Below the pieces are notes generated by a model. That model saw nothing but the letters and a program-made list of their open reading frames with translations, did not search any database and was not told where the DNA came from. From NCBI GenBank assembly GCA_001630475.1, contig KV419443.1, positions 79,514 to 143,513 of the forward strand: a DNA stretch of 64,000 bases. The letters run 5' to 3'. This document shows, one piece after another, positions 1 to 64,000 of this stretch (the stretch's first letter is position 1; each line of letters opens with the position of its first letter). A program made the translations under genes and the position numbers. The DNA is from Sistotremastrum niveocremeum HHB9708 (Eukaryota; Basidiomycota; Agaricomycetes; Sistotremastrales; Sistotremastraceae).

Positions 1-245
1 AAATATACGGCCCCTTCTACGCGTCCGAGACGACGTCGAGGTTTGCTGTAGACGAGCCCGAAGTCAAGAAGTAGGAGTAAATCGGACTGTTTGCGGGACG
101 GAGTCTAGATCGTCCGCGTTGCATCACATCGATGTTCGGAATCCCAGACTCTGAACGACCGGCACGTCTTGATGTCTTGATGAAGAAATCGTGTATTCGA
201 AGGCTCGAAGCAGTCATCTCGAACGTCGACATCGGAGGAAAACAC
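1..245. repeat. dispersed repeat, copy 1 of 3
   Basis: This segment shares ordered blocks with 415-620 and 1270-1470: CTACGCGTCCGAG near the start, then CGACGTCGAG, then GAGTCTAGATCGTC followed by GTTGCAT and GATGTTCGG. The copies are diverged but collinear and in the same orientation. No reading frame is conserved between copies, so short ORFs here are not genes. It may be a decayed non-autonomous transposon or an old segmental duplicate; its left edge lies outside the window. Confidence 0.6.
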
Positions 246-414
246 CGAAACAGAGGATAAAGGTGTTGCTGAGGTCTCAGAAGGGGTTTGCAAATTCGTG
301 ATTGAGGGGATTGACTCGAGCTGAAGGATCGATGGTGACATGGTGTTTCGAGGATGAATTTGCTTGAGGAGCATCGCGGGAACCAGACACGTCGTTGGTG
401 TATAATGATTGGGT

Positions 415-620
415 CGGTGAAATGTACGGCCCCTCCTACGCGTCCGAGTCGACGTCGAGTTTTTGCTGGAGGAAGTCGGAATGTCTGCTAGACCGAGTCT
501 AGATCGTCCACGTTGCATCCTCGACGTTCGGCATACGAGGACTCCATCAAGCGAAACGTTCCGAAGGAACAGTAGTCAAATCGACTCGAGACAATCATCA
601 CGAGTCGCCAACGGCGCAGC
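415..620. repeat. dispersed repeat, copy 2 of 3
   Basis: Closest to copy 1: TACGGCCCCTCCTACGCG (421-441 region), CGACGTCGAG, then GAGTCTAGATCGTCCACG, GTTGCATC and CGACGTTCGGCA. It also shares CATCAAGCG and an ATCGACTCGAGA block with copy 3. The stretch 245-415 between copies 1 and 2 shows nothing recognisable. Confidence 0.6.
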
Positions 621-784
621 GTATTCGTAGATGCCAATGCAAGAGAAGGAAAGAAATAGGCGCTCCGAAATCTTCCGATTCCGACACGTGACAAAATGGG
701 CGTCTCTTCACCGAAAATACGACTCAAATCAGCCATTCTCAAAGAACTTACTAGTATACGTCTATTGCTTCTTCGGCAACAACC

Positions 785-1250
785 TCACAATCCTACTATC
801 CCTAACTTCCCCTCCCCCCTCCCAAAATACCTTTCACTCTCAACCGTCCACTCCACCTGCGCCGTAATCCAATTCCCAACTCTCCACACATACTCTCTCA
901 CCCCATCCCTTCCATCCAATGAAAATTCATCATAAGGAACCGATCTCTGAGCAGAGACAAAAGATTGGAGGAGGGTAGCTATAGAATGCCAATTTCCCAC
1001 GCAATTGATCGCTTCTCGAAAATGGAGAGAGACTGAGAGCGGGATGACATCGTTACTGTCATTAATATTATGTTATGCGAGTCGTCTCCGCGGGCTTGTT
1101 CGATATTATACGAGCATATTGTATATCCTACCCCATAATATAATATCAACACGAGTCTCAACGAAATAAAGGAGAAATGCAAATGCATACGTTCTCAAGG
1201 ACAACCAAATCAACTGCACAGTGAAGGTGAATAGTAGTCGGTCAATGAAA
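785..1250 (-). pseudogene. terpene synthase, truncated 3' remnant
   Basis: Minus-strand translation gives three collinear pieces of the C-terminal half of a class I terpene synthase. They are AVDLVVLEN followed by an intron donor (about 1190-1215), the NSE-motif block ICSYNIEQARGDDSHN (about 1075-1125), and REYVWRVGNWITAQVEW with SERYFG near 800-900. All align with the C-terminal half of the intact synthase at 2021-3208, which lies in the opposite orientation. The N-terminal half with the aspartate-rich motif is absent; dispersed repeat copy 3 begins just upstream. At the exon junction GATATACAATATGC replaces the expected GATATATGC, a 5-nt gain that shifts the frame. I read it as a dead, inverted paralogue. 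Confidence 0.75.
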
Positions 1251-1269
1251 CATTTCCCAGGAAGATCAC

Positions 1270-1470
1270 GAAGCAACGAACTCGACGTCGAGAAGTTCGC
1301 TGGAACAAGAGTCTAGATTGTCTACGTTGCATACCATCGACCATCGACCATCAAACATCGACGTTCGGCAGACCAGGATCGGCTGTAGGATCCTAGCACA
1401 TCAAGCGGAGCGTCCCGATCACAATTGACGACTCGGAAGAAGCGAATTTAGATCGACTCGAGAAGTCACA
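1270..1470. repeat. dispersed repeat, copy 3 of 3
   Basis: It shares CGACGTCGAG, GAGTCTAGATTGTC, GTTGCAT, CGACGTTCGGCA, CATCAAGCG and ATCGACTCGAGA in the same order as copy 2, with an insertion of short ACCATCG repeats near 1335-1355. It sits directly upstream of the broken terpene synthase, so it may mark the truncation breakpoint. From 1470 to 1970 I see only GC-rich sequence with unsupported short ORFs. Confidence 0.6.
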
Positions 1471-1973
1471 TCCATCAAGCCAATAGCTCCCTACGAGCCA
1501 GGCATACTCGTCGTGCGTCGGACGAATTCGGAAAAGACGGAACCAATCCTCCGCTTACATAACGCCCGCGCCTCTCCCTCGCCTCGCTCTCGCCCTCGGG
1601 CGCTAATCCAGCGCTATCACCTCTTACTCTCCCCACGATCTTCGCCACGATCTTCGCGAACAAGTCGTCAATCGCCAATCGCAAATTCTACCGGAGCGTC
1701 CCGCTATCTCTCTCTCATCGCCAGCGATGGCTATCTTATCTATACGAAAAGGCCTAGACGTCCTAACTGCCTTCGAGCTTCCGGAATCCGGAGGCGAATT
1801 AGAACCGACGAGACGAGCGTCGGTTCCTCCGATCCCGAATGCAGTCAATCCGTTCCTAAATTCGACGATCAAAATACATGCAACGTGTAGCACATCCATA
1901 CGCATGATCCATCAATAACTCCTCCTTCCAATATCAAATATCCATAAATATCAGGATCGTCGCCCCATCGTCT

Positions 1974-1981
1974 CTATAAAT
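1974..1981 (+). promoter_or_regulatory. TATA box of the terpene synthase gene
   Basis: CTATAAAT lies 40-47 nt before the ATG at 2021 and is followed by a CT-rich tract (1982-2010) typical of fungal transcription start regions. The 5' leader would therefore be very short. Assigned from position and motif only. Confidence 0.5.
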
Positions 1982-2020
1982 CCCCCCTCTCTTATCCTCA
2001 TCCTCATCCCACTGGCAGCC

Positions 2021-3208
2021 ATGTCAACCACTACCATCCAACTCCCCGACCTCTTCGAGAATCTCCCATCAGAACGTTCGATCAATCCGCACTACGAACC
2101 TATCGCTTCACAAAGCGCATCCTGGCTCGAATCCTTCGGTCTCCTAGACTCCAAAACCTGCGAACTCTTTCGTCGGTGTAAACCCGGTCTTCTCGTCGCA
2201 CTAGCCTACCCACACTTCAACCCCGACCACCTAAGAATCGCAATGGACATGATGAACTGTTCATTATATTTCGACGAGAGGAGTGATGCTAGGAATGCAG
2301 ATGAGGTACGGGAAGACGTTGAGATTGTGATGGATGTTTTACGGTACGTCATCCAATATACCTCGGTCCATTCGAGTTGGATGCTGAGTTGGATGGTTGG
2401 TGAAGGAATCCTGAGAAGGTGAGACCTGAAGGTGAAGACAAGATTGGTGTATTATATCAAAGGTGCGCTCTCTTCCTTAAAAACTCGATCGAACCCACAC
2501 ATTTAACCTAAATCGGAAATAGTTTCTGGACTCGAGCTCTCCAATCCGCATCCCCCTCCTCCGCGCGCCGATTCATCAAATCCTACCACCAAAACCTCCT
2601 CGCCGTCATCTCCCAAGCCCACGATCGCCAATCCCACACCATCCACACCCTCGACTCATTCCTCCCCCTCCGTCGAATGACAGTCGGCCTAGTCCCCTGC
2701 CTCGACTTCCTCCAACTAGGAATGGATATCCCAGATGAAGTTGTCGAACATGCGAGTATATCGGACTTAATCGAATGTGCTAACGATTTGATTGTGCTTG
2801 AGAACGTACGCCTCTTCCTCCCCTTACACCCGAAAACAAAAAAGAACTGATGGAATTGTGGGGTAGGATATATGTTCGTACAACGTCGAACAAGCCCGCA
2901 ACGACTCCTCCCACAACATCCTAACCATCATATCCCACCAACTCTCCCTCTCCCTCCCCGAAGCCCTACTCTACGTCGGTACATGGCATCACACTCTCAC
3001 GCTCTCCTTCCTCTCCAAACTCTCTTCAATCCCCTACCCCTCCTTCCCATCCGAACACAGAGAAGATATAAAAGCATATATATGGGGAATGGGGAATTGG
3101 GTAAGGGCGAATGTGGAGTGGAGTTTTGAGACGGAGAGGTATTTCGGGAAGAGGGGCGGGGAAGTTCGAGAGAAGAGGGAGGTGGTTTTGTTGCCGAAGA
3201 AGGAGTAG
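2021..3208 (+). CDS. sesquiterpene synthase (class I terpene cyclase)
   Basis: Predicted to ionise and cyclise a prenyl diphosphate, most likely farnesyl diphosphate, to a sesquiterpene in the cytosol. Four exons (2021-2343, 2406-2462, 2523-2805, 2867-3208) join in frame to 334 residues, the usual length for basidiomycete enzymes of this family. The metal-binding aspartate-rich motif is DERSD at residues 85-89. The NSE motif is NDICSYNVE at 221-229, and the C-terminal diphosphate-sensing Arg-Tyr pair is R312-Y313. The second exon encodes the family's LRNP..RPEGE block, which fixes the first intron. All key residues are intact. The product cannot be deduced. A broken inverted paralogue lies at 785-1250 and an aldo/keto reductase gene follows 0.5 kb downstream, but no P450 or other tailoring gene is seen. 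Confidence 0.93.
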
Positions 3209-3740
3209 AGTACCAGTATTCGTAGATGAAGCTGTGGACGAGGATGAGGATTACGTAATTTATTTCGGTTTCTTTGGTCGCTATCTGCTTAAGCGCTCGA
3301 GCTTGAGGATGTCAATTCTGATTTGACCCCCCTCCATCTCATTCATTTGTAACACTCTCCACGATCTGTCTAAGCACCGCCAAGCCAAAGACGACGGAGA
3401 CTCTCGGGCAGAAGACGTCGATCATATCATATGACGGGACGTTCTGACGGGATGAAGGGATGGGATGAGTCGATGCGGTAGCACGTCTGCGGGACCGAGA
3501 GACGAATTCAATGCTTATCCTGTTCTGGCTCATGTGGTGGCGTTCGTCTAGTAGAAGAGGTTGGCTGCCGATGTAAGAGGGGTGACGCGTTCAAGTCGTA
3601 GGAATGCCGAGGAGGAGGTGTATAAGACCTAGGAGATGGATGGGAAGAGATTCTTTGCTTGGCTCGACTCGATCTCTATATCACTTTCATCTTTATTCTC
3701 ACTCTCTCGATCGTTGAACGCTCCTGGACCTTGCGACAAC
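3209..3740. other. intergenic, nothing recognised
   Basis: About 530 bp between the terpene synthase stop and the AKR start. Short ORFs on both strands have no recognisable domain. A TCTATATCAC element near 3673 could serve the AKR promoter, but support is weak. Confidence 0.4.
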
Positions 3741-6003
3741 ATGGCCGAACCCCGAAAAACCACCATGCAATACGGTCCGTCCCCCACCCCCTCCACCTCT
3801 TCCCAGTCCACAACTCTCACTAACGACCGCCATATCGAAATATAGTCCGCCTCGGAAACTCAGGCCTCAAAGTCTCAAGAATAATCCTAGGAATGATGAC
3901 ATACGGAAGTGCGGAATGGCAGCCTTGGGTGAGGGATGAGAAATTGGGGATGGAACATATAAAGGCTGCGTACGTCGTAGTTCCTTTCCTTTTCCTCTTC
4001 CCTTTTCCTTCCTCTCTCCGCGTCATCCTCCCCTTTCCTTGCTCCCCTTGCGCTCTTCTTTGATCGTCCGCCCATTAATATTCCGAATCCTGGTACTGAC
4101 ATGAGGAGACAGATACGACGCCGGAATTCAAACTTTCGACACAGCAAATGTCCGTCCCACCAGCTCCCGTTTCCTAGCGAGAAACATGCTCATCTGACAA
4201 CCTCCCCCAGGTCTACTCAAACGGTCTCTCAGAATCGATCCTCGGAAAAGCGATCAAAGAATACAAGGGTGCTTCACCGGCAAATCCCGGTATATCAGGT
4301 AGGTGTGGTGTGTAGCCGGACGAGGTCTTAAATAAAAAAAAGTATCCGTTTTTTTATTCAATGTATTGGGTTATATATGTATCAACGTCATATAACATCA
4401 TCTCTCACTGCGCAAAACTTCAATACTACACTGTATTCATCCATATAGAGACCCCAAACGACCAACTCGGCATCGGAGAGCCGGCCGACAGGCTCGCGGG
4501 TGTTCGGTTGAATTTCAATCTCCGCCGGCATCTCGGCAACGTTCGGAAATATCGGGGTTACCGGACATAAGGGCCCAATATAGGCAAAAGCGCTTGGTGT
4601 GTACCGAACTGAGGTCTTAATAAAAAAAAAGACCTGATATACAAAAAATAAAAATTAAAGCCCCCTTGAAAGAATATAATCTCCCCCGCGAAGAGATAGT
4701 CGTTATGACCAAGGTCCCCCCTCTCCCTCCCTCCCCCTCATCCCACTTGAATCCTAACGCTTCGTTGTTTGAAAGGTTTTCTTCACCGTCGGCAAAGCAC
4801 CCTCCGTATCATTTTTCGAAGGCTCCACTTCCACACCCGACCAATCAGGCTACGTAAATCAACACGGCCTCTCTCGCAAAGTACGCCTCCCCTCCCTCAT
4901 CTCTCCTCTCTCCTGTCTCTACGAAGAAATATTGATGGTGGGGGTGTAGCATATATTCGATTCGGTCAAAGCAAGTCTCACACGTCTTCAGCTCGACTAC
5001 ATCGATGTCCTTCAGTGTCATCGATTCGATCCCGATACGCCAATCGAAGAAACGGTTCGTCAAATCCTATAGCATCCCTTCCTCCGTCGAATTGAGTGTC
5101 TGGGCGTCTGATTGGGAATGTATGGTGTGTGCTGTGTAGATGAAAGCGTTGCACGACGTTGTACAAGCTGGATATGTCCGATATATCGGAATGAGCTCAT
5201 GTTATGCATATCAATGTTCGTCCTCCCTCCCTCATCCTATCATCATCATCCTTATACTAATATCCACTCCAACAGTCAACGCTATGCAAAGTACGCCCCC
5301 GCCACTCCCCCACGATTGTTGATGCTGATACAAATGATACGACTAAGATTACGCGATCCAAAATCACCTAACTCCATTCATAAGCATGCAAAATCACTAC
5401 AACCTCGTTTATCGAGAAGAAGAACGAGAAATGATGCCTACTCTCAAGGTCCGCTCACCTTCCTCCCTCTCCCTCCTTCCTTCTACGTGCTGAAATTAAA
5501 GTGGTAGCAATTCGGCGTGAGCTCAATCCCTTGGTCCCCTCTCGCCCGGGGTCTATTAGCCAGAAGTAGTACTGCCGAGACGAGAAGGGGAAAGGAAGAT
5601 AATTGGACAGGAAGTATGTACGATCGCGCATCACTCGGGAACTCAGAGATCATCAAAAGGTTCGTTCTTTCTTTCTCCCGAATAAATTGGAATACGGTGT
5701 TGATTGGGTTGATTGGGTAGGGTGGAGGAGATTGCGAAGAAGCGGGGTAACAGTATGGCGCAGATAGCAGTCGCATGGATCCTCTCAAAAGACGGTACGT
5801 CTCCCCTTCCTCCTCCCCTCTCCTTTCTCCATAATCCGTGGACTGACTGAACGGTGGTAGTTGTCGCTGCACCGGTTCTGGGAACGACGAGTGTAGAAAA
5901 TCTGAAAGATATACTCGGAGCGATAAATATCAAGTTAGATGAGAGTGAAGTGAAGTATCTCGAGGAACCGTACGTCGTACAAGCCATCGTTGGGCATCTC
6001 TAG
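3741..6003 (+). CDS. aldo/keto reductase with a MITE-derived intron
   Basis: NAD(P)H-dependent oxidoreductase of the aldo/keto reductase superfamily, predicted cytosolic TIM barrel. Thirteen exons can be joined in frame to 364 residues: 3741-3774, 3846-3969, 4113-4149, 4211-4298, 4673-4713, 4776-4880, 4950-5054, 5140-5215, 5276-5290, 5348-5448, 5508-5659, 5721-5794, 5861-6003. The catalytic tetrad is present: Asp62 (FDTAN), Tyr67 (VYSNG), Lys108 (VVMTK) and His167 (LQCHR). A 405-bp MITE at 4264-4668 interrupts the exon between AIKEY and NLPREE and contains in-frame stops. A GTAGGT donor 35 bp inside its left end and an AG in the right target duplication would remove most of it, leaving a 13-residue insertion. 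If that splice is not used the gene is broken. The inverted paralogue at 26182-28072 lacks the insertion. Confidence 0.85.
4264..4668. mobile_element. hAT-like MITE inside an AKR exon
   Basis: A 405-bp element flanked by a perfect 8-bp target duplication, AAAGAATA (4256-4263 and 4669-4676). Its ends are imperfect inverted repeats: CAAGGGTGCTT on the left, and CAAGGGGGCTT as the reverse complement of the right end, with a further shared TATATCAGGT block (left near 4290-4300, right complement near 4631-4640). An 8-bp duplication with a CA-starting inverted repeat is typical of hAT transposons; no transposase is encoded. Internally there is a direct repeat of GAGGTCTTAA followed by an A-run near both ends (4319 and 4611). 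The intact ends and identical duplication suggest a fairly recent insertion. Confidence 0.85.
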
Positions 6004-6440
6004 AACACGATGTCCAATCCAAAATTCACAATTTACTACATGTAATAACCACACCTGTCAATTCTAACATAATTTCGATGAAACGTGGATAAAAGACTGG
6101 GAGACTGAGAAAGAGGGTGTACGACGAAACTCAAGACTCAGGAAAATGAACGTGATCACGTTGAGTTTCGGATCGGGGTTTGGAAGTGAGATCAAAAGGA
6201 AAGAGAAGATCGGAACCGAAGGAAATGGTATTGGGCTAGCGCGCTATAGGTCGTAAATGATAATGACAGTCGTGATATTGTAATATATAGTTACTCCAAC
6301 TTGATAGATCACACTTGTCGTCTATTTTGGGATCTCAACACCATTTTCTAATTTTTCTTCAAGTTGCTAAAGTCTTCTTGAGCGATCTGTTCACCGGACT
6401 CAATTCTTTCGGATGACTGTATCATCCTCGCCATCTCTGA
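6004..6440. other. intergenic, nothing recognised
   Basis: AT-rich spacer after the AKR stop. No open frame with a domain, and no clear repeat. Confidence 0.4.
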
Positions 6441-6469
6441 AATGAAACTTTGGGGCACTCATGGTGGTG

Positions 6470-6622
6470 ATACTGGTTGTTGGGCTCCATCTCTTGAAAC
6501 GCCGAGTGTGGAGGATTTGAAAAATATCGTAGGAGCGATAAACATCAGGATGACTGAGATATCGATTAGATCAGATATCTCGAGAAACCGTATTCGGCAC
6601 AGCTTATCGTCAGTCATTTTTC
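6470..6622 (+). pseudogene. aldo/keto reductase 3' fragment
   Basis: The translation SVEDLKNIVGAINIRMTE matches the final exon of the AKR at 3741-6003 ([18 protein letters not shown]). After a frameshift in a duplicated GATATC region it continues in another frame as RYLEKPYSAQLIVSHF, the family's C-terminal strand. Nothing upstream resembles earlier AKR exons. It is a decayed tandem-duplicate remnant, about 150 bp long. Confidence 0.8.
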
Positions 6623-6754
6623 ATACTTCATCGTGCACACAGACCCAGATACTAGTATATCTAATATCGGACCGAAACGAACTGCTCCTCCGCAGCGAAC
6701 AGCGCAAACCAATTCATCTCATCTCATCGCCGACCCAACCATCCCCACTTTTAC

Positions 6755-8464
6755 TCAGTACTGTAATATAACAACGTCTCTGGAATTTCTGCAAAGCATC
6801 AGTCCATATATCTCGTCAAAGCATTTCGTCCTTATCCCCTCTACAAAACCTTTGTCATTGTCAAAACCATCCTCGTGCTCTTTCGGATCTTCGCCAGGCC
6901 AGTAAGGGGATGTATCAGTCTGCCCCTTATCAAATACCGGAAGGGAATCTATCTTGATCAAAACTGGATTGGAAAGAGGATTCCCATGATCGGCACGCGG
7001 CGATACAAATGGTGAATAAGCATATCGCGTTCTCGTGATACGTCTTTCTGGTATCAACAAACTGCAGAAAGATCCACCAGGTGAAAGGGAAGAGGGACAG
7101 ATAAGACGAGAAGGAAAAGGATATTGCGTAACCGAAATACTGGAACTGGCTATCCAGAGAGAACAGGGATCGACGATGATGTCCATGTTGTCATTGTTCG
7201 CTCTGAATGAGTTGATTCGAAGCACTCCCAACAGCGATTCAGTGTCATCGCACTCGTGAATAGAAAGGACGTCGCACATCCATTCGTCAGAAGTTCTACG
7301 GAATGAGATGGAGGTGAGGAAGCCTGATTTGTGAGTACCAGTATTGCAGACCCGGGCAATGTATTGTGGGATGTAATTTGAGTCAATATGGTATTGAGTC
7401 GTCTTCAAGCCGCTTCTTTCCCAGTGTTCTGGGATAGGTCCAAATTCCGATATGGGAGGAATCGGAACGCAAACAATGTCATTCATCGAGTTCCAAAAGT
7501 ACACAGATGGATGTTCAGGGTCCGGATGAACGGAGACCCCTTCGATCCTAAGATACCTATCGATATCATTGTTGGGATCATCAAGAATGTCTGGTACAAT
7601 CACGATGGCAGACGATTGATCGAGTGTGTGTATGACGAGGGAGCAATCAACGACGAACAAGAAAGAATTTGTCGCAGGGATGAATTTGGGACAGTAGGTT
7701 AAGCCCCAATCTCGAAGATCGATTGAATAAAGTACTTGGGAGCGCATTGCATCTGGAGAGTTATGATTCAAGGGGTCTGTGGTTTGGAAGCTCAGAGAGT
7801 ATAACGTGATGGTGTATCTCCTGATGCGTCGGTAAGCTGGGCTTAGCACTTCAATTCAAAAGCAGAAACACACCCAGCGCCAAACATAATTGCCAGATGA
7901 AAATCAACACCATCTCCATCCATACAAACATCTTGCATTTGATTCTCTTCACAAGGTTCCCCGTCACCAATGAGTATTGTTCCGATCATGGTTCCGTGGG
8001 TGGTGATAAAGGATACACGAAATGTGCAAGCCAGCATTATGACTCTGCCGCCGGTCAAAACGGTAGCACGTACTGGGAGATCTGATGCATCGCGGAGACA
8101 GATACGGCGTTGAGGAACTATGACCCGTTGCTGATATGCAGAGGACAGAGATGCCGCACGTGCTGCAAGCTGAGTGACTCGAGCGCCCGTCAACGTGTCG
8201 AAGGATTCTTTGGGTGCAAAGGGTAATCGATGGCGATCATACGCTGTCCTCCAAATCTCAAGAGAGGAATTGACAATAGTCCGAAATTGACTTGAAGCCT
8301 TCGAATATCAATGATAGTATAGTCAGCGATTGGGACCAAGAGTCATTACTACCAAGTAGTACACGTGTACTTACCCGTGCAAAATTAAGGATATCAGAGA
8401 TTCCGAGCCGCCCGCTCTTGAATATATGGACGATAACATCTTCCGGTACGTCTGGAATGTCCAT
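6755..8464 (-). CDS. F-box protein, family 1 (gene A)
   Basis: Predicted substrate adaptor of an SCF (Skp1-Cul1-F-box) ubiquitin ligase. Exon 1 starts at 8464 and encodes the first F-box helix (DIPDVPEDVIVHIF, then ILNFAR); exon 2 continues with QFRTIVNSSLEIWRTAY. The C-terminal part is long, Ser/Asp-rich and predicted mainly beta-stranded, about 520 residues in all. An intron at about 7836-7890 joins the middle and last exons in frame. It ends FDEIYGLMLCRNSRDVVILQY, a signature shared with gene C at 10627-12262, its closest paralogue. The start follows gene C; an upstream in-frame ATG at 8506 is less likely because it adds 14 residues with no counterpart. The substrate is unknown. A palindromic CGG-N6-CCG site lies 79 bp upstream. 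Confidence 0.83.
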
Positions 8465-8542
8465 ATCGTCGATCTGTTCAACAAACCCTGCGTCAGGTGA
8501 ACACAAGAGCCAGGACGTGCAGCGGGACCGAAGACAAGATGA

Positions 8543-8558
8543 CTCGGAAATATCCGAG
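8543..8558. promoter_or_regulatory. palindromic CGG-N6-CCG site upstream of F-box gene A
   Basis: CTCGGAAATATCCGAG is a perfect palindrome 79 bp upstream of the start of gene A. It lies in a conserved stretch GACAAGATGACTCGG also present upstream of gene C. CGG half-sites in inverted orientation are the classical target of fungal Zn(II)2Cys6 regulators; that assignment is inference. Confidence 0.5.
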
Positions 8559-8882
8559 CCGACATGCTGATCCTTTCCTATCCCGAGATCACCGGTTGAG
8601 TAAGAGCTGGAGACTTTCTAGCGGGTATATGGCCTTAGAGCTCCGCGTTATCGTGTCCCCCAAAACCGCTCTCAAGCCTAGAGATCCCTTAAGTAAGCTG
8701 GAATTAGAATTTAGGTAGCAGATTCTAAGCCACCATTGGCTCGTCGTTTGTCGTGGGAAAGGATCTCGTCGGAGCGATTTGGATTAGGTTGGATGATGAT
8801 GAAATGAAAGCTCTTGAGGGCACGTATCTTGCACATGCTGGATTTTCGGTGTTTGATGTTGTATTGAATATTCATTCTCTTC

Positions 8883-10501
8883 CTAATATTGAACCAATAC
8901 AAATCGGAATCCTGCAAGGAACAAAGCCAACCCACACATCTCATCAAAATCAATCAAGAACCACGCAACGTTTGGAGTCTCAAATACTGTCGTTCCCACC
9001 GGCCACGCAAACGAGAACTTGTATAGCTCCACGTCTGGAAGCACAAGCCTCGTATAGGTATCAGAGATGCCCGCATCCAACTTCTGCTCTGAACTCGTAA
9101 GTCTCCTATTGCTCCCTTGAACATCATAAGCCAGAGCTGAATAGATAATTCCATAATCCGCTTGGCTGATAAGCGTAGAAGGGGTGTCCTTGTACGATAT
9201 CGGACACGCCTGGATAACGACGTCTCTAGGAGAGAGCAGATTGATACTTCCGGTAGGGACGAGCTCCACCATGACAGCATCGCGTGTCGTACCATTCTCC
9301 CTCTCCAGGCAAAAGCGAAGGGAAATCATCTCCAACTGCTCGAGACTATATCCAGGGTAATAGAACACATCCAAGAGCCACTCCCCATCAAAACGACGAA
9401 AGGCGACCGAAGCAGTCTCACCAGGAACTCTGACTGTACCGGTAAATCCATCATCGACAAGCGAGTGAGTCGGAAACCCGCCATTGTCATTGAGCGGTGC
9501 TCGTGCTCCACGTTCAGGGATACGAAGAGCGTAGAGATGATTATTCTTCGTGATGCAAATGATGAGAGGAAGGGTAGGATGGATATTGAAGGTCGCGATA
9601 TGGTTTAATCGTCGAAGAATAATTGCAGGCCCGGTCAGAGTGTCAGCTGGAGAAGTCGAAAAATGTATTGCCGAGGACTGTTCAGTATCAACGATTGTGA
9701 TGACGTCTTTCTGATAGCAAATGATGTATCTGTCACGGAGGAGTATTGTGAAAGATGGGGACTCGAAACCGAACAAATTGAGGGTGCACTCGGCGAGTAA
9801 ATCGTGTTGCACGGAGATCACGGCGTTGTTGGAATCATATTCGAGTGTCATAGAATAAAGCCTGGTAATACTGTACCAGGACAAAGTGATTAGCGAATAG
9901 CAGCACCCCGATACGGAGGATGACGAACCTCGATTCCTGGGCCCAAGAAAACATCAAAGTTCCAAGTATCAATTGCTTCCCATTTCCGACGTCTTCGACA
10001 GCGAAAGCACAGAAACCATGAGGATGACGAATCTCGTCAATCATCTGGCCTTGCAAGGAGTAGAACACCAATTTACGAGAACAGGGTGCGGCAAGAAATC
10101 GCCCCAATAGAAGCCGAACAACATCCCGGGTTGGCTTCTCAATTCCATCTAAGCAGGAGAACCGAATGGGCTTGATCTCCCGCCTCTTTGCGAGATTCGA
10201 GAGAGACAAAACGCGAGCCGCAAGGTACGGCAAAGTATGCAGATCGACAGAGGAAAGCGATGTTCCGGGAGGCAAAAGCAATCGAAAAGCATCCTGCGAA
10301 TTGACCCAGATAAGGCGTTCAGAATTGACTAATGAACGAAATCGATGACAAGTCTGATTCCATAACGTCGTCAGCCCATTTCACGACCAAAGCCAATGCT
10401 AGTAATAGACTCACTCTTGAGAAGTTGAGAACGTCGTTGATATAAGCACCATAGAGCACATACGAGATGATCTCGCGAGGGAGACCAAGGATCCCTGTCA
10501 T
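8883..10501 (-). CDS. F-box protein, family 1 (gene B)
   Basis: F-box adaptor-like protein of about 500 residues in three exons. It starts at 10501 with a degenerate F-box (GLPREIISYVLYGAYINDVLNFSR), followed after an intron by CHRFRSLVNSERLIWV. The intron between the middle and last exons (59 nt, donor GTTCGTC, acceptor near 9872) joins the frame as SSITRLYSMTLEY. The last exon ends DEMCGLALFLAGFRFVLVQY, keeping the family's final strand and terminal Gln-Tyr. It is more diverged from A and C than they are from each other, which suggests an older duplication. Ligand or substrate unknown. Confidence 0.8.
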
Positions 10502-10626
10502 CTCTCACCGCCTGCCTCGACGTGGACGAGACTACGGGGTTCGATTTCAAACTCCGAGCGCTTATTCGAGGCCATCTTGCTTAGCTTTCACGAGATCGCC
10601 CGCGGCATCGAAAACCATCACTTTGA

Positions 10627-12262
10627 TCAATATTGTAATACAAAGAGGTCTCGAGAATTTCTCCCAACAAGTAATCCGTATATCTCGTCAAAACCTATGA
10701 TCTTCATTTCCCCAGCATCACCTCTGTCATCTTCACAACCATCCTCTCGCTCGCTCGCATCATTGGGAGGAGACGGGTGACGTGTTTCAGATAGTCGCTG
10801 CTCGGGAATCGCTGGGGAATCCGCTGTGGCGGAGACTGGATCGGGAAGAAGAGTCCCATGAATTGACAGCGGAATAAATGGGGAATAAGCATATCTGATT
10901 CTCATTCCAGTACTTCGTTCTTGCATCAATACACTGCAGAAAGATCCACAAGGCGCCAGGGAAGAGGGATAAGAGCGAGCTGATTCTGTGACCGGATATC
11001 CAGAGAGAATAGGGTTGGACAACACGATTTGCGAGTTGTCACCTCCCGCGCTGAACGAATTGGCTTGTAGTACAGAAGAAATAGATTCTGGGTCATCACA
11101 CCGACGGAGGGACAGGATGTCACACATCCATTCGTCAGGAGTTCTGCGGAATGAGACAGAGGTGACGTCTCCTGAGATGCAAAGATTCGAGTCAAGACGG
11201 TATTGAGTCGTCTGAAACTCGCTTCTTTCCCAGTTTTCCGGGATAGGTCCAAAGTCTTCGAGGGGGGGAATCGGAACAGAAACGACAAGATTCATCCAAT
11301 TCATGATGTAAACAGATGAATGTCGAGAATCCGGAGGAATGTAGACCCCTCCGATATTCAAAAGAGAGGTGTAGGGGAAAGAAGAATCATCGGGGATCCT
11401 AGGCTCAATCAGGATGGCAGACGACAAATCGAGTTTGCAAATGAAAAGTGAGCGACCGAGGGCAAACAAGACTAGATTATTCGCAGGGATGAAATTGAAG
11501 TACTGAGGATTATGGCTTGGATACCAATGTCGAAGATCGATCAAATGAAGCAGTTGGCGGCGCATTGCATGTGGAGCGTTATGGTTGAACGAGTCAGTGT
11601 TTTGAAAGCTCAGGGAGTATAATCTGATGCAAGCCCTAATTCGTTTGTAAGCTGGAAATTTTCAATACCATTCGAAAGTAGAAACACACCAAGGGCCAAA
11701 AATAACTGCCAGACGGAAATCAACTCCATCTCCGCTAACACAAGTTTCTCGAATCTTGAAATGCGTCTCTTCATCAAAATCTATAGCTCCGATCGTGGAT
11801 CCGGAGGTCGTTATAAAGGAGAGACGAAAGTCCCATGCTAGCATTATGATTTTGCCGCCTGCAAAAATGGTAGCAGACAAGGGGTGAGCTCTTGATATTG
11901 CATCACGGATACGAACACGATGTCGAGGGGCTATGGAAGGTCGTTGAAAGGCACAGGACAGAGATATAGCGCGTGTCGCGAGCTGAGTGACTTGAGCGCC
12001 GGTCAACGTGTCGAAGGGTTCTCCCAGAGCAAACGGTAATCGATGGCGATCGTACGCTGTCCGCCAGATTTCAAGAGAGGAATTGACAAGATTTCGAAAG
12101 TGACTTGAAGCCTTCAGATATTGATGATCGTATAATCAGCGATTGGCAACGAATTTTGACACGTGTACCTACGCGAGAAAAATGAAGGACGTCAGCTATT
12201 CCCATTCGCGTGCTCTTGAATATATGGATGATAAGATCTTCGGGTACGTCTTTTATGTTCAT
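10627..12262 (-). CDS. F-box protein, family 1 (gene C)
   Basis: Close paralogue of gene A: exon 1 MNIKDVPEDLIIHIFKSTRM, then LEIWRTAYDRHRLPFAL, LTGAQVTQLATRA and a last exon ending FDEIYGLLVGRNSRDLFVLQY. Three exons, about 500 residues. The second intron (donor GTGTGT near 11685, acceptor TTAG near 11632) keeps the frame through WACIRLYSLSFQ. A and C share length, intron positions and promoter motif, so they arose by tandem duplication with gene B between them. Function beyond an SCF-adaptor guess is unknown. Confidence 0.83.
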
Positions 12263-12630
12263 AGCATCAAGTTTTAGAGAAAGCCTCCGCAGTTGGACAA
12301 AAGAGACACGAGTGCAATGGGGGCGAGGACAAGATGACTCGGAGATAGCCGAGCGAATATGCCGACCCGTTCTCTCCTCTCCCGATGCCTGTCCCGATAT
12401 AACTGCTTAAGAAGAGCTGAAGGCCTTCTCCTGCATATGTCGCCTTCAATGATGGCCATTTCGTGATACCCAAGCCTCACTTCAGCCTCCAGATTTCTCG
12501 AGAGAGCTGGAAGTGAAATTGAAGTAGTATATTCTTTCAATTTCTTTGTCACGACGTTAGCCTCAGTCGTCGCTCGTCGTTGGCCAAACCTCCGACAGAG
12601 GGCCCAATTTATTCATGAATTTGTACGAGC
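12263..12630. other. F-box gene C promoter region
   Basis: About 370 bp between genes C and D. Near gene C it holds the conserved block described at 12339-12354; the rest has no recognisable gene. The comparable interval 8465-8882 upstream of gene A is similar in layout. Confidence 0.45.
12339..12354. promoter_or_regulatory. palindromic CGG-N6-CCG site upstream of F-box gene C
   Basis: CTCGGAGATAGCCGAG lies 77 bp upstream of the gene C start, the same spacing as the site before gene A (79 bp). The centre differs while both CTCGG arms are kept, which argues for selection on the arms. Confidence 0.5.
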
Positions 12631-14200
12631 TCAGTAGTACAGGACATAAAGCCTATCTTCCAAGAAAATCACCAACTTTCCCTCGGACATATCAAAACCC
12701 CAAATGTGAAAGTGAAACCCTCGTCTGGATTGGATCTTACGCGGGAATGCCTGACGGATATCCAATTTTATCCAGGGCATATTTTCTTGTCCTTTCATGA
12801 GAATGTATATTCCGTCTTCTTCGGAAGCTCCGACCCCAGTTTGAGCATCGCGGAACGGCCAAGCTTGAGGAATGCTGCGAATGTTGAGCAGATGTGTAGT
12901 TGCTGGCGGAAGCAACTTCGACAAATGTGCTGTACAAAGTGACAGGGATGGAGTCGAACAAAGTAGATGCTGGTGATCTGAGCCGTTTGTATCATAGCCC
13001 CTTCGTTCTCTTATTATGTCGATCACATGAGATGCCAAAGACGAGCGATGGTAGAACCGATGAGAAGTGGACGAAGATCCGCCCCGCGAGGGATAAGAGA
13101 GAAGCGGAGCAGGGGCTACTGAAATCGTTTCCCATCTCGCGTCCTCAAATACATCATCTCCTGATTCCTCAGGAACGACGATGATTGGATGCAGCGGAGG
13201 GATTGGTATAAGGGAAATGTAGGTGTGCTCGAGATCATCCATGGAATCATAGAACACAATGACGGATTCCCGATTGGGATGCACGCAGAGTCGCCTGTAA
13301 CACTGCATATCCCATTGATTATTCTGAAAAAACGGCAATTCGGATTGCAGACGCACCGAAATAGATTCCAACTGGACATGTATTCCGGTCCCAGTCTCAC
13401 AGTCATAAATGACAAAATCTGCCAATCCAGTCGCAAAGGCAAGATTGCCATCAAGAAGCACAATGTCATGAATTGACACCTCATCATCCGTTTCTTCTTG
13501 GATAGTCTCAGGCAAGGCAACATCTCGTATGTGTCTTCCTCTTCCGAAATCTTCCGCGGTGACCGAAAATTCATCGATAGAGAGTCGGTTCCCCGCCGTC
13601 TGAATCACAGTGGCCGTCCTGATCGTACAATTGTCGTCAAGCATTTGTGAAAACAGGTTAACAACTTCGCCCTCGAGAGGAAGTCTCGACCGATTAGCTT
13701 TATCGGTAAGATCGATGAGCATCAGAGAATTATTGAATCTTCCGAAGGAATAGATCACAATATCTCCGAAGATAAACAAGTCCCGAGGAGCAGATGTCCT
13801 CGCAACCCCAGAATTGTGAGGACGAGGAATGTCGAGAGCGGTGAGGAGACGTTTGGGTTTGAGAGCAGTTGTGACGTCGGCTTGCGAGAGCCTGTCCCGA
13901 AGGCGAAGTGCTCGCATGCACAGAAAATAGAAATTGGAAGGGGGGTCACGAGCAGTGGTTCCAATGGGAAGAGGGAAGGGATATGTATGCCAGGCTTTTG
14001 TCAGGATACGTTTCTCAGAAAGTATGAGAGTTCGGAAAGAGGAGGATGTCTCCACAAAAGACGGAGGTCGGTTTTAGAGCAGGCCAGAAGTGGATCTCGC
14101 TTTCAACACTCACCTGTGATACACTGATAACGTCATCAAGATCCAGTTGTGTCAATATCTCTGACCATAGTTCTTCTGGTAAAGCGGTCGAGTTTGCCAT
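12631..14200 (-). CDS. F-box protein, family 2 (gene D)
   Basis: Founding example in this window of a second F-box family (genes D-H). Exon 1 (14200 to about 14112) encodes MANSTALPEELWSEILTQLD and DDVISVSQ, the F-box core. After an intron comes TSSSFRTLILSEKRILTKAW, then LPIGTTARDPPSNF and a long beta-rich region. A further intron near 13305-13360 (donor GTGCGT, acceptor ATGCAG) joins the frame into RRLCVHPNRESVIVFYD. The C-terminus is WGFDMSEGKLVIFLEDRLY followed by VLYY. About 490 residues. Likely SCF substrate adaptor; the C-terminal region may be a propeller-like recognition domain, but I cannot confirm that. The upstream ATG at 14248 is rejected by comparison with paralogues. Confidence 0.82.
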
Positions 14201-14374
14201 GATGAACAAAAGGATTGCGGACAAAGCAAGATGAGCCCGGGCCGGCATAAGCCGTGCCCTCTACCCTACACCGCTGACGACGGAAGCTCCTGTTCTTATT
14301 TTTTGGTATTGTTTGGTATCGAATGAATGTTACACTAGTACGGTAGCACACATCGGTCAAACATTTGGCGTGCC

Positions 14375-15930
14375 CTAGTACTGAATTACATGGAGCTTAT
14401 CCTCGAAATGTACAAACAGCCTTCCGAGAGACATGTCGAAGCCCCAGACACGAGTCTGGATCGTTGCCATCCACGGTTCAAGGGACGAAGGTAGGCTCAA
14501 ATATATCCACCGCACACCACCACCACACCTCTCCGTTCGAAGAATATACAGCCCATCTTTCGCGGCACTTCCGACCATCATGATCACCGCATGGCTGGAA
14601 TGACGGTCTTGAGTGCCCCGCACTTTCAGGACTATGAAATTGGAAGGGGGGACAGCCGATTCGATAATTGTGGATCTAGTGGACCAGTCGGTGGGGGAAA
14701 TCGACAGCTGCTTCACCCGGGTAAGCCCAGTTTCAACGCTCATAGAATATTGCAGAACTTCCAGAGTCCCGGAAATTGAGGAGGGTTGGATAGCGTGCAC
14801 CTCGTATGGACGTTCCATGTTGATAGAAAGAGAACCGCCTGGGCCATAAGACCCAGTTGGATAGCTAAAGATCGGAGCAATAGCCACTTGCTTGACGGGC
14901 CACTCCCAATCATAATTCCAGCTTCCGTCAAATTCATCTTCTGAAAAGAGTGCGGGCATATCGAGCGGGATGGGAACGATCGAGAAGTGTATGAGGGCAT
15001 CCTGCTCGTTCTCGTATTCCAGGATAAGTGAGTCCTTATCTGGGTGGACGCAAATACGAAGTAGTTTCTGGGATTTTGCTCAATATTCCGACGTACTTGG
15101 GCAAGTCTGCCATTACAGAATGGAGAACTTACCGTCATACCCTCGAATTTCAGATGATATCCAGAGGCGTCGCTAACTTTGCCGATTATCAGGCTAGTCT
15201 CTCCTTTTACCAGAACAAAATCATCCTCTGTGAGAAGACGGAAGGCCATCGTGTGATGAACAGAGGCGTCCCAAAGATGTTCAATGTGCCGAATCTCTGC
15301 TCCAGCGATGTCGTAGTCATCTATGGAGAGGATTTCGTACCATCCTTCAAAGGCTATATTTGCGATCCGTAAAGTGGAGTTGTTGTTGATGATCTGGCAA
15401 TGAAGCGCGTAGATAACCCACGTCCTTATCTCGAGGCGACGATTTTCGTCTTGAAGGTCCATTATGATGATAGTTCCTTCGGGTTCTGTTGGCGCATAGA
15501 CAATGATACTCCCAAATACAAATGGGTATCTGGGGTTGTGGAAGCCTCCTTCATCAGGAAGTAGTGATGGGAGTGAATGGGTGCTGGTTCGCAACGGAAT
15601 GAGAGCCTCGGTGATCTCGGGTTGGATAAGCCTTTCGCGCACTCGAACGGCTTGCGTGGCAAGAGGGAGAAAATTCGTAGGTGGCTTCTCAGGAGTCGTA
15701 CCAGGGGGTAGATCGAAAGGATGAGTGTACCACGCTTCTCTGAGAATGCGAAGATCTGACAGGACTAGCGCTCGAAAGGCAGAAGTGGTCTGGAAAGCTT
15801 TCAGTTTAGATTCGAACGACGGGTCAGCTAAGTCATCTCGCACCTGGGATAGGTTCACAACTACCTCTAGCGCAGAATGCATAAGTATCTCAAGCCGAAG
15901 CTCTGCTGGGAGGTCGCCGAAAACTGCCAT
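14375..15930 (-). CDS. F-box protein, family 2 (gene E)
   Basis: Starts MAVFGDLPAELRLEILMHSA, F-box core ending VVVNLSQ, then SAFRALVLSDLRILREAWYT, LPPGTTPEKPPTNF and the family's beta-rich region. An intron after LKFEGMT (donor GTAAGT near 15133, acceptor CCCAG near 15064) leads to KLLRICVHPDKDSLILEYEN and the last coding block, ending WGFDMSLGRLFVHFEDKLH then VIQY. About 480 residues. Gene order and orientation match a tandem array with gene D. An ATG 15 nt further upstream is possible but not shared by paralogues. Confidence 0.83.
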
Positions 15931-16308
15931 GATGAACCGCAACAAGAGTCATCGGAAAATCCCGTTCAGCTCTCGGGCAACTCGGGTGAGCACCCTGGCT
16001 GCCCAGGCACGATCTGGAAATCGAGAGGACTTGAATACGAAGAATTCGGGGAACGGGTCTCATACAATCATATTTCACAACATCAATCATCTTTTGTGAG
16101 TGAAAGTACATAATATACGATATATGGCGATGAGATTAGGAGATAAAAATACTGAGCAACGGACTCTGATGAGTGGCGAATTGTTCGGAGAACTGGATAG
16201 GATGGCCCAAGATTTGAGAGTGCAATGTAAGCAGCAACTGGGTCCTGGGATCAATTAGTGAAGTTCAGAGAAGGAATGTTACTCAAGCACACTCAATGTA
16301 TACGTCAC
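15931..16308. other. spacer between F-box and BTB arrays
   Basis: About 380 bp marking the switch from F-box genes to BTB genes, all still on the minus strand. No gene seen; it holds the promoter of F-box gene E and the downstream end of BTB gene 1. Confidence 0.4.
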
Positions 16309-16415
16309 TAAGGGTTATACCGAACGGTAGTTGTAGGAAATAGAAATTTGAAGTAAGAGTCATTGTTAGTCATGCGACGAGCCCTGCAGAGAACGGCGAT
16401 AAGTTCAACGATTTA

Positions 16416-17360
16416 TCATATACAGAAACAAACAAACAGATTTTGCCGCTCTTCGTACGCCCAAGGAAATATCCATGGGATCTGCTTGATCTCGGCTTGC
16501 GCATGCTGTATATAACCGTCATACGCATGAAACAGGTTCGTCCTTGCGTCTCTGCACGAGCTCTTCTCAACCGCAAGTTCGCGAAAAGAGTGTGCCGTTA
16601 TATCAACAGTCGGATCCCTGTCGAGCGCCTCGCAACAGATCTTCGTGAAGGTACTCCACGCTTGACAGAACTTCTGGTGCTCGACTTCGTTCAGATAGAC
16701 ATCATCGTCATCTGCGAGAATTTCTCTGGTGCGACATTCACAGTTGGGTATGCCGGTTCTGTCATAGAGATCAAAATGACCCCTTGCAGACGAAACGCGT
16801 TGCTTTCGGTAAAATTCAAGCTTCCTTATATCTTGAAGAGTAATTTCTTCGTTTTCCTCAGCGGTCCGAGGTTCCCGTAGAAGCGCAGACGGATTCTTCA
16901 CCAGAATTGTTTCTAGAAATGGCTGAAGTCGACGAAGTCCGTACCTCTTTGCCAGAAGATAGGTTTCGACAGGGTACGATTCTGCGATAGGGGCGAGAAG
17001 GAGGTGATCTTCTACGGCCGTGAAGATATTTGGAATATCATATTTATCGGCGATGATCAAGAGCGGCTTGATAGCCCTGAGATCCTTGATAGAAGGTCGT
17101 GGAAGTGGGTAGATGTATCGGAGCATGGCATCGACCCAGTTACCGCTTTCTTTGACGTCGACGACAGGCTGCAGGGCCGCTGGTGCAGTGGAAATGTCAT
17201 CAAGAGTCAACATATCCCGAAAGACACGCGAGGCGATGCGCATAAGATTTTTATGAACCTGGAATTTGACGTTATCGGCGGAGCGGATGATTAAGTCGGC
17301 ATCGGCGAATTGGAAGAGGGGAGAGAAGGTCTCGGGAGGATTTGGGGCTGCAAAAGCCAT
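16416..17360 (-). CDS. BTB/POZ domain protein (BTB1)
   Basis: BTB/POZ protein, predicted to dimerise and possibly act as a Cul3 ligase adaptor. The start at 17360 is followed by FQFADADLIIRSADNVKFQVHK and SRVFRDMLTLDD, the BTB core, then LRYIYPLPRP and IIADKYDIPNI. The C-terminal region has the family's cysteine pattern: CEC (NCECRTRE), CQAW, and CRDAR. Translation to 16416 ends IPWIFPWAYEERQN and then stops in what is probably the last intron. Splicing from GTTTGT (near 16439) to CTGCAG (near 16376) would add a short tail ending at a TAG at 16309, as in paralogues. The tail exon is less certain here than in BTB2-BTB7. Confidence 0.83.
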   Translation of the reverse strand: MAFAAPNPPETFSPLFQFADADLIIRSADNVKFQVHKNLMRIASRVFRDMLTLDDISTAPAALQPVVDVKESGNWVDAMLRYIYPLPRPSIKDLRAIKPLLIIADKYDIPNIFTAVEDHLLLAPIAESYPVETYLLAKRYGLRRLQPFLETILVKNPSALLREPRTAEENEEITLQDIRKLEFYRKQRVSSARGHFDLYDRTGIPNCECRTREILADDDDVYLNEVEHQKFCQAWSTFTKICCEALDRDPTVDITAHSFRELAVEKSSCRDARTNLFHAYDGYIQHAQAEIKQIPWIFPWAYEERQNLFVCFCI

Positions 17361-18779
17361 ATTGAAGTTGCGATAGAGTATGGATATCGATACCTATGAA
17401 ATGAAAGTGATTAGGGGCAGATGATGATGCCACACATCGAGACAAGGACGGGACGCACGTTCACTAGTTTCGTACTCGATTTCGCAAACTATTTTCACAG
17501 CTGTCAGCTTATGCCTCTCTTCACAACGTATCGAGACGGTCTTGCGACGGTCCTGGGCAACGAACAAGGCGAAGATGCAGGAGAATTTCAAGAGGACGGT
17601 CACAACGTCACATGTCACATTCCAATAGGCGCCCCTGATTTCGGCGCTAGTGCCGCCTTCTGACTCTTCATCCCATTGCTTCATCCAGTCTCAATCCGGG
17701 AGATAAAGAAATTGAAACTAGCTAGAATAATTATGTTTATCTCCGTGGGTACCCCACATGGATGGGAAGGGGGGCGAAGTGTATATGTATCGTCAACTAC
17801 GTGCTTTGTTACTTGAGGCAATATAGAGAATCTTGATATCATATTATGTGCCCCTGTCAACCAAAACTACGCATTTCGCCCTCCTCAGGGCCAACTTTCT
17901 CAGTTCGGTTCATGAGTTAACCTCCGACCCTCGACTCGAAGTTGACCACTAAGACGGTATTTCAAAGCTCTTTTCGCTATCTGGTTAATTGATCAGTTGT
18001 GTGTCCTCGATAATTTTGAATCGCTTTACCGAAATTATTTCGAAGATTGCGCGCAACGACTAGCAGAGATCCAGCATTCCCAGAGAACTTCGCTCATTCA
18101 GCGTCATTCTATTGCATCCAAAGTTAACATATTTGTCAGCCGCATTGAGTCTACAATGACTCTACATCTAACTTGTCCTTTTCGACCTATTTCAACGTTC
18201 CCTATTACATTCATCCGTTCCATTCTCACACGCTCTGGATATACATGTAAACCGGTGTTATATTCAATGCCTGTATGACCATTTGATCGAAGACTATAAT
18301 TGTAACACTAAGCCTGTTGCGAAAGCCCTGCAATGATCTTTTACCGAATCCGACAGTAGACGTGCAAGAGAAAGAGAAAGTAATTGAGGGGAAGGCAGAG
18401 AATTCAACTAAACAACATCTTGAGTCCGAAACTAAATTCCGAATTGCCAAATGCCGAGAGCTATGCCGAGCGCATGACGCGAGAGGCTACGTGAGAAAGT
18501 AAAGGCTACGTGGGAATTCGGAGGTCCCTTAGACCCTTTGAATTTCGAGCCCACCAGCTCATAGTAGGGGCTTCGCCCCCAATAATACTAAATCGAACAT
18601 ATATAAGATTATATAACCACCGATATCCTCACGAGGAGCGACTTTTGACTCTCGTGAGGCTCTTTCGGCTTGAAGATTAATCGGTGCATGATAGGATATA
18701 AAGGCTGTTCGATTCTTTCACGAGGCAATCAGTCAAAGAGCGACCAAAACAAGAAAATATCTCACAGATGGAATGCAAG
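17361..18779. other. 1.4-kb spacer in the BTB array
   Basis: No coding region recognised. A TCACAACGTCACATGTCACA stretch (17598-17617) lies upstream of BTB1 and resembles the TGACGT sites of other BTB promoters. A perfect short hairpin, GGGGC-TTC-GCCCC, is at 18567-18579. The rest is AT-rich with short unsupported ORFs. Confidence 0.45.
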
Positions 18780-19815
18780 TCAGTTCGAGCTATCATATTC
18801 GAATCGGGCCCGGCTTCTCCATAATTTATTTTTCAAAGATGCACTGGGTTGGACAGGCCTCTCAGAAAAGGCACCGTAGACGTTGTTCAATCACTTACGA
18901 CTCAGATACAGCCTGATACTGGGCGGCGAAAGTCCAGGGAAGAAGTTTGACCAGACGACCAGCTTCTTCGATCCCCGCGGCATAATGTCCGGTGAGGTTG
19001 GCTCTCGCTTCTCTGCAATCGCTCCGTCGTAAAGCCACGGCTTCATCACGGAGAGAGGCGCTAGTAATATCAATGGTAGGATCTTGTGATAACCGTTGAG
19101 AACAAAGGTCAACGAAAGACGTCCACGCGACGCATGGAGGATAAGAGAGGACTAAGTGATTTTCGCGAACTGCCCTCTGTTGACATTCACAGTCAGGCTG
19201 ATATGATGGGGCCTCATTGCTGATAATCGATACAGCTCTCTTGTGGCGTGTCGAACGATAGTATTCGAGTCTCTGAAGATCATGGATGGTTATCGCGGCC
19301 ATCTCGGAGGAGCATTGAGTAGTGCTCAATATCTCCCAGGGACGCTTCAATATGACCGGTTCCATGACTTGCTCCACATATCGAAGGCCAAATTTCTTCG
19401 CCAATGCGTAAGTCCCGATGGGCTCGGGTTGGGCAAGAGGACTGAGAAGTAGAAAATCTTCGAGAGATGACGTAATGATGGGGATGTCGTATTTATCGGC
19501 CATCTCTAGTAGAAGTATGATGGGTTCCAGATCCATAAATGTAGGGCGACGGAGAGGGTAGATATATCGCAGCAACGCCTCCATAGACTCGCTTTCCTCT
19601 ACAACATCGACGACGCGCATTGGAAGGGAAGAAGCCGAGGAAAGGTCTCCGAGAGATATCATATCTCGAAAGACGCGTGATGCGAAAGACATGATAGATT
19701 TATGAACGTGAAAGTCGACCTTGTCGGCCGAACGGACGATGAGATTCGCATCGGCGAATTGAAAGTGCGGGGAGGTACGAGGCATCGGCGGAGAAGATGG
19801 TACATCGACAGACAT
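18780..19815 (-). CDS. BTB/POZ domain protein (BTB2)
   Basis: Two exons: 19815-18899 and 18843-18780, intron 55 nt (GTAAGT..CCCAG). The BTB core HFQFADANLIIRSADKVDFH with SRVFRDMISLGD is followed by LRYIYPLRRP and MADKYDIPII. The cysteine signature is CEC (PDCECQQ), CVAW and CREAR. The small last exon encodes ASLKNKLWRSRARFEYDSSN, giving the basic-then-FEY tail shared by the family. The unspliced frame stops at once after the donor, which supports the splice. Likely a ubiquitin-ligase adaptor; partners unknown. Confidence 0.87.
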
Positions 19816-20346
19816 GATCTAGAGATATTGAGAGCGTTCACGAAGTTTTCAAGAAGCCAACACCGATGCGACAAGCTTACGAGTTATCCGATGATTCCAA
19901 TCATATATCCAATTATGACTCCAACTATCCCTGAGGTGGAAAGTACCAGCCACTGTAGTTGAGGCTGGATTAGTTGTAGCAGTAGACAGTAACCCAAGTG
20001 TCAGAGTGACGATGGCTGCGCTCAAAATCGAGGCGTCGAGCGAGATGCCAGGCGTAGAAACGAAGTGGAGCGTGACCGATGAATCTGAACTTCTCTCGTG
20101 ACGTCACGCGTTGCTTTGCTAAGCAGCTGGAATTCTCGGAAGACAAGTATCAGATTCGATATATCGCGAGCAGAGATAAGCGTATCATAGAAACAAGCTA
20201 TAGATAAGGAAGTCCGTGGCATCTCCGTGTTATAAGATATATATGAACCAGGAAATTGTCGAGGATCCAAATTCGAGTTGACTTGTTCGACGGACTACCT
20301 TGAACTCATCCGCTTGCTCAAATGAAGGACTGAAGCAATGATGACC
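19816..20346. other. BTB2 promoter region
   Basis: About 530 bp without a gene. It contains the TGACGTCACGCGT element at 20098-20112 and the 3' end context of BTB3. Nothing else recognised. Confidence 0.45.
20098..20112. promoter_or_regulatory. TGACGTCACGCGT composite site upstream of BTB2
   Basis: GTGACGTCACGCGTT combines a CRE-type bZIP site (TGACGTCA) with an overlapping ACGCGT (MluI cell-cycle box type) about 285 bp upstream of the BTB2 start. The same composite occurs upstream of BTB3/BTB4 and BTB5. Confidence 0.5.
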
Positions 20347-21391
20347 TCATTCTATCGCTTCGTATTCGAAAGTGCAATCATCGATCCCCATGTCCTCTCG
20401 GGAACTAAACGCCATCAGATTAACAAAGTTATAAGAGGGTGTCCGCATAAAACAAGACGACATACCAGAGTTTCTCCCTTTCATATTCCTCAGGGAACGC
20501 CCATGGTATTTCTTTGATCTCTCTGCCCGCTTGTTGAATGTAGGGAGCATAGTGCGTAAATAGGGTGACGCGCGCATCAGGACAGTTCGACTCCGATATG
20601 ACCTCATACCGTAAGGTCGGATCAGAGATGTCCGTAGAGGGATTCTCTCTCAATGTCTTGATGAACAGGTCCGCAAAGGCTGTCCATGCTTCACAAGCTC
20701 TTTCGGCCCTTTCGCCCATTCGCCTGCAAGCGCAGAGCGGAAGCGACATATGACTGGTGTAAGTAGATGAATGAAGGGCTACGAAGGCAGCAACGCTTCG
20801 TCGAGTACGAGAGTGATCGAGTCGATGAATATCATCCAAAGTAAGCACTTCCGTCTCTTCAGTCGACGAGCCGAATGCCATAAATTTTGAGATATTCTGC
20901 ACGGCATATGGCATAACAGCGGCTTCAACTCGTGTCAGGTTGAATTTCTTAGCTATGCCAAATGTTCTGACCGTTTCAAGAGTCAGGAGGTCGCTCTGAG
21001 ATAGAATTTCCTGCAAGGTGAAATTGATGAGGGGAATATCGTATTTGTCAGCTAATTCGAATAGGACGACCATGGGGGATAGGGATTTCAGAATTGGTCG
21101 AGGGAGTGGGTAAAGGAAACGCAGCGCAGCCTCTATGACATCTGACTCCTCAGAGACGTCGACGAGGGGTAGATCGGACGTCGTGGATAAATTTTGAGTA
21201 TCGAGGGAGAGCATGTCGCGAAAGACTCGCGAGGAAGATGACATGATGGACTTATGAACGTGAAATTCCATTTCATCGCTGCTCCTAATTATAAGATTCG
21301 AATCCTGATATCGAAAGTGTGGGGAGACTCTGGGATTTTGAGCACGCCTGCCGGATGACGCGGCCAGTTGAGTTCCGGTGACGGTTGTCAT
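20347..21391 (-). CDS. BTB/POZ domain protein (BTB3)
   Basis: Starts MTTVTGTQLAASSG at 21391; the 20 residues encoded upstream in the same frame have no counterpart in paralogues. BTB core: HFRYQDSNLIIRSSDEMEFH, SRVFRDMLSLDT, LRFLYPLPRP, LADKYDIPLI. Cysteine signature: CAC (PLCACRRM), CEAW, CPDAR. The main exon ends REKLC at a GTATGT donor (near 20467); the acceptor GTTTAG opens a last exon encoding SREDMGIDDCTFEYEAIE, with the conserved FEY tail and stop at 20347-20349. It is divergent with BTB4 and shares its promoter. Confidence 0.85.
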
Positions 21392-21958
21392 GATCCAACG
21401 CAGCTGAACCAATAGTACTAGGCTGAGGTAGTGAGTCCAGTGCCAGATCAAGAGTGAACAGACGTCCAGCTATCGAATGTTATTGCTGAAAAGGGTGACG
21501 ACCCCAACGACTTGGAGGAGGATGGATGAGATCTATGAGCAGCAATGACCGTGAGATCAACCAGCCGTTAGGCAAATGGTGATAATAATACCAATACTAT
21601 TACTATCCCTCCACAACGGGCCTTTCTCTCGTAATACGATGAACTTGAAGGGAGACAAAACCTCTGGCTGAGATGGTTGAAGATGTGTCACGCTGGCGTT
21701 ACGTCACGCGTCATCCGATTTTCTGCCAATCGGCCCAATCCAACGCTGCCTCCAATCCTCAATTCGTTCCTTTGAGTTTTTCAATCAGCTCGATAGCTCA
21801 ATCAAGCATCCGGGAAGCTTCAGACTTCCATCAAGTTGGAGAAAGACTAGTACAGGAGACTTGCTTCACGTTATCGATAGCGCTGACACTGGCACGGCTT
21901 GAGGTGCGCACGTTGTGTTCTTCTTCTCAACTGGTTAGGCTCTGATTAGCAGCTCAGT
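21392..21958. promoter_or_regulatory. divergent promoter between BTB3 and BTB4
   Basis: A 567-bp intergenic region between two divergently transcribed BTB genes, at the centre of a three-minus, three-plus gene arrangement. It contains the 29-bp block at 21696-21724. No ORF with a domain. Bidirectional use is inferred from geometry. Confidence 0.6.
21696..21724. promoter_or_regulatory. 29-bp block identical to one upstream of BTB5
   Basis: Contains TTACGTCACGCGTCATCC and is identical over 29 bp to 23220-23248. The core merges a CRE-like half (TTACGTCA) with ACGCGT. It lies about 240 bp upstream of the BTB4 start and about 310 bp upstream of the BTB3 start. Confidence 0.6.
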
Positions 21959-23027
21959 ATGGCCAATGCATCTACTACTACTGTTCCGGAAAGCACCAAA
22001 TCCCCACACTTTCAGTTCCCCGATGCCGACCTCATTATTCGGACCAGCGACAATGTCACTTTCCACGTTCACAAAACAATCCTCTCATTCGCGTCACGCG
22101 TTTTTCGAGACATGTTATCTCTTGATAACATCAATCCTCCATATACCTCCGAGCAACGCATCGTAGATGTCTCAGAAGACGGCATCCTCACTGATGCGAT
22201 GCTCCGCTACTTCTATCCCCTCCCTCGCCCGATCTTCTCGAATCTCGCACCTATCATCATCCTTCTCGAAATCGCCGACAAATATGATGTTCCCATTATC
22301 GCCACTTCACTCGAAGATTTCCTTTTAACGACTACCCTTGGACAGGTCGAACCCATTCGTGCCTATGCCGTTTCGAAGAAATTCAAATTGCTTCGGTTTG
22401 AGGCATACATGGAGCCTGTGATTCTGAAGTTACCTTACAGTATATTTCAAGGCAAAGATGCTCCTGACGAGCTGAGCGTCATTACTTCTGACGATATCAG
22501 AAAGCTCGATTTCTATCGTTCTCGAAGGGTCGCTAGGGTCGATGCACTCCTCATGGAAGAGCTTGAAAATGCCCCAAAGTGCCGTTGTAAAAAGGATCAG
22601 GCCATCGAATTCATGGAGTATCACCCAGATGTGACCACAGAAGAAGAGCGAGCGAGCTTAGAGGACGGAATGACCTGTTTAGCCTGGAGCTCTTTCACCA
22701 GCCACTATATTCGGCGTTTGAGAGAAAATCCGACGCTCGATATTTCTACTAGATATCTTCGCCAAGAAGCCATCGATGACGAGCACTGCAAGAATGCCAA
22801 AAAGAACCTGTACGGTGGTTATGTCGAAATCATAGCTGACTTCAAGCGGCAGATAGCAAAAATTCCTTGGACGTTCCCCGACCAATGGAAAGCCTATGAA
22901 TCCCGGTGCGTTCTGATTTTGTCTCTCACCTCAACCCCATTTGTTGATGTGTTACGACATCAGAAAATTCGAACTTAACAAAGCATACCGAGACAGTGTC
23001 AAGTTTGAGTACGCCGAGTTGAAATGA
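21959..23027 (+). CDS. BTB/POZ domain protein (BTB4)
   Basis: Starts MANASTTTVPESTKSPHF. BTB core: FPDADLIIRTSDNVTFHVHK, SRVFRDMLSLDN, LRYFYPLPRP, IADKYDVPII. Cysteine signature: CRC (PKCRCKKD), CLAW, CKNAK. The first exon ends in ..AYESR at a GTGCGT donor (near 22909); the acceptor ACATCAG (22964) opens a last exon with KFELNKAYRDSVKFEYAELK and stop at 23025-23027. Unspliced reading gives a stop 50 nt earlier and loses the conserved tail. It is nearly identical to BTB5 in its first 60 codons, so the two are recent tandem duplicates. Confidence 0.9.
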
Positions 23028-23520
23028 AGGATCAATGCGTGCGTGATATATCGGCGATATAATTGGGACGTTGCGAGGAGCCCTTTATTGATCTCACGTG
23101 CAGTACAATACGATACAGTATAGATAGATAGATAGAATTGATGTACAGAAGGTCTCGAATTCATTTGAACGCAGGATGAAATTATTGGATGAAACCGACG
23201 GCTTGCAGCGGTCACGCCTGCGTTACGTCACGCGTCATCCGATTTTCTTCCAGTTCAACGCCCCTTCGAATCAATTGCCACCACCTTCAATTGTCAATCC
23301 GCTCTATCGAATCTTCAGTCTGATCGACCAGGACTCAAAAGCGTATTGACTGCTCCCCACACTCCAAGAAAATTCCACGATTCCGAGAGTTCTGAAGTAC
23401 CTGCTGAACGAAGGCGCTGACACTGGAAGGGTTGCAATTTCGCGTTCAAGGTATGCTCGTCGAACCATTTTCTGACATTGTCCATGGTGTTAATGCTCTT
23501 ATAACTCGTTCAGTATCTGA
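23028..23520. other. BTB5 promoter region
   Basis: 490 bp without a gene. It carries a short GATA microsatellite (about 23121-23135) and the 29-bp block at 23220-23248 shared with the BTB3/BTB4 promoter. Confidence 0.5.
23220..23248. promoter_or_regulatory. 29-bp block identical to the BTB3/BTB4 promoter
   Basis: Second copy of the block with core TTACGTCACGCGTCATCC, about 275 bp upstream of the BTB5 start. Sequence just outside the block diverges (GCCAATC versus TCCAGTTC on the right), so the block stands out from simple recent duplication. Confidence 0.6.
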
Positions 23521-24597
23521 ATGTCCTTTGAATCAACGACTGCTCCCGGAAGCACCAAATCTCCCCACTTTCAGTTCCCCGATGCCGACCTCATCATTCG
23601 GACCAGCGACAAAGTCACTTTCCATGTCCACAAGACGATCCTCTCATTCGCATCCCGCGTTTTCCGAGACATGTTATCTCTTGATAACATCAATCCTCCA
23701 TTCACCTCCGAACAACGCGTCGTCGACGTCTCAGAGGAAAGCGGCCTCATGGATGCCACCCTCCGATATTTCTATCCCCTCTCGCGTCCAATCCTCAAGG
23801 ACCTACTTCCCATCATACTGCTCCTCGAAGTCGCTGATAAATACGACATCCCGGTCATCACTTTCTCCCTCGAAGATCTCCTGCTGGTGACCGAGGTCGC
23901 AAAGAGCTCGCCGGGGCGAACGTACGCACTAGCAAGGAAATTCAAATTAGGCCGCCTAGAAGAGTTTATCGAGCCGATCGTATTGCAGAACCATCATAGC
24001 GTTTTAACTCTCATCGACTCCCCCGACGAACTGCATGCGATCAGTTCGGAGGACCTCAAGAAACTCGACTTCTATCGTTCGCAAAGGGTCGCGGAAGCCC
24101 GGAAAATACTTCACAAGAGGTACATCAAAGACGCTCCGAGATGTGACTGTCGAACCAAAAGTCATCTGCGCTTGCTCCATATGGAAGGGGTCGATACGAC
24201 TTCCCTGACGGAGGAACAGTTGGATCGAGGAGCATGGGAATATGTCTGTGAAGCCTGGTCAGATTTTATCCGATTGTGTCTCCGCGATCTGAGAGAAGAC
24301 CCCTCGTTGGATATATCAGAACAGTCTCTCCGCGACGAGGTCATAGAGGACGATGTTTGCGACGATGCTGAGACCAACCTTGCTGGGTTTTACGGAGAGC
24401 TCATTTCTCAAGCCCACCACTTGATAGCTCATCTTTCCTGGACATTTCCTGAGGAGTGGAAAGTCAGACAATCCAAGTATGTATATACTCTGACTTCTAC
24501 CTCCGTATACTGTTCGATTGATTCCCGATACAGGGTTCTTAAAAAACAGAAAGCGGAGAGAGAAGGGGTCAAATTCGTATACAATGAGCTGGCTTAA
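23521..24597 (+). CDS. BTB/POZ domain protein (BTB5)
   Basis: The best-preserved family member. BTB domain about residues 14-120 (FPDADLIIRTSDKVTFHVHK, SRVFRDMLSLDN, LRYFYPLSRP, VADKYDIPVI). A helical middle part includes LDFYRSQRV, and the cysteine signature is C208, C210, C243 and C280, followed by WTFPEEW. A 57-nt region after RQSK (GTATGT..TACAG, about 24480-24533) has intron signals but is a multiple of three without a stop. Both spliced and retained forms therefore reach the same tail, EREGVKFVYNELA. Predicted nuclear or cytosolic adaptor; no DNA-binding zinc finger is seen. Confidence 0.9.
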   Translation: MSFESTTAPGSTKSPHFQFPDADLIIRTSDKVTFHVHKTILSFASRVFRDMLSLDNINPPFTSEQRVVDVSEESGLMDATLRYFYPLSRPILKDLLPIILLLEVADKYDIPVITFSLEDLLLVTEVAKSSPGRTYALARKFKLGRLEEFIEPIVLQNHHSVLTLIDSPDELHAISSEDLKKLDFYRSQRVAEARKILHKRYIKDAPRCDCRTKSHLRLLHMEGVDTTSLTEEQLDRGAWEYVCEAWSDFIRLCLRDLREDPSLDISEQSLRDEVIEDDVCDDAETNLAGFYGELISQAHHLIAHLSWTFPEEWKVRQSKYVYTLTSTSVYCSIDSRYRVLKKQKAEREGVKFVYNELA

Positions 24598-24969
24598 GCT
24601 ACAGACTGATTGATTCGTTGACGAAGTAATCTTTGAGAGCACGCTGTACAATACACAATTTCTTTGAAAGCCAGGCTCTGGCTTGATTGTATCCGGGATC
24701 CGACTCCGGAATTGTCCCGAGTCTTGCCTCCGCTCAATCTTCCACTTCCTATCAATTTTGCCTACGCAGAGTCACAGATTTGGCGTTTGTAAACACGTAG
24801 GAGACTGAGAGAGTGGAGGCATAAGTCAACATTCCTTCAGCAAGCAGCGCACAGTCCAAGGCTCAGTCATTGCGCTTTGAAAATTACACGTATAGCCACA
24901 AATTTTCGAATCCAGTCCATCTCGATTCTAATCAAAATTAATGCACAGGCTATCATAAACGCTGTCTCA
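24598..24969. other. BTB6 promoter region
   Basis: About 370 bp. No TTACGTCACGCGT block is present here, unlike upstream of BTB2-BTB5; only a weak AGAGTCACAG at 24768. No gene seen. Confidence 0.4.
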
Positions 24970-25955
24970 ATGGAAACGGAGAACACGATATCACCCGAAT
25001 TTCACTTCCCAGATGCCGACCTCATCATCCGCACGGTCGATAATATGACATTCCACGTCCACAAATTCATCCTATCCTTCGCCTCACGCGTCTTTCGCGA
25101 CATGCTATCCCTCGATAACCTCCAACGCCCATCTCATCCCCATCAACGCGTCGTAGACGTCTCAGAGACCAGTATGATCTGGGATGCCGCCCTTCGATAT
25201 CTCTACCCCCTTCCACGTCCGACATTCAAGAATCTAGGTCCGATCGCGCTTCTCTTCGCGATATCCGATAAATACGACATTCCCATCATCGCTTCAGCAC
25301 TAGAAGACACGATTCTTATCTCGAATCTATCTAAACGCTATCCCATCCGCTCATTCGCTCTCGCCAAGAAATTCAATCGAGCGCGATTACTGACTCGCGC
25401 AGAGACTGAGCTAGTCAAGCAGCACTGCGAGATTATCAGGACAACGACAGTACCGGAAGAACTGGATTATATCACGGTGGATGACGTACGGAGATTAGAG
25501 TTCTATCGAACCGAGCGGCTGAGTCGGATCAGAAAATATCTGACCACAACGAAGCTCCTCCCCACTCCCGAATGCAACTGCTGGGAACGCTACAAAAGAA
25601 CCGTACCAAAGAGATGCGAAGCTTGGGAATGTTTCGTGGATGCCTGTTGGGAGGAACTTCGAGAAAGCCCAACGAGCGATATATCAGATCTTCGTCTTCG
25701 CCGACGAGCTGTCGAAGAATCGGAATGTCCAGATGCTCAAGAGGTGCTATTCCGTCATTATGATCTTGATATTGGTACTTTGGAATACGAGGTCAGCCGT
25801 TACGCGTGGTTGTACCCTGAGAAATGGGCAGAGAGCAAAGCGACGTACGTATTTACAGCGTTGTGACAATCACCTTCTGATCTCAATCCGACTGCAGGAT
25901 AGCAGCAACGAACGAAGAAGAACGTGAAGACATCGAGTTCGAATATACTGAATAA
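24970..25955 (+). CDS. BTB/POZ domain protein (BTB6)
   Basis: Start set at 24970 (METENTISPEFHF) by comparison with paralogues. BTB core: FPDADLIIRTVDNMTFHVHK, SRVFRDMLSLDN, LRYLYPLPRP, SDKYDIPII. Cysteine signature: CNC (PECNCWER), CEAW, CPDAQ. After AESKA a GTACGT donor (near 25846) and CTGCAG acceptor (25898) lead to a last exon encoding IAATNEEEREDIEFEYTE, with stop at 25953-25955. The conserved acidic FEY tail confirms this exon. It is the most diverged of the plus-strand trio. Confidence 0.88.
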
Positions 25956-26181
25956 GACCGACGCGATACCTCTGCAACGCCAGCACCGAGCTGACATCGA
26001 GGATAATATATTCGTATTTATGGAGACTTCTCCCAAACCCGGAACGCTGATCAGGTCTATAAGACGAGCGCGATCTACCCCGCATTTATTCTTACATTGT
26101 CTTTATCTTAACATAATCTACACACTAAACTTTCTACGCACCGCGCTTTCCGAATCTCCTCGAGTAATCCACAAGATCCGC

Positions 26182-28072
26182 CTAGAAATGACCGATAACA
26201 GCCTGCGCCTTATACGGTTCCTCGAGATATTTTATCTCCTCTTCCGTCAATTTCACTTTCACAGCCTTAATGATCTCATGAAGATTATCCACGCTCGTAG
26301 TTCCCACAATCGGAGCCGCAACAACTGGACGATGCAATCTCAAAATCAATGAATCAACGGACAAGTATGAAGACCCACCATCTTTAGACAAAATCCAAGC
26401 AACAGCAACCTGAGCCATACTGATCCCCTTCTTCTTCGCGATCTCCTCGACCCTATCAAGAATGACGTCATCATCACCATCCGCTCAGGGAGGTATTGGA
26501 GGGATAGCGTACCGTTTGACGATCTCGAAATTCCCTTCATCCCCTTTTCCATAACTCTTGATCAATCTATCCGTCTCGCCCCTTTTCGTTTGTTCGTGAG
26601 CTGGTCGGGTGAGGAATCCACGTGCAAGGGGGGACCAGGGGATTGAGCCGACGCCGAAGTGCTATAAGAGATGTCGAAGTCAGCTTCGGATGTACTTGAG
26701 GAAGAGGGAGGGAGGAGAAACGAAGGAGAGGGAGAAATAAAGACGAAGCGAAGCGAAGCATGGATGGATAGAAGAAGTGACGGCATCAACGCAAAGAGAC
26801 AAGTACCTTGAGGGTAGGCATCATCTCGCGCTCTTCTTCGCGATAGGCAAGACTATAGTGATTTTGCATGCTGATGAAGGGAGTCAACTTATTCTGGATG
26901 GCGTAGTCTGATGTATTCGGCTTCAGCAAGGAGTTGAGGAATGCGAAGGGGAATGCAGCGCACTTTGCATCGCATTGACTAGATGAGAAAGGTGTTAGCA
27001 TATCGATAATACAAGATGAAGACGACAGAGGAAGGGGAGGAGAACGTGCAGCGGAGATTTGGTATGGTAAAATGACCAAAAGAAGGCGAAAGTACGAGAA
27101 AGGATAATCAGAAAGCCGAAGACGGATGAACGTACATTGATAAGCCCAGCATGAACTCATTCCAATATATCTGACATATCCCGCTTGAACGACGTCATGG
27201 AGCGCTTGCATCTATATTTCCCTCAGCATCTACAGCCTCTGCTTTTAACGGCGATCGTACCGTCTCTTCGATGGGGGTGTCGAAGTCGAATCGATGACCT
27301 ATGGGACGGTATTAAAGTTCAGCGAAATTGAGACTGAGAGAGACGGAGGGTTCGCGCACATTGGAGCACATCGATGTAATCGAGCTGAAGACGCTCCAGA
27401 CTGTGCTTGACGGAGTCGAAAATATGCTACAGCCGAGTGAACAATCAGGATCCAACTTGACCAGAACACACGTACCTTCCGAGAGAGACCATGCTGGTTG
27501 ACGTATCCAATACTATCAACATTCACTCCTCCAAGAGTAACGACACCAGGGCTCTTGGCGACGGTGAAGAACACCTGAGAAGCAGTGTCGATAAGAATTT
27601 CGTCGAAGGAAGATGATAAGACGTACTTTCGTCATCACGACGATTTCATCGCGAGGAAGGTTGAGCTCTTTGATGGCTTTTCCTAGGATGACCTCGGAGA
27701 GACCATTGGAATAGACCTAATCATCGACATCGTTATCGGCTAAGGCAGAACAGTGGATCGAAGATCATCATACGTTCGCCGTATCGAAGGTCTGGATTCC
27801 CGCATCATAGCTTCAGGACCATCAGAGAATCGGATAGAAAGAAAAGATAATCCACGTACGCAGCCTTGACATGTTCAATCCCCAACTTCTCATCCTTAAT
27901 CCATGCCTGCCATTCCGAACTCCCGTATGTCATCATCCCCAATATAATCCTTGAGACTTTCAGTCCAGATTTTCCAAGCCGAACTGTGATGGCCTCTTCG
28001 TCAGCATATCTCGATTACCTAGACGTAGGAAGACGAACCGTATTCCATATCAGTCTTGCGAGGCTCGGACAT
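26182..28072 (-). CDS. aldo/keto reductase (intact paralogue)
   Basis: Oxidoreductase homologous throughout to the AKR at 3741-6003 with the same exon layout. Exon 1 is 28072-28039 (MSEPRKTDMEY), the same 34-nt length as in the first gene. Later exons encode [56 protein letters not shown] and [14 protein letters not shown]. The last exon ends LEEPYKAQAVIGHF at 26182-26184. Catalytic Tyr, Lys and His are visible. It has no MITE, so it shows the empty site: KAIKELNLPRDE is continuous. The two AKR genes face each other across the F-box and BTB arrays. Substrate unknown. Individual internal exon ends were not all fixed. Confidence 0.85.
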
Positions 28073-28695
28073 GGTAGAAAGTCAAAATCCGAGGGCCGAG
28101 TGTACGAGGTGGGAATTGAAAGAGGAGTTGAAGCCTGATGGTGGGAGCGGATGAATGTTGAGCGACTCTTGCCTCGATGGAGAGAATAGGCTTTCGGTCT
28201 TACATCATTCTTTTGACGAGAGTGCGGGAGCCCGCAATCGAGCCTCGAGGTGTGAAAATTCCGGCCAAGTCGATTCAAATCTGAAGCGTTCTGAAGAGCA
28301 CTAGTACTGGGTACACTGGGCTTTCACGGAGTCAACATCGTAATAATTTGACGATGGCCATAGCTGAGTCGCCTGGGTAGCACCTAGGCAGAGTCCCTGA
28401 TCTTACGTAATTTCCAATCTGCCTCTAATGCCGAACATTTCCGACATGCTAAATTTTCAGCCAGCGACTTTACCATGCCTTCAACACGATCACTTGACAG
28501 TTGTGCGCTAATGCTGAATTGAGACGACGGAATGAGAGTCATCACAAGAATACATGTGATGATTACAAGATTTCCGCTGCGCAGATTGGGACATCGGAAG
28601 GGAATAAGAATCTGGACGCTCTTCAGCAACTCTACAAATCCAGTGGATAACATCCAAGCGTCTCAATCATCGACGTACTTCATGAGTGAGAAATG
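28073..28695. other. intergenic, nothing recognised
   Basis: About 620 bp between the AKR start and the BTB7 stop. Short ORFs lack domains; no repeat recognised. Confidence 0.4.
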
Positions 28696-29744
28696 TCATG
28701 AGCTCGGGGTTTGGTACACAAATTCGGCCCTTTCTCGCCGTCTCTGATTGCGGACTCGCCACCTAAAATCCCAATCAGATAGAGACGCCACAAATTGTTA
28801 AAAAAATACCATTTCTTGGTTGATTCATAATCCACAGGAAATGTGAAAGGAACTTCTTTCACTTCGTTGCTCAGTCGCTCGGCGTGATATTGATAATATC
28901 CATAAAAATTAGTCCGCGCACTCGGGCACTCTTTCTCAACCTTGTAGAATACCTCTTCGAGAGCTGAGCTATCCATAGGATCAGCCTGCGGATCCACATA
29001 AATCTTTCCACGAAAGTCATCGTGCATGTATGACCACACGTCACACCCCTTCGCGCGCTCATCCTCAGGCAACTCCATATTTTTGAGAATGCACGGACAA
29101 ACGGGCGCTCTCGAGAAATTGACCTCTTCAAGGAAGTCTTCCAAGACGTGCAAAACCTTGTCAGCTCTCGTTTTTCGATAGAACTCAAGTCGTCGGATAT
29201 CGTCCACGCTGACGAAGTCAAGTTCATCCGGCAAATCGGATCCACGAGTCAGAGATATCCCCGTGTGCTCTTTCAGAAAGACTAATTCGGCGGCGGCTTC
29301 GAGTCGTGTGAGTTTGAACTTCTTGGAAATCGAGTATACCCTCGTTGTATGACTTTGGATGAATGGACTCGCCAAGAGGCCCTCTTGCATCGCTTCACCG
29401 AGAATCGGGATATCATATTTATCACCGATCTCAAGTAGAATGACGATCGGCTCCAGCGTCGTCAAGATAGGGCGAGGAAGGGGATACAAGAATCGAAGCG
29501 CCGCTTCCATCGCTGCACTAGTTTCAGTCACATCGACGACACGTGTCTCGGACGAAGATTGAGCTCGAAGATCGTCGAGGGATAGCATGTCTTTGAAGAC
29601 GCGTGAGGTGGATGCCATTATCGATTTATGGACGCGAAGTTCTACGTGATCGCTCGTTCGGATGATGAGGTTGGCGTCAGCGTATTGAAAATGCGGCGAT
29701 GAGGATGCTGTCGGCGTAGATGAGCCCACAAAAGATTTATCCAT
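28696..29744 (-). CDS. BTB/POZ domain protein (BTB7)
   Basis: Starts MDKSFVGSSTPTASSSPHF at 29744 (an ATG two codons upstream is also possible). BTB core: FQYADANLIIRTSDHVELRVHK, SRVFKDMLSLDD, LRFLYPLPRP, GDKYDIPIL. Cysteine signature: CPC (PVCPCILK), CDVW (tryptophan kept, Ala replaced by Val), CPSAR. Intron 28809-28763 (47 nt, GTATTT..TTTTAG) joins to a last exon encoding RVRNQRRRERAEFVYQTPSS, with stop at 28696-28698. The unspliced frame runs further but loses the family tail. It stands apart from the BTB1-BTB6 array, separated by the AKR. Confidence 0.87.
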
Positions 29745-30233
29745 GATCATTTCTGCCGCGATATCAGTGAACTTTCGCGAATCATGACATAGCTATCTCA
29801 CAAGACGCAATTCTCAGGGGGGGATGCTTTGAGACAGTTCTTTGACGAGGCGCCTTGCGAGGCGCTCGAGAAGGGTGAGAGCAACGTGACAAAGCTAGTG
29901 ACATAACGCGTCACAGGGTGCGATGCCGATTCGGCAAGTAGGTAGGCGCCTGCAGCGACAGAGGCGTATATACTCTGATTTGGTAGTGTACGTACCCGAC
30001 ATCAGATATGAAGCCACTACTTGGAGACGAGGAAAAATACACCAGTGAGTATTGCTAAATATCGCTCAGCGAGCCGGACCTCAAAATGGAAATTCGGACG
30101 CACCCAAAAAATTCAGACTCCGTCTGATCTAGCGTTGTAGCAACCAACTGCGCGGAGCGCTTGGTTGAGATGAGAGTAAATGGTATTCGAGTTCCTCTTC
30201 TATCGCCCAGAACTCACTATTATCAGGTATTGC
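29745..30233. other. divergent spacer between BTB7 and kinase K1
   Basis: About 490 bp, divergent promoters. It contains TGACATAACGCGTCA at 29899-29913, a variant of the BTB promoter element. No gene seen. Confidence 0.5.
29899..29913. promoter_or_regulatory. ACGCGT-type site upstream of BTB7
   Basis: TGACATAACGCGTCA lies about 155 bp upstream of the BTB7 start; read on the minus strand it begins TGACGCGT. It keeps TGAC and ACGCGTCA of the BTB composite but not the full CRE palindrome, so it is a weaker match than the sites at 20098, 21696 and 23220. Confidence 0.4.
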
Positions 30234-31429
30234 ATGGACGACTCGACCGGCATTTCAAACGCGTTGGCTTGGTCGATGTCCGAGGATGGAGACGACGGAA
30301 GCAAATCTCTTTTCGACGTTACGAATCGCATCAAATATCTAGCCGAACGTCCCTATCCAGTCAAGTCAGGCGGACAAGCCGATATATACTTAGGCGACCT
30401 CGATGGCATCCGGGTCGCTGTGAAGGTGGTGAGACGCGTGGAGGTCAATCAGAAGAAGAAAAACTCGCTTATCAGGGTGAGTAAATTCACGATTTCGTAA
30501 CTCATGTCGTATTGATTGCGGTACCAGCGCACGCGGAAAGAAATAGCGATATGGTCTTCATTGGATCATATCAATGTCCTACCTTTTAAAGGGTTCTGTT
30601 TCTTTCCTCTCGGGCATCAAGACTCCGAAGACTCGCTTTTCTCTCTGGTGTCGCCTTGGATGACTCATAGGACTATTCGTGATTATTTGACGGAACATCC
30701 GAAGGCGGATAGAATTGCCCTCGTATGTTCTTGCTCTGCAATTCGATGTTGTGACTATAATTCAACGATAGATGAACGAAATATGCGAGGGATTGGCGTA
30801 TCTGCACGGGCAGGGTATTGTTCATGGAGATTTGAAAGGAGTGAGTCATTCTTTCTGTAGTTCCCTTCACTCGTTCTTAATTGGAATCATCTTCATAGCC
30901 GAATATCTTCATCGCAGATCACGGACATCCCGTGCTCGCTGATTTCGGTTTATCAAGATTATCCGAGCTGGATCCTGTCTTCACCAACGATTCTGTCACA
31001 TCAAGTACGAGTTATCTGCAAGGAACTGTTCGATATATGGCTCCCGAATTCTTTTTGGAGACCGCCGAACGTCCAAATAAGGCAACTGATATCTGGGCCC
31101 TCGGTTGCCTCATGCTCGTAAGATTCTTTACTCGGGCTCATTTACTCAGGTGTAGACTCATGTAACGTTAGGAAATCGTGTACGGGATACTCCCCTACGC
31201 GAGCTGCAAGAAGGATCCTCAAGTTATGAGCCGTATCATGACAGGGAAATCTCCGGACGAAGAGGAGCTGGTGAGCAGTGCTGCCATCATTGAATGACTT
31301 TATTCATTGCTAATTCACTCATCTATGATTAAGCATCCTGAGGCTATGCACGTGCCTGTTGCCTTTCCGTCTCGCAATCCTAACGCCTCTCTTCTACCCG
31401 AAGAATCAGACCGATGTCAAGATCTGTGA
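30234..31429 (+). pseudogene. TKL-like protein kinase K1, premature stop
   Basis: Serine/threonine or tyrosine-kinase-like protein, probably from ATG 30234. N-lobe: GGQADIYLGDLDG loop, catalytic Lys64 in VAVKVV, helix-C Glu in RTRKEIAIW. Catalytic loop IVHGDLKGPNIFI (Gly replaces the HRD arginine), LADFGLS, RYMAPEF and DIWALGC follow across introns at about 30476-30527, 30724-30770, 30841-30898 and 31119-31172. In the last exon the conserved Trp of DLW is TGA at 31427-31429. Downstream codons still encode CCKCWNTNPQERPSASW, so the stop is a point mutation (TGG to TGA). The protein would lose the end of the C-lobe. Probably a young pseudogene or a shortened kinase. Confidence 0.78.
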
Positions 31430-32508
31430 AATGCGTGCTGCAAATGCTGGAACACAAATCCGCAAGAGCGACCTTCGGCTTCCTGGGTATCCTCGAGACT
31501 GAAATTGCCCGAGCCAGTGGGATCCTATACTGATACCTGGCGCAGTATCTCGGTCCAGAATCTCGCTGGGTTTCCGCTTTGGACTCTGGAACCGCGTTGA
31601 CGCCGACGATCTGGTCAGAAATGGTGTCGATGAGATAGCGCCAATATCAATGGACAATGTACCCAACAGAATTTTATGGAGATCCATGTGACATCGGTCG
31701 GAGAGAACGAAATCCACGTTGACGGGGATGAAGCAGTTGAGATACCTTCCGATGATGCGATGCAACACGCCATTGTTCGGTTCTAAAGTGCGTTCATACC
31801 GAGAATAGCCGCTATGGTCTCGTCTCCTTCGCCTAAAGGTCGACCCGAAAAGCGATCTCAGTTGATCGAACGTTGATCAATCGGATAGACTGGTAGGGCT
31901 TAGGGCTAGTACTGCATCGAGTGTACCAAGCACCTGTCCGAATGTCAATGCACTGAATTTTGCCCACTGCCATCGGTCCGCTGGGTCTGTATTGTTCTTC
32001 AACGACCTGGAGCATTGGTCCCTCCCGCTTTCGCCTTCAAAGAGGGATATCCGTTCATCAAAAGTCGGGATAAGATTCTCACCCGCATGTTATGCGCAAA
32101 GTGCCGAAATCGATGGTACAATTGATCCCTGAGGCACCGGCGGTCATTTCCCCTTTCGACTGTAGCCTTTACCTACCTACCTGCCCACCTACCTCTACAC
32201 TGAAGACAGCCTTAAACACGACGTCTCAAGTCACGAATCCATCCATCAAGTTGCGAACTTCGTTGTCATCACTCGGGCGCAAGGCGATCGGACCGTTCAT
32301 GACGCAGGGAATGGTAGGATAAGGCGTGTTTTGCAGTTGTACAACTGAGTTCCGCACGCTTCACATCAGAGTATCCGGAGCATTGGACAGTACCGCACCC
32401 GGGCCTCACATCGTACACAGCATTCGTTTCTTATAAGAAGCTAGGAGACGCTTCGAGAAGACTTCTCGTCCGCGAATTCTCTGAGTTTCTCTCGCGTCCT
32501 CTATGACA
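31430..32508. other. 1.1-kb spacer after kinase K1
   Basis: 31430-31608 is the decayed or untranslated continuation of K1. From 31609 to 32508 no gene is recognised; a short CTACCTACCTGCCCACCTAC run is near 32170. Confidence 0.45.
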
Positions 32509-34983
32509 ATGTCCTCTGACTCTGATGAAGCTGGATGTCCGGTGAATAGGCAGAACAACCTCTAGTATAATATTAATGTACTAACCTGGATGTCCGGTGA
32601 ATAGGCAGAACAACCTNNNNNNNNNNNNNNNNNNNNNNNNNNNNNNNNNNNNNNNNNNNNNNNNNNNNNNNNNNNNNNNNNNNNNNNNNNNNNNNNNNNN
32701 NNNNNNNNNNNNNNNNNNNNNNNNNNNNNNNNNNNNNNNNNNNNNNNNNNNNNNNNNNNNNNNNNNNNNNNNNNNNNNNNNNNNNNNNNNNNNNNNNNNN
32801 NNNNNNNNNNNNNNNNNNNNNNNNNNNNNNNNNNNNNNNNNNNNNNNNNNNNNNNNNNNNNNNNNNNNNNNNNNNNNNNNNNNNNNNNNNNNNNNNNNNN
32901 NCTGATGAAGCTGGATGTCCGGTGAATAGGCAGAACAACCTCTAGTATAATATTAATGTACTAACCTGGATGTCCGGTGAATAGGCAGAACAACCTCTGC
33001 CTATCCCCGACATCCGGTATGCGCTTATATACTACATCGGATGGTTCTATATACGGTAACCGCTATACAGCGGTGCCACTGACTCGGACCGATCTCCTAG
33101 ACTCGCCGTATCTCCGTTATGTCCGTAACTCCGACTACGGCTCGTACTGGCTCATACATCCAACAGACTCTTCTAATACTTCGACCACAACTCTATGTGA
33201 AGATAATTCCAGTGAGGCAAACGGAACAAACCAACCATGGCTCGATCTCACCGACCAGATACGCTATCCTGCACCTCCATTGTATGCCGTCAAATCCGGC
33301 GGACAAGCCGACATCTATCAAGCACATTTGGATACCCTCAAAATTGCAGTGAAAGTTGTGAGGCATGTGGAGGTAGATGGTGACAAAAAGAATTCTCTGA
33401 TCAAGGTGATTTTCCTGTGGGCTTATTCTGTGACTCAGCTGACTGGAAACGGAAAACGCCCAGAGAACAAAGACTGAGTTAAGGTTATGGGCTTCTCTGA
33501 AACACGAGAATATTTTGCCGTTCACCGGCATCTGCTTCTTCCCCCTCAGCACACCAGGAGGAGGCGTCTTTTCTCTGGTTTCCCCATGGATGAAGAATGG
33601 CACAATCATAGAATATCTCAAATATCACCCGCGTGCAAATAGGATATCTCTGGTACGTTTCAGTCAAGCTACTATGGGTTCTCCCATGCTGGAACGCAGT
33701 TACAGATGATCGGAATAACGGATGGGCTCAATTATCTTCACGGCATGGACGTCGTTCATGCTGATCTTAAGGGGGTATGTTCAACCATCTGATGCAATTC
33801 AATTCAATTCGGATCATGAACATGAACATACTTCTTCCAGGGAAATATCTTTATCACGGAGAAGGGAGAGCCCGTTCTGGCTGACTTTGGATTATCAAAG
33901 CTACAAGGGCTCGACCCAATTTTCCGAAACGACTCAATTACCTCAAGTACATCAGCGCTCAAAGGAACTGCTCGATTTATGGCTCCAGAACTCTTCGGAC
34001 TAGATAACCCCCCAGATTCGAAACCGCCAAAGCCTGATATGGCTAGCGATGTCTGGGCTCTGGGATGTGTCATGCTCGTACGTTTAAACTTTTAAGGGAG
34101 ACAGGGGGTTCAGAGAAATTGTGATACGAATCTCAGGAAGTCGTTTATGGCACAATGCCGTACCTTCAGTTCCAATCCGACCCCCAGATAATCTGTGCCA
34201 TCATGAAGCGTCAGCTTCCCCATGAGGCAGCAAATCGAGATCTTTTTGAGGCGACCCCATTAGAGATACAAGAGATACAAAGTAATGAAGAACCTCTTCC
34301 ATCGGTGGAGCCGTCATCTCGCGCGGATTTGTGGAGCATTTGCCGTGACTGTTGGAACATCACGAAGGACGCACGACCACCAGTGTCTGTGGTGAGATTA
34401 AGACTCAGAATGTATGATGGGCCAAAGATACGTAGTAGTCTGAGGAGGTTGTTGAAGGGGAAAGTGAGAGAAAAACCAGGTCAGTCCTCCTCCAAAAGGC
34501 TCCAATTACAACACGGAAAAGGCTATACTGAACGATATACAGATAAATCCACCAAATCGCGATCAAGACATGACTACTCGTACACTCGGTCCCCTCAGCC
34601 ACACCGCTCTGAATGGCTTGTCAGTGCTCGCTCACCCTCTGAGTCATATACCAGCGGGAATTCGAGGTGTTTCGGTGGGCCCCACGTCAACGTCTCGTTC
34701 GATCCTGAGACAGCTGGGATCAGTCAGAATCTGCTGCTTGAACCAGGTGCGTTAAGTTCAAGTCTTCGTCCTGATCTCCCTGATAATCTTCAAGATGAGC
34801 CGCGCAACCCTGAGCTAGAGTGGCGCATCAGGCGCATGATGTCCGGCACGATATCAAGAAAGCGCAAAGCAGGCGCAATAGCTGATTTGGCACAGGCATT
34901 GAGTAACATAAATCAACGGTCCGGGTCGAAGAGAGTCGCCGCAGCTGATGTGATAGAGGAAACAACCGAACTTCTCGGGTGAG
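32509..34983 (+). CDS. TKL-like protein kinase K2
   Basis: Kinase with a long N-terminal region and a C-terminal tail. Probable exon 1 starts at ATG 32509 (MSSDSDEAGC); the next exon starts at 32989 (NNLCLSPTSGM), interrupted in the assembly by the N run. N-lobe: KSGGQADIYQAHLD, catalytic Lys in IAVKVV, helix-C Glu in TELRLW. Catalytic loop VVHADLKGGNIFI (Ala replaces the HRD arginine), LADFGLSK, RFMAPELF, DVWALGC, then CRDCWNITKDARPP. The tail of about 170 residues is Ser/Arg-rich with a basic SRKRKAG stretch and ends ETTELLG. Aspartate and DFG are kept, so activity is plausible. Expression from the first ATG depends on the intron described at the gap. Confidence 0.8.
32522..32616. repeat. 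95-bp segment repeated exactly across the gap (left copy)
   Basis: Identical to 32902-32996 over 95 bp. Inside it a 31-bp unit starting CTGGATGTCCGGTGAATAGG occurs twice (32531 and 32586 regions), separated by 24 bp that include TACTAAC. Confidence 0.85.
32617..32901. other. assembly gap (285 N)
   Basis: Run of Ns. The 95 bp on its left equals the 95 bp on its right, which is what two overlapping contig ends look like when they were not merged. The true sequence may have no gap. Confidence 0.9.
32902..32996. repeat. 95-bp segment repeated exactly across the gap (right copy)
   Basis: Right-hand copy of 32522-32616. It runs directly into kinase K2 coding sequence (CTCTGCCTATCC), so it is the copy continuous with the gene. 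Confidence 0.85.
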
Positions 34984-35699
34984 TTACTTTACTATATCGT
35001 CTTGATGTTGTATAGTGCTGACTGGATCTAATCAAGAGTTTTGAAGGCTATATTAGGAGGTGGAACAGAAACCCAGGGCCAACACGAAGGAAATCCGGGT
35101 CCAGACGTTACGTCCGAAACGCTTCGATAACACTCTCCGTCCTCTAATTCGTGAACTTGGTCCAACGTTAATGAGTATCTGATACATCTCGTCCGGACCG
35201 AAAATGTCCTAAAATACTGTCTCACATTTGGATGTTGATTGGCATTCTGCTAGAGTTCTTGGGATAGACAGACAGACCTTGATAGTGTGGAGGGAAAGAG
35301 GTTGTGTCCTTTAATTCCGACTCCTCCAGCGAATCGCGCCAACAGTAGATTTGGATCGCTGGAATTCGTACACGTTACGAGTATCACACCAAAAAACGAT
35401 GAATCAATGCGCCTAGCAATACAACTATAATACAGCACACATATGAAACAACAGTAACAACCTTCGAGATACCGGAAACCCTAACGCTATGAAACCCGTA
35501 ATGAAAGAAGATAGAAGAGTAGGTATACAATGTACGAACATTCGGAACACTAGAACTGATGAGACATGTCAGACATCGGAGCTGAACGCGAAGTGAGGGA
35601 TGTACAATAGGAGATTGTGAGGAAGATAGATGGATGAAGAACTGTTGATGGAGGAGGTTCGTCGCGAAAGATCCGAGCTCTTTGATCGTTGAACGCATC
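34984..35699. other. intergenic, nothing recognised
   Basis: About 700 bp after kinase K2. No domain-bearing ORF and no clear repeat. Confidence 0.4.
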
Positions 35700-35900
35700 A
35701 GGGGGGTGGGATGGTGAACGTAATGTTACGCTGGGCATCACAGCGTTTGCGAAATTAGAGAGGACGTGTCCCATCCCGCTCGAAAGCGATTGATACTGGA
35801 TGAATGGAGCGCCGTGGATATCCAGATTCCCCCTTGTCCTGCTTCGTTGACATCATTCCCGAGGCAGATGATCTCAATAGTAGAGGAGGGAGGAGGAGGA
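35700..35900 (-). pseudogene. decayed copy of the RING protein C-terminus
   Basis: Minus-strand translation YQSLSSGMGHVLSNFANAVM then PSVTLR matches the end of the neighbouring RING protein (YPSLASGTGHVLSIVAFAIF then LSVLLR). The membrane character is lost (Asn and Pro replace aliphatic residues) and there is no stop where the intact gene ends. The RING domain is absent. Similarity may extend weakly further up to about 36180. Confidence 0.6.
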
Positions 35901-36196
35901 AGACAGAGAATTGATGAAGATGACGAATACTCCGCCTCTATCGACGACGACGGCCGACGGAAGAGCCAAACAATGAGGACGAATGTTCCTCGACAACAAT
36001 GGGAGGATAGTCATGAGGGGAACCATGAGCCATGGTTCGACGGTGGGAGTCGATGATGACCAACAGTCGATAGCAGATTCTCAAAGGGTCGACGAAGGAT
36101 CGATCAGAGCCCGCAAACCGACCGCCCACGACGGAAGTGACAGACGTGCCGACCAACCGTCGTCCCTTCCACCCACCCATCAATCAAAGTCGTAAT

Positions 36197-37736
36197 TTAT
36201 CTCAACAACACACTCAAAAATATAGCAAACGCAACGATCGACAGAACATGTCCCGTCCCGCTCGCGAGGGAGGGATAATGCATCAACAGATCCAGATGAA
36301 CATCTACGTTCTCTGTCTTTGCCTTTGCTGTCGGTGATGAAGGGGCCGATAGTGACGAAGCCGGCATGGGAGAAGACGATAGGGAGGAGGATGGGAAGGA
36401 AGGGGAGGAAGGGGAGGAAGGTGATGATGGGGGAGGACGAGGACGAAGGATTGATGAGAGAGATGAAGGTGAGGCGGGAGATGATATATCAGATGGATCT
36501 ACTGATATCGCAGAGGAAGGTGATACAGTCGACGTAGACGATAAAGGTGACATCATCTCTTCAGAGTTCTGTACCGCTGAGGGCGTTGGATGGACGTTCG
36601 TCGATAACGATAACGACAACGACGGCAGAAGGTTCGATAGCGGCATCCGAGAACGTGAGGGTTGAGATGAGGAACTGGTCGAGTAGGGAAACGTATTCGG
36701 TGCGGAGAGGGAACGTTGATGACTAGTTCCTGAACCCGAAATTGAATTCGGTGGTCTAGGAGAAGGTCTCGGCGTCTTCTCCTCCTCTCCCTCTCCCCCA
36801 TAAAACCCATCAACATTCTCAGCATCAGATATCCTCCCCCGGCCGAATATCATAACAACATCCTTCTCCAAAGCACAAGGCCTTTTACAAACCGGACATC
36901 TCGGATCATCCACGTTCGAAGGGGATGAGAGCCATGTGCTGAGATCGGTGTAGCAGAATAGGTGGCCGCAGGATGATACGCAGGGGTTTGATGCTGTTTC
37001 TAGACTATTCGCGGTTGTTAGTTAGATTTGTGCAAAGCATGAATCGGGAGAGGGGGAGAGTGGAGGGAAGAGGACATGGAAGAGGAGGAGGAGGAGAGGC
37101 TTACCAGATTCCACAGTCCCATTCTAGTGAGTGAGATTCGTCGGATGGGTATGATCTTCGACGCGAGCGCTTCAGCGTAGAAGACGAAGATGCGTGTGCC
37201 GCGTGAGACGCGTGTGGATGAGAGGCATTTGCGAAGGTGGAAGATGCAGATGCAGATGATGAAGGGGAAGCGGAGGATGGAGAAGGATATGACGATAAAG
37301 AAGTCGATTCGTGGTTCGGGATGCCACCGCTCGAACCGACGCTCGAAGTGGAACTTGCATCAACTCTGGATCTCGGCACCTCTGTTATAGAACTCGACAA
37401 CGAGTTTACTTCCAATTCACCACTGTCCTCGTCATCTTCCTCAACACCAAGATTCAACACACCCTCTCCCTCTTCACCGTCATCCTCATCTCTCGCGATC
37501 GCATGACTCGAAGAAAGAGCGCCAAGCGCTTTCAACCCATCCAACTCGAATTCGTCGTCATAACCAAAATCAAGATCCGATGAGAGTGACGAGAGGTCGA
37601 TGTGTTCTTCGTATAGTTTACGAGGGGCTGGTGCGGAGATGGGGGAGTAGGGGAATGTGGAGGATGACGAGGGTCGTGTGCGAGGTGAGGGTGGCATTGG
37701 GTTCTCGGCGCTCGTGTTCATCATAGTACTTTCCAT
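36197..37736 (-). CDS. RING-type protein, C-terminal membrane anchor
   Basis: Candidate E3 ubiquitin ligase resembling RNF5/RMA1-type ER ligases. Exon 1 (37736 to about 37105) encodes a Ser/Asp/Glu-rich disordered region ending WDCGIC; after an intron (GTAAGC..AATAG) the RING continues LETASNPCVSSCGHLFCYTD and later CPVCKRPC. Visible ligands are C..C (CGIC), C and H (CGH), C (LFC) and CPVC. The usual second Cys of FCWPC is Asp here (FCYTD). Asp can serve as a RING ligand in some families, so activity is uncertain. A long Ser/Pro-rich linker follows, and the extreme C-terminus (HVLSIVAFAIFLSVLLR) is one hydrophobic segment, suggesting a tail anchor, whereas RNF5 has two. Confidence 0.8.
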
Positions 37737-38149
37737 CCTTCAAATTGTCTTGGTTCGGGGTGTAGGAGAGTAGACGATGGAGGATAGGAGGTACGCGTCA
37801 CCTTCTGCTTTCAAGCCGAGAGACGTTGAAGACGAAGGAAGGAGAGACAAGCTAGAGATGAATAGGAATTTCAATTGATGAATGAACCCAGAATCACATG
37901 TGCTCACAAAATGCAGAACCAGATCCTAGATAACGCTCGTTGAATTCGGTCGGACCTTCCATCCGAGACATTTTTTCAAGGAACAGAGAACAAGGCATCC
38001 CATCCCTCCTATTCACCTTCGTCCCTTATTCTTCTATCTCCAAAGTCACTAGCACGAATTCCAGTCAACGAATAGCCTGTTAGTGAGAGTGGTTGGGAGA
38101 CCGAACGGCACCGAGAGCAGATTGGATTGGATGAACGGCAGAGGGAGGA
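37737..38149. other. RING gene promoter region
   Basis: About 410 bp upstream of the RING gene; no gene seen. The degenerate tandem repeat array begins just after it. Confidence 0.4.
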
Positions 38150-40440
38150 GATAAGCGCTGGATGGATTCGGAATGGACCCGTGATGCTGCTCGAGACCCC
38201 ACTACGACCACGAAGTAATTGGGCCAGCTGAGATGCTAGCTCCGAACTCGAGGAGATTGGTGCCTTGAAAATTTCTCTCTGCTGAACGATGGAATCTTTT
38301 TGCTGTCGATCTCGGATCCTGGCTTTGACTTCAAATTTTGATTCGTCGATTCTCTCGTTCTCTCTCGCCGATGTCGACCGGTTCTGTTGAACCGAATAAG
38401 CTTCAGCGCTCAGTACTATTCTCTCCTTCACCGCGTCTGGTTAGGTTAGAATCTCAATCGGTGGGCAGACATGTCTTCAATTTTCTCGTTCCTTGCTTCT
38501 TCATTCCTCTCGGTCTTTCGCCGAAGACAGGCCAGACAGCTGCTCCGAATAGCATCATCAGCATCGATAGCTTCAGCGCTCAGTCTCTCCGTCGTCTATC
38601 CTTCGTCCTCGACCAATACTTGTACTATCAGTCTTCGCTCGCGGTCGGATTAGGAGGATTAGGGGGATTCGGAGATGTCGTGTCCGAGTAAAACCGACGG
38701 GCTAGGACGAACGGACGAAGATTGGAGAAGTCTGTTGCCCTGTTTCATACCCTTCCGCGAGCGTCTTCCTCCTCTCCTTGCTTCCCCCTCCTTCCTTGCT
38801 TCGTTCTCCTCCCTGACCTCGGGTCAGATACCGTCATTTATCATGCTCTCCGTGATCTTCGTATGGTTCGAAACTCCAGGCACCCTTCCTTGAATTCAGC
38901 CACCACCCGCGACGAAGCTTGGCCAGCTGAGCTGGTAGCTCCAAAGTCGACGACACTCGATCTCGGATATGGGTGTCGTGTTCAATCTTCTATTCGTCGC
39001 TTCTCTCGTATTCTCGCGCAAGTGATAAACCTGATAAGAAGTACAACTGATGAATAGCTTCGGCGCTCAGTACTGGTCTCTCATCCATCGCGTCTGGCTA
39101 GATTGGAATCTCAATCCGAGTGGGGCGACGTCTTCGACTTTCTCGTTCACGTTCCTTGGTTATTCACTCCTCTCATCCTCTCGCGGAAAACGACCGATTG
39201 GTTGAACCGAATATCTCCATAGCATCACTAGCATTGAAGTATCCAACGCTTAGACTGTCCGTGGTCTCTCCTTAAGCTTCTTCGCTCTCGACTAATACTA
39301 TTCAGTACCATCGGTCTTCGCTCGCGGTCGGGTCAGGAGGATTAGGGGGATTCGGAGGTGTCGTGGCCGAGTAAACCCGACGGGTTAGGAGTCTTGAGAC
39401 GAACGGACGAAGAGGGTGTTGCCTTATTTCCGAGTCATGGCCATCTGTGAGTTTCCTCTTCCCCCTTCTTTCCCTTCTTCATTCTCATTCCCGACGTTGG
39501 GTCAGATACAAGCATCCTTCATGCTATCCGTCGTCTCCATTAATTCGGATCCCCAGGCACTATTCCTTTCGCTTAACCACTTCACTGCGATGCGAAGAAT
39601 ACTCGACGTCCATTCATAATAGCATCATCGAAGCTTCAAACCCGGACTAATATTTCCTCTTTTCTTCTTCGTACTCCCATAGACTTGGTCGCCCTTACTC
39701 AGTCCGATGATAATAGGGGGCCTTGGCAGATATCACTGAACGAAATTGACGGATGACATTGTCCAGCGGTTCATCCTCTTCTGTCAACGCGAGCTTCCTC
39801 TTCCCCTCTTCCTTCTCGTGCTGTCGACCTCGGATTAGGTCATTGTACTCAACTTTTCAGTCGTTGTTGCTCTCGTTCTCGCCGATGACAACCCTTGAAA
39901 TTTGAACCGAATAGCATCAATGGCATCAATGGCATCTATGACTCAGCATTCGGTCTCTCATCCTGCGTCATCGACTAGCATCATCGGTCATCGCTCGCTC
40001 CTCGGTCGGATTCGAGATCATAGGAGCGATTCGGAGATGTCGTCTCCGAACAAAACCGAAGGGTAGGGCCGTAGCTGTTGCCCTGTTTCATCATCCACCT
40101 GTGAGCGTTTTCCTCGCCCCTTCCTTTCTTGCTTCGTACACCTTCCTGTCATTGGGCTGGATACAGTCAGTCACCAGTCATCATGGATCCAATGGTGCCC
40201 TGGAAAGTTCTCTCTCTGACGAGCGGTGCTTGTCGATAAGGCTCAAATATTCTCGTTCGTTGTTTCTCTCGGCTCGGATGGAATCTTTCGGCCGATTCAG
40301 ACGTTGTCCTTCATCTTCTACTGTACTGTGGTTTCTCGCGGTTCTTCAGTCCTCTCAGTCTCTCTCGTCTACGACAACCGATTCCGCGGAGCCGAGTAGC
40401 ACGTCTGTCACTTTCGTCAACGGCTAGTCCAAGAACCCGA
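38150..40440. repeat. degenerate tandem repeat, unit about 680 bp, about three copies
   Basis: Ordered blocks recur. GGATTCGGAGATGTCGT with CGAGTAAAACCGACGGG is at about 38646-38710, 39326-39390 and 39999-40066, spaced 680 and 673 bp. TTGCCCTGTTTCAT follows each. TTGAACCGAATA precedes at 38388 and 39903, with GCGCTCAGTACT at 38408 and 39066. GGCCAGCTGAG is at 38222 and 38920. Copies differ by many substitutions and indels and no reading frame is kept, so short ORFs here are not genes. It could be a decayed tandem gene or a satellite-like array. Confidence 0.7.
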
Positions 40441-41219
40441 AGTCAGCAAGAACAAGTCCACCCCATTATAATGATGTGGCAAAGTCCAATCTTGACAAAA
40501 GTCACAAAACTCATTGTCGGCTCCGAAAATCCTATCCGCTATCGGTCTATGGCGTTGTTCTCGGGGTGCTTTTTGATGTTCAAGACTACTTAGGAGGAGC
40601 CACGACATACTGCCTACCGGTGAGTCTCTCTGTGTGTTCTCTTCCACAAGATATTAATATTTAAACCTGTGAAGCAGTTTCTTTCGCATCATCTTGGGGC
40701 ATGTGAGTTATCCCCATTGAAAGTTGACGACAAATGTCTCACAGTCCTTTCTTCCAGAGCCCATCGGCTTCAGCAAATTCTTGACAGCGAAAGAGTGTGG
40801 GACGGTGATGGCTGTCTGGGCGAAGGATTTGGATCTGAGGCGGAAATATGCGTTTGAAAGTCGCGGGAATGCCAGAGAGGATTCAGACTCTTTGCCAGAT
40901 TTAGGATTTTTAACGTACTTAGAATTAAATTATTAGAGTCATCAATAATACTGATGTTTATGATTATTACTACGTGATTTCTGTCATGATTTCAAGTGCA
41001 AAACAGTGTCAGAAACAGCCACAAAACGTCGAAAAGGCGGCTCTCGATGGTCTAACCGAGATCCTAGATACGCTAATGAGCGACACTGGGACGCTGATTT
41101 CTCATAGGAGCAGCTAGCCCTGATTTCAACGACCTGCGAGTGAAAAACAATGTTCTATCCGTTGGTTCCTCTGTGACGAATACATGACTGTCGGAGTTGA
41201 TTATCCCCGCGGTGTGGGC
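40441..41219. other. intergenic, nothing recognised
   Basis: About 780 bp between the repeat array and kinase K3. No supported ORF. Confidence 0.4.
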
Positions 41220-42620
41220 TCACAGTGCCAAGCCTATTGCTAGATCCCACTCCACAGGATTGTGAGGAAATACAACTGTTTCAGAGACTGGTCCGAGTCC
41301 TGACCCCGATATCGTTGGGATGCCGATAACGAAAGGTTGTGATGCAATTGAATCAGGGAAGTAGTGACCTTCAGCGATCATACGAATCGCGGACTCCCGT
41401 TCTGCCTGGACCGCATCGGGAAAGATCTGGTCCTGTTTGATCTCTCGTAGTTGTTGGGTGAGCGAAGAAGCTGTTGGTCGACCTCGGGGATCAAAATTCC
41501 AACACATGTCGCAGATCATTTCTAGATGCTTGTTCCGTGTTACCGGGAAAGGGGGTGGGTCGATGGAAGTCTCGAAACCCTTTGCATGCGGCCTTTTGCC
41601 CGTCAGTATAGAGCAAATGACTTGAGGGTCATGTTTGCTCTCTGCATAAGGCAATGATCCGCAAACGACCTCCTGGAACAGGATCAAATTCTGGTTGTGA
41701 GTCGTGCGCGCGTTGCAAAAATCCGACTCACCACCGTAACACAGCCAAATGCCCACATATCCGTGCTGAAGTTGACACCATCGGAATTCTCATGAAAGAG
41801 CTCCGGGGCCATAAATCGCGCAGTTCCTTTGAGATTGGTCGTACTAGATATGACCGACTCCGTGAAAAATCCAGCATCATCTTCCATGAGTATTGATACT
41901 CCAAAATCTGTCAGGACCGGATAGCCTTCTTCTGTGACTAAAATGTTTGCCTGGCAAATTGTGCATCGACGTTAGCTAATAGTAGGTGGCGGTGGTTGGG
42001 CGCTTCTCTCAAGTGACGGGACTTACCCCTTTGAGGTCCCCATGAACGATATTTTTCTCATGGAGGTAAGCTAATCCATCGATTATCCCAATCATCTATA
42101 TGTGTGTCGATCTCGAGCAGCGATGAGAGTGCTTTAGGGCAGTTCCTTACCATGTCAAGCCTATCTACTTCGGGGGAATTTTTGAGATATTCTCTGATGG
42201 TACCGTTCCTCATCCATGGTGAAACCATAGCGAAAAGGGATTCATCCCGGACGCCCAACGGGAAGAAGCAAACTCCTTTGAACGATAAAATGTTCATGTG
42301 ATTTAGTGAATGCCATAACCGTAGTTCTTTCCGGATTTTCTGTTTATTAATACGCATCAGATCGAGAAGATTGCAGAGACTTCAGATAATACTCTGGTCA
42401 TTGCCCGCGCTCGTTTCTCTTCATTTCTCTCAACGTGTCTTGCAACTTTGACAGCCACTTCCTCGCCATCTAACGCGGCCAGATAGATGTCGGCGTGTCC
42501 ACCGGTTCTGATGGGAAAGCGGTTGTCAAGAAATGTTATTCTGGCAGTGAGGTCAATCCAGGGGTTCCTTGAGTCGCTTTCGGCATCCGACAAGCGATCA
42601 AAGGTGGGTAAAAGGGCCAT
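41220..42620 (-). CDS. TKL-like protein kinase K3
   Basis: Kinase in several exons, start MALLPTFDRLSD at 42620. N-lobe: TGGHADIYLAALDG, Lys58 in EVAVKVA, helix-C Glu in IRKELRLW, hinge-side block MVSPWMRNGTIREYL. Catalytic loop IVHGDLKGANILV (HGD), LTDFGVS, RFMAPELF, DMWAFGC. The last exon begins EVVCGSLPYAESKHDPQ, includes MCWNFDPRGRPTAS and ends DLAIGLAL. No transmembrane segment or ligand-binding domain is attached, so it is a stand-alone cytosolic kinase. It lies next to two F-box genes on the same strand, an arrangement echoed at 54.5-61 kb. Confidence 0.85.
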
Positions 42621-42936
42621 TTGTGGCTGTCAGTGTCGACTGGAGAGTTGTAGAGGGAGCGATGGATGCACGTGTTGTAGGAGGATACCAAGGGCGGTGC
42701 AAAGCTGTTGCACCGTGGTAAGCGCTCAGCTTTGCCCTGATCCATACATGATAAATATAGCGCTCATGAATAAGGAACACCGAGCACATTCGCACGCAAA
42801 TGGTTGAGTAAGATAATCGAGCTCGCCGTTGCTCATTGGCAGACCAGAGGTGCATCGGTATCCCTCTCCTCATCGATGAAAGAGATTTCAAAAAGCCGTA
42901 TCTTCGCCCAATTCAAAGCACCAAAATACTCCATAT
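42621..42936. other. spacer between kinase K3 and F-box gene F
   Basis: 316 bp; promoter of K3 and 3' end of gene F. No gene seen. Confidence 0.4.
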
Positions 42937-44517
42937 TCAATAATACAGAACATGGAGCTCGTTCTCATAATGCACAAACAATCTCCCAGACGACATGTCA
43001 AAGCCCCAAATCTTTTCGCCAACATTCCGCATCCCATGTTCGAACACCGATGAAAGATCAAGATGAATCCAATTCATCCCACCACTTTTCTCAGTCCGAA
43101 GAACATAGAGTCCTTCTCCTGCTGTATCTCCGATCATCAAGAGCCCTGCATAGTCCGAATACCGCATCTGAGTTCCTCTGATCTTCAGTACTTTGAAGTG
43201 CTTCGGAGGAAGAGGCGATTCGAGCATAGTCGACCGCATTTCCCACGTATCTGGCAATACCAATGTATGTTCAATGTACGCAAGTTCATCTCCAGAAATG
43301 TGTTTCAAGCGGTGTTCAACAGCCTCGATGACATTAGAGGTCGAAGAAGGTTGCGGCATGGCAGATGTCATCGTTCGAAATAGGGAGTTATAGGAGTGGG
43401 CATTGTAAGAGATAGTTGCGCCGCTGCGATAGGCGAATGTGTGAACGGGAGTTTCCATTGCATAGGACCATCCTCCTGTCAACGGGTTTTCGACTTCGCG
43501 GATCTCAGGCATCGAAAGTGGAATAGGGAACACCGAAAAGTGAATATCATCTTCATCACTGAGATGTTCGACGATCATGGATCTTCCATCAGGGTGCATG
43601 CAAAGACGGAGAATTATCTAGTGAACAGTGGATCAAGTGGATCAGTTTTGTCACTTTTGTGATACGTAGAGATATCTATAAGATAGGCTCACCAAAACTC
43701 CTCCGATCGGTGAATTGAGCATCAGACAAATACCAGTGATACGATTGATGTCGCTTAGATCGCAAATAAAGCAGTCAGAAGTGACAGGAACAAAGACGTA
43801 ACTCCCCTCTAAGAGCGGCTTCTCTAGAGCAATTCCAGGAAGATAAAGGTGGACCAAGTGAGCAACTTGTCTAAATTCTTCCCCGGAAACATCGTAGTCG
43901 TTCACTACGAGTAAGTGTTCTTCTTCCCAACACACACAAGCGATCCTCAGTATCGAGTTGTTGTTCATCATCTGGCAATGAAAGACTGCCACGCGTCCAA
44001 ATGGCGCATTCATTCGACGATTCTCGTGTCTGACATCCACAATGACCATTGAACTATGATCGGGACCGGGATAATAAACAAGTATATGTTCAAAGACGAA
44101 TAGGGGATATGGCATGGGCTCCGGATCTGCTCCGCTTCTGCAACGGAATAGATCAGGCACGCCGGAAACGATCCTTTGATGTGTAGCCTGCAGAGTTGTT
44201 GTGATATCGGCTTTCGAGAGTCTCTGCTTCACACGAACAGCCTGTACACAGAGACTGAGGAAGCCAGAAGGAGGATTCTCAGGTGTATTTCCAGCAGGCA
44301 AGTCGAAAGGATGTGTGTAGAATGCGGTTGCGAGGATACAATTGTCGGATTGAATAAGCGCTCGAAAGGATGATGAGGTCTGGCATGTCTCTCAATATCT
44401 AGAGTTCGAAATGATGTGTAGAGGGCGTACCTGGGATAGGTTGACAACATCCTCGAGCGTAGACTCTATTAGAATCTCTCGGCGAAGTTCTGCAGGCAAG
44501 TCGTTGAACGTCGCCAT
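42937..44517 (-). CDS. F-box protein, family 2 (gene F)
   Basis: Start MATFNDLPAELRREILIEST at 44517, core DVVNLSQ, then after an intron SSSFRALIQSDNCILATAFY, LPAGNTPENPPSGF and AVRVKQRLSKADITT. A further intron near 43620-43690 joins LMLNSPIGGV to LRLCMHPDGRSMIVEH. C-terminus: WGFDMSSGRLFVHYENELH then VLYY. About 480 residues and close to gene E in layout. It shares CGGAACTTGCCGTC (44546-44559) just upstream with gene G. Predicted SCF adaptor of unknown substrate. Confidence 0.83.
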
Positions 44518-44545
44518 CCTGAACCGCTTGCCAAGGGCGATGTAG

Positions 44546-44559
44546 CGGAACTTGCCGTC
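44546..44559. promoter_or_regulatory. 14-bp element upstream of F-box gene F, shared with gene G
   Basis: CGGAACTTGCCGTC, 29-42 bp before the gene F start and identical to 46258-46271, which lies 59-72 bp before the gene G start. Role unknown. Confidence 0.35.
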
Positions 44560-44647
44560 CGATCTTTCCGAACGGTTGCCGGCTTTGTGTCGGCTCAACT
44601 TTTTTAGTCCGAAGAGAAAGTCGTTACATTGAGAGGGATTGAAGTGA

Positions 44648-46199
44648 TCAGTAGTACAATACGTGGAGTTCGTCTCGATCATATAAGAACAATCTCCCTG
44701 AAGACACATCGAAGCCCCAAATACTGTCATCAAAATGTTCCCTCACATTACCAAACACAGCTGAAATATCCAACAGGATCCAACCCATCTCACCACTTTT
44801 CTCCGTTCGGAGAACGTATAATCCGTATCCTGATCTCTCTCCAACCAAAAATATTGTCGCAAAATCAGAGTATCGCATCTGGATTCCTTGTAATCTCAGT
44901 ACACGCGTGTTCGGACGATGCGAGAGCACGGGTGCCTGTATAACACGGGACGTGATCTCCCACGAACTCGGAGAGATCGCCATATGTTTAACCTGATAGA
45001 GAAAGGCGCCCATTGACGAATATTGAACAACCTCGAGTATATCGGAGTGAGCGGAAGGTTGCGGTCCCGCTGGCGCAATCATCGAAAAAATCTGATAATT
45101 CGGCGGTAGAGGGAGAGCTGGCATCAAGTCATCGGAATAAGACAACTTTCGGATGGGTGATACGACTTTGACTGGCCATAGTGCCGTTGTTTCCAAGTCC
45201 GGTTGATTGAGTGATAACTTCGACGTTGAATGAGGGATGGGAATGAGAGCGATGTGAACATGAGAATGGAGGTCTACATCGACATGCTCCACAATCAGGG
45301 ATTGCATATCGGGATGTGCACGAATGCGGAGAATTTTCTGGCGTAGCCTCCGGTTCAGTAGTGAACGAGCGAACGGAAAGAGCATCACGTACGAAAACTC
45401 CATCAAGCTCAAGCTTAACTCCGGTCTCATCTCGTACGTTGAACATGTAGACGCTAGATCCATTGGCTATAAATATGGTTTCACCTTCTATGAGAGGGTC
45501 GAGGACGCTACGACCTTCAATCGGCGGCGCCCTGAGATGTAGAACTTCTTTAAAATAGTGTTCAGTGATATCGTAATCCTCCACGATAGGCACATAACGG
45601 CCGTCCCAAGACACATGAGCAATTCTCAGAGTGACATTGTCGTCAAGCATCCGACAGTGAAGACTGGCTATCTGTTCGGTCTCAATATCATGCCACCGCT
45701 CCTCATCCGTTAGATCTGCAATGATCAACGAATAAGAATCCTGATCAGCCCAATAGACTATGATGTCGCCAAAGATAAAGGGGGGGTGAGGGATGGGACA
45801 TTCGTGAAGACCTGCGACATGATTATCATGAACTATGTCAGGTAAAGAAACGCTGGTGTGACGCCGGGGCGTTAGAGCTTGCGTGATATCGGCCGACCAC
45901 AATCTTTCTTTCGTCCGAACGGCTTTGAGGCAGAGTGTCAAGAAATGAGATGGTGAATCGTCAAGGGTCATCCTAGCCGGCAATTCGAAAGGGTGCGTTT
46001 TGAATGCATTTGCAAGAATCACCTTGTCCGAAAGAATGAGCGCTCGCAAACTGGCAGATGTCTGGGTGAAAGAGTTGTATTGATTTTCTCGAGATAAGAA
46101 CACAGGACCTTCCTGTGTGAGCTGCACCACGCTCTCAAGTGTACAATACATGACGATTTCTCTCCGAAGCTCTGTGGGCAAGTGATGGAAAGTAGTCAT
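44648..46199 (-). CDS. F-box protein, family 2 (gene G)
   Basis: Start MTTFHHLPTELRREIVMYCT at 46199; a 17-residue in-frame upstream extension is not shared with paralogues. Core ESVVQLTQ, then SASLRALILSDKVILANAF, LPARMTLDDSPSHF and AVRTKERLWSADITQAL. An intron near 45340-45400 joins KLELDGVF to KILRIRAHPDMQSLIVEH. C-terminus: WGFDVSSGRLFLYDRDELH then VLYY. It is closest to gene H at 59394-60947 (shared LWSADxTQAL and EHVDxxxxSxVHI), although they are 13 kb apart and on opposite strands. Confidence 0.83.
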
Positions 46200-47873
46200 G
46201 ATGAGCGAGCGATGAAAAGCGACAATGCAAGCCGTAGACGCAGGCGACAAGGGCTGCCGGAACTTGCCGTCTGCTTCGGCTGGAAACTCGGCTGGCTTCG
46301 GGTGACTTCGTCGGCTTAGTCAGAACCAAAATTTTCCATCCACAGCTTGGGCTTCAACGATCCAGCGGTTTAATAAGAGAAAGAACTTGGAACCAAGGAC
46401 ACGAACGGTGCCGTCTTCCTTGGTTGACCTTTCGTCTGCTACTCGTCATTTACTGTGGCCACCGGATCTGATCTTTTCCCATAGGCTTGGATGTTTAGTC
46501 CGCTGAATCTTTACTAGTAAACGCGTCATCAAACTCTGTGGTTCCTGGTGAACTTGCGCCACGATATTCTTTCTATCCTCGGCTGATTCGCCGTTGTCTC
46601 ATCGACGACGTTCTAGCAAATCCACTGTCAAGTCCACGTCACTCGTATCATCCTTCTCGTAAATACTCGAACTGCGGACATACTCAGGGGTTCAAGAATG
46701 TCAAAGTCATCGCCTCCCTCCGCCAGCCACAATTTATTCTCATTCGTCTTGATATTCGGCTCTGGTACTGGGAAGGTCTCATATATCCTCCTCTCCTCTT
46801 TCCACTTCTGTTGGAAGCTTCATCTCTTAATAGGAAGTCGTCATTCTCCTCTCCGATTGATTCCTCTCAAGCTCCAAGAAATTCGACTTATCATCTCACT
46901 CACTTGTGTTGTCTATCATCGATCAGAAGCTCGAACGTCGTTCCTCTCTTCGTATTCTTCTCATTAGTCTCCAAAAATCCTCAAAACCACTTCCCGGCGT
47001 TTTTATCGATCAAACGAGTCATGCGGACCTTACGGAAGCTCAGTCTCCTAAGTCGAAGAAGCCGGAGGATGTCGAGATCCTCTCCCTCCGGTCAGCAATG
47101 TCACCATCATCGAGCCATCGCAATGTGCCTCTTCTGTATGACTCGGCGCTGTGTTTTGAAGTGGAGTGAAGATCCTCTAACCGCAAATTAAATGAAAGAA
47201 ATATTCCTCGACACACGTTCAGAGACTCTAAAAGGTTATATGGGAGTCGATGTATCTCGCCTGCCTGCTTCGACTTCTGCGAAAGGAAGAAAATAGCCGG
47301 GCCATCCACTGTGACCAGACTCTAAACGTCGAGGGTTTACTGCGTTCCCTCAAGCCAACTTGCCAATTATATAATTTCCGATGATGATGGATACATTTGT
47401 TTGTTTCGTTATGCTATCAAATAGATTGAGACTCCGACCTGGCGCGCCGTTCATTTATCTCATTCGGAATACTCGAAAATATTCAGTCTGCAACGATACA
47501 TTGTGCTACGATATTCTGAAGTCCAGCAAGCCAATTCGGGTGCGGCCATCGAGAGCTGCAAGCCGTCGGGAATTCCCGCGAGTACGAAAATTTAGCCTCG
47601 AGTTCCAGGCCTGGCGTTGACTCTCTTCTTTGCCGCCCACACTCAAGCTTCGACCGCCCATTCGACTCTGGCGCAGCAATGTTACCTTTACGATCTCTCG
47701 AATGCCCTTTCATCCTCCGGAATTACTGAGCTACGACTGTTGATTGTGTCACTGCCAAGAACGACTGGTGGCATTCACTCAAGTGTTGGATCCAAGAAGA
47801 CGATGGTAGACGTCTACAGCGCGGCAGATGCACATGCGAGCTTAAATAGGTGAGGTTAATTCAACGAATTCTC
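46200..47873. other. 1.7-kb spacer, no supported gene
   Basis: The element CGGAACTTGCCGTC at 46258-46271 belongs to the gene G promoter. The longest plus-strand ORF (46538-47191) is Ser/Arg/Leu-rich without a domain or paralogue and is not called. Nothing else seen. Confidence 0.5.
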
Positions 47874-49275
47874 ATGGATGTTCCATCCTCCGTTCCTGCT
47901 GATGCTCGCCAGACTCCCGAAGAGCAACCTGTCGCTGACGTGGCTGCATCTCATCATTCAACGACGCTTCACGACCCTCCAGCTCCTCATATAGCAGTAC
48001 CATCACCTCCCAATCCGCATCCCGAAAGCCCTCTACATCACGATGCTCTTGAATCCTCCCACGACCCACAACTACGTAACCGACCTCTGCCCCAACCTCC
48101 CCCAAGCCACGAGGTCCATTTCAACGTGCTTTCCGCCCAAAATTCTTCAATAACACCCCAGTCTCACGAACCTGGCGCGGCTTTGGGTCAAGAACCGGCA
48201 ACAGCATTTCATGATATACCTGGACGACCTCCAATCCGTCACTCCGACCACCCCGAACAAGTATTTGTCGAAGAACCTGAAGGTGGTCATCACGGAGAAC
48301 GATATCCCCCACCAAGACCCTCGTTTCAAACTCCAAACGGAGTGAGAAATGGCGGCACAAATGAGCGCAGCTGGATTGTCCCTGAGACTCCAGCGGAACG
48401 GAGTAATGCGAACGTTGACAAGGTACGTTCTCCCATGTATCAAGGTTCCAGTCGTTCTAAGCTAACAAGAGCACACATATTTTATCGATACATATTACTC
48501 GTTCACTCATTCACCAACTCCATCACCTCATTTCAATTCCAGTCACAAGGCCCCGTTCAACCTCTGAGTGTCGAAGAACGTCTACAACCAACGCTCGACA
48601 CGGCTCTACAGCATCAGAAGCAATATTCAACGCAAGCAACAGCTTACGCTGTTGTCCTCAACGTTTGCATCAGTCTCCAAATTCTGCTAGGAGCTATGAT
48701 AACCGCGCTCGCGGCCGTTGCCTCCAAACATGCAGGTGCCACAACAGCAGTACTGGGAGCATGTAGCACGCTCGTTGCTACTTATCTTGCCAAAGCTCGA
48801 AGCGGTGGAGAACCCGAATCGAGTAGACGGCGCAGCACGGAATAAGAAAAGGTATGCGAAATCTAACCCAATCTTTGTGACACAAGTACGATAACATGCA
48901 TTCTCCAGCTCATCCGAGAGATCCAAGCCTTCATCCTCGATTTCGGAAAGGAACGTCCTCGTCTATCAGCCGCGACCTTTGTCGCATCCTCAAGTTCGTC
49001 TCGCGAACAAAATGATGGCAACTCGACACAGCGACAGAGCAGGCCGGAGAGAAGCTTAACAGTTGATGCCGTAAAGGCTCATGAAGCACAGGAGTTTTTA
49101 AATGCTAAAGATAAATGGCTGGACGCTCGAATTGAGCGCTTTAGACAGGAGTTGGAAAAGCTGGAGAGTTCGTTCAACGGGTGAGTGTCTTCTTGCGATG
49201 TGATCAATTTAGAGCGAGAGCTAATTTAAAAGTTCCAGTCGATCAAATTTGTTTACATCCAACGCCGTGCCATAA
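47874..49275 (+). pseudogene. SLATT-type 2-TM protein S1, in-frame stop
   Basis: Fungal SLATT-family protein (SMODS and SLOG-associating 2TM domain), predicted membrane protein. Exon 1 (47874-48422) encodes a Pro/His/Glu-rich disordered N-terminus. Exon 2 (from 48543) encodes PLSVEERLQPTLDTALQHQ and two hydrophobic helices (AVVLNVCISLQILLGAMITA and TTAVLGACSTLVATYLA). It is followed by KARSGGEPESSRRRSTE and then TAA at 48843-48845. Paralogues S2 and S3 read through this point. The next exon here still encodes LIREIQAFILDFGKERPRLS, a helical WLDARIERFRQELEKLE and a spliced tail ending at 49275. The stop therefore either truncates the protein after the membrane helices or marks a pseudogene. 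Confidence 0.78.
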
Positions 49276-50078
49276 AATATTCATCGTTTGCAATGTGTAA
49301 TAATAGTACACGTACGGATGGTCGTGTGGTTTAGATTGTCTCCTTCACTGTTGATCCGAGACACGCCTGAACATTAATATACAACAAAGCGAAGAAAAAG
49401 ACACGCCGTTGTTCTCTCTTCTACATAATTCAATACTGTTTCGGACATACCAGCTACCCGGGCCTAGTTTGCTATCAAAGCATTGTTGAATGTAATCTTG
49501 ACAGTAGATAGAGAATAAAGAAGGTGTTGATCACACGAGAGCAGATTAAGGGGGAAATATGCGATAAATTTCGAGGGGCTTAAGGCCTCCTTTTATACAT
49601 CTAATGTAGGCTAAATTAATCTACTTCGCATCTATAGAACTAGAGAAAATACTATGGTAATGGCCGCGATGAGCCCGAGTCCACATGGACATAAAATTAG
49701 GGATAAGGTAGGAATAAGACTGACCATGAGGAAAATAGGGGAAATTACTAGAAAAAGTCTATAGACGTCCGAGAGACGTCGCAGTAAGTTTTATAGAAGT
49801 TAAGAGTGAGAAAAAGAAGAGTGATGTCCATACGAAAAGATAACTGAAACCGATCGTCGTCTCTCGATCATCGAGTCTCGACCTTTCTCTCCTAAATCTC
49901 CAACAAGCATTGCATTGATCCCGGCTCTCGAATTTGAAACATTTCTCGTTCTACGTGTAATGAACAGAGAGTCAGTGTTGCCTGCGACTGGAAAATGGTC
50001 GCTCCTGGATGGGACGAAATATAATGACCCTGATGATCATGAATGGTCTTAAAATCAAATACCACTGTCATCAGCGAG
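49276..50078. other. intergenic, nothing recognised
   Basis: About 800 bp, AT-rich. It contains a small inverted pair, AGACGTCCGAGAGACGTC near 49763. No gene seen. Confidence 0.4.
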
Positions 50079-50905
50079 TTAAATGGGACTGACCAGAACG
50101 TCTGGCCATATTGGAAGGAGAATCGGCAAGCAAGCATTATGCTCCAGATAGCTGTTATGGTATGCTGAGATCTCTGAAGTTACGTCCAGAGCCGTTGGCC
50201 GACTCGAGGGTTCTATACTCCAGCATCGATAACACATTTCCCAGAAACGCTGAAATCTGGGAAGTGCGTTACAGAGCGTTGATATGCTATGAGTGAGATT
50301 AGGGTTCTTTGTGCGCTGATAAAATTCGAGCCTCTGTGTCCATTGCAAACGTTCCAGTTTCTGCGTTCCATTTTCCTCGGCTGCAAAGTTATTTGTGAAC
50401 AGTGAAGCAGCTTCATGAGGCAATTCATTTTTTAATATTCGCCAGATGACCTGCCCCTCAATTTTACAGAGAGCGTAAGGCATGATACCGAAAATGATTT
50501 CCTGAGGAATAAACATCAGCTGATACCCACTTCGAAAATTCTGAGGAATCGCACCAGCAAAAGACAACCAAACGCCCAGATATCGGTAGCTTTATTCGTC
50601 CCCGACGAGTTCTCGGGGAACAATTCAGGGGCCATATACCGGGGTGTGCCCTTGTTCATCGTGCTTGATGTCATCGAATCACTAGCGAAAGTATCGTCCA
50701 TTTTCCACAGTCTTGATAGACCAAAATCGGCTAGGACGGGACGACCTTCCTCGGTTACGAGAACATTGGCCTTCGAAGACTCGTCCAGTTTGATTCATTA
50801 GGCCCCAGGAGCATGGGAGCTTTCCTGGGACCTTTTCAGGCCTCTATTTACTTACCGCTTTCAAGTCCCCGTGAATGATCGTCATTGAGCTTGACAATGA
50901 CACGA
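50079..50905 (-). pseudogene. TKL-like kinase K4, 5'-truncated
   Basis: Only the C-lobe remains: IIHGDLKA (near 50865-50890), then after an intron NVLVTEEGRPVLADFGLSRL, the activation segment TSSTMNKGTPRYMAPELF, DIWAFGC, EIIFGIMPYALCK and MCYRCWSIEPSSRPTA. There is no glycine loop, VAVK lysine or helix C upstream; sequence before 50905 is unrelated. Without the N-lobe it cannot be an active kinase. I call it a truncated duplicate of the family. Confidence 0.8.
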
Positions 50906-51340
50906 GCAATTGTCCCTTCAATTCACCTTTTCAGCTTTTTACCTCATAGGCTCACGGATTCCAGAATCAGAGATACTTCAAGGTCCAATTCGAAATTATG
51001 ATTATTATGAAAGAATAAACACAATGCTTTCTCGGGCCGAAACGAAAGACGCATCAATATGTACCGAAGAAAAATGAATGAACACCGAAGGCGAAGGAAA
51101 GACAGATCAAATGAGTGTACAAAGAACGAAAAAAGACGAAGACGAGATTGACAGTCCGAAGTACGCATTACGAAAGGTTCGGTAGCATGGACTACGATTA
51201 GAGGCGACTCAGAGGGCGATTATGAGAGATTATGATATTATTCTGAAAGTCGTATTAGATGTTCGTTTCACTGAATGTATTCAAAGAAGGACGTACGATA
51301 GGTATTCACAGTATTCATTTCCGTTCCTTTCCGTAGAGGA
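50906..51340. other. intergenic, nothing recognised
   Basis: About 435 bp between the truncated kinase and S2; AT-rich, no supported ORF. Confidence 0.4.
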
Positions 51341-53051
51341 TCACGCTCCACCAGGACTTGGCATTTTATTCCTACACCGATTTCATCAGGGACTTTATGT
51401 ATAAGATAGAAGACAGCAAGACGTACCCATGATACCCCCTCTCCAACTCCTCAAATTCCTCCCTAAAAGCTTCCACCCTCGCCTCCAACCACCGATCCTT
51501 AAGCGTTGTGAAATCTTCTTGGCGTTGTGCTTCTGCCGCTTCTGCAGCGGCTTTTGCGAGTTCTTGAGCTGCTAGAGCAGCAGCTTGTGCCGCTGCAGCG
51601 GAATCTTGAGCGTCGTTCGTATTCGTATTCGCGTTGCCGATGGAGTTGGCTGAGGTTGGGTTGGTATTATTATTTGATTGAGGGGTGGGATTGGCGTGCG
51701 GTTGAGGTTGGACGGAATTACGGTTTGATGTGTGATTTGGTGTTGCCGATGTAGGTGAGGTAGTGTATTTGAATGAGGTTGATGATGTGAATGTCGAGAA
51801 TGAGATTTGGGGTCGTTCGTGTCCGAAGTCGAGTATGAACGCTTCCATGTCGCGGATTAACTAGAGATAGACATTCAGCACAAGCGCATATACGAGATAG
51901 AAAAGATAATTAAAGGCGTTATATCAACGAACGAACGAATGAACGAACGAACGAACGAAAGAGAAGCCACAGAATAAACCGAAACTCAACATACCTTCTC
52001 CAAATCCCTACTCCGCCCTCTACTAATCTCAGGCTCCCCACTCCCCCTCGCCTTCGCCAAATAACTCGCAACAAGGGTACTACACCCCCCAAGCACACTA
52101 GTAACGATACTAGTCTGTCTTCCAGTCGTTATAGCCGCTAGTCCAGTTATGAGGGCGCCGATGAGAACTTGAAGACCGATTGAGATGTTTAGTGTTAGAG
52201 AGTGGAGAGCTGAGCGGGCGGCGTAGGATTTTTGACGGGTTCGAGCTGTTTGGAGGGTTGGTTTGAGGCGCTCGGAGACGGAGAGGGGCTGAGAGTGCTG
52301 TTAGATAAAGTTATGAATCACGAAGTGAAGGAAGGGGCGGAGAAGAGAATGTTAAGGGTTTAGATAGTATGTACGGGGAGAGAAAAGGAGAATTGAGGGC
52401 CGGAAAGGCGAAAAGACGAGATTGAAAATGAGTTGAAAAGAGAAGAGAAGAAGTAAGACGTACGCCAGCGAATTCTTTGACGGGTACTACCCAATCGATA
52501 TGCGATGCCCTCGACGGACCTCTTCCAAGATCTCCTCCTAACACCATCCCATCACCTCCCGTCGAATTGACGCGAAGGGTTGTTCTTCTTCGCGTCGTCG
52601 CATCGATTGGGGATGGAGCTTCGAGATGGCCATTATTGTGCTCGTGTCCAGAATGAGAATGAGGTCGAGAATGAAAGGGAGATTGAGATTGAGGGGGATT
52701 TGATTGAGGGTGGGTGTAAGTGAACGGTTCTTGGCTATACGTCGTTGTGGTCAGCGCAGTAGCAGGTCTTTGAATCGAATCACGGGCGGATGAAGGTAGA
52801 GGTGATGTAAAACGTTGAGATGGATCTAGGAGTGAAGGAACGACGTTGGAAGGAGGAGCAGGGAGAGGTCGGTCGACGGATAACATCCGTGCGGGAGGCT
52901 TTTCGGTGATCTCTGACGTCGAACGAGGACGTGATGAGCTTTGACTCGAGGGATCCATGGATGTCGCAGAAGATGGTCGTTCGTCGAAATTTTGGGAGGA
53001 TGGATGTGGATGCAGAGAGGGGGCAGCATTGTCGTCGACGTCGTAATCCAT
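51341..53051 (-). CDS. SLATT-type 2-TM protein S2
   Basis: Start MDYDVDDNAAPSLHPHPSSQ at 53051, with a long Ser/Pro/His-rich disordered N-terminus. The middle exon (about 52295-51993) encodes PLSVSERLKPTLQTARTRQK, the two membrane helices (LNISIGLQVLIGALITGLAA; TSIVTSVLGGCSTLVASYLA) and KARGSGEPEISRGRS. The next exon encodes LIRDMEAFILDFGHERPQIS, a Thr/Asn/Gln-rich linker, an Ala-rich helix and WLEARVEAFREEFEELERGY. Splicing after YHG adds a short tail ending at 51341-51343. The family is proposed to form membrane-perturbing effectors in conflict systems; no sensor gene (SMODS, SLOG) is seen beside it. Confidence 0.82.
51926..51960. repeat. GAAC tetranucleotide repeat in an S2 intron
   Basis: Imperfect (CGAA)n run, about eight units with one T variant, inside the intron between the membrane exon and the coiled region of S2. 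Simple microsatellite. Confidence 0.8.
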
Positions 53052-54523
53052 GAGGACGACGCGTTCAAGCTCGGATTACTAGACGAAGGATGTAGCAGCC
53101 TATATAATGAAAGAATCCTGCAGGAAAACACACCTTATCCGCCAACCGCAGTCTCAACGGACACCTCGTCGCCGGCCTTGACTCTTCGTCGTCCTCGTCG
53201 TGGAGAGAGAGAACGACGAGCGAGAGAAAACGGGAAGGACCCAAGAAAATCCATCGGCCACAGTCGATGCTTCGGTCGAGATCCACCGCCGATATTGAGA
53301 AGACAACAATAATAAACTGAGATAGACGCCCAAAATTCGGCCCTGCGCCGCGTGTTCCGGACCCTGATCATGATCGATCGGTCATCTCGGATGCAAATCT
53401 TAGTTTACTTCAACGACAGGTTGGCCGACGTCAAAAGAGGATGATTACTCGGCTCGGCGAGAACAAACACGCCCAGTTGAAAGTCAAACCGACAGAGAGG
53501 GGTGGACGAGCTTGAAGCGTTGTTAGGAAGCTGTATTAGGTAAAGAACCCCGAGCCAGCCTGAAGCTTCTTTCCAGATTAGGATGTACGATTTCTTCGTT
53601 CTTCTTCGTTCTCTGCTTCCTGTGGTCAACTACGATTTCACCGATCCTGCTCGGCCGCGTTTTCCTTTACTTCGGTGCACTCTGTGCATTCGTCATTTAA
53701 CCTTCAGATATCTTGGGAGAACGTTCAGTCGTTGTTGAAGAAACAGGCTGAGAGCATGCATAGCGGAGCTGTGGAAGACGCATCAGAAGGAACGAGGACG
53801 GGTAGAGCTCATGCAATTTGGATAGCCTAGAGAGACGCCGGAAAGCTTGAATATCCTCGTGAAGAACACTTGAGATGTCGACGGAGAGAACGAGCATGAG
53901 TGCGTAATATCCAGATCACTCTTCAGTCTCCGAGCATCAGCTCATTGTATCCACTAACTCATTTAAACCAGGAGCCCTTCGATATGTATGGATGAGGGAG
54001 GAAAGAGGCCATGGTGACTTTTGAGAAGCGTCAGAATTCGACTCAGGTAAGGAACCTTGGTCTTTTTCTTTCTGTTTTCTTTTTTGCAATCTGGATCTTA
54101 CACTGCTTTCTCGGTCGCCTCTCTCTTGTAGGCTTGCAGCCAGACTGCATTCAAGATTGGTGCGTTTGAGCGAAACATTGCGTCTGAGGGTGGGCGAGCT
54201 CAGCTCACTACCTATACTTGAGGTATACCAATAACGGCTGATATCTGATATACCTCTGCCTCACGCAGTCGATGTGAGCCCGAGCTCCAGAGAAGCTTCA
54301 AGCTAGCGCTCCGGTCTACTCGGAATGAACGAGATGCACCGGCGCATGCCTGGTCATATGTCCGCTTGTCACATCGGATAAGCGCCATGGCGAGACGGTT
54401 GCTCCATCATCAGTCCACTCTGTCATAGCATCATCGCCTTCGCCCCTATCACCTCTACTTCATCTATAACATCCCATCGACAATCCTCTCCAACTCTCTC
54501 GTCCCCCATCGGACTCGTCCAAA
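53052..54523. other. 1.5-kb divergent spacer between S2 and kinase K5
   Basis: Holds the promoters of S2 (minus) and K5 (plus). Short ORFs on both strands lack domains. No repeat recognised. Confidence 0.4.
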
Positions 54524-56190
54524 ATGTTCGCTCGAACTTTCCCTCGTCGCCTCGCCGAACCTACACCCTGGACTTCAAACTTCGACTTGGAGGCAGATGA
54601 GTGGAAGGTGCCCCAGTGGATAGATGTCACTGAAGAGATAAAATACCCGGCTGCACCGCTGAATCCCACGAAGACCGGTGGACAGGCCGACATTTATCAA
54701 GCAACGCTATGCGGATTGGAAGTCGCCGTTAAAGTCGTGAGACATGTTGAAGTAGACGAAGATAAAAAGCACACGTTAATGAAGGTGAGTTCGGCAGCTG
54801 ATCAGGTGCGAATTCAATTCTGATCGGTTCTGAAAGAAAACGCGAAAAGAACTCGAGTTATGGTCTTCGCTGCAACATCAAAACATATTGCCTTTCAAAG
54901 CAATCTGTTTCTTTCCGGGAAACGATCCTAGGGATTCTTTATTTTCCATGGTATCGCCTTGGATGAGCAATGGAACTATCAAAGAATATATTCGAGAACA
55001 TCGCTCCAAGAATCCAGTTTCCATGGTATGTAAAGATTGTTTCTTCGTTCTCAATTCATAATGTGATATATCAGATGATCGGCGTAACGGAAGGCTTGGT
55101 CTACCTACACGATAAAGGAATCGTTCATGGCGATCTAAAACCCGTACGTCTCATCCCCAATTCTCCATGCCAGTACCAATTGAGCAACGAATTCAACTCA
55201 AGGCAAACATATTCGTGTCCAACGAAGGTCTTCCTCTATTAGCCGACTTTGGCCTCTCACGACTCGACGAACTTGACCGCCTATTCGCAATGAACGTCCA
55301 AGGCGTTACATCATCCACAAATCCGAGAGGAACCCTCAATTATATGGCTCCTGAATTCTTCGCTATGATACCGTCCAAGGCGAACACATCAACCGATATA
55401 TGGGCTCTTGGTTGTGTCATGTTGGTAAGAATGTCCCAACTCGACATACTTGATTATTGACGACTGCTATTTTTTGGACAAATCAGGACATTATTTATGG
55501 CACGACGCCGTACGCGTATTGTGCAAATGGGCCTCAAATAATGCACTGCCTCATCAGGGAAAAACTGCCTTTGGAGTATACCATTCGAGACGCCCCCAAT
55601 TCCGAATCGCCAATACTAGCTTCCCCCGCTCATACTTCTGTCACTGACTACGAAGCTCTTCATTACAACCTACAAAAGGCTCTTCTGGACTCTTCCACTG
55701 ATTCCTCTGAGGGAGAAGCCAAAGCGGAGCGGGTAGACATCCAAATTGATCACTTATGCGGTCTATGGATCACAATGTCCTCATGCTGGAAAATCATAGC
55801 GGAACAACGTCCACCATCCCCTTTCATATTAATCCAATTACAAAATTATTCTGGTCCGGAGATAACTGGAAGTCTAGCAAATTACTTGACTCTTTTCATC
55901 GACGATTTCACTTGTCTTGATGGTGCGTATCATTTGAGCCAACTTTGTGAGCATGCCAACGGGGTAATTAATCAAATTCCGGCTTGGATATAGTGTTGTT
56001 TTCTGCGGGGAGTCAGAGCAGCGGTCCTTCCAGCTCTGACGTGGACTCGGAGCTTACTGATCGTTCTGTAAGTACGCTGGCATTTGCTCGATGGCGAATC
56101 CGAGACAAGATCAATCGTGATCTTTGGAAGGGATCCGGAGCCCGGGCCTCGACAAGTCGTGGACCACCGAACGATGTGATCGAAGGCTAA
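54524..56190 (+). CDS. TKL-like protein kinase K5
   Basis: Start MFARTFPRRLAEPTPW. N-lobe: TGGQADIYQATLCG, Lys70 in VAVKVV, helix-C Glu in RKELELW. Then FFPGNDPRDSLFSMVSPWM, MIGVTEGLVYLHDKG, catalytic loop IVHGDLKPANIFV, LADFGLS, NYMAPEFF, DIWALGC and DIIYGTTPYAYC. A late intron (donor after CLD, acceptor ATATAG at 55993) leads to the last exon, ending NDVIEG. The tail carries LAFARWRIRDKINRDLWKG, similar to the tail of K6 (AAANRRIRNKIDKNVRK). All catalytic residues except the HRD arginine (Gly) are kept. Confidence 0.86.
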
Positions 56191-57353
56191 GAATATACTG
56201 GGAAACTAGAGGCTGTTCAGCAATGACATCGTAAGATCTGGATGAGCCGGAGATGACGCATATTCGAGGAGGGTGGACGGGTGAGAGGCATAGGCTTCGA
56301 GTTGGAGTTATCTTAAGAAATCATCATGTAGAATCGTAGTATATGTTTTCATGGATTCATATTACAAAAAACGCCAGTCAGAGATCATAGGCGAAAGACA
56401 TGATACATGTCAAAGAGGATGACTCGAGCTCGAATTAATCGGTCTTGTTTTCATGATCTTGTATCGGAGGGCGATCAAGTCGAGAAATCCGGACATTGAG
56501 GACTGAGTTGCCACATGAAGCCGATGGACATTGATCTTGATCCTTGTCGATGGTAAAATAAACTTGGATTATTTGGCGGACGGAAACAGGTCCTCAACGA
56601 CCGAGCCGGCTCGACCCAGACCAGTTTTCGGGTCGGAGTCCGAAAATCCCGATGGGCTTCCTCCAGTCTTCCTCCTCGAAATTGATTATCCACGCTGCTT
56701 CTGCTGGTGCTTCAAACTACATCGATAGGGCTGGTTGACTCCTCGTTTCTGTCTCCATTTCTTGGGCTCCAGATTGTTGGAACAGAAGTGCTAAGGATGA
56801 AGCTGACCGCGGCTCGTCCTGTCGACGACGGCCCCTGGAATTATGGATCAGAGCCCTACAGGCAATGTCGATAAAGCAATGGACTTCATCGTCGTGAGCC
56901 GTCGTATGAAATCCGGATCCAAATCCAGAAGGCTAGTTTGGACCGAGGACTAGGAGGCGTAGAGAGACCTAGGGGTTCGGAAAAGACTCTTGATTTGGAA
57001 AATCGCATGTCGGTACGAGGAAAATCATTGATAAGCAGACTAAGCTGACTCTGAAGCTTTCTAGGAGATTAACTTTACTGGAAATGCTATTCGGTCTTCC
57101 CTAACACACTCGCACTCTCCGGAGGGTGACGAGCTCTGACGATCAAGGCTCAATCGGGCTCGGGGATCACATCCTCGGGCACCCGGGCTTGCTATCGCCT
57201 TCTCGATCGTCACGCTCGGATTTCTACAATCGTGCTCTATTGATCAAACCCTGAATATGCTCTGTCAGCCGGTGCACCAACTAGCCTTAAGACTGAACCG
57301 CACAGCATCGCCTTCCTCACACTGACTATCAGCTACCATCTCCTCGCTTTACA
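56191..57353. other. 1.2-kb spacer between kinases K5 and K6
   Basis: No supported gene or repeat. It includes the K6 promoter region. Confidence 0.4.
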
Positions 57354-59168
57354 ATGCCTCGCCCAACATCTTCTCCCATCTCACTTTCTTGGACTCTTCC
57401 ATCCGACATGTTCTCCGGGTCCACTTCTAGTATCCTGCCTCATCTTGCCTCATTTTTTTATCCCGAAGTCGAGGACCCTGTCAATGAGCGATGGCTAGAT
57501 CTTACCGATCAAGTTGTCTACGCCCCTCCACCGCTCCATCCTATCAAAACCGGCGGCCAGGCAGATATATATTTAGCCAAGCTAGACGGTGTGGATGTTG
57601 CTGTCAAAGTCGTTCGACATGTCGAAGTTGATGAGACGAAACGATTGTCTCTGATGCGCGTGAGCTCTACTCTATTCCATCCGTTCAGGTCTGCGTACTG
57701 AGACGGAATGCTTTAGAAAGTCCGCCATGAACTAACACTGTGGTCTTCCCTTGATCACATCAACATTCTCCCATTTAAAGGCGTATGCTTCTTCCCGGGC
57801 AGCAATTCTGGAAGCGAAGACTCTATATTTTCTATGGTATCTCCTTGGATGGCCCATGGCACGATAAAAGATTATCTGCTGAAATATCCTTCGGAGGACA
57901 GACTTCCACTCGTATGCTCCTTCTCTCTCTGCTCGACGCGATCCGTTCATAAGCTGTTCCGGTCTTCCAGATCATCGGAATCACGGAAGGCCTCGTGTAT
58001 TTGCACGCAAGAGGCATCGTTCACGGAGACCTTAAAGCGGTGCGACTTCGACTCACTAATCATGATCTTCACTCTTAATGGAGCCACAGGCCAATATCTT
58101 CATCACGAACGAGGGATATCCTGTTCTTGCCGACTTCGGCCTATCTCGTCTTGATGAAATCGATCGAGTATTCACTGACTCCCGGAGCACATCATCGACT
58201 AATCCTAGAGGAACCATCCGCTACATGGCCCCTGAGTTCTTCTTTTCATCACCTCACAGGGCGAGTTTCGCTAGCGACATTTGGGCTCTCGGTTGTATCA
58301 TGCTCGTGAGTAACTGAGCCACAATTTGCAAACTGCCAACATCAATTGATATTTCAATTCGACCGCAGGATATTCTGTACGGTACATTGCCCTACGCGCA
58401 TCGCTCAAGTGATCCGACTATCATTCATTCTCTGATTATGAAAGAAGATCCCTTCGGAAATCGACCAGAAAGCCGAAAAATTCGATTATCTGGGGGCTCT
58501 TACGACCACATATACGATAATCTGTGTCAGGCGTTACAGCGTGTCCGTCCCTCTACACCCCCCGCAGTTATCAAAGTTGATCTGGAACATCTCTGTGATC
58601 TCTGGTCGATCATGGTCGGCTGCTGGAGATTCACAGTCTACAAACGGCCTTCCGCAGATCTAGTCCTGCTTAGATTGAAAGCGCTCAACAGATTGAAAAT
58701 AGGCAAATATCTGGTCAAATATCTGCATTCATCCGTATCCAGTTTTCACCGGCTAGAACGTCAGTCTTAACCTTTTCTTACGACCGGGTCGAATACTCAC
58801 AAAATTGTCTAATTTACAGACATCGTACGCTTCGCAGCTCATAACAAGAACCTCGATGAGCATGCCGAATCCTCGACAGACCGTTCTCCCGGGGCACTCG
58901 CGGCAGCCAACAGAAGAATTCGGAATAAAATCGACAAGAATGTACGGAAACATAGTGATGGTATCATGCTGTCACAGCGTGCTCTCGGATCGAGTCGAGG
59001 GATGCCTCCCTTCATGGCAGGCTTCCCGTTACAGACTGCATCGCTCTTGTATGTTTTAATTATCGTTCTCGAGTCAAATATTCATCGGCAGTATTTTATT
59101 CGCACAGAGACAGTCCACCATTGAGAGGAGATGAGAGTGATTCAGAGGCAGATGCGGATGTGGCGTAG
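57354..59168 (+). CDS. TKL-like protein kinase K6
   Basis: Tandem paralogue of K5. Start MPRPTSSPISLSWTL; N-lobe TGGQADIYLAKLDG, Lys85 in VAVKVV, helix-C Glu in RHELTLW. Then LDHINILPFKGVCFFPG, MVSPWMAHGTIKDYL, catalytic loop IVHGDLKAANIFI, LADFGLS, RYMAPEFF, DIWALGC and DILYGTLPYAH. The tail includes LAAANRRIRNKIDKNVRK. A last intron (GTATGT..GCACAG, about 59048-59106) leads to an acidic end, DSPPLRGDESDSEADADVA, with stop at 59166-59168. Active kinase likely apart from the HGD variation. F-box gene H follows 225 bp downstream on the same strand. Confidence 0.86.
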
Positions 59169-59393
59169 GACATAAGACTTTGTATTATTCAAGAATATTC
59201 CGAGGAATGCTATGACCGTGGGACACGCTTGATTGAGAGGGTATTTCGCCTCGTTCGTCACAAGAATCGTCGGAGCAAGCATCAAAGAAAAATTTGTTTC
59301 CGAGCAAGCGAACCAGCCGAAGCCGGCCAGTTCGCAGCCGAAAAAACCGGCAGATCCCGGTAGCCGTTGTTGCCGTCCATCACGTTGCTCATC

Positions 59394-60947
59394 ATGACGA
59401 GTTTCAATGACCTGCCCACAGAGCTTCGTAGAGAAATTGTCACGCAATGCACTCTTGAAGGCGTAGTCAGGCTATCCCAGGTATATATCGTTCGCTTCAT
59501 CCGAGGAAATTCATAGAATTCTCTTACCAGACGTCCGCTAGTCTGCGAGCGCTCATTCTCTCAGACAAGCGTATTCTTGCGGCAGCTTTCAATCCGAACC
59601 CATTCGATTTGCCAGCCGGAACTACTCTTGAGAACCCGCCACCACATTTCTTGGTTCTCTGCCTGAATGCGTTTCGCATCAAAGAAAGACTATGGTCGGC
59701 CGATATGACGCAAGCTCTGAAGCCTTTGCGTCACAAGAGTGTTTTGTTGCCCGACATAGCGATCGACGAAGTAGCAGGAGGACTTGAAGAATTGCCCATA
59801 CCACATGCTCCATTGATTTTCGGAGATATCATCGTCTACTTGCCTCAGCACGGTCCTAGTTCGTTGCTCATCGCAGATCTAGCGAACCCTGATCGTCTGC
59901 TTCATATTCCCACCGAACAACCAATCAGTATACACTGCCGGATGCTTGAAGACAACGCCACTTTGAGGATCGCTTATGTAGTTTGGGACAGCTATCACGC
60001 ACCTTATGTCGACGATTACGATGTAACTGGCGAACAATTTCAACATGTTCGATATTTCAGGGCGCCTGCAATTCAGGGCCGTCATGTCCTCGAACCCCTC
60101 ATAGAGGGCGATAATGTTTATGTGGCCGATGGACCTGATGTTTACCTGTTTAATGTGCGAGAGAAGACCGGAGTTCAGTTGAAGTTGGAGGGAATTTACG
60201 TGAGTCATCGGTTTTTCAACCGCTGATCCAGTATTGAGTTCACCTCTCCTCCAGAGAATCCTCCGTATCAGATCCCACCCCGATCTCAAACATCTGATTG
60301 TGGAGCATGTCGATGAAGAATTCTATTCGCAGGTTCACATCTCGGTTATTCTCATTCCTCATTCGACAACGAAGCTACCTGAATGGCCAGACCTGGAAAA
60401 TCATGAATTATGGCCCGTTCAAATAGTCTCCCCCGTTCGCAAGCTTTCTTATCCCAACGGATGGATCATACCGGACGAGCCGACGGCCGATAATCGGGCC
60501 TTTCGTAGGCTTCCGGACGCGGGTCCTCGACCGTCCTCGCTTTCTAGCATCCTTGAAGTCGTTCAATGTTCTGTAGACAACAGAAATCATGTCTCTCATG
60601 TCAAGCAGACGTTGATCTCTTCAAGTTCATGGGAGTTTACCTCAAACGTGTACCGGGCGCCCAATTACGAGGCGTGGTTTGGAGTGCTAGTCACGAAGAT
60701 GCAGGGCATTCAAATGCGATTCTCCGATTTCGCAACCCTCATGATAGTTGGTCATACAGCAGCAGAAGAAATACATGTTCTTCGTACGACCAAAAGCGGT
60801 GACGTTGGCTGGATCCATCTTGATGTTTCATCCGAGGACGAAGATAAGACGAAGATTATTCACGGCAATATTTGGGGGTTCGATCTGGCGTCGGGGAGAT
60901 TGTTCGTGCACGACAGAGATAGTACACTTCATGTAATTTATTACTAG
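59394..60947 (+). CDS. F-box protein, family 2 (gene H)
   Basis: Start MTSFNDLPTELRREIVTQCT at 59394, core EGVVRLSQ, short intron (GTATAT..CAG, about 59480-59530), then SASLRALILSDKRILAAAF, LPAGTTLENPPPHF and IKERLWSADMTQAL. An intron near 60200-60255 joins LKLEGIY to RILRIRSHPDLKHLIVEH. C-terminus: WGFDLASGRLFVHDRDSTLH then VIYY. About 480 residues, closest to gene G. It is the only F-box gene of this window on the plus strand and follows kinase K6. Confidence 0.85.
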
Positions 60948-61151
60948 TGACACGTGTCAGGCCCTCCGGTGGTAACGATATCGATACGAGCCAAAACTGT
61001 GTAGCTCTTCTTTAGCGCCCATATACGATGCATGGTAACAAGGAATAGTTCATTCGTCAATATCCGTTATAGTTGCGCAACCTGAGGGCGATATGAGATT
61101 GCATGAGGTGTACCATGGATTCCCGATGACGCTATAAAGCTTCACTATACA

Positions 61152-62831
61152 TTAAACCTGAGATGAAGGACTAGGAGCACTATTCCGATGCCGTCGACGC
61201 GATTCACTCCGATGTCTCCGACTTCGCCGACTATCACGCCGTCTCGGTGAATGTCGATCTGAAACCCTGTCCCATTCTCTTTCTCTCACGGACTCCGAGT
61301 CCCGCTTCGTTCGACTATAGTCGGCAGGCAAGATCAGATAGAGATCTGGTCGAAAAGGAATGATGAACGTACCTCCGTTTCTGCGAATGCTTCTGATTCA
61401 TCTCCTCCAACCTCCCTCGGAAACTCTCAATCATCCCCTCCAGCCACCGATCTTCCGCACTCTCCCATTCATCAACACCCCTAATCCTCGTACCGATCCT
61501 GACGAAGCGATCCGTATTCTCATTATTCGGCAACGTCCTTCGATCGGAGGAACCTTGGCCGTCTGTCGTACTATCGAAATTGTCGACTTCTTTAGAGATG
61601 AACGTCCCTTGTGGTCGCTTGTGTCCGTGATCGAGGAGAAAGACCTCCAGTTCGCTTCTAAACTGAATTCAAATCGAGAGAGCGGATCAGTCGAGCAACC
61701 TAGAACGGATAATCTAAACATGACATACGTTCTCCAATTCCTCACTTTTATTCCGACTGTTCTCTGGCTCTCCGCTACCCTTTGCCTTGGCTAAGAAGCT
61801 TGCTGTGAGTGTGCTACTTCCGCCGAGTATAGCAGTGATGACAGTTGTCGAACGGCCAGTCGTCACGGCGGCTAATCCGGTGATGAGAGCACCAAGAGCG
61901 ACTTGAAGACCGATGGCGATGTTGATGCCAAAGGAATAGAATTGAGCCACGAAATGATAGCGTCGGTATCTAGCTCCGGCGACTTTCGTGGTTGGCTTTA
62001 GTCTCTCTTCGACAGTCTTCCACTTCAACAAAGGATGTTTAGCGCTAATACTGGACCCGAGGAAATGATGCATACCTTTTGAGCTTCCTTCGTTTTAGGA
62101 TCCGACGCGGACACCTCTCTTGCAGCAGCCGTAGTTTGGGTATGAGTTCTTAAGACGGGAGGTGGAAATAATTGCGATGCCCGGCTTCGTCGGTTACTGT
62201 CTTCTTCCGTCACCTCCGGTACGTTCAACAGCTCTCCATTTGCTTCTTCTTCTCCTTCTTCACGAGCGCTAGCTCCGTGTTGTCTCTGAGATGTAACAGT
62301 CGATCTTCTCGTGACATCGTGTGGGCTTGGAGTTGTTTGTGGAAGAGGAGGCTGAGTGTCGAAATAACTGGTTGATTCGGGAGCCGGTTCACGAATACTT
62401 CGTTGACGTGGAGATGGAATAGCATCATATACGGCGGGGGTGACAGGAGTCGATGCAGGCCTAGTAATGGTCGGGATTTGAGGGGTACCGCTCGGGGTCT
62501 GACGCCGGGATGAGGGTCCTCGACTTAGAGGGGCAGTTTGCGGAATCGGCATTTTGTAATTTAAAGGGCTTCTTGTGTTGTGATTTCGAGATGGGGTTCT
62601 CGGATTGCTGGTAACGAAGACGCCTTCATGAGGTAGAGGTGGCAATGGTCGAGTGGGGGCTGTGGGCGTTCTCGATGATGGTATAGGTATTGGTTCGAGG
62701 AGCTCCTCAACTAAATCAGATCGGGAGCGCCCCGAGGAGCTCGACGATCCATCATCCACGTCAACGTAGATTGAGATATCAGTAGCAGACCGTGCTGGAG
62801 AAGCAGAGCGTTCAGACCCGTCACTCATCAC
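61152..62831 (-). CDS. SLATT-type 2-TM protein S3 with an Arg/Ser-rich tail
   Basis: Start MMSDGSERSASPARS at 62831 (second Met also possible), with a long Ser/Pro/Thr-rich disordered N-terminus. The membrane exon (about 62025 to 61720) encodes the VEERLKPTTKVAGARYRRYH block, two hydrophobic helices (FGINIAIGLQVALGALITGL; TTVITAILGGSSTLTASFLA) and KAKGSGEPENSRNKSEELEN. The following exon encodes a helical WESAEDRWLEGMIESFRGRL and EEMNQKH. Splicing from GTACGT (near 61370) to CTATAG (61316) adds a tail of about 55 residues dense in Arg-Ser and Arg-Arg, ending SAPSPSSQV with stop at 61152-61154. S1 and S2 lack such a tail. Confidence 0.8.
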
Positions 62832-63407
62832 TGAGATGATCGTTAATAAGAAGAGAGAAGCTGCAGACGCACCACAAGATTCAAAATGAACAAAAGCAGT
62901 CTAGATTCTCACCGGTATATCATAGAATACCGGATTGAGAAAAATGTGAAGTGGATGACACGGGTTCAAATGTAAGCGCCCGAACATGTGGCATCGCCGG
63001 ACGGACGTCCGCTTCTATGTCCGGGTCTCGATCATTCCGGCTGTTCTAATTTTGACGTGCCGGCGTACCTGACCGGCATTGACAGAGAGACGCGCCTCGT
63101 CACAGCGTTACGGTCGTGGCTTCGCGCGTCGTTATCTCGCCAACAATTGAGCTCTCGTCGTCTGGTTTTCTTCTCCAGCCACCACCATCATTAGCCATCC
63201 AGCAAGTATCCTATCGTTGCACCCTCTATCCGCGCGCAATTCAAGTCATCTATATCGGAAATCTTTATTCCTGTGCGTGGCCAAATTCTCAGGCGTACGA
63301 AAGACTGACTAACGAATCGTCTGGGTCAGATACGAGCCACCTACTGGACCCCTTGTCTTGAAAGACCGGAAATCAACCCACGTTTAGCTCCTCTCTTGCC
63401 ACTTACG
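62832..63407. other. divergent spacer between S3 and BTB8
   Basis: About 575 bp. It contains GAGAGACGCGCCTCGTCACA near 63084-63103, a loose relative of the BTB promoter element, and no gene. Confidence 0.4.
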
Positions 63408-64000
63408 ATGGAGGCCCCTCAATCGACACCCACAACCGCATCCCCTCATTTCCAGTTCCCCGACTCAGATCTCATCATCCGAACTCGAGACCGCGTCGAT
63501 TTTCGCGTCCATAAATCTCTCATGTCTTTCTCTTCGCGCGTATTCCGAGACATGTTGACCCTTGACAATATCACTCCCCCCACCTCGTCCACTCATGTCG
63601 TCGACGTCTCCGAAATCAGCAGCCACATGGAAGCAATCCTTCGCTATATCTATCCCCTCCCCTCCCCCGTTATCCAATCACTCGATCAACTCGTCGTCCT
63701 ATTGGAGATCGCCGATAAATATGACATCTCTGTCATCTTGATCGCTATCGAGGACTTCCTCCTCATCAATACCTTATGGAAGAAAGATCCCATCAAGTCC
63801 TTTGGATTATCCAAGAAGTTCAATCTCAAAAGGTGGCAGGCTGTCGTTGAACCGGAGATCGTCAAGGCTCCAAAACGTATCATGCTCAGTATGTCTTCGT
63901 CACACGTAGGCGATGCAGTTACTGCGGAAGATCTCCGAAGACTCGAGTTCTATCGACAACACAGAGTCTTGCGTGCAGGTGATATTCTCTTTCAACAATG
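63408..64000 (+). CDS. BTB/POZ domain protein (BTB8), partial at window end
   Basis: Open frame from ATG 63408 to the last base with no stop, so the 3' part lies outside the window. Start MEAPQSTPTTASPHF, then the BTB core FPDSDLIIRTRDRVDFRVHK, SRVFRDMLTLDN, VVDVSEIS, LRYIYPLPSP, IADKYDISVI, and after it LSKKFNLKR and LRRLEFYRQHRV. The cysteine region and tail exon are expected beyond 64000. It is 34 kb from BTB7 and next to SLATT gene S3. Confidence 0.88.
   Translation, partial: MEAPQSTPTTASPHFQFPDSDLIIRTRDRVDFRVHKSLMSFSSRVFRDMLTLDNITPPTSSTHVVDVSEISSHMEAILRYIYPLPSPVIQSLDQLVVLLEIADKYDISVILIAIEDFLLINTLWKKDPIKSFGLSKKFNLKRWQAVVEPEIVKAPKRIMLSMSSSHVGDAVTAEDLRRLEFYRQHRVLRAGDILFQQ

Follow-up and report, generated by a model that had tools for sequence, protein, structure and literature searches.

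Introduction

Insertion of a transposon is one of the mechanisms of intron gain, and the inserted elements may bring their own splice sites, as outlined in passages of a review (PMC3443670) that also cites an intron made by the maize element Ds (Giroux et al., 1994). According to excerpts of two further reports, Ds1 is approximately 400 bp long (PMC3260210) and offers a choice of splice sites, three donors lying no more than 35 nt from one end and two acceptors close to the opposite end (PMC5432752). Introners with target duplications and inverted ends are described in part of the work of Gozashti et al. (2022; PMC9860276), where those of Aureococcus come with both donor and acceptor and leave 12 additional bp. 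Among the literature matches listed, taken at the level of titles and the first lines of abstracts and with subscription papers mostly outside this scope, none announced a fungal MITE with an 8-bp duplication that is spliced from an exon.

Intron gain from DNA transposons has so far been inferred mostly after the fact. For the insertion described here an identical copy of the element exists, empty paralogues are present, and the junctions that might form are predicted with single-base precision. RNA from this gene would tell whether splicing acts on a newly inserted transposon immediately, inefficiently or never; were the element to stay unspliced, the site would be that of an ordinary gene-disrupting MITE.

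Results and discussion

Host gene and insertion

The window (the whole 64,000-nt stretch of DNA analyzed) carries an aldo-keto reductase (AKR) gene that is interrupted by a short element. The features of the gene and its insertion were as follows:

3741–6003, + strand: AKR gene (PF00248) with 12 exons and 11 ordinary introns, encoding 351 aa with the element left out
4211–4713, + strand: exon 4 of the AKR gene, split by the element between AIKEY and NLPREE
4256–4263, + strand: left target-site duplication, AAAGAATA
4264–4668, + strand: non-autonomous transposable element (MITE), 405 bp
4669–4676, + strand: right target-site duplication, AAAGAATA
4313–4315, + strand: first in-frame stop with the element retained, giving a 99-aa product that lacks K95 and H154
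26188–28072, − strand: intact AKR paralogue with an empty site, from spliced alignment

The protein was assigned to the AKR family by its match to Aldo_ket_red (PF00248, E = 8.9e-72) together with the D-Y-K-H residues. D62, Y67, K95 and H154, which we take to be the AKR catalytic tetrad, were all present in the 351-residue translation of the joined exons. Spliced alignment to the window, with the protein read from the window gene itself as query, gave the 11 ordinary introns, at positions common to three paralogues, and zero frameshifts or stops in the remaining exons. Compared with the three intact paralogues, dN was 0.14–0.17 and synonymous sites were saturated, which indicates that, before the insertion, the gene had been constrained.

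The 405-bp element, its perfect 8-bp duplication and its position in an AKR coding exon were confirmed as the initial annotation had given them. The matching inverted ends it reported were found over the outermost 11 bp, though with one mismatch (10/11; CAAGGGTGCTT / CAAGGGGGCTT). Further inside, at element positions 27–37 and 369–379, a second inverted pair (GTATATCAGGT / ACCTGATATAC) matches perfectly. Judging from sequence identity, the insertion is very recent, because one other genomic copy, on contig C48, is identical over the full 405 bp. For this reason the intactness of the other exons and of the tetrad, which the initial annotation had pointed to and which the alignment bore out, is worthless as evidence of a working gene: the insertion is too young. 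A search of the element against a plasmid collection returned zero matches.

All three intact paralogues (26188–28072 in the window, L031 and L033) were uninterrupted at the insertion site, and so was a fourth, decayed one (L034); the empty site previously noted for a paralogue at 26182–28072 was thus recovered, at approximately 26188–28072 on the minus strand. Spliced alignments showed no intron at residue 82 in any of the four. Besides this gene, the contig holds three places where a 30-aa stretch spanning the joined site runs uninterrupted, and C32 has one more that contains a stop; three further partial matches of lower significance (E 0.1–0.4) were examined by spliced alignment alone. A near-identical empty allele was sought in the assembly and not found, the best empty matches being 90% identical. 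The window gene belongs to a small cluster of AKR genes.

Several further observations concern the paralogues and the rest of the window. The decayed paralogue (G000:C32:105959) has in-frame stops and altered exon ends. A phase-1 intron at residue 153 is present in the three intact paralogues and absent from the window gene (4950–5054), which could reflect either loss in the latter or gain in the former. A neighboring gene (2022–3210) contains NDIYSYNVE, seen by eye and presumably terpene-synthase-like; its first open frame gave no Pfam match. A row of several similar, BTB/POZ-looking open frames spans 16419–29792, and the single one that was scanned matched PF00651.

Candidate splice sites and their strength

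Within and beside the element, the following signals could take part in its removal:

4269–4274, + strand: alternative in-frame donor GTGCTT, 5 nt into the element
4299–4304, + strand: candidate donor CAG/GTAGGT, 35 nt from the left end of the element, U1 match 8/9
4308–4313, + strand: alternative in-frame donor GTGTGT, which with 4672 forms the best pair by intron-only scores
4634–4638, + strand: branch-like motif CTGAT, inside the right-hand copy of the inner inverted repeat
4659–4660, + strand: candidate acceptor TTAAAG inside the element, leaving 17 extra residues with donor 4299
4671–4672, + strand: candidate acceptor TTGAAAG, formed by the element end and the duplication, leaving 13 extra residues with donor 4299

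The donor at 4299 and the AG ending at 4672 were located where the initial annotation had placed them, and translation of the joined exons confirmed that this splice would keep the frame (351 + 13 = 364 residues). That annotation had proposed intron gain with an acceptor made by the duplication; a frame-keeping splice of this kind does exist, but acceptor 4660, inside the element, is another option. It had left out this in-frame acceptor as well as the in-frame acceptor 4693 and the in-frame donors 4269 and 4308. In total, 15 donor/acceptor pairs kept the frame and were free of stops, six of them combining donors 4269 or 4299 with acceptors 4660, 4672 or 4693; the last lies in the exon beyond the element and, although in frame, loses exon codons. 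Besides the two products of donor 4299 listed above, the predicted splices would add 16 (4308–4672), 3 (4269–4672) or 7 residues (4269–4660). Predicted splice sites near the element ends and an in-frame product correspond to a Ds-type arrangement.

It is possible, but in our view unlikely, that the element is efficiently removed from most transcripts and that a true intron gain has produced a slightly longer AKR; according to the acceptor used, its predicted length would be 364 or 368 residues for donor 4299, 354 for 4269 and 367 for 4308. The number of frame-keeping pairs is in line with such a gain, as is the position of the insertion. AKR alignments vary in length there (a 3-residue gap in 4xk2), and for this reason 3–17 added residues might be harmless. 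Strength was judged against 47 reference introns of 46–191 nt from four AKR genes, de novo intron training from open frames having been dropped as too noisy. By U1 pairing, 4299 was the best donor, with eight of nine matches and a duplex (−11.3 kcal/mol) that surpassed those of all 47 reference donors. The TTGAAAG ending of acceptor 4672 also closes the intron that follows in this gene (TTTGAAAG).

Other measures argued against efficient removal. With the full donor matrix, 4299 scored lower than any of the 47 references and 4269 ranked close to the lowest, although this matrix is biased because its exon positions reflect shared codons; by full matrices the best pair was 4269–4672. When only intron positions were scored, 8/47 reference donors were as low as 4299 or lower, and the same held for 7/47 reference acceptors relative to 4672. 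A G at +4 occurred in a single one of the 47 reference donors. GTNGGT was not enriched ahead of branch/acceptor signals (17 vs. 19 control matches; 309 sites in 237 kb), although GTAGGT alone was slightly enriched (8 vs. 4 of 60). The low native scores may mislead, since the reference set is small. The predicted intron, at 353–404 nt, would be about twice as long as the longest reference (191 nt). CTGAT at 4634 is the sole CTNAY motif in 4560–4672 and is first followed by an AG at 4660. From its branch A the distance is 23 nt to acceptor 4660 and 35 nt to 4672, compared to 8–28 nt in 40 of the 43 references with a motif (four had none). Eight reference introns pass over AGs after the branch motif, so acceptor 4672 may still be used.

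Control sequences allowed the arrangement to be compared with chance. Any in-frame, stop-free pair was found in 759/1000 dinucleotide shuffles and in 407/1000 genomic 405-mers. A native score at least equal to that of 4299–4672 occurred in 197/1000 shuffles and 119/1000 genomic 405-mers, and one at least equal to that of the best real pair, 4308–4672, in 164/1000 and 96/1000, respectively. An in-frame donor with at least 8/9 U1 matches combined with an acceptor scoring at least 1.0 was found in 5/1000 shuffles and 6/1000 genomic 405-mers. Keeping the frame is therefore ordinary, whereas the U1 match of donor 4299 is unusual.

The same controls bear on plain disruption, in which useful splicing would not occur and transcripts would either retain the element and its stop at 4313–4315 or end at internal poly(A) signals. 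We consider this a serious possibility, somewhat short of an even chance. Since equal-scoring, frame-keeping pairs are frequent in the controls, the splice-site arrangement needs no explanation. The element also contains three AATAAA (4331, 4619 and 4647) and one ATTAAA (4654), and the decayed L034 shows that AKR copies do die. What speaks against plain disruption is the strong U1 match of donor 4299, seen in only 5–6 per 1000 controls.

The element family

A search for further copies in the source genome (34.7 Mb, 111 contigs), a check that the initial annotation had suggested, gave at least 31 matches. Seventeen complete copies could be delimited, of which 15 have perfect 8-bp duplications, one a duplication matching at 7 of 8 positions and one none; the 15 perfect duplications show that the family is truly mobile and no chance resemblance. 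Being short, with inverted ends, target duplications and 17 dispersed complete copies, the elements were classed as MITEs. Five copies, including that of the window, are 96–100% identical, and two are longer (942 and 735 bp).

Some copies showed additional structure. One (L045:4414–5355) contains a nested element whose inverted ends read TAGAGTTTGAAAGTCC and which, by eye, seems to be flanked by a TGAACGAG duplication. Two others (L052:6038–6450 and L053:4033–4446) share the left flank and differ in the right, L052 having no duplication, which suggests that copies close to a contig end have been rearranged with each other.

For all 17 copies, the coding context was assessed by reading the joined flanks in six frames, listing neighboring open frames, scanning ten of these with Pfam and scoring codon use in 30 codons across the sites. 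Among the ten frames, one had DDE transposase matches and one a sub-threshold MYND finger. The codon-use score was highest at the window site (5.0), followed by L042 (3.3); the window score was favored by the training set of 17 sequences, since this took in three AKR paralogues. Three other copies had no open frame across the site, and the L041 copy closely precedes the first ATG of a 344-codon frame. As to the state of the other host genes, which had likewise been proposed for checking, the window copy was the only one placed in demonstrable coding sequence, so that the count is at least 1 of 17, a lower bound scored without gene annotation and with one flank covered in part.

This low count weighs against the idea that the family is a dedicated introner seeding introns across many genes, which we regard as very improbable. 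In its favor, the donor CAGGTAGGT near the left end is retained in 15/17 copies, across two diverged subfamilies. Conserved termini are, however, expected anyway for transposase binding, and because the ends are conserved for transposition the retention of the donor was set aside as evidence of splicing. Furthermore, the 6.1-kb partner of the family, described below, carries CAAGTGGGT in place of the MITE donor.

The full-length partner and the hAT label

The only full-length partner found was a 6107-bp element (L060 and L058; G000:C22:160121–166227) that has the same family of ends and is flanked by perfect 8-bp copies of GACAGCGC; its open frames are 235, 396, 749 and 282 residues long. The 749-residue ORF had eight further matches in its own genome; a relative on C4 is 38% identical and shares ATDGD, D.KH..KR and GTDALEK.FG..RT. 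Neither this ORF nor the C4 relative gave any Pfam match up to E = 10, and the ORF had six matches in the PDB, the best no better than E = 0.073. Pfam matches were also absent from the 235-residue frame and from the 288 residues that were scanned in the 396-residue frame; the 282-residue frame had only two weak, sub-cut-off matches (FpoO, E = 0.011; CXXC_Zn-b_euk, E = 0.062). The 749-residue ORF possibly represents an undescribed transposase family.

The initial annotation had called the element a hAT-like MITE. The 8-bp duplication and the short, CA-type inverted ends agree with this name, but none of the 21 genomic matches to PF05699 (hAT) lies inside the partner. Such duplications and ends occur in other superfamilies too. 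The hAT label, based on duplication length and end bases, is unproven. Membership of the KDZ group was considered and rejected: none of 19 matches to PF18758 overlapped the partner or the relatives of its 749-residue ORF, the nearest being about 5 kb away, on C34.

A separate locus on C39, which weighs against discarding the hAT name outright, combines a hAT C-terminal domain with, further on, a right end of the family (L057:376–546 and 4024–4079). The PF05699 domain (C39:43375–43545) is on the same strand as, and 3.5 kb upstream of, this right end (C39:47078); between the two lies a remnant (C39:44777) of the 749-residue protein. The left end of the family was searched for at this locus and not found.

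We think it improbable that the element is a ready-made intron caught at birth, in which the inner repeat would supply the donor GTATATCAG/GT on the left and the branch point ACCTGATATAC on the right, possibly mobilized by a transposase family absent from Pfam. On this same improbable reading, removal of 4299–4660 would always add 51 nt (35 + 8 from the element and 8 from the duplication). The frame would then be kept by length wherever the element inserted in this orientation, with a stop at the junction possible in some phases.

Fate of the allele

Of the readings considered, which partly overlap and whose likelihoods are not intended to sum to one, we moderately favor a mostly disrupted allele, perhaps with some Ds-like partial splicing, after a very recent MITE insertion; plain disruption is its lower end. 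A non-autonomous element with an 8-bp target duplication has entered exon 4 of one member of the AKR cluster. From messages retaining the element, translation would end after 99 residues, with the loss of K95 and H154. The U1-complementary donor, the branch-like CTGAT and the AGs at the right end may allow splicing to clear the element from some transcripts, while efficient splicing is unlikely, given how poorly these sites fit native ones and how unusual the length would be. A disrupted or partly rescued allele is perhaps tolerated because three intact paralogues remain.

Comparison with known systems

Compared with hAT MITEs, the element is alike in its 8-bp duplication, its CA...TG termini and its several copies without evident coding capacity, and differs in that the sole full-length partner found has no PF05699 domain. 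The likeness to Aureococcus introners, as far as the portions of text cited above describe them, lies in splice sites borne by the element (here predicted), an 8-bp duplication and residues added in frame. Those introners occur as many introns, however, whereas at least 1 of the 17 copies here is in demonstrable coding sequence and its splicing is predicted only.

From what the cited excerpts on maize Ds/Ds1 convey, the likeness extends to a length of about 400 bp, non-autonomy, an 8-bp duplication, several donors near one end with acceptors near the other, and extra residues left behind. The termini and the sequence of the element differ from those of Ds/Ds1, and its partner protein matches no Pfam hAT model. 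The splice sites of Ds come from published RNA work, and those of the present element are predictions.
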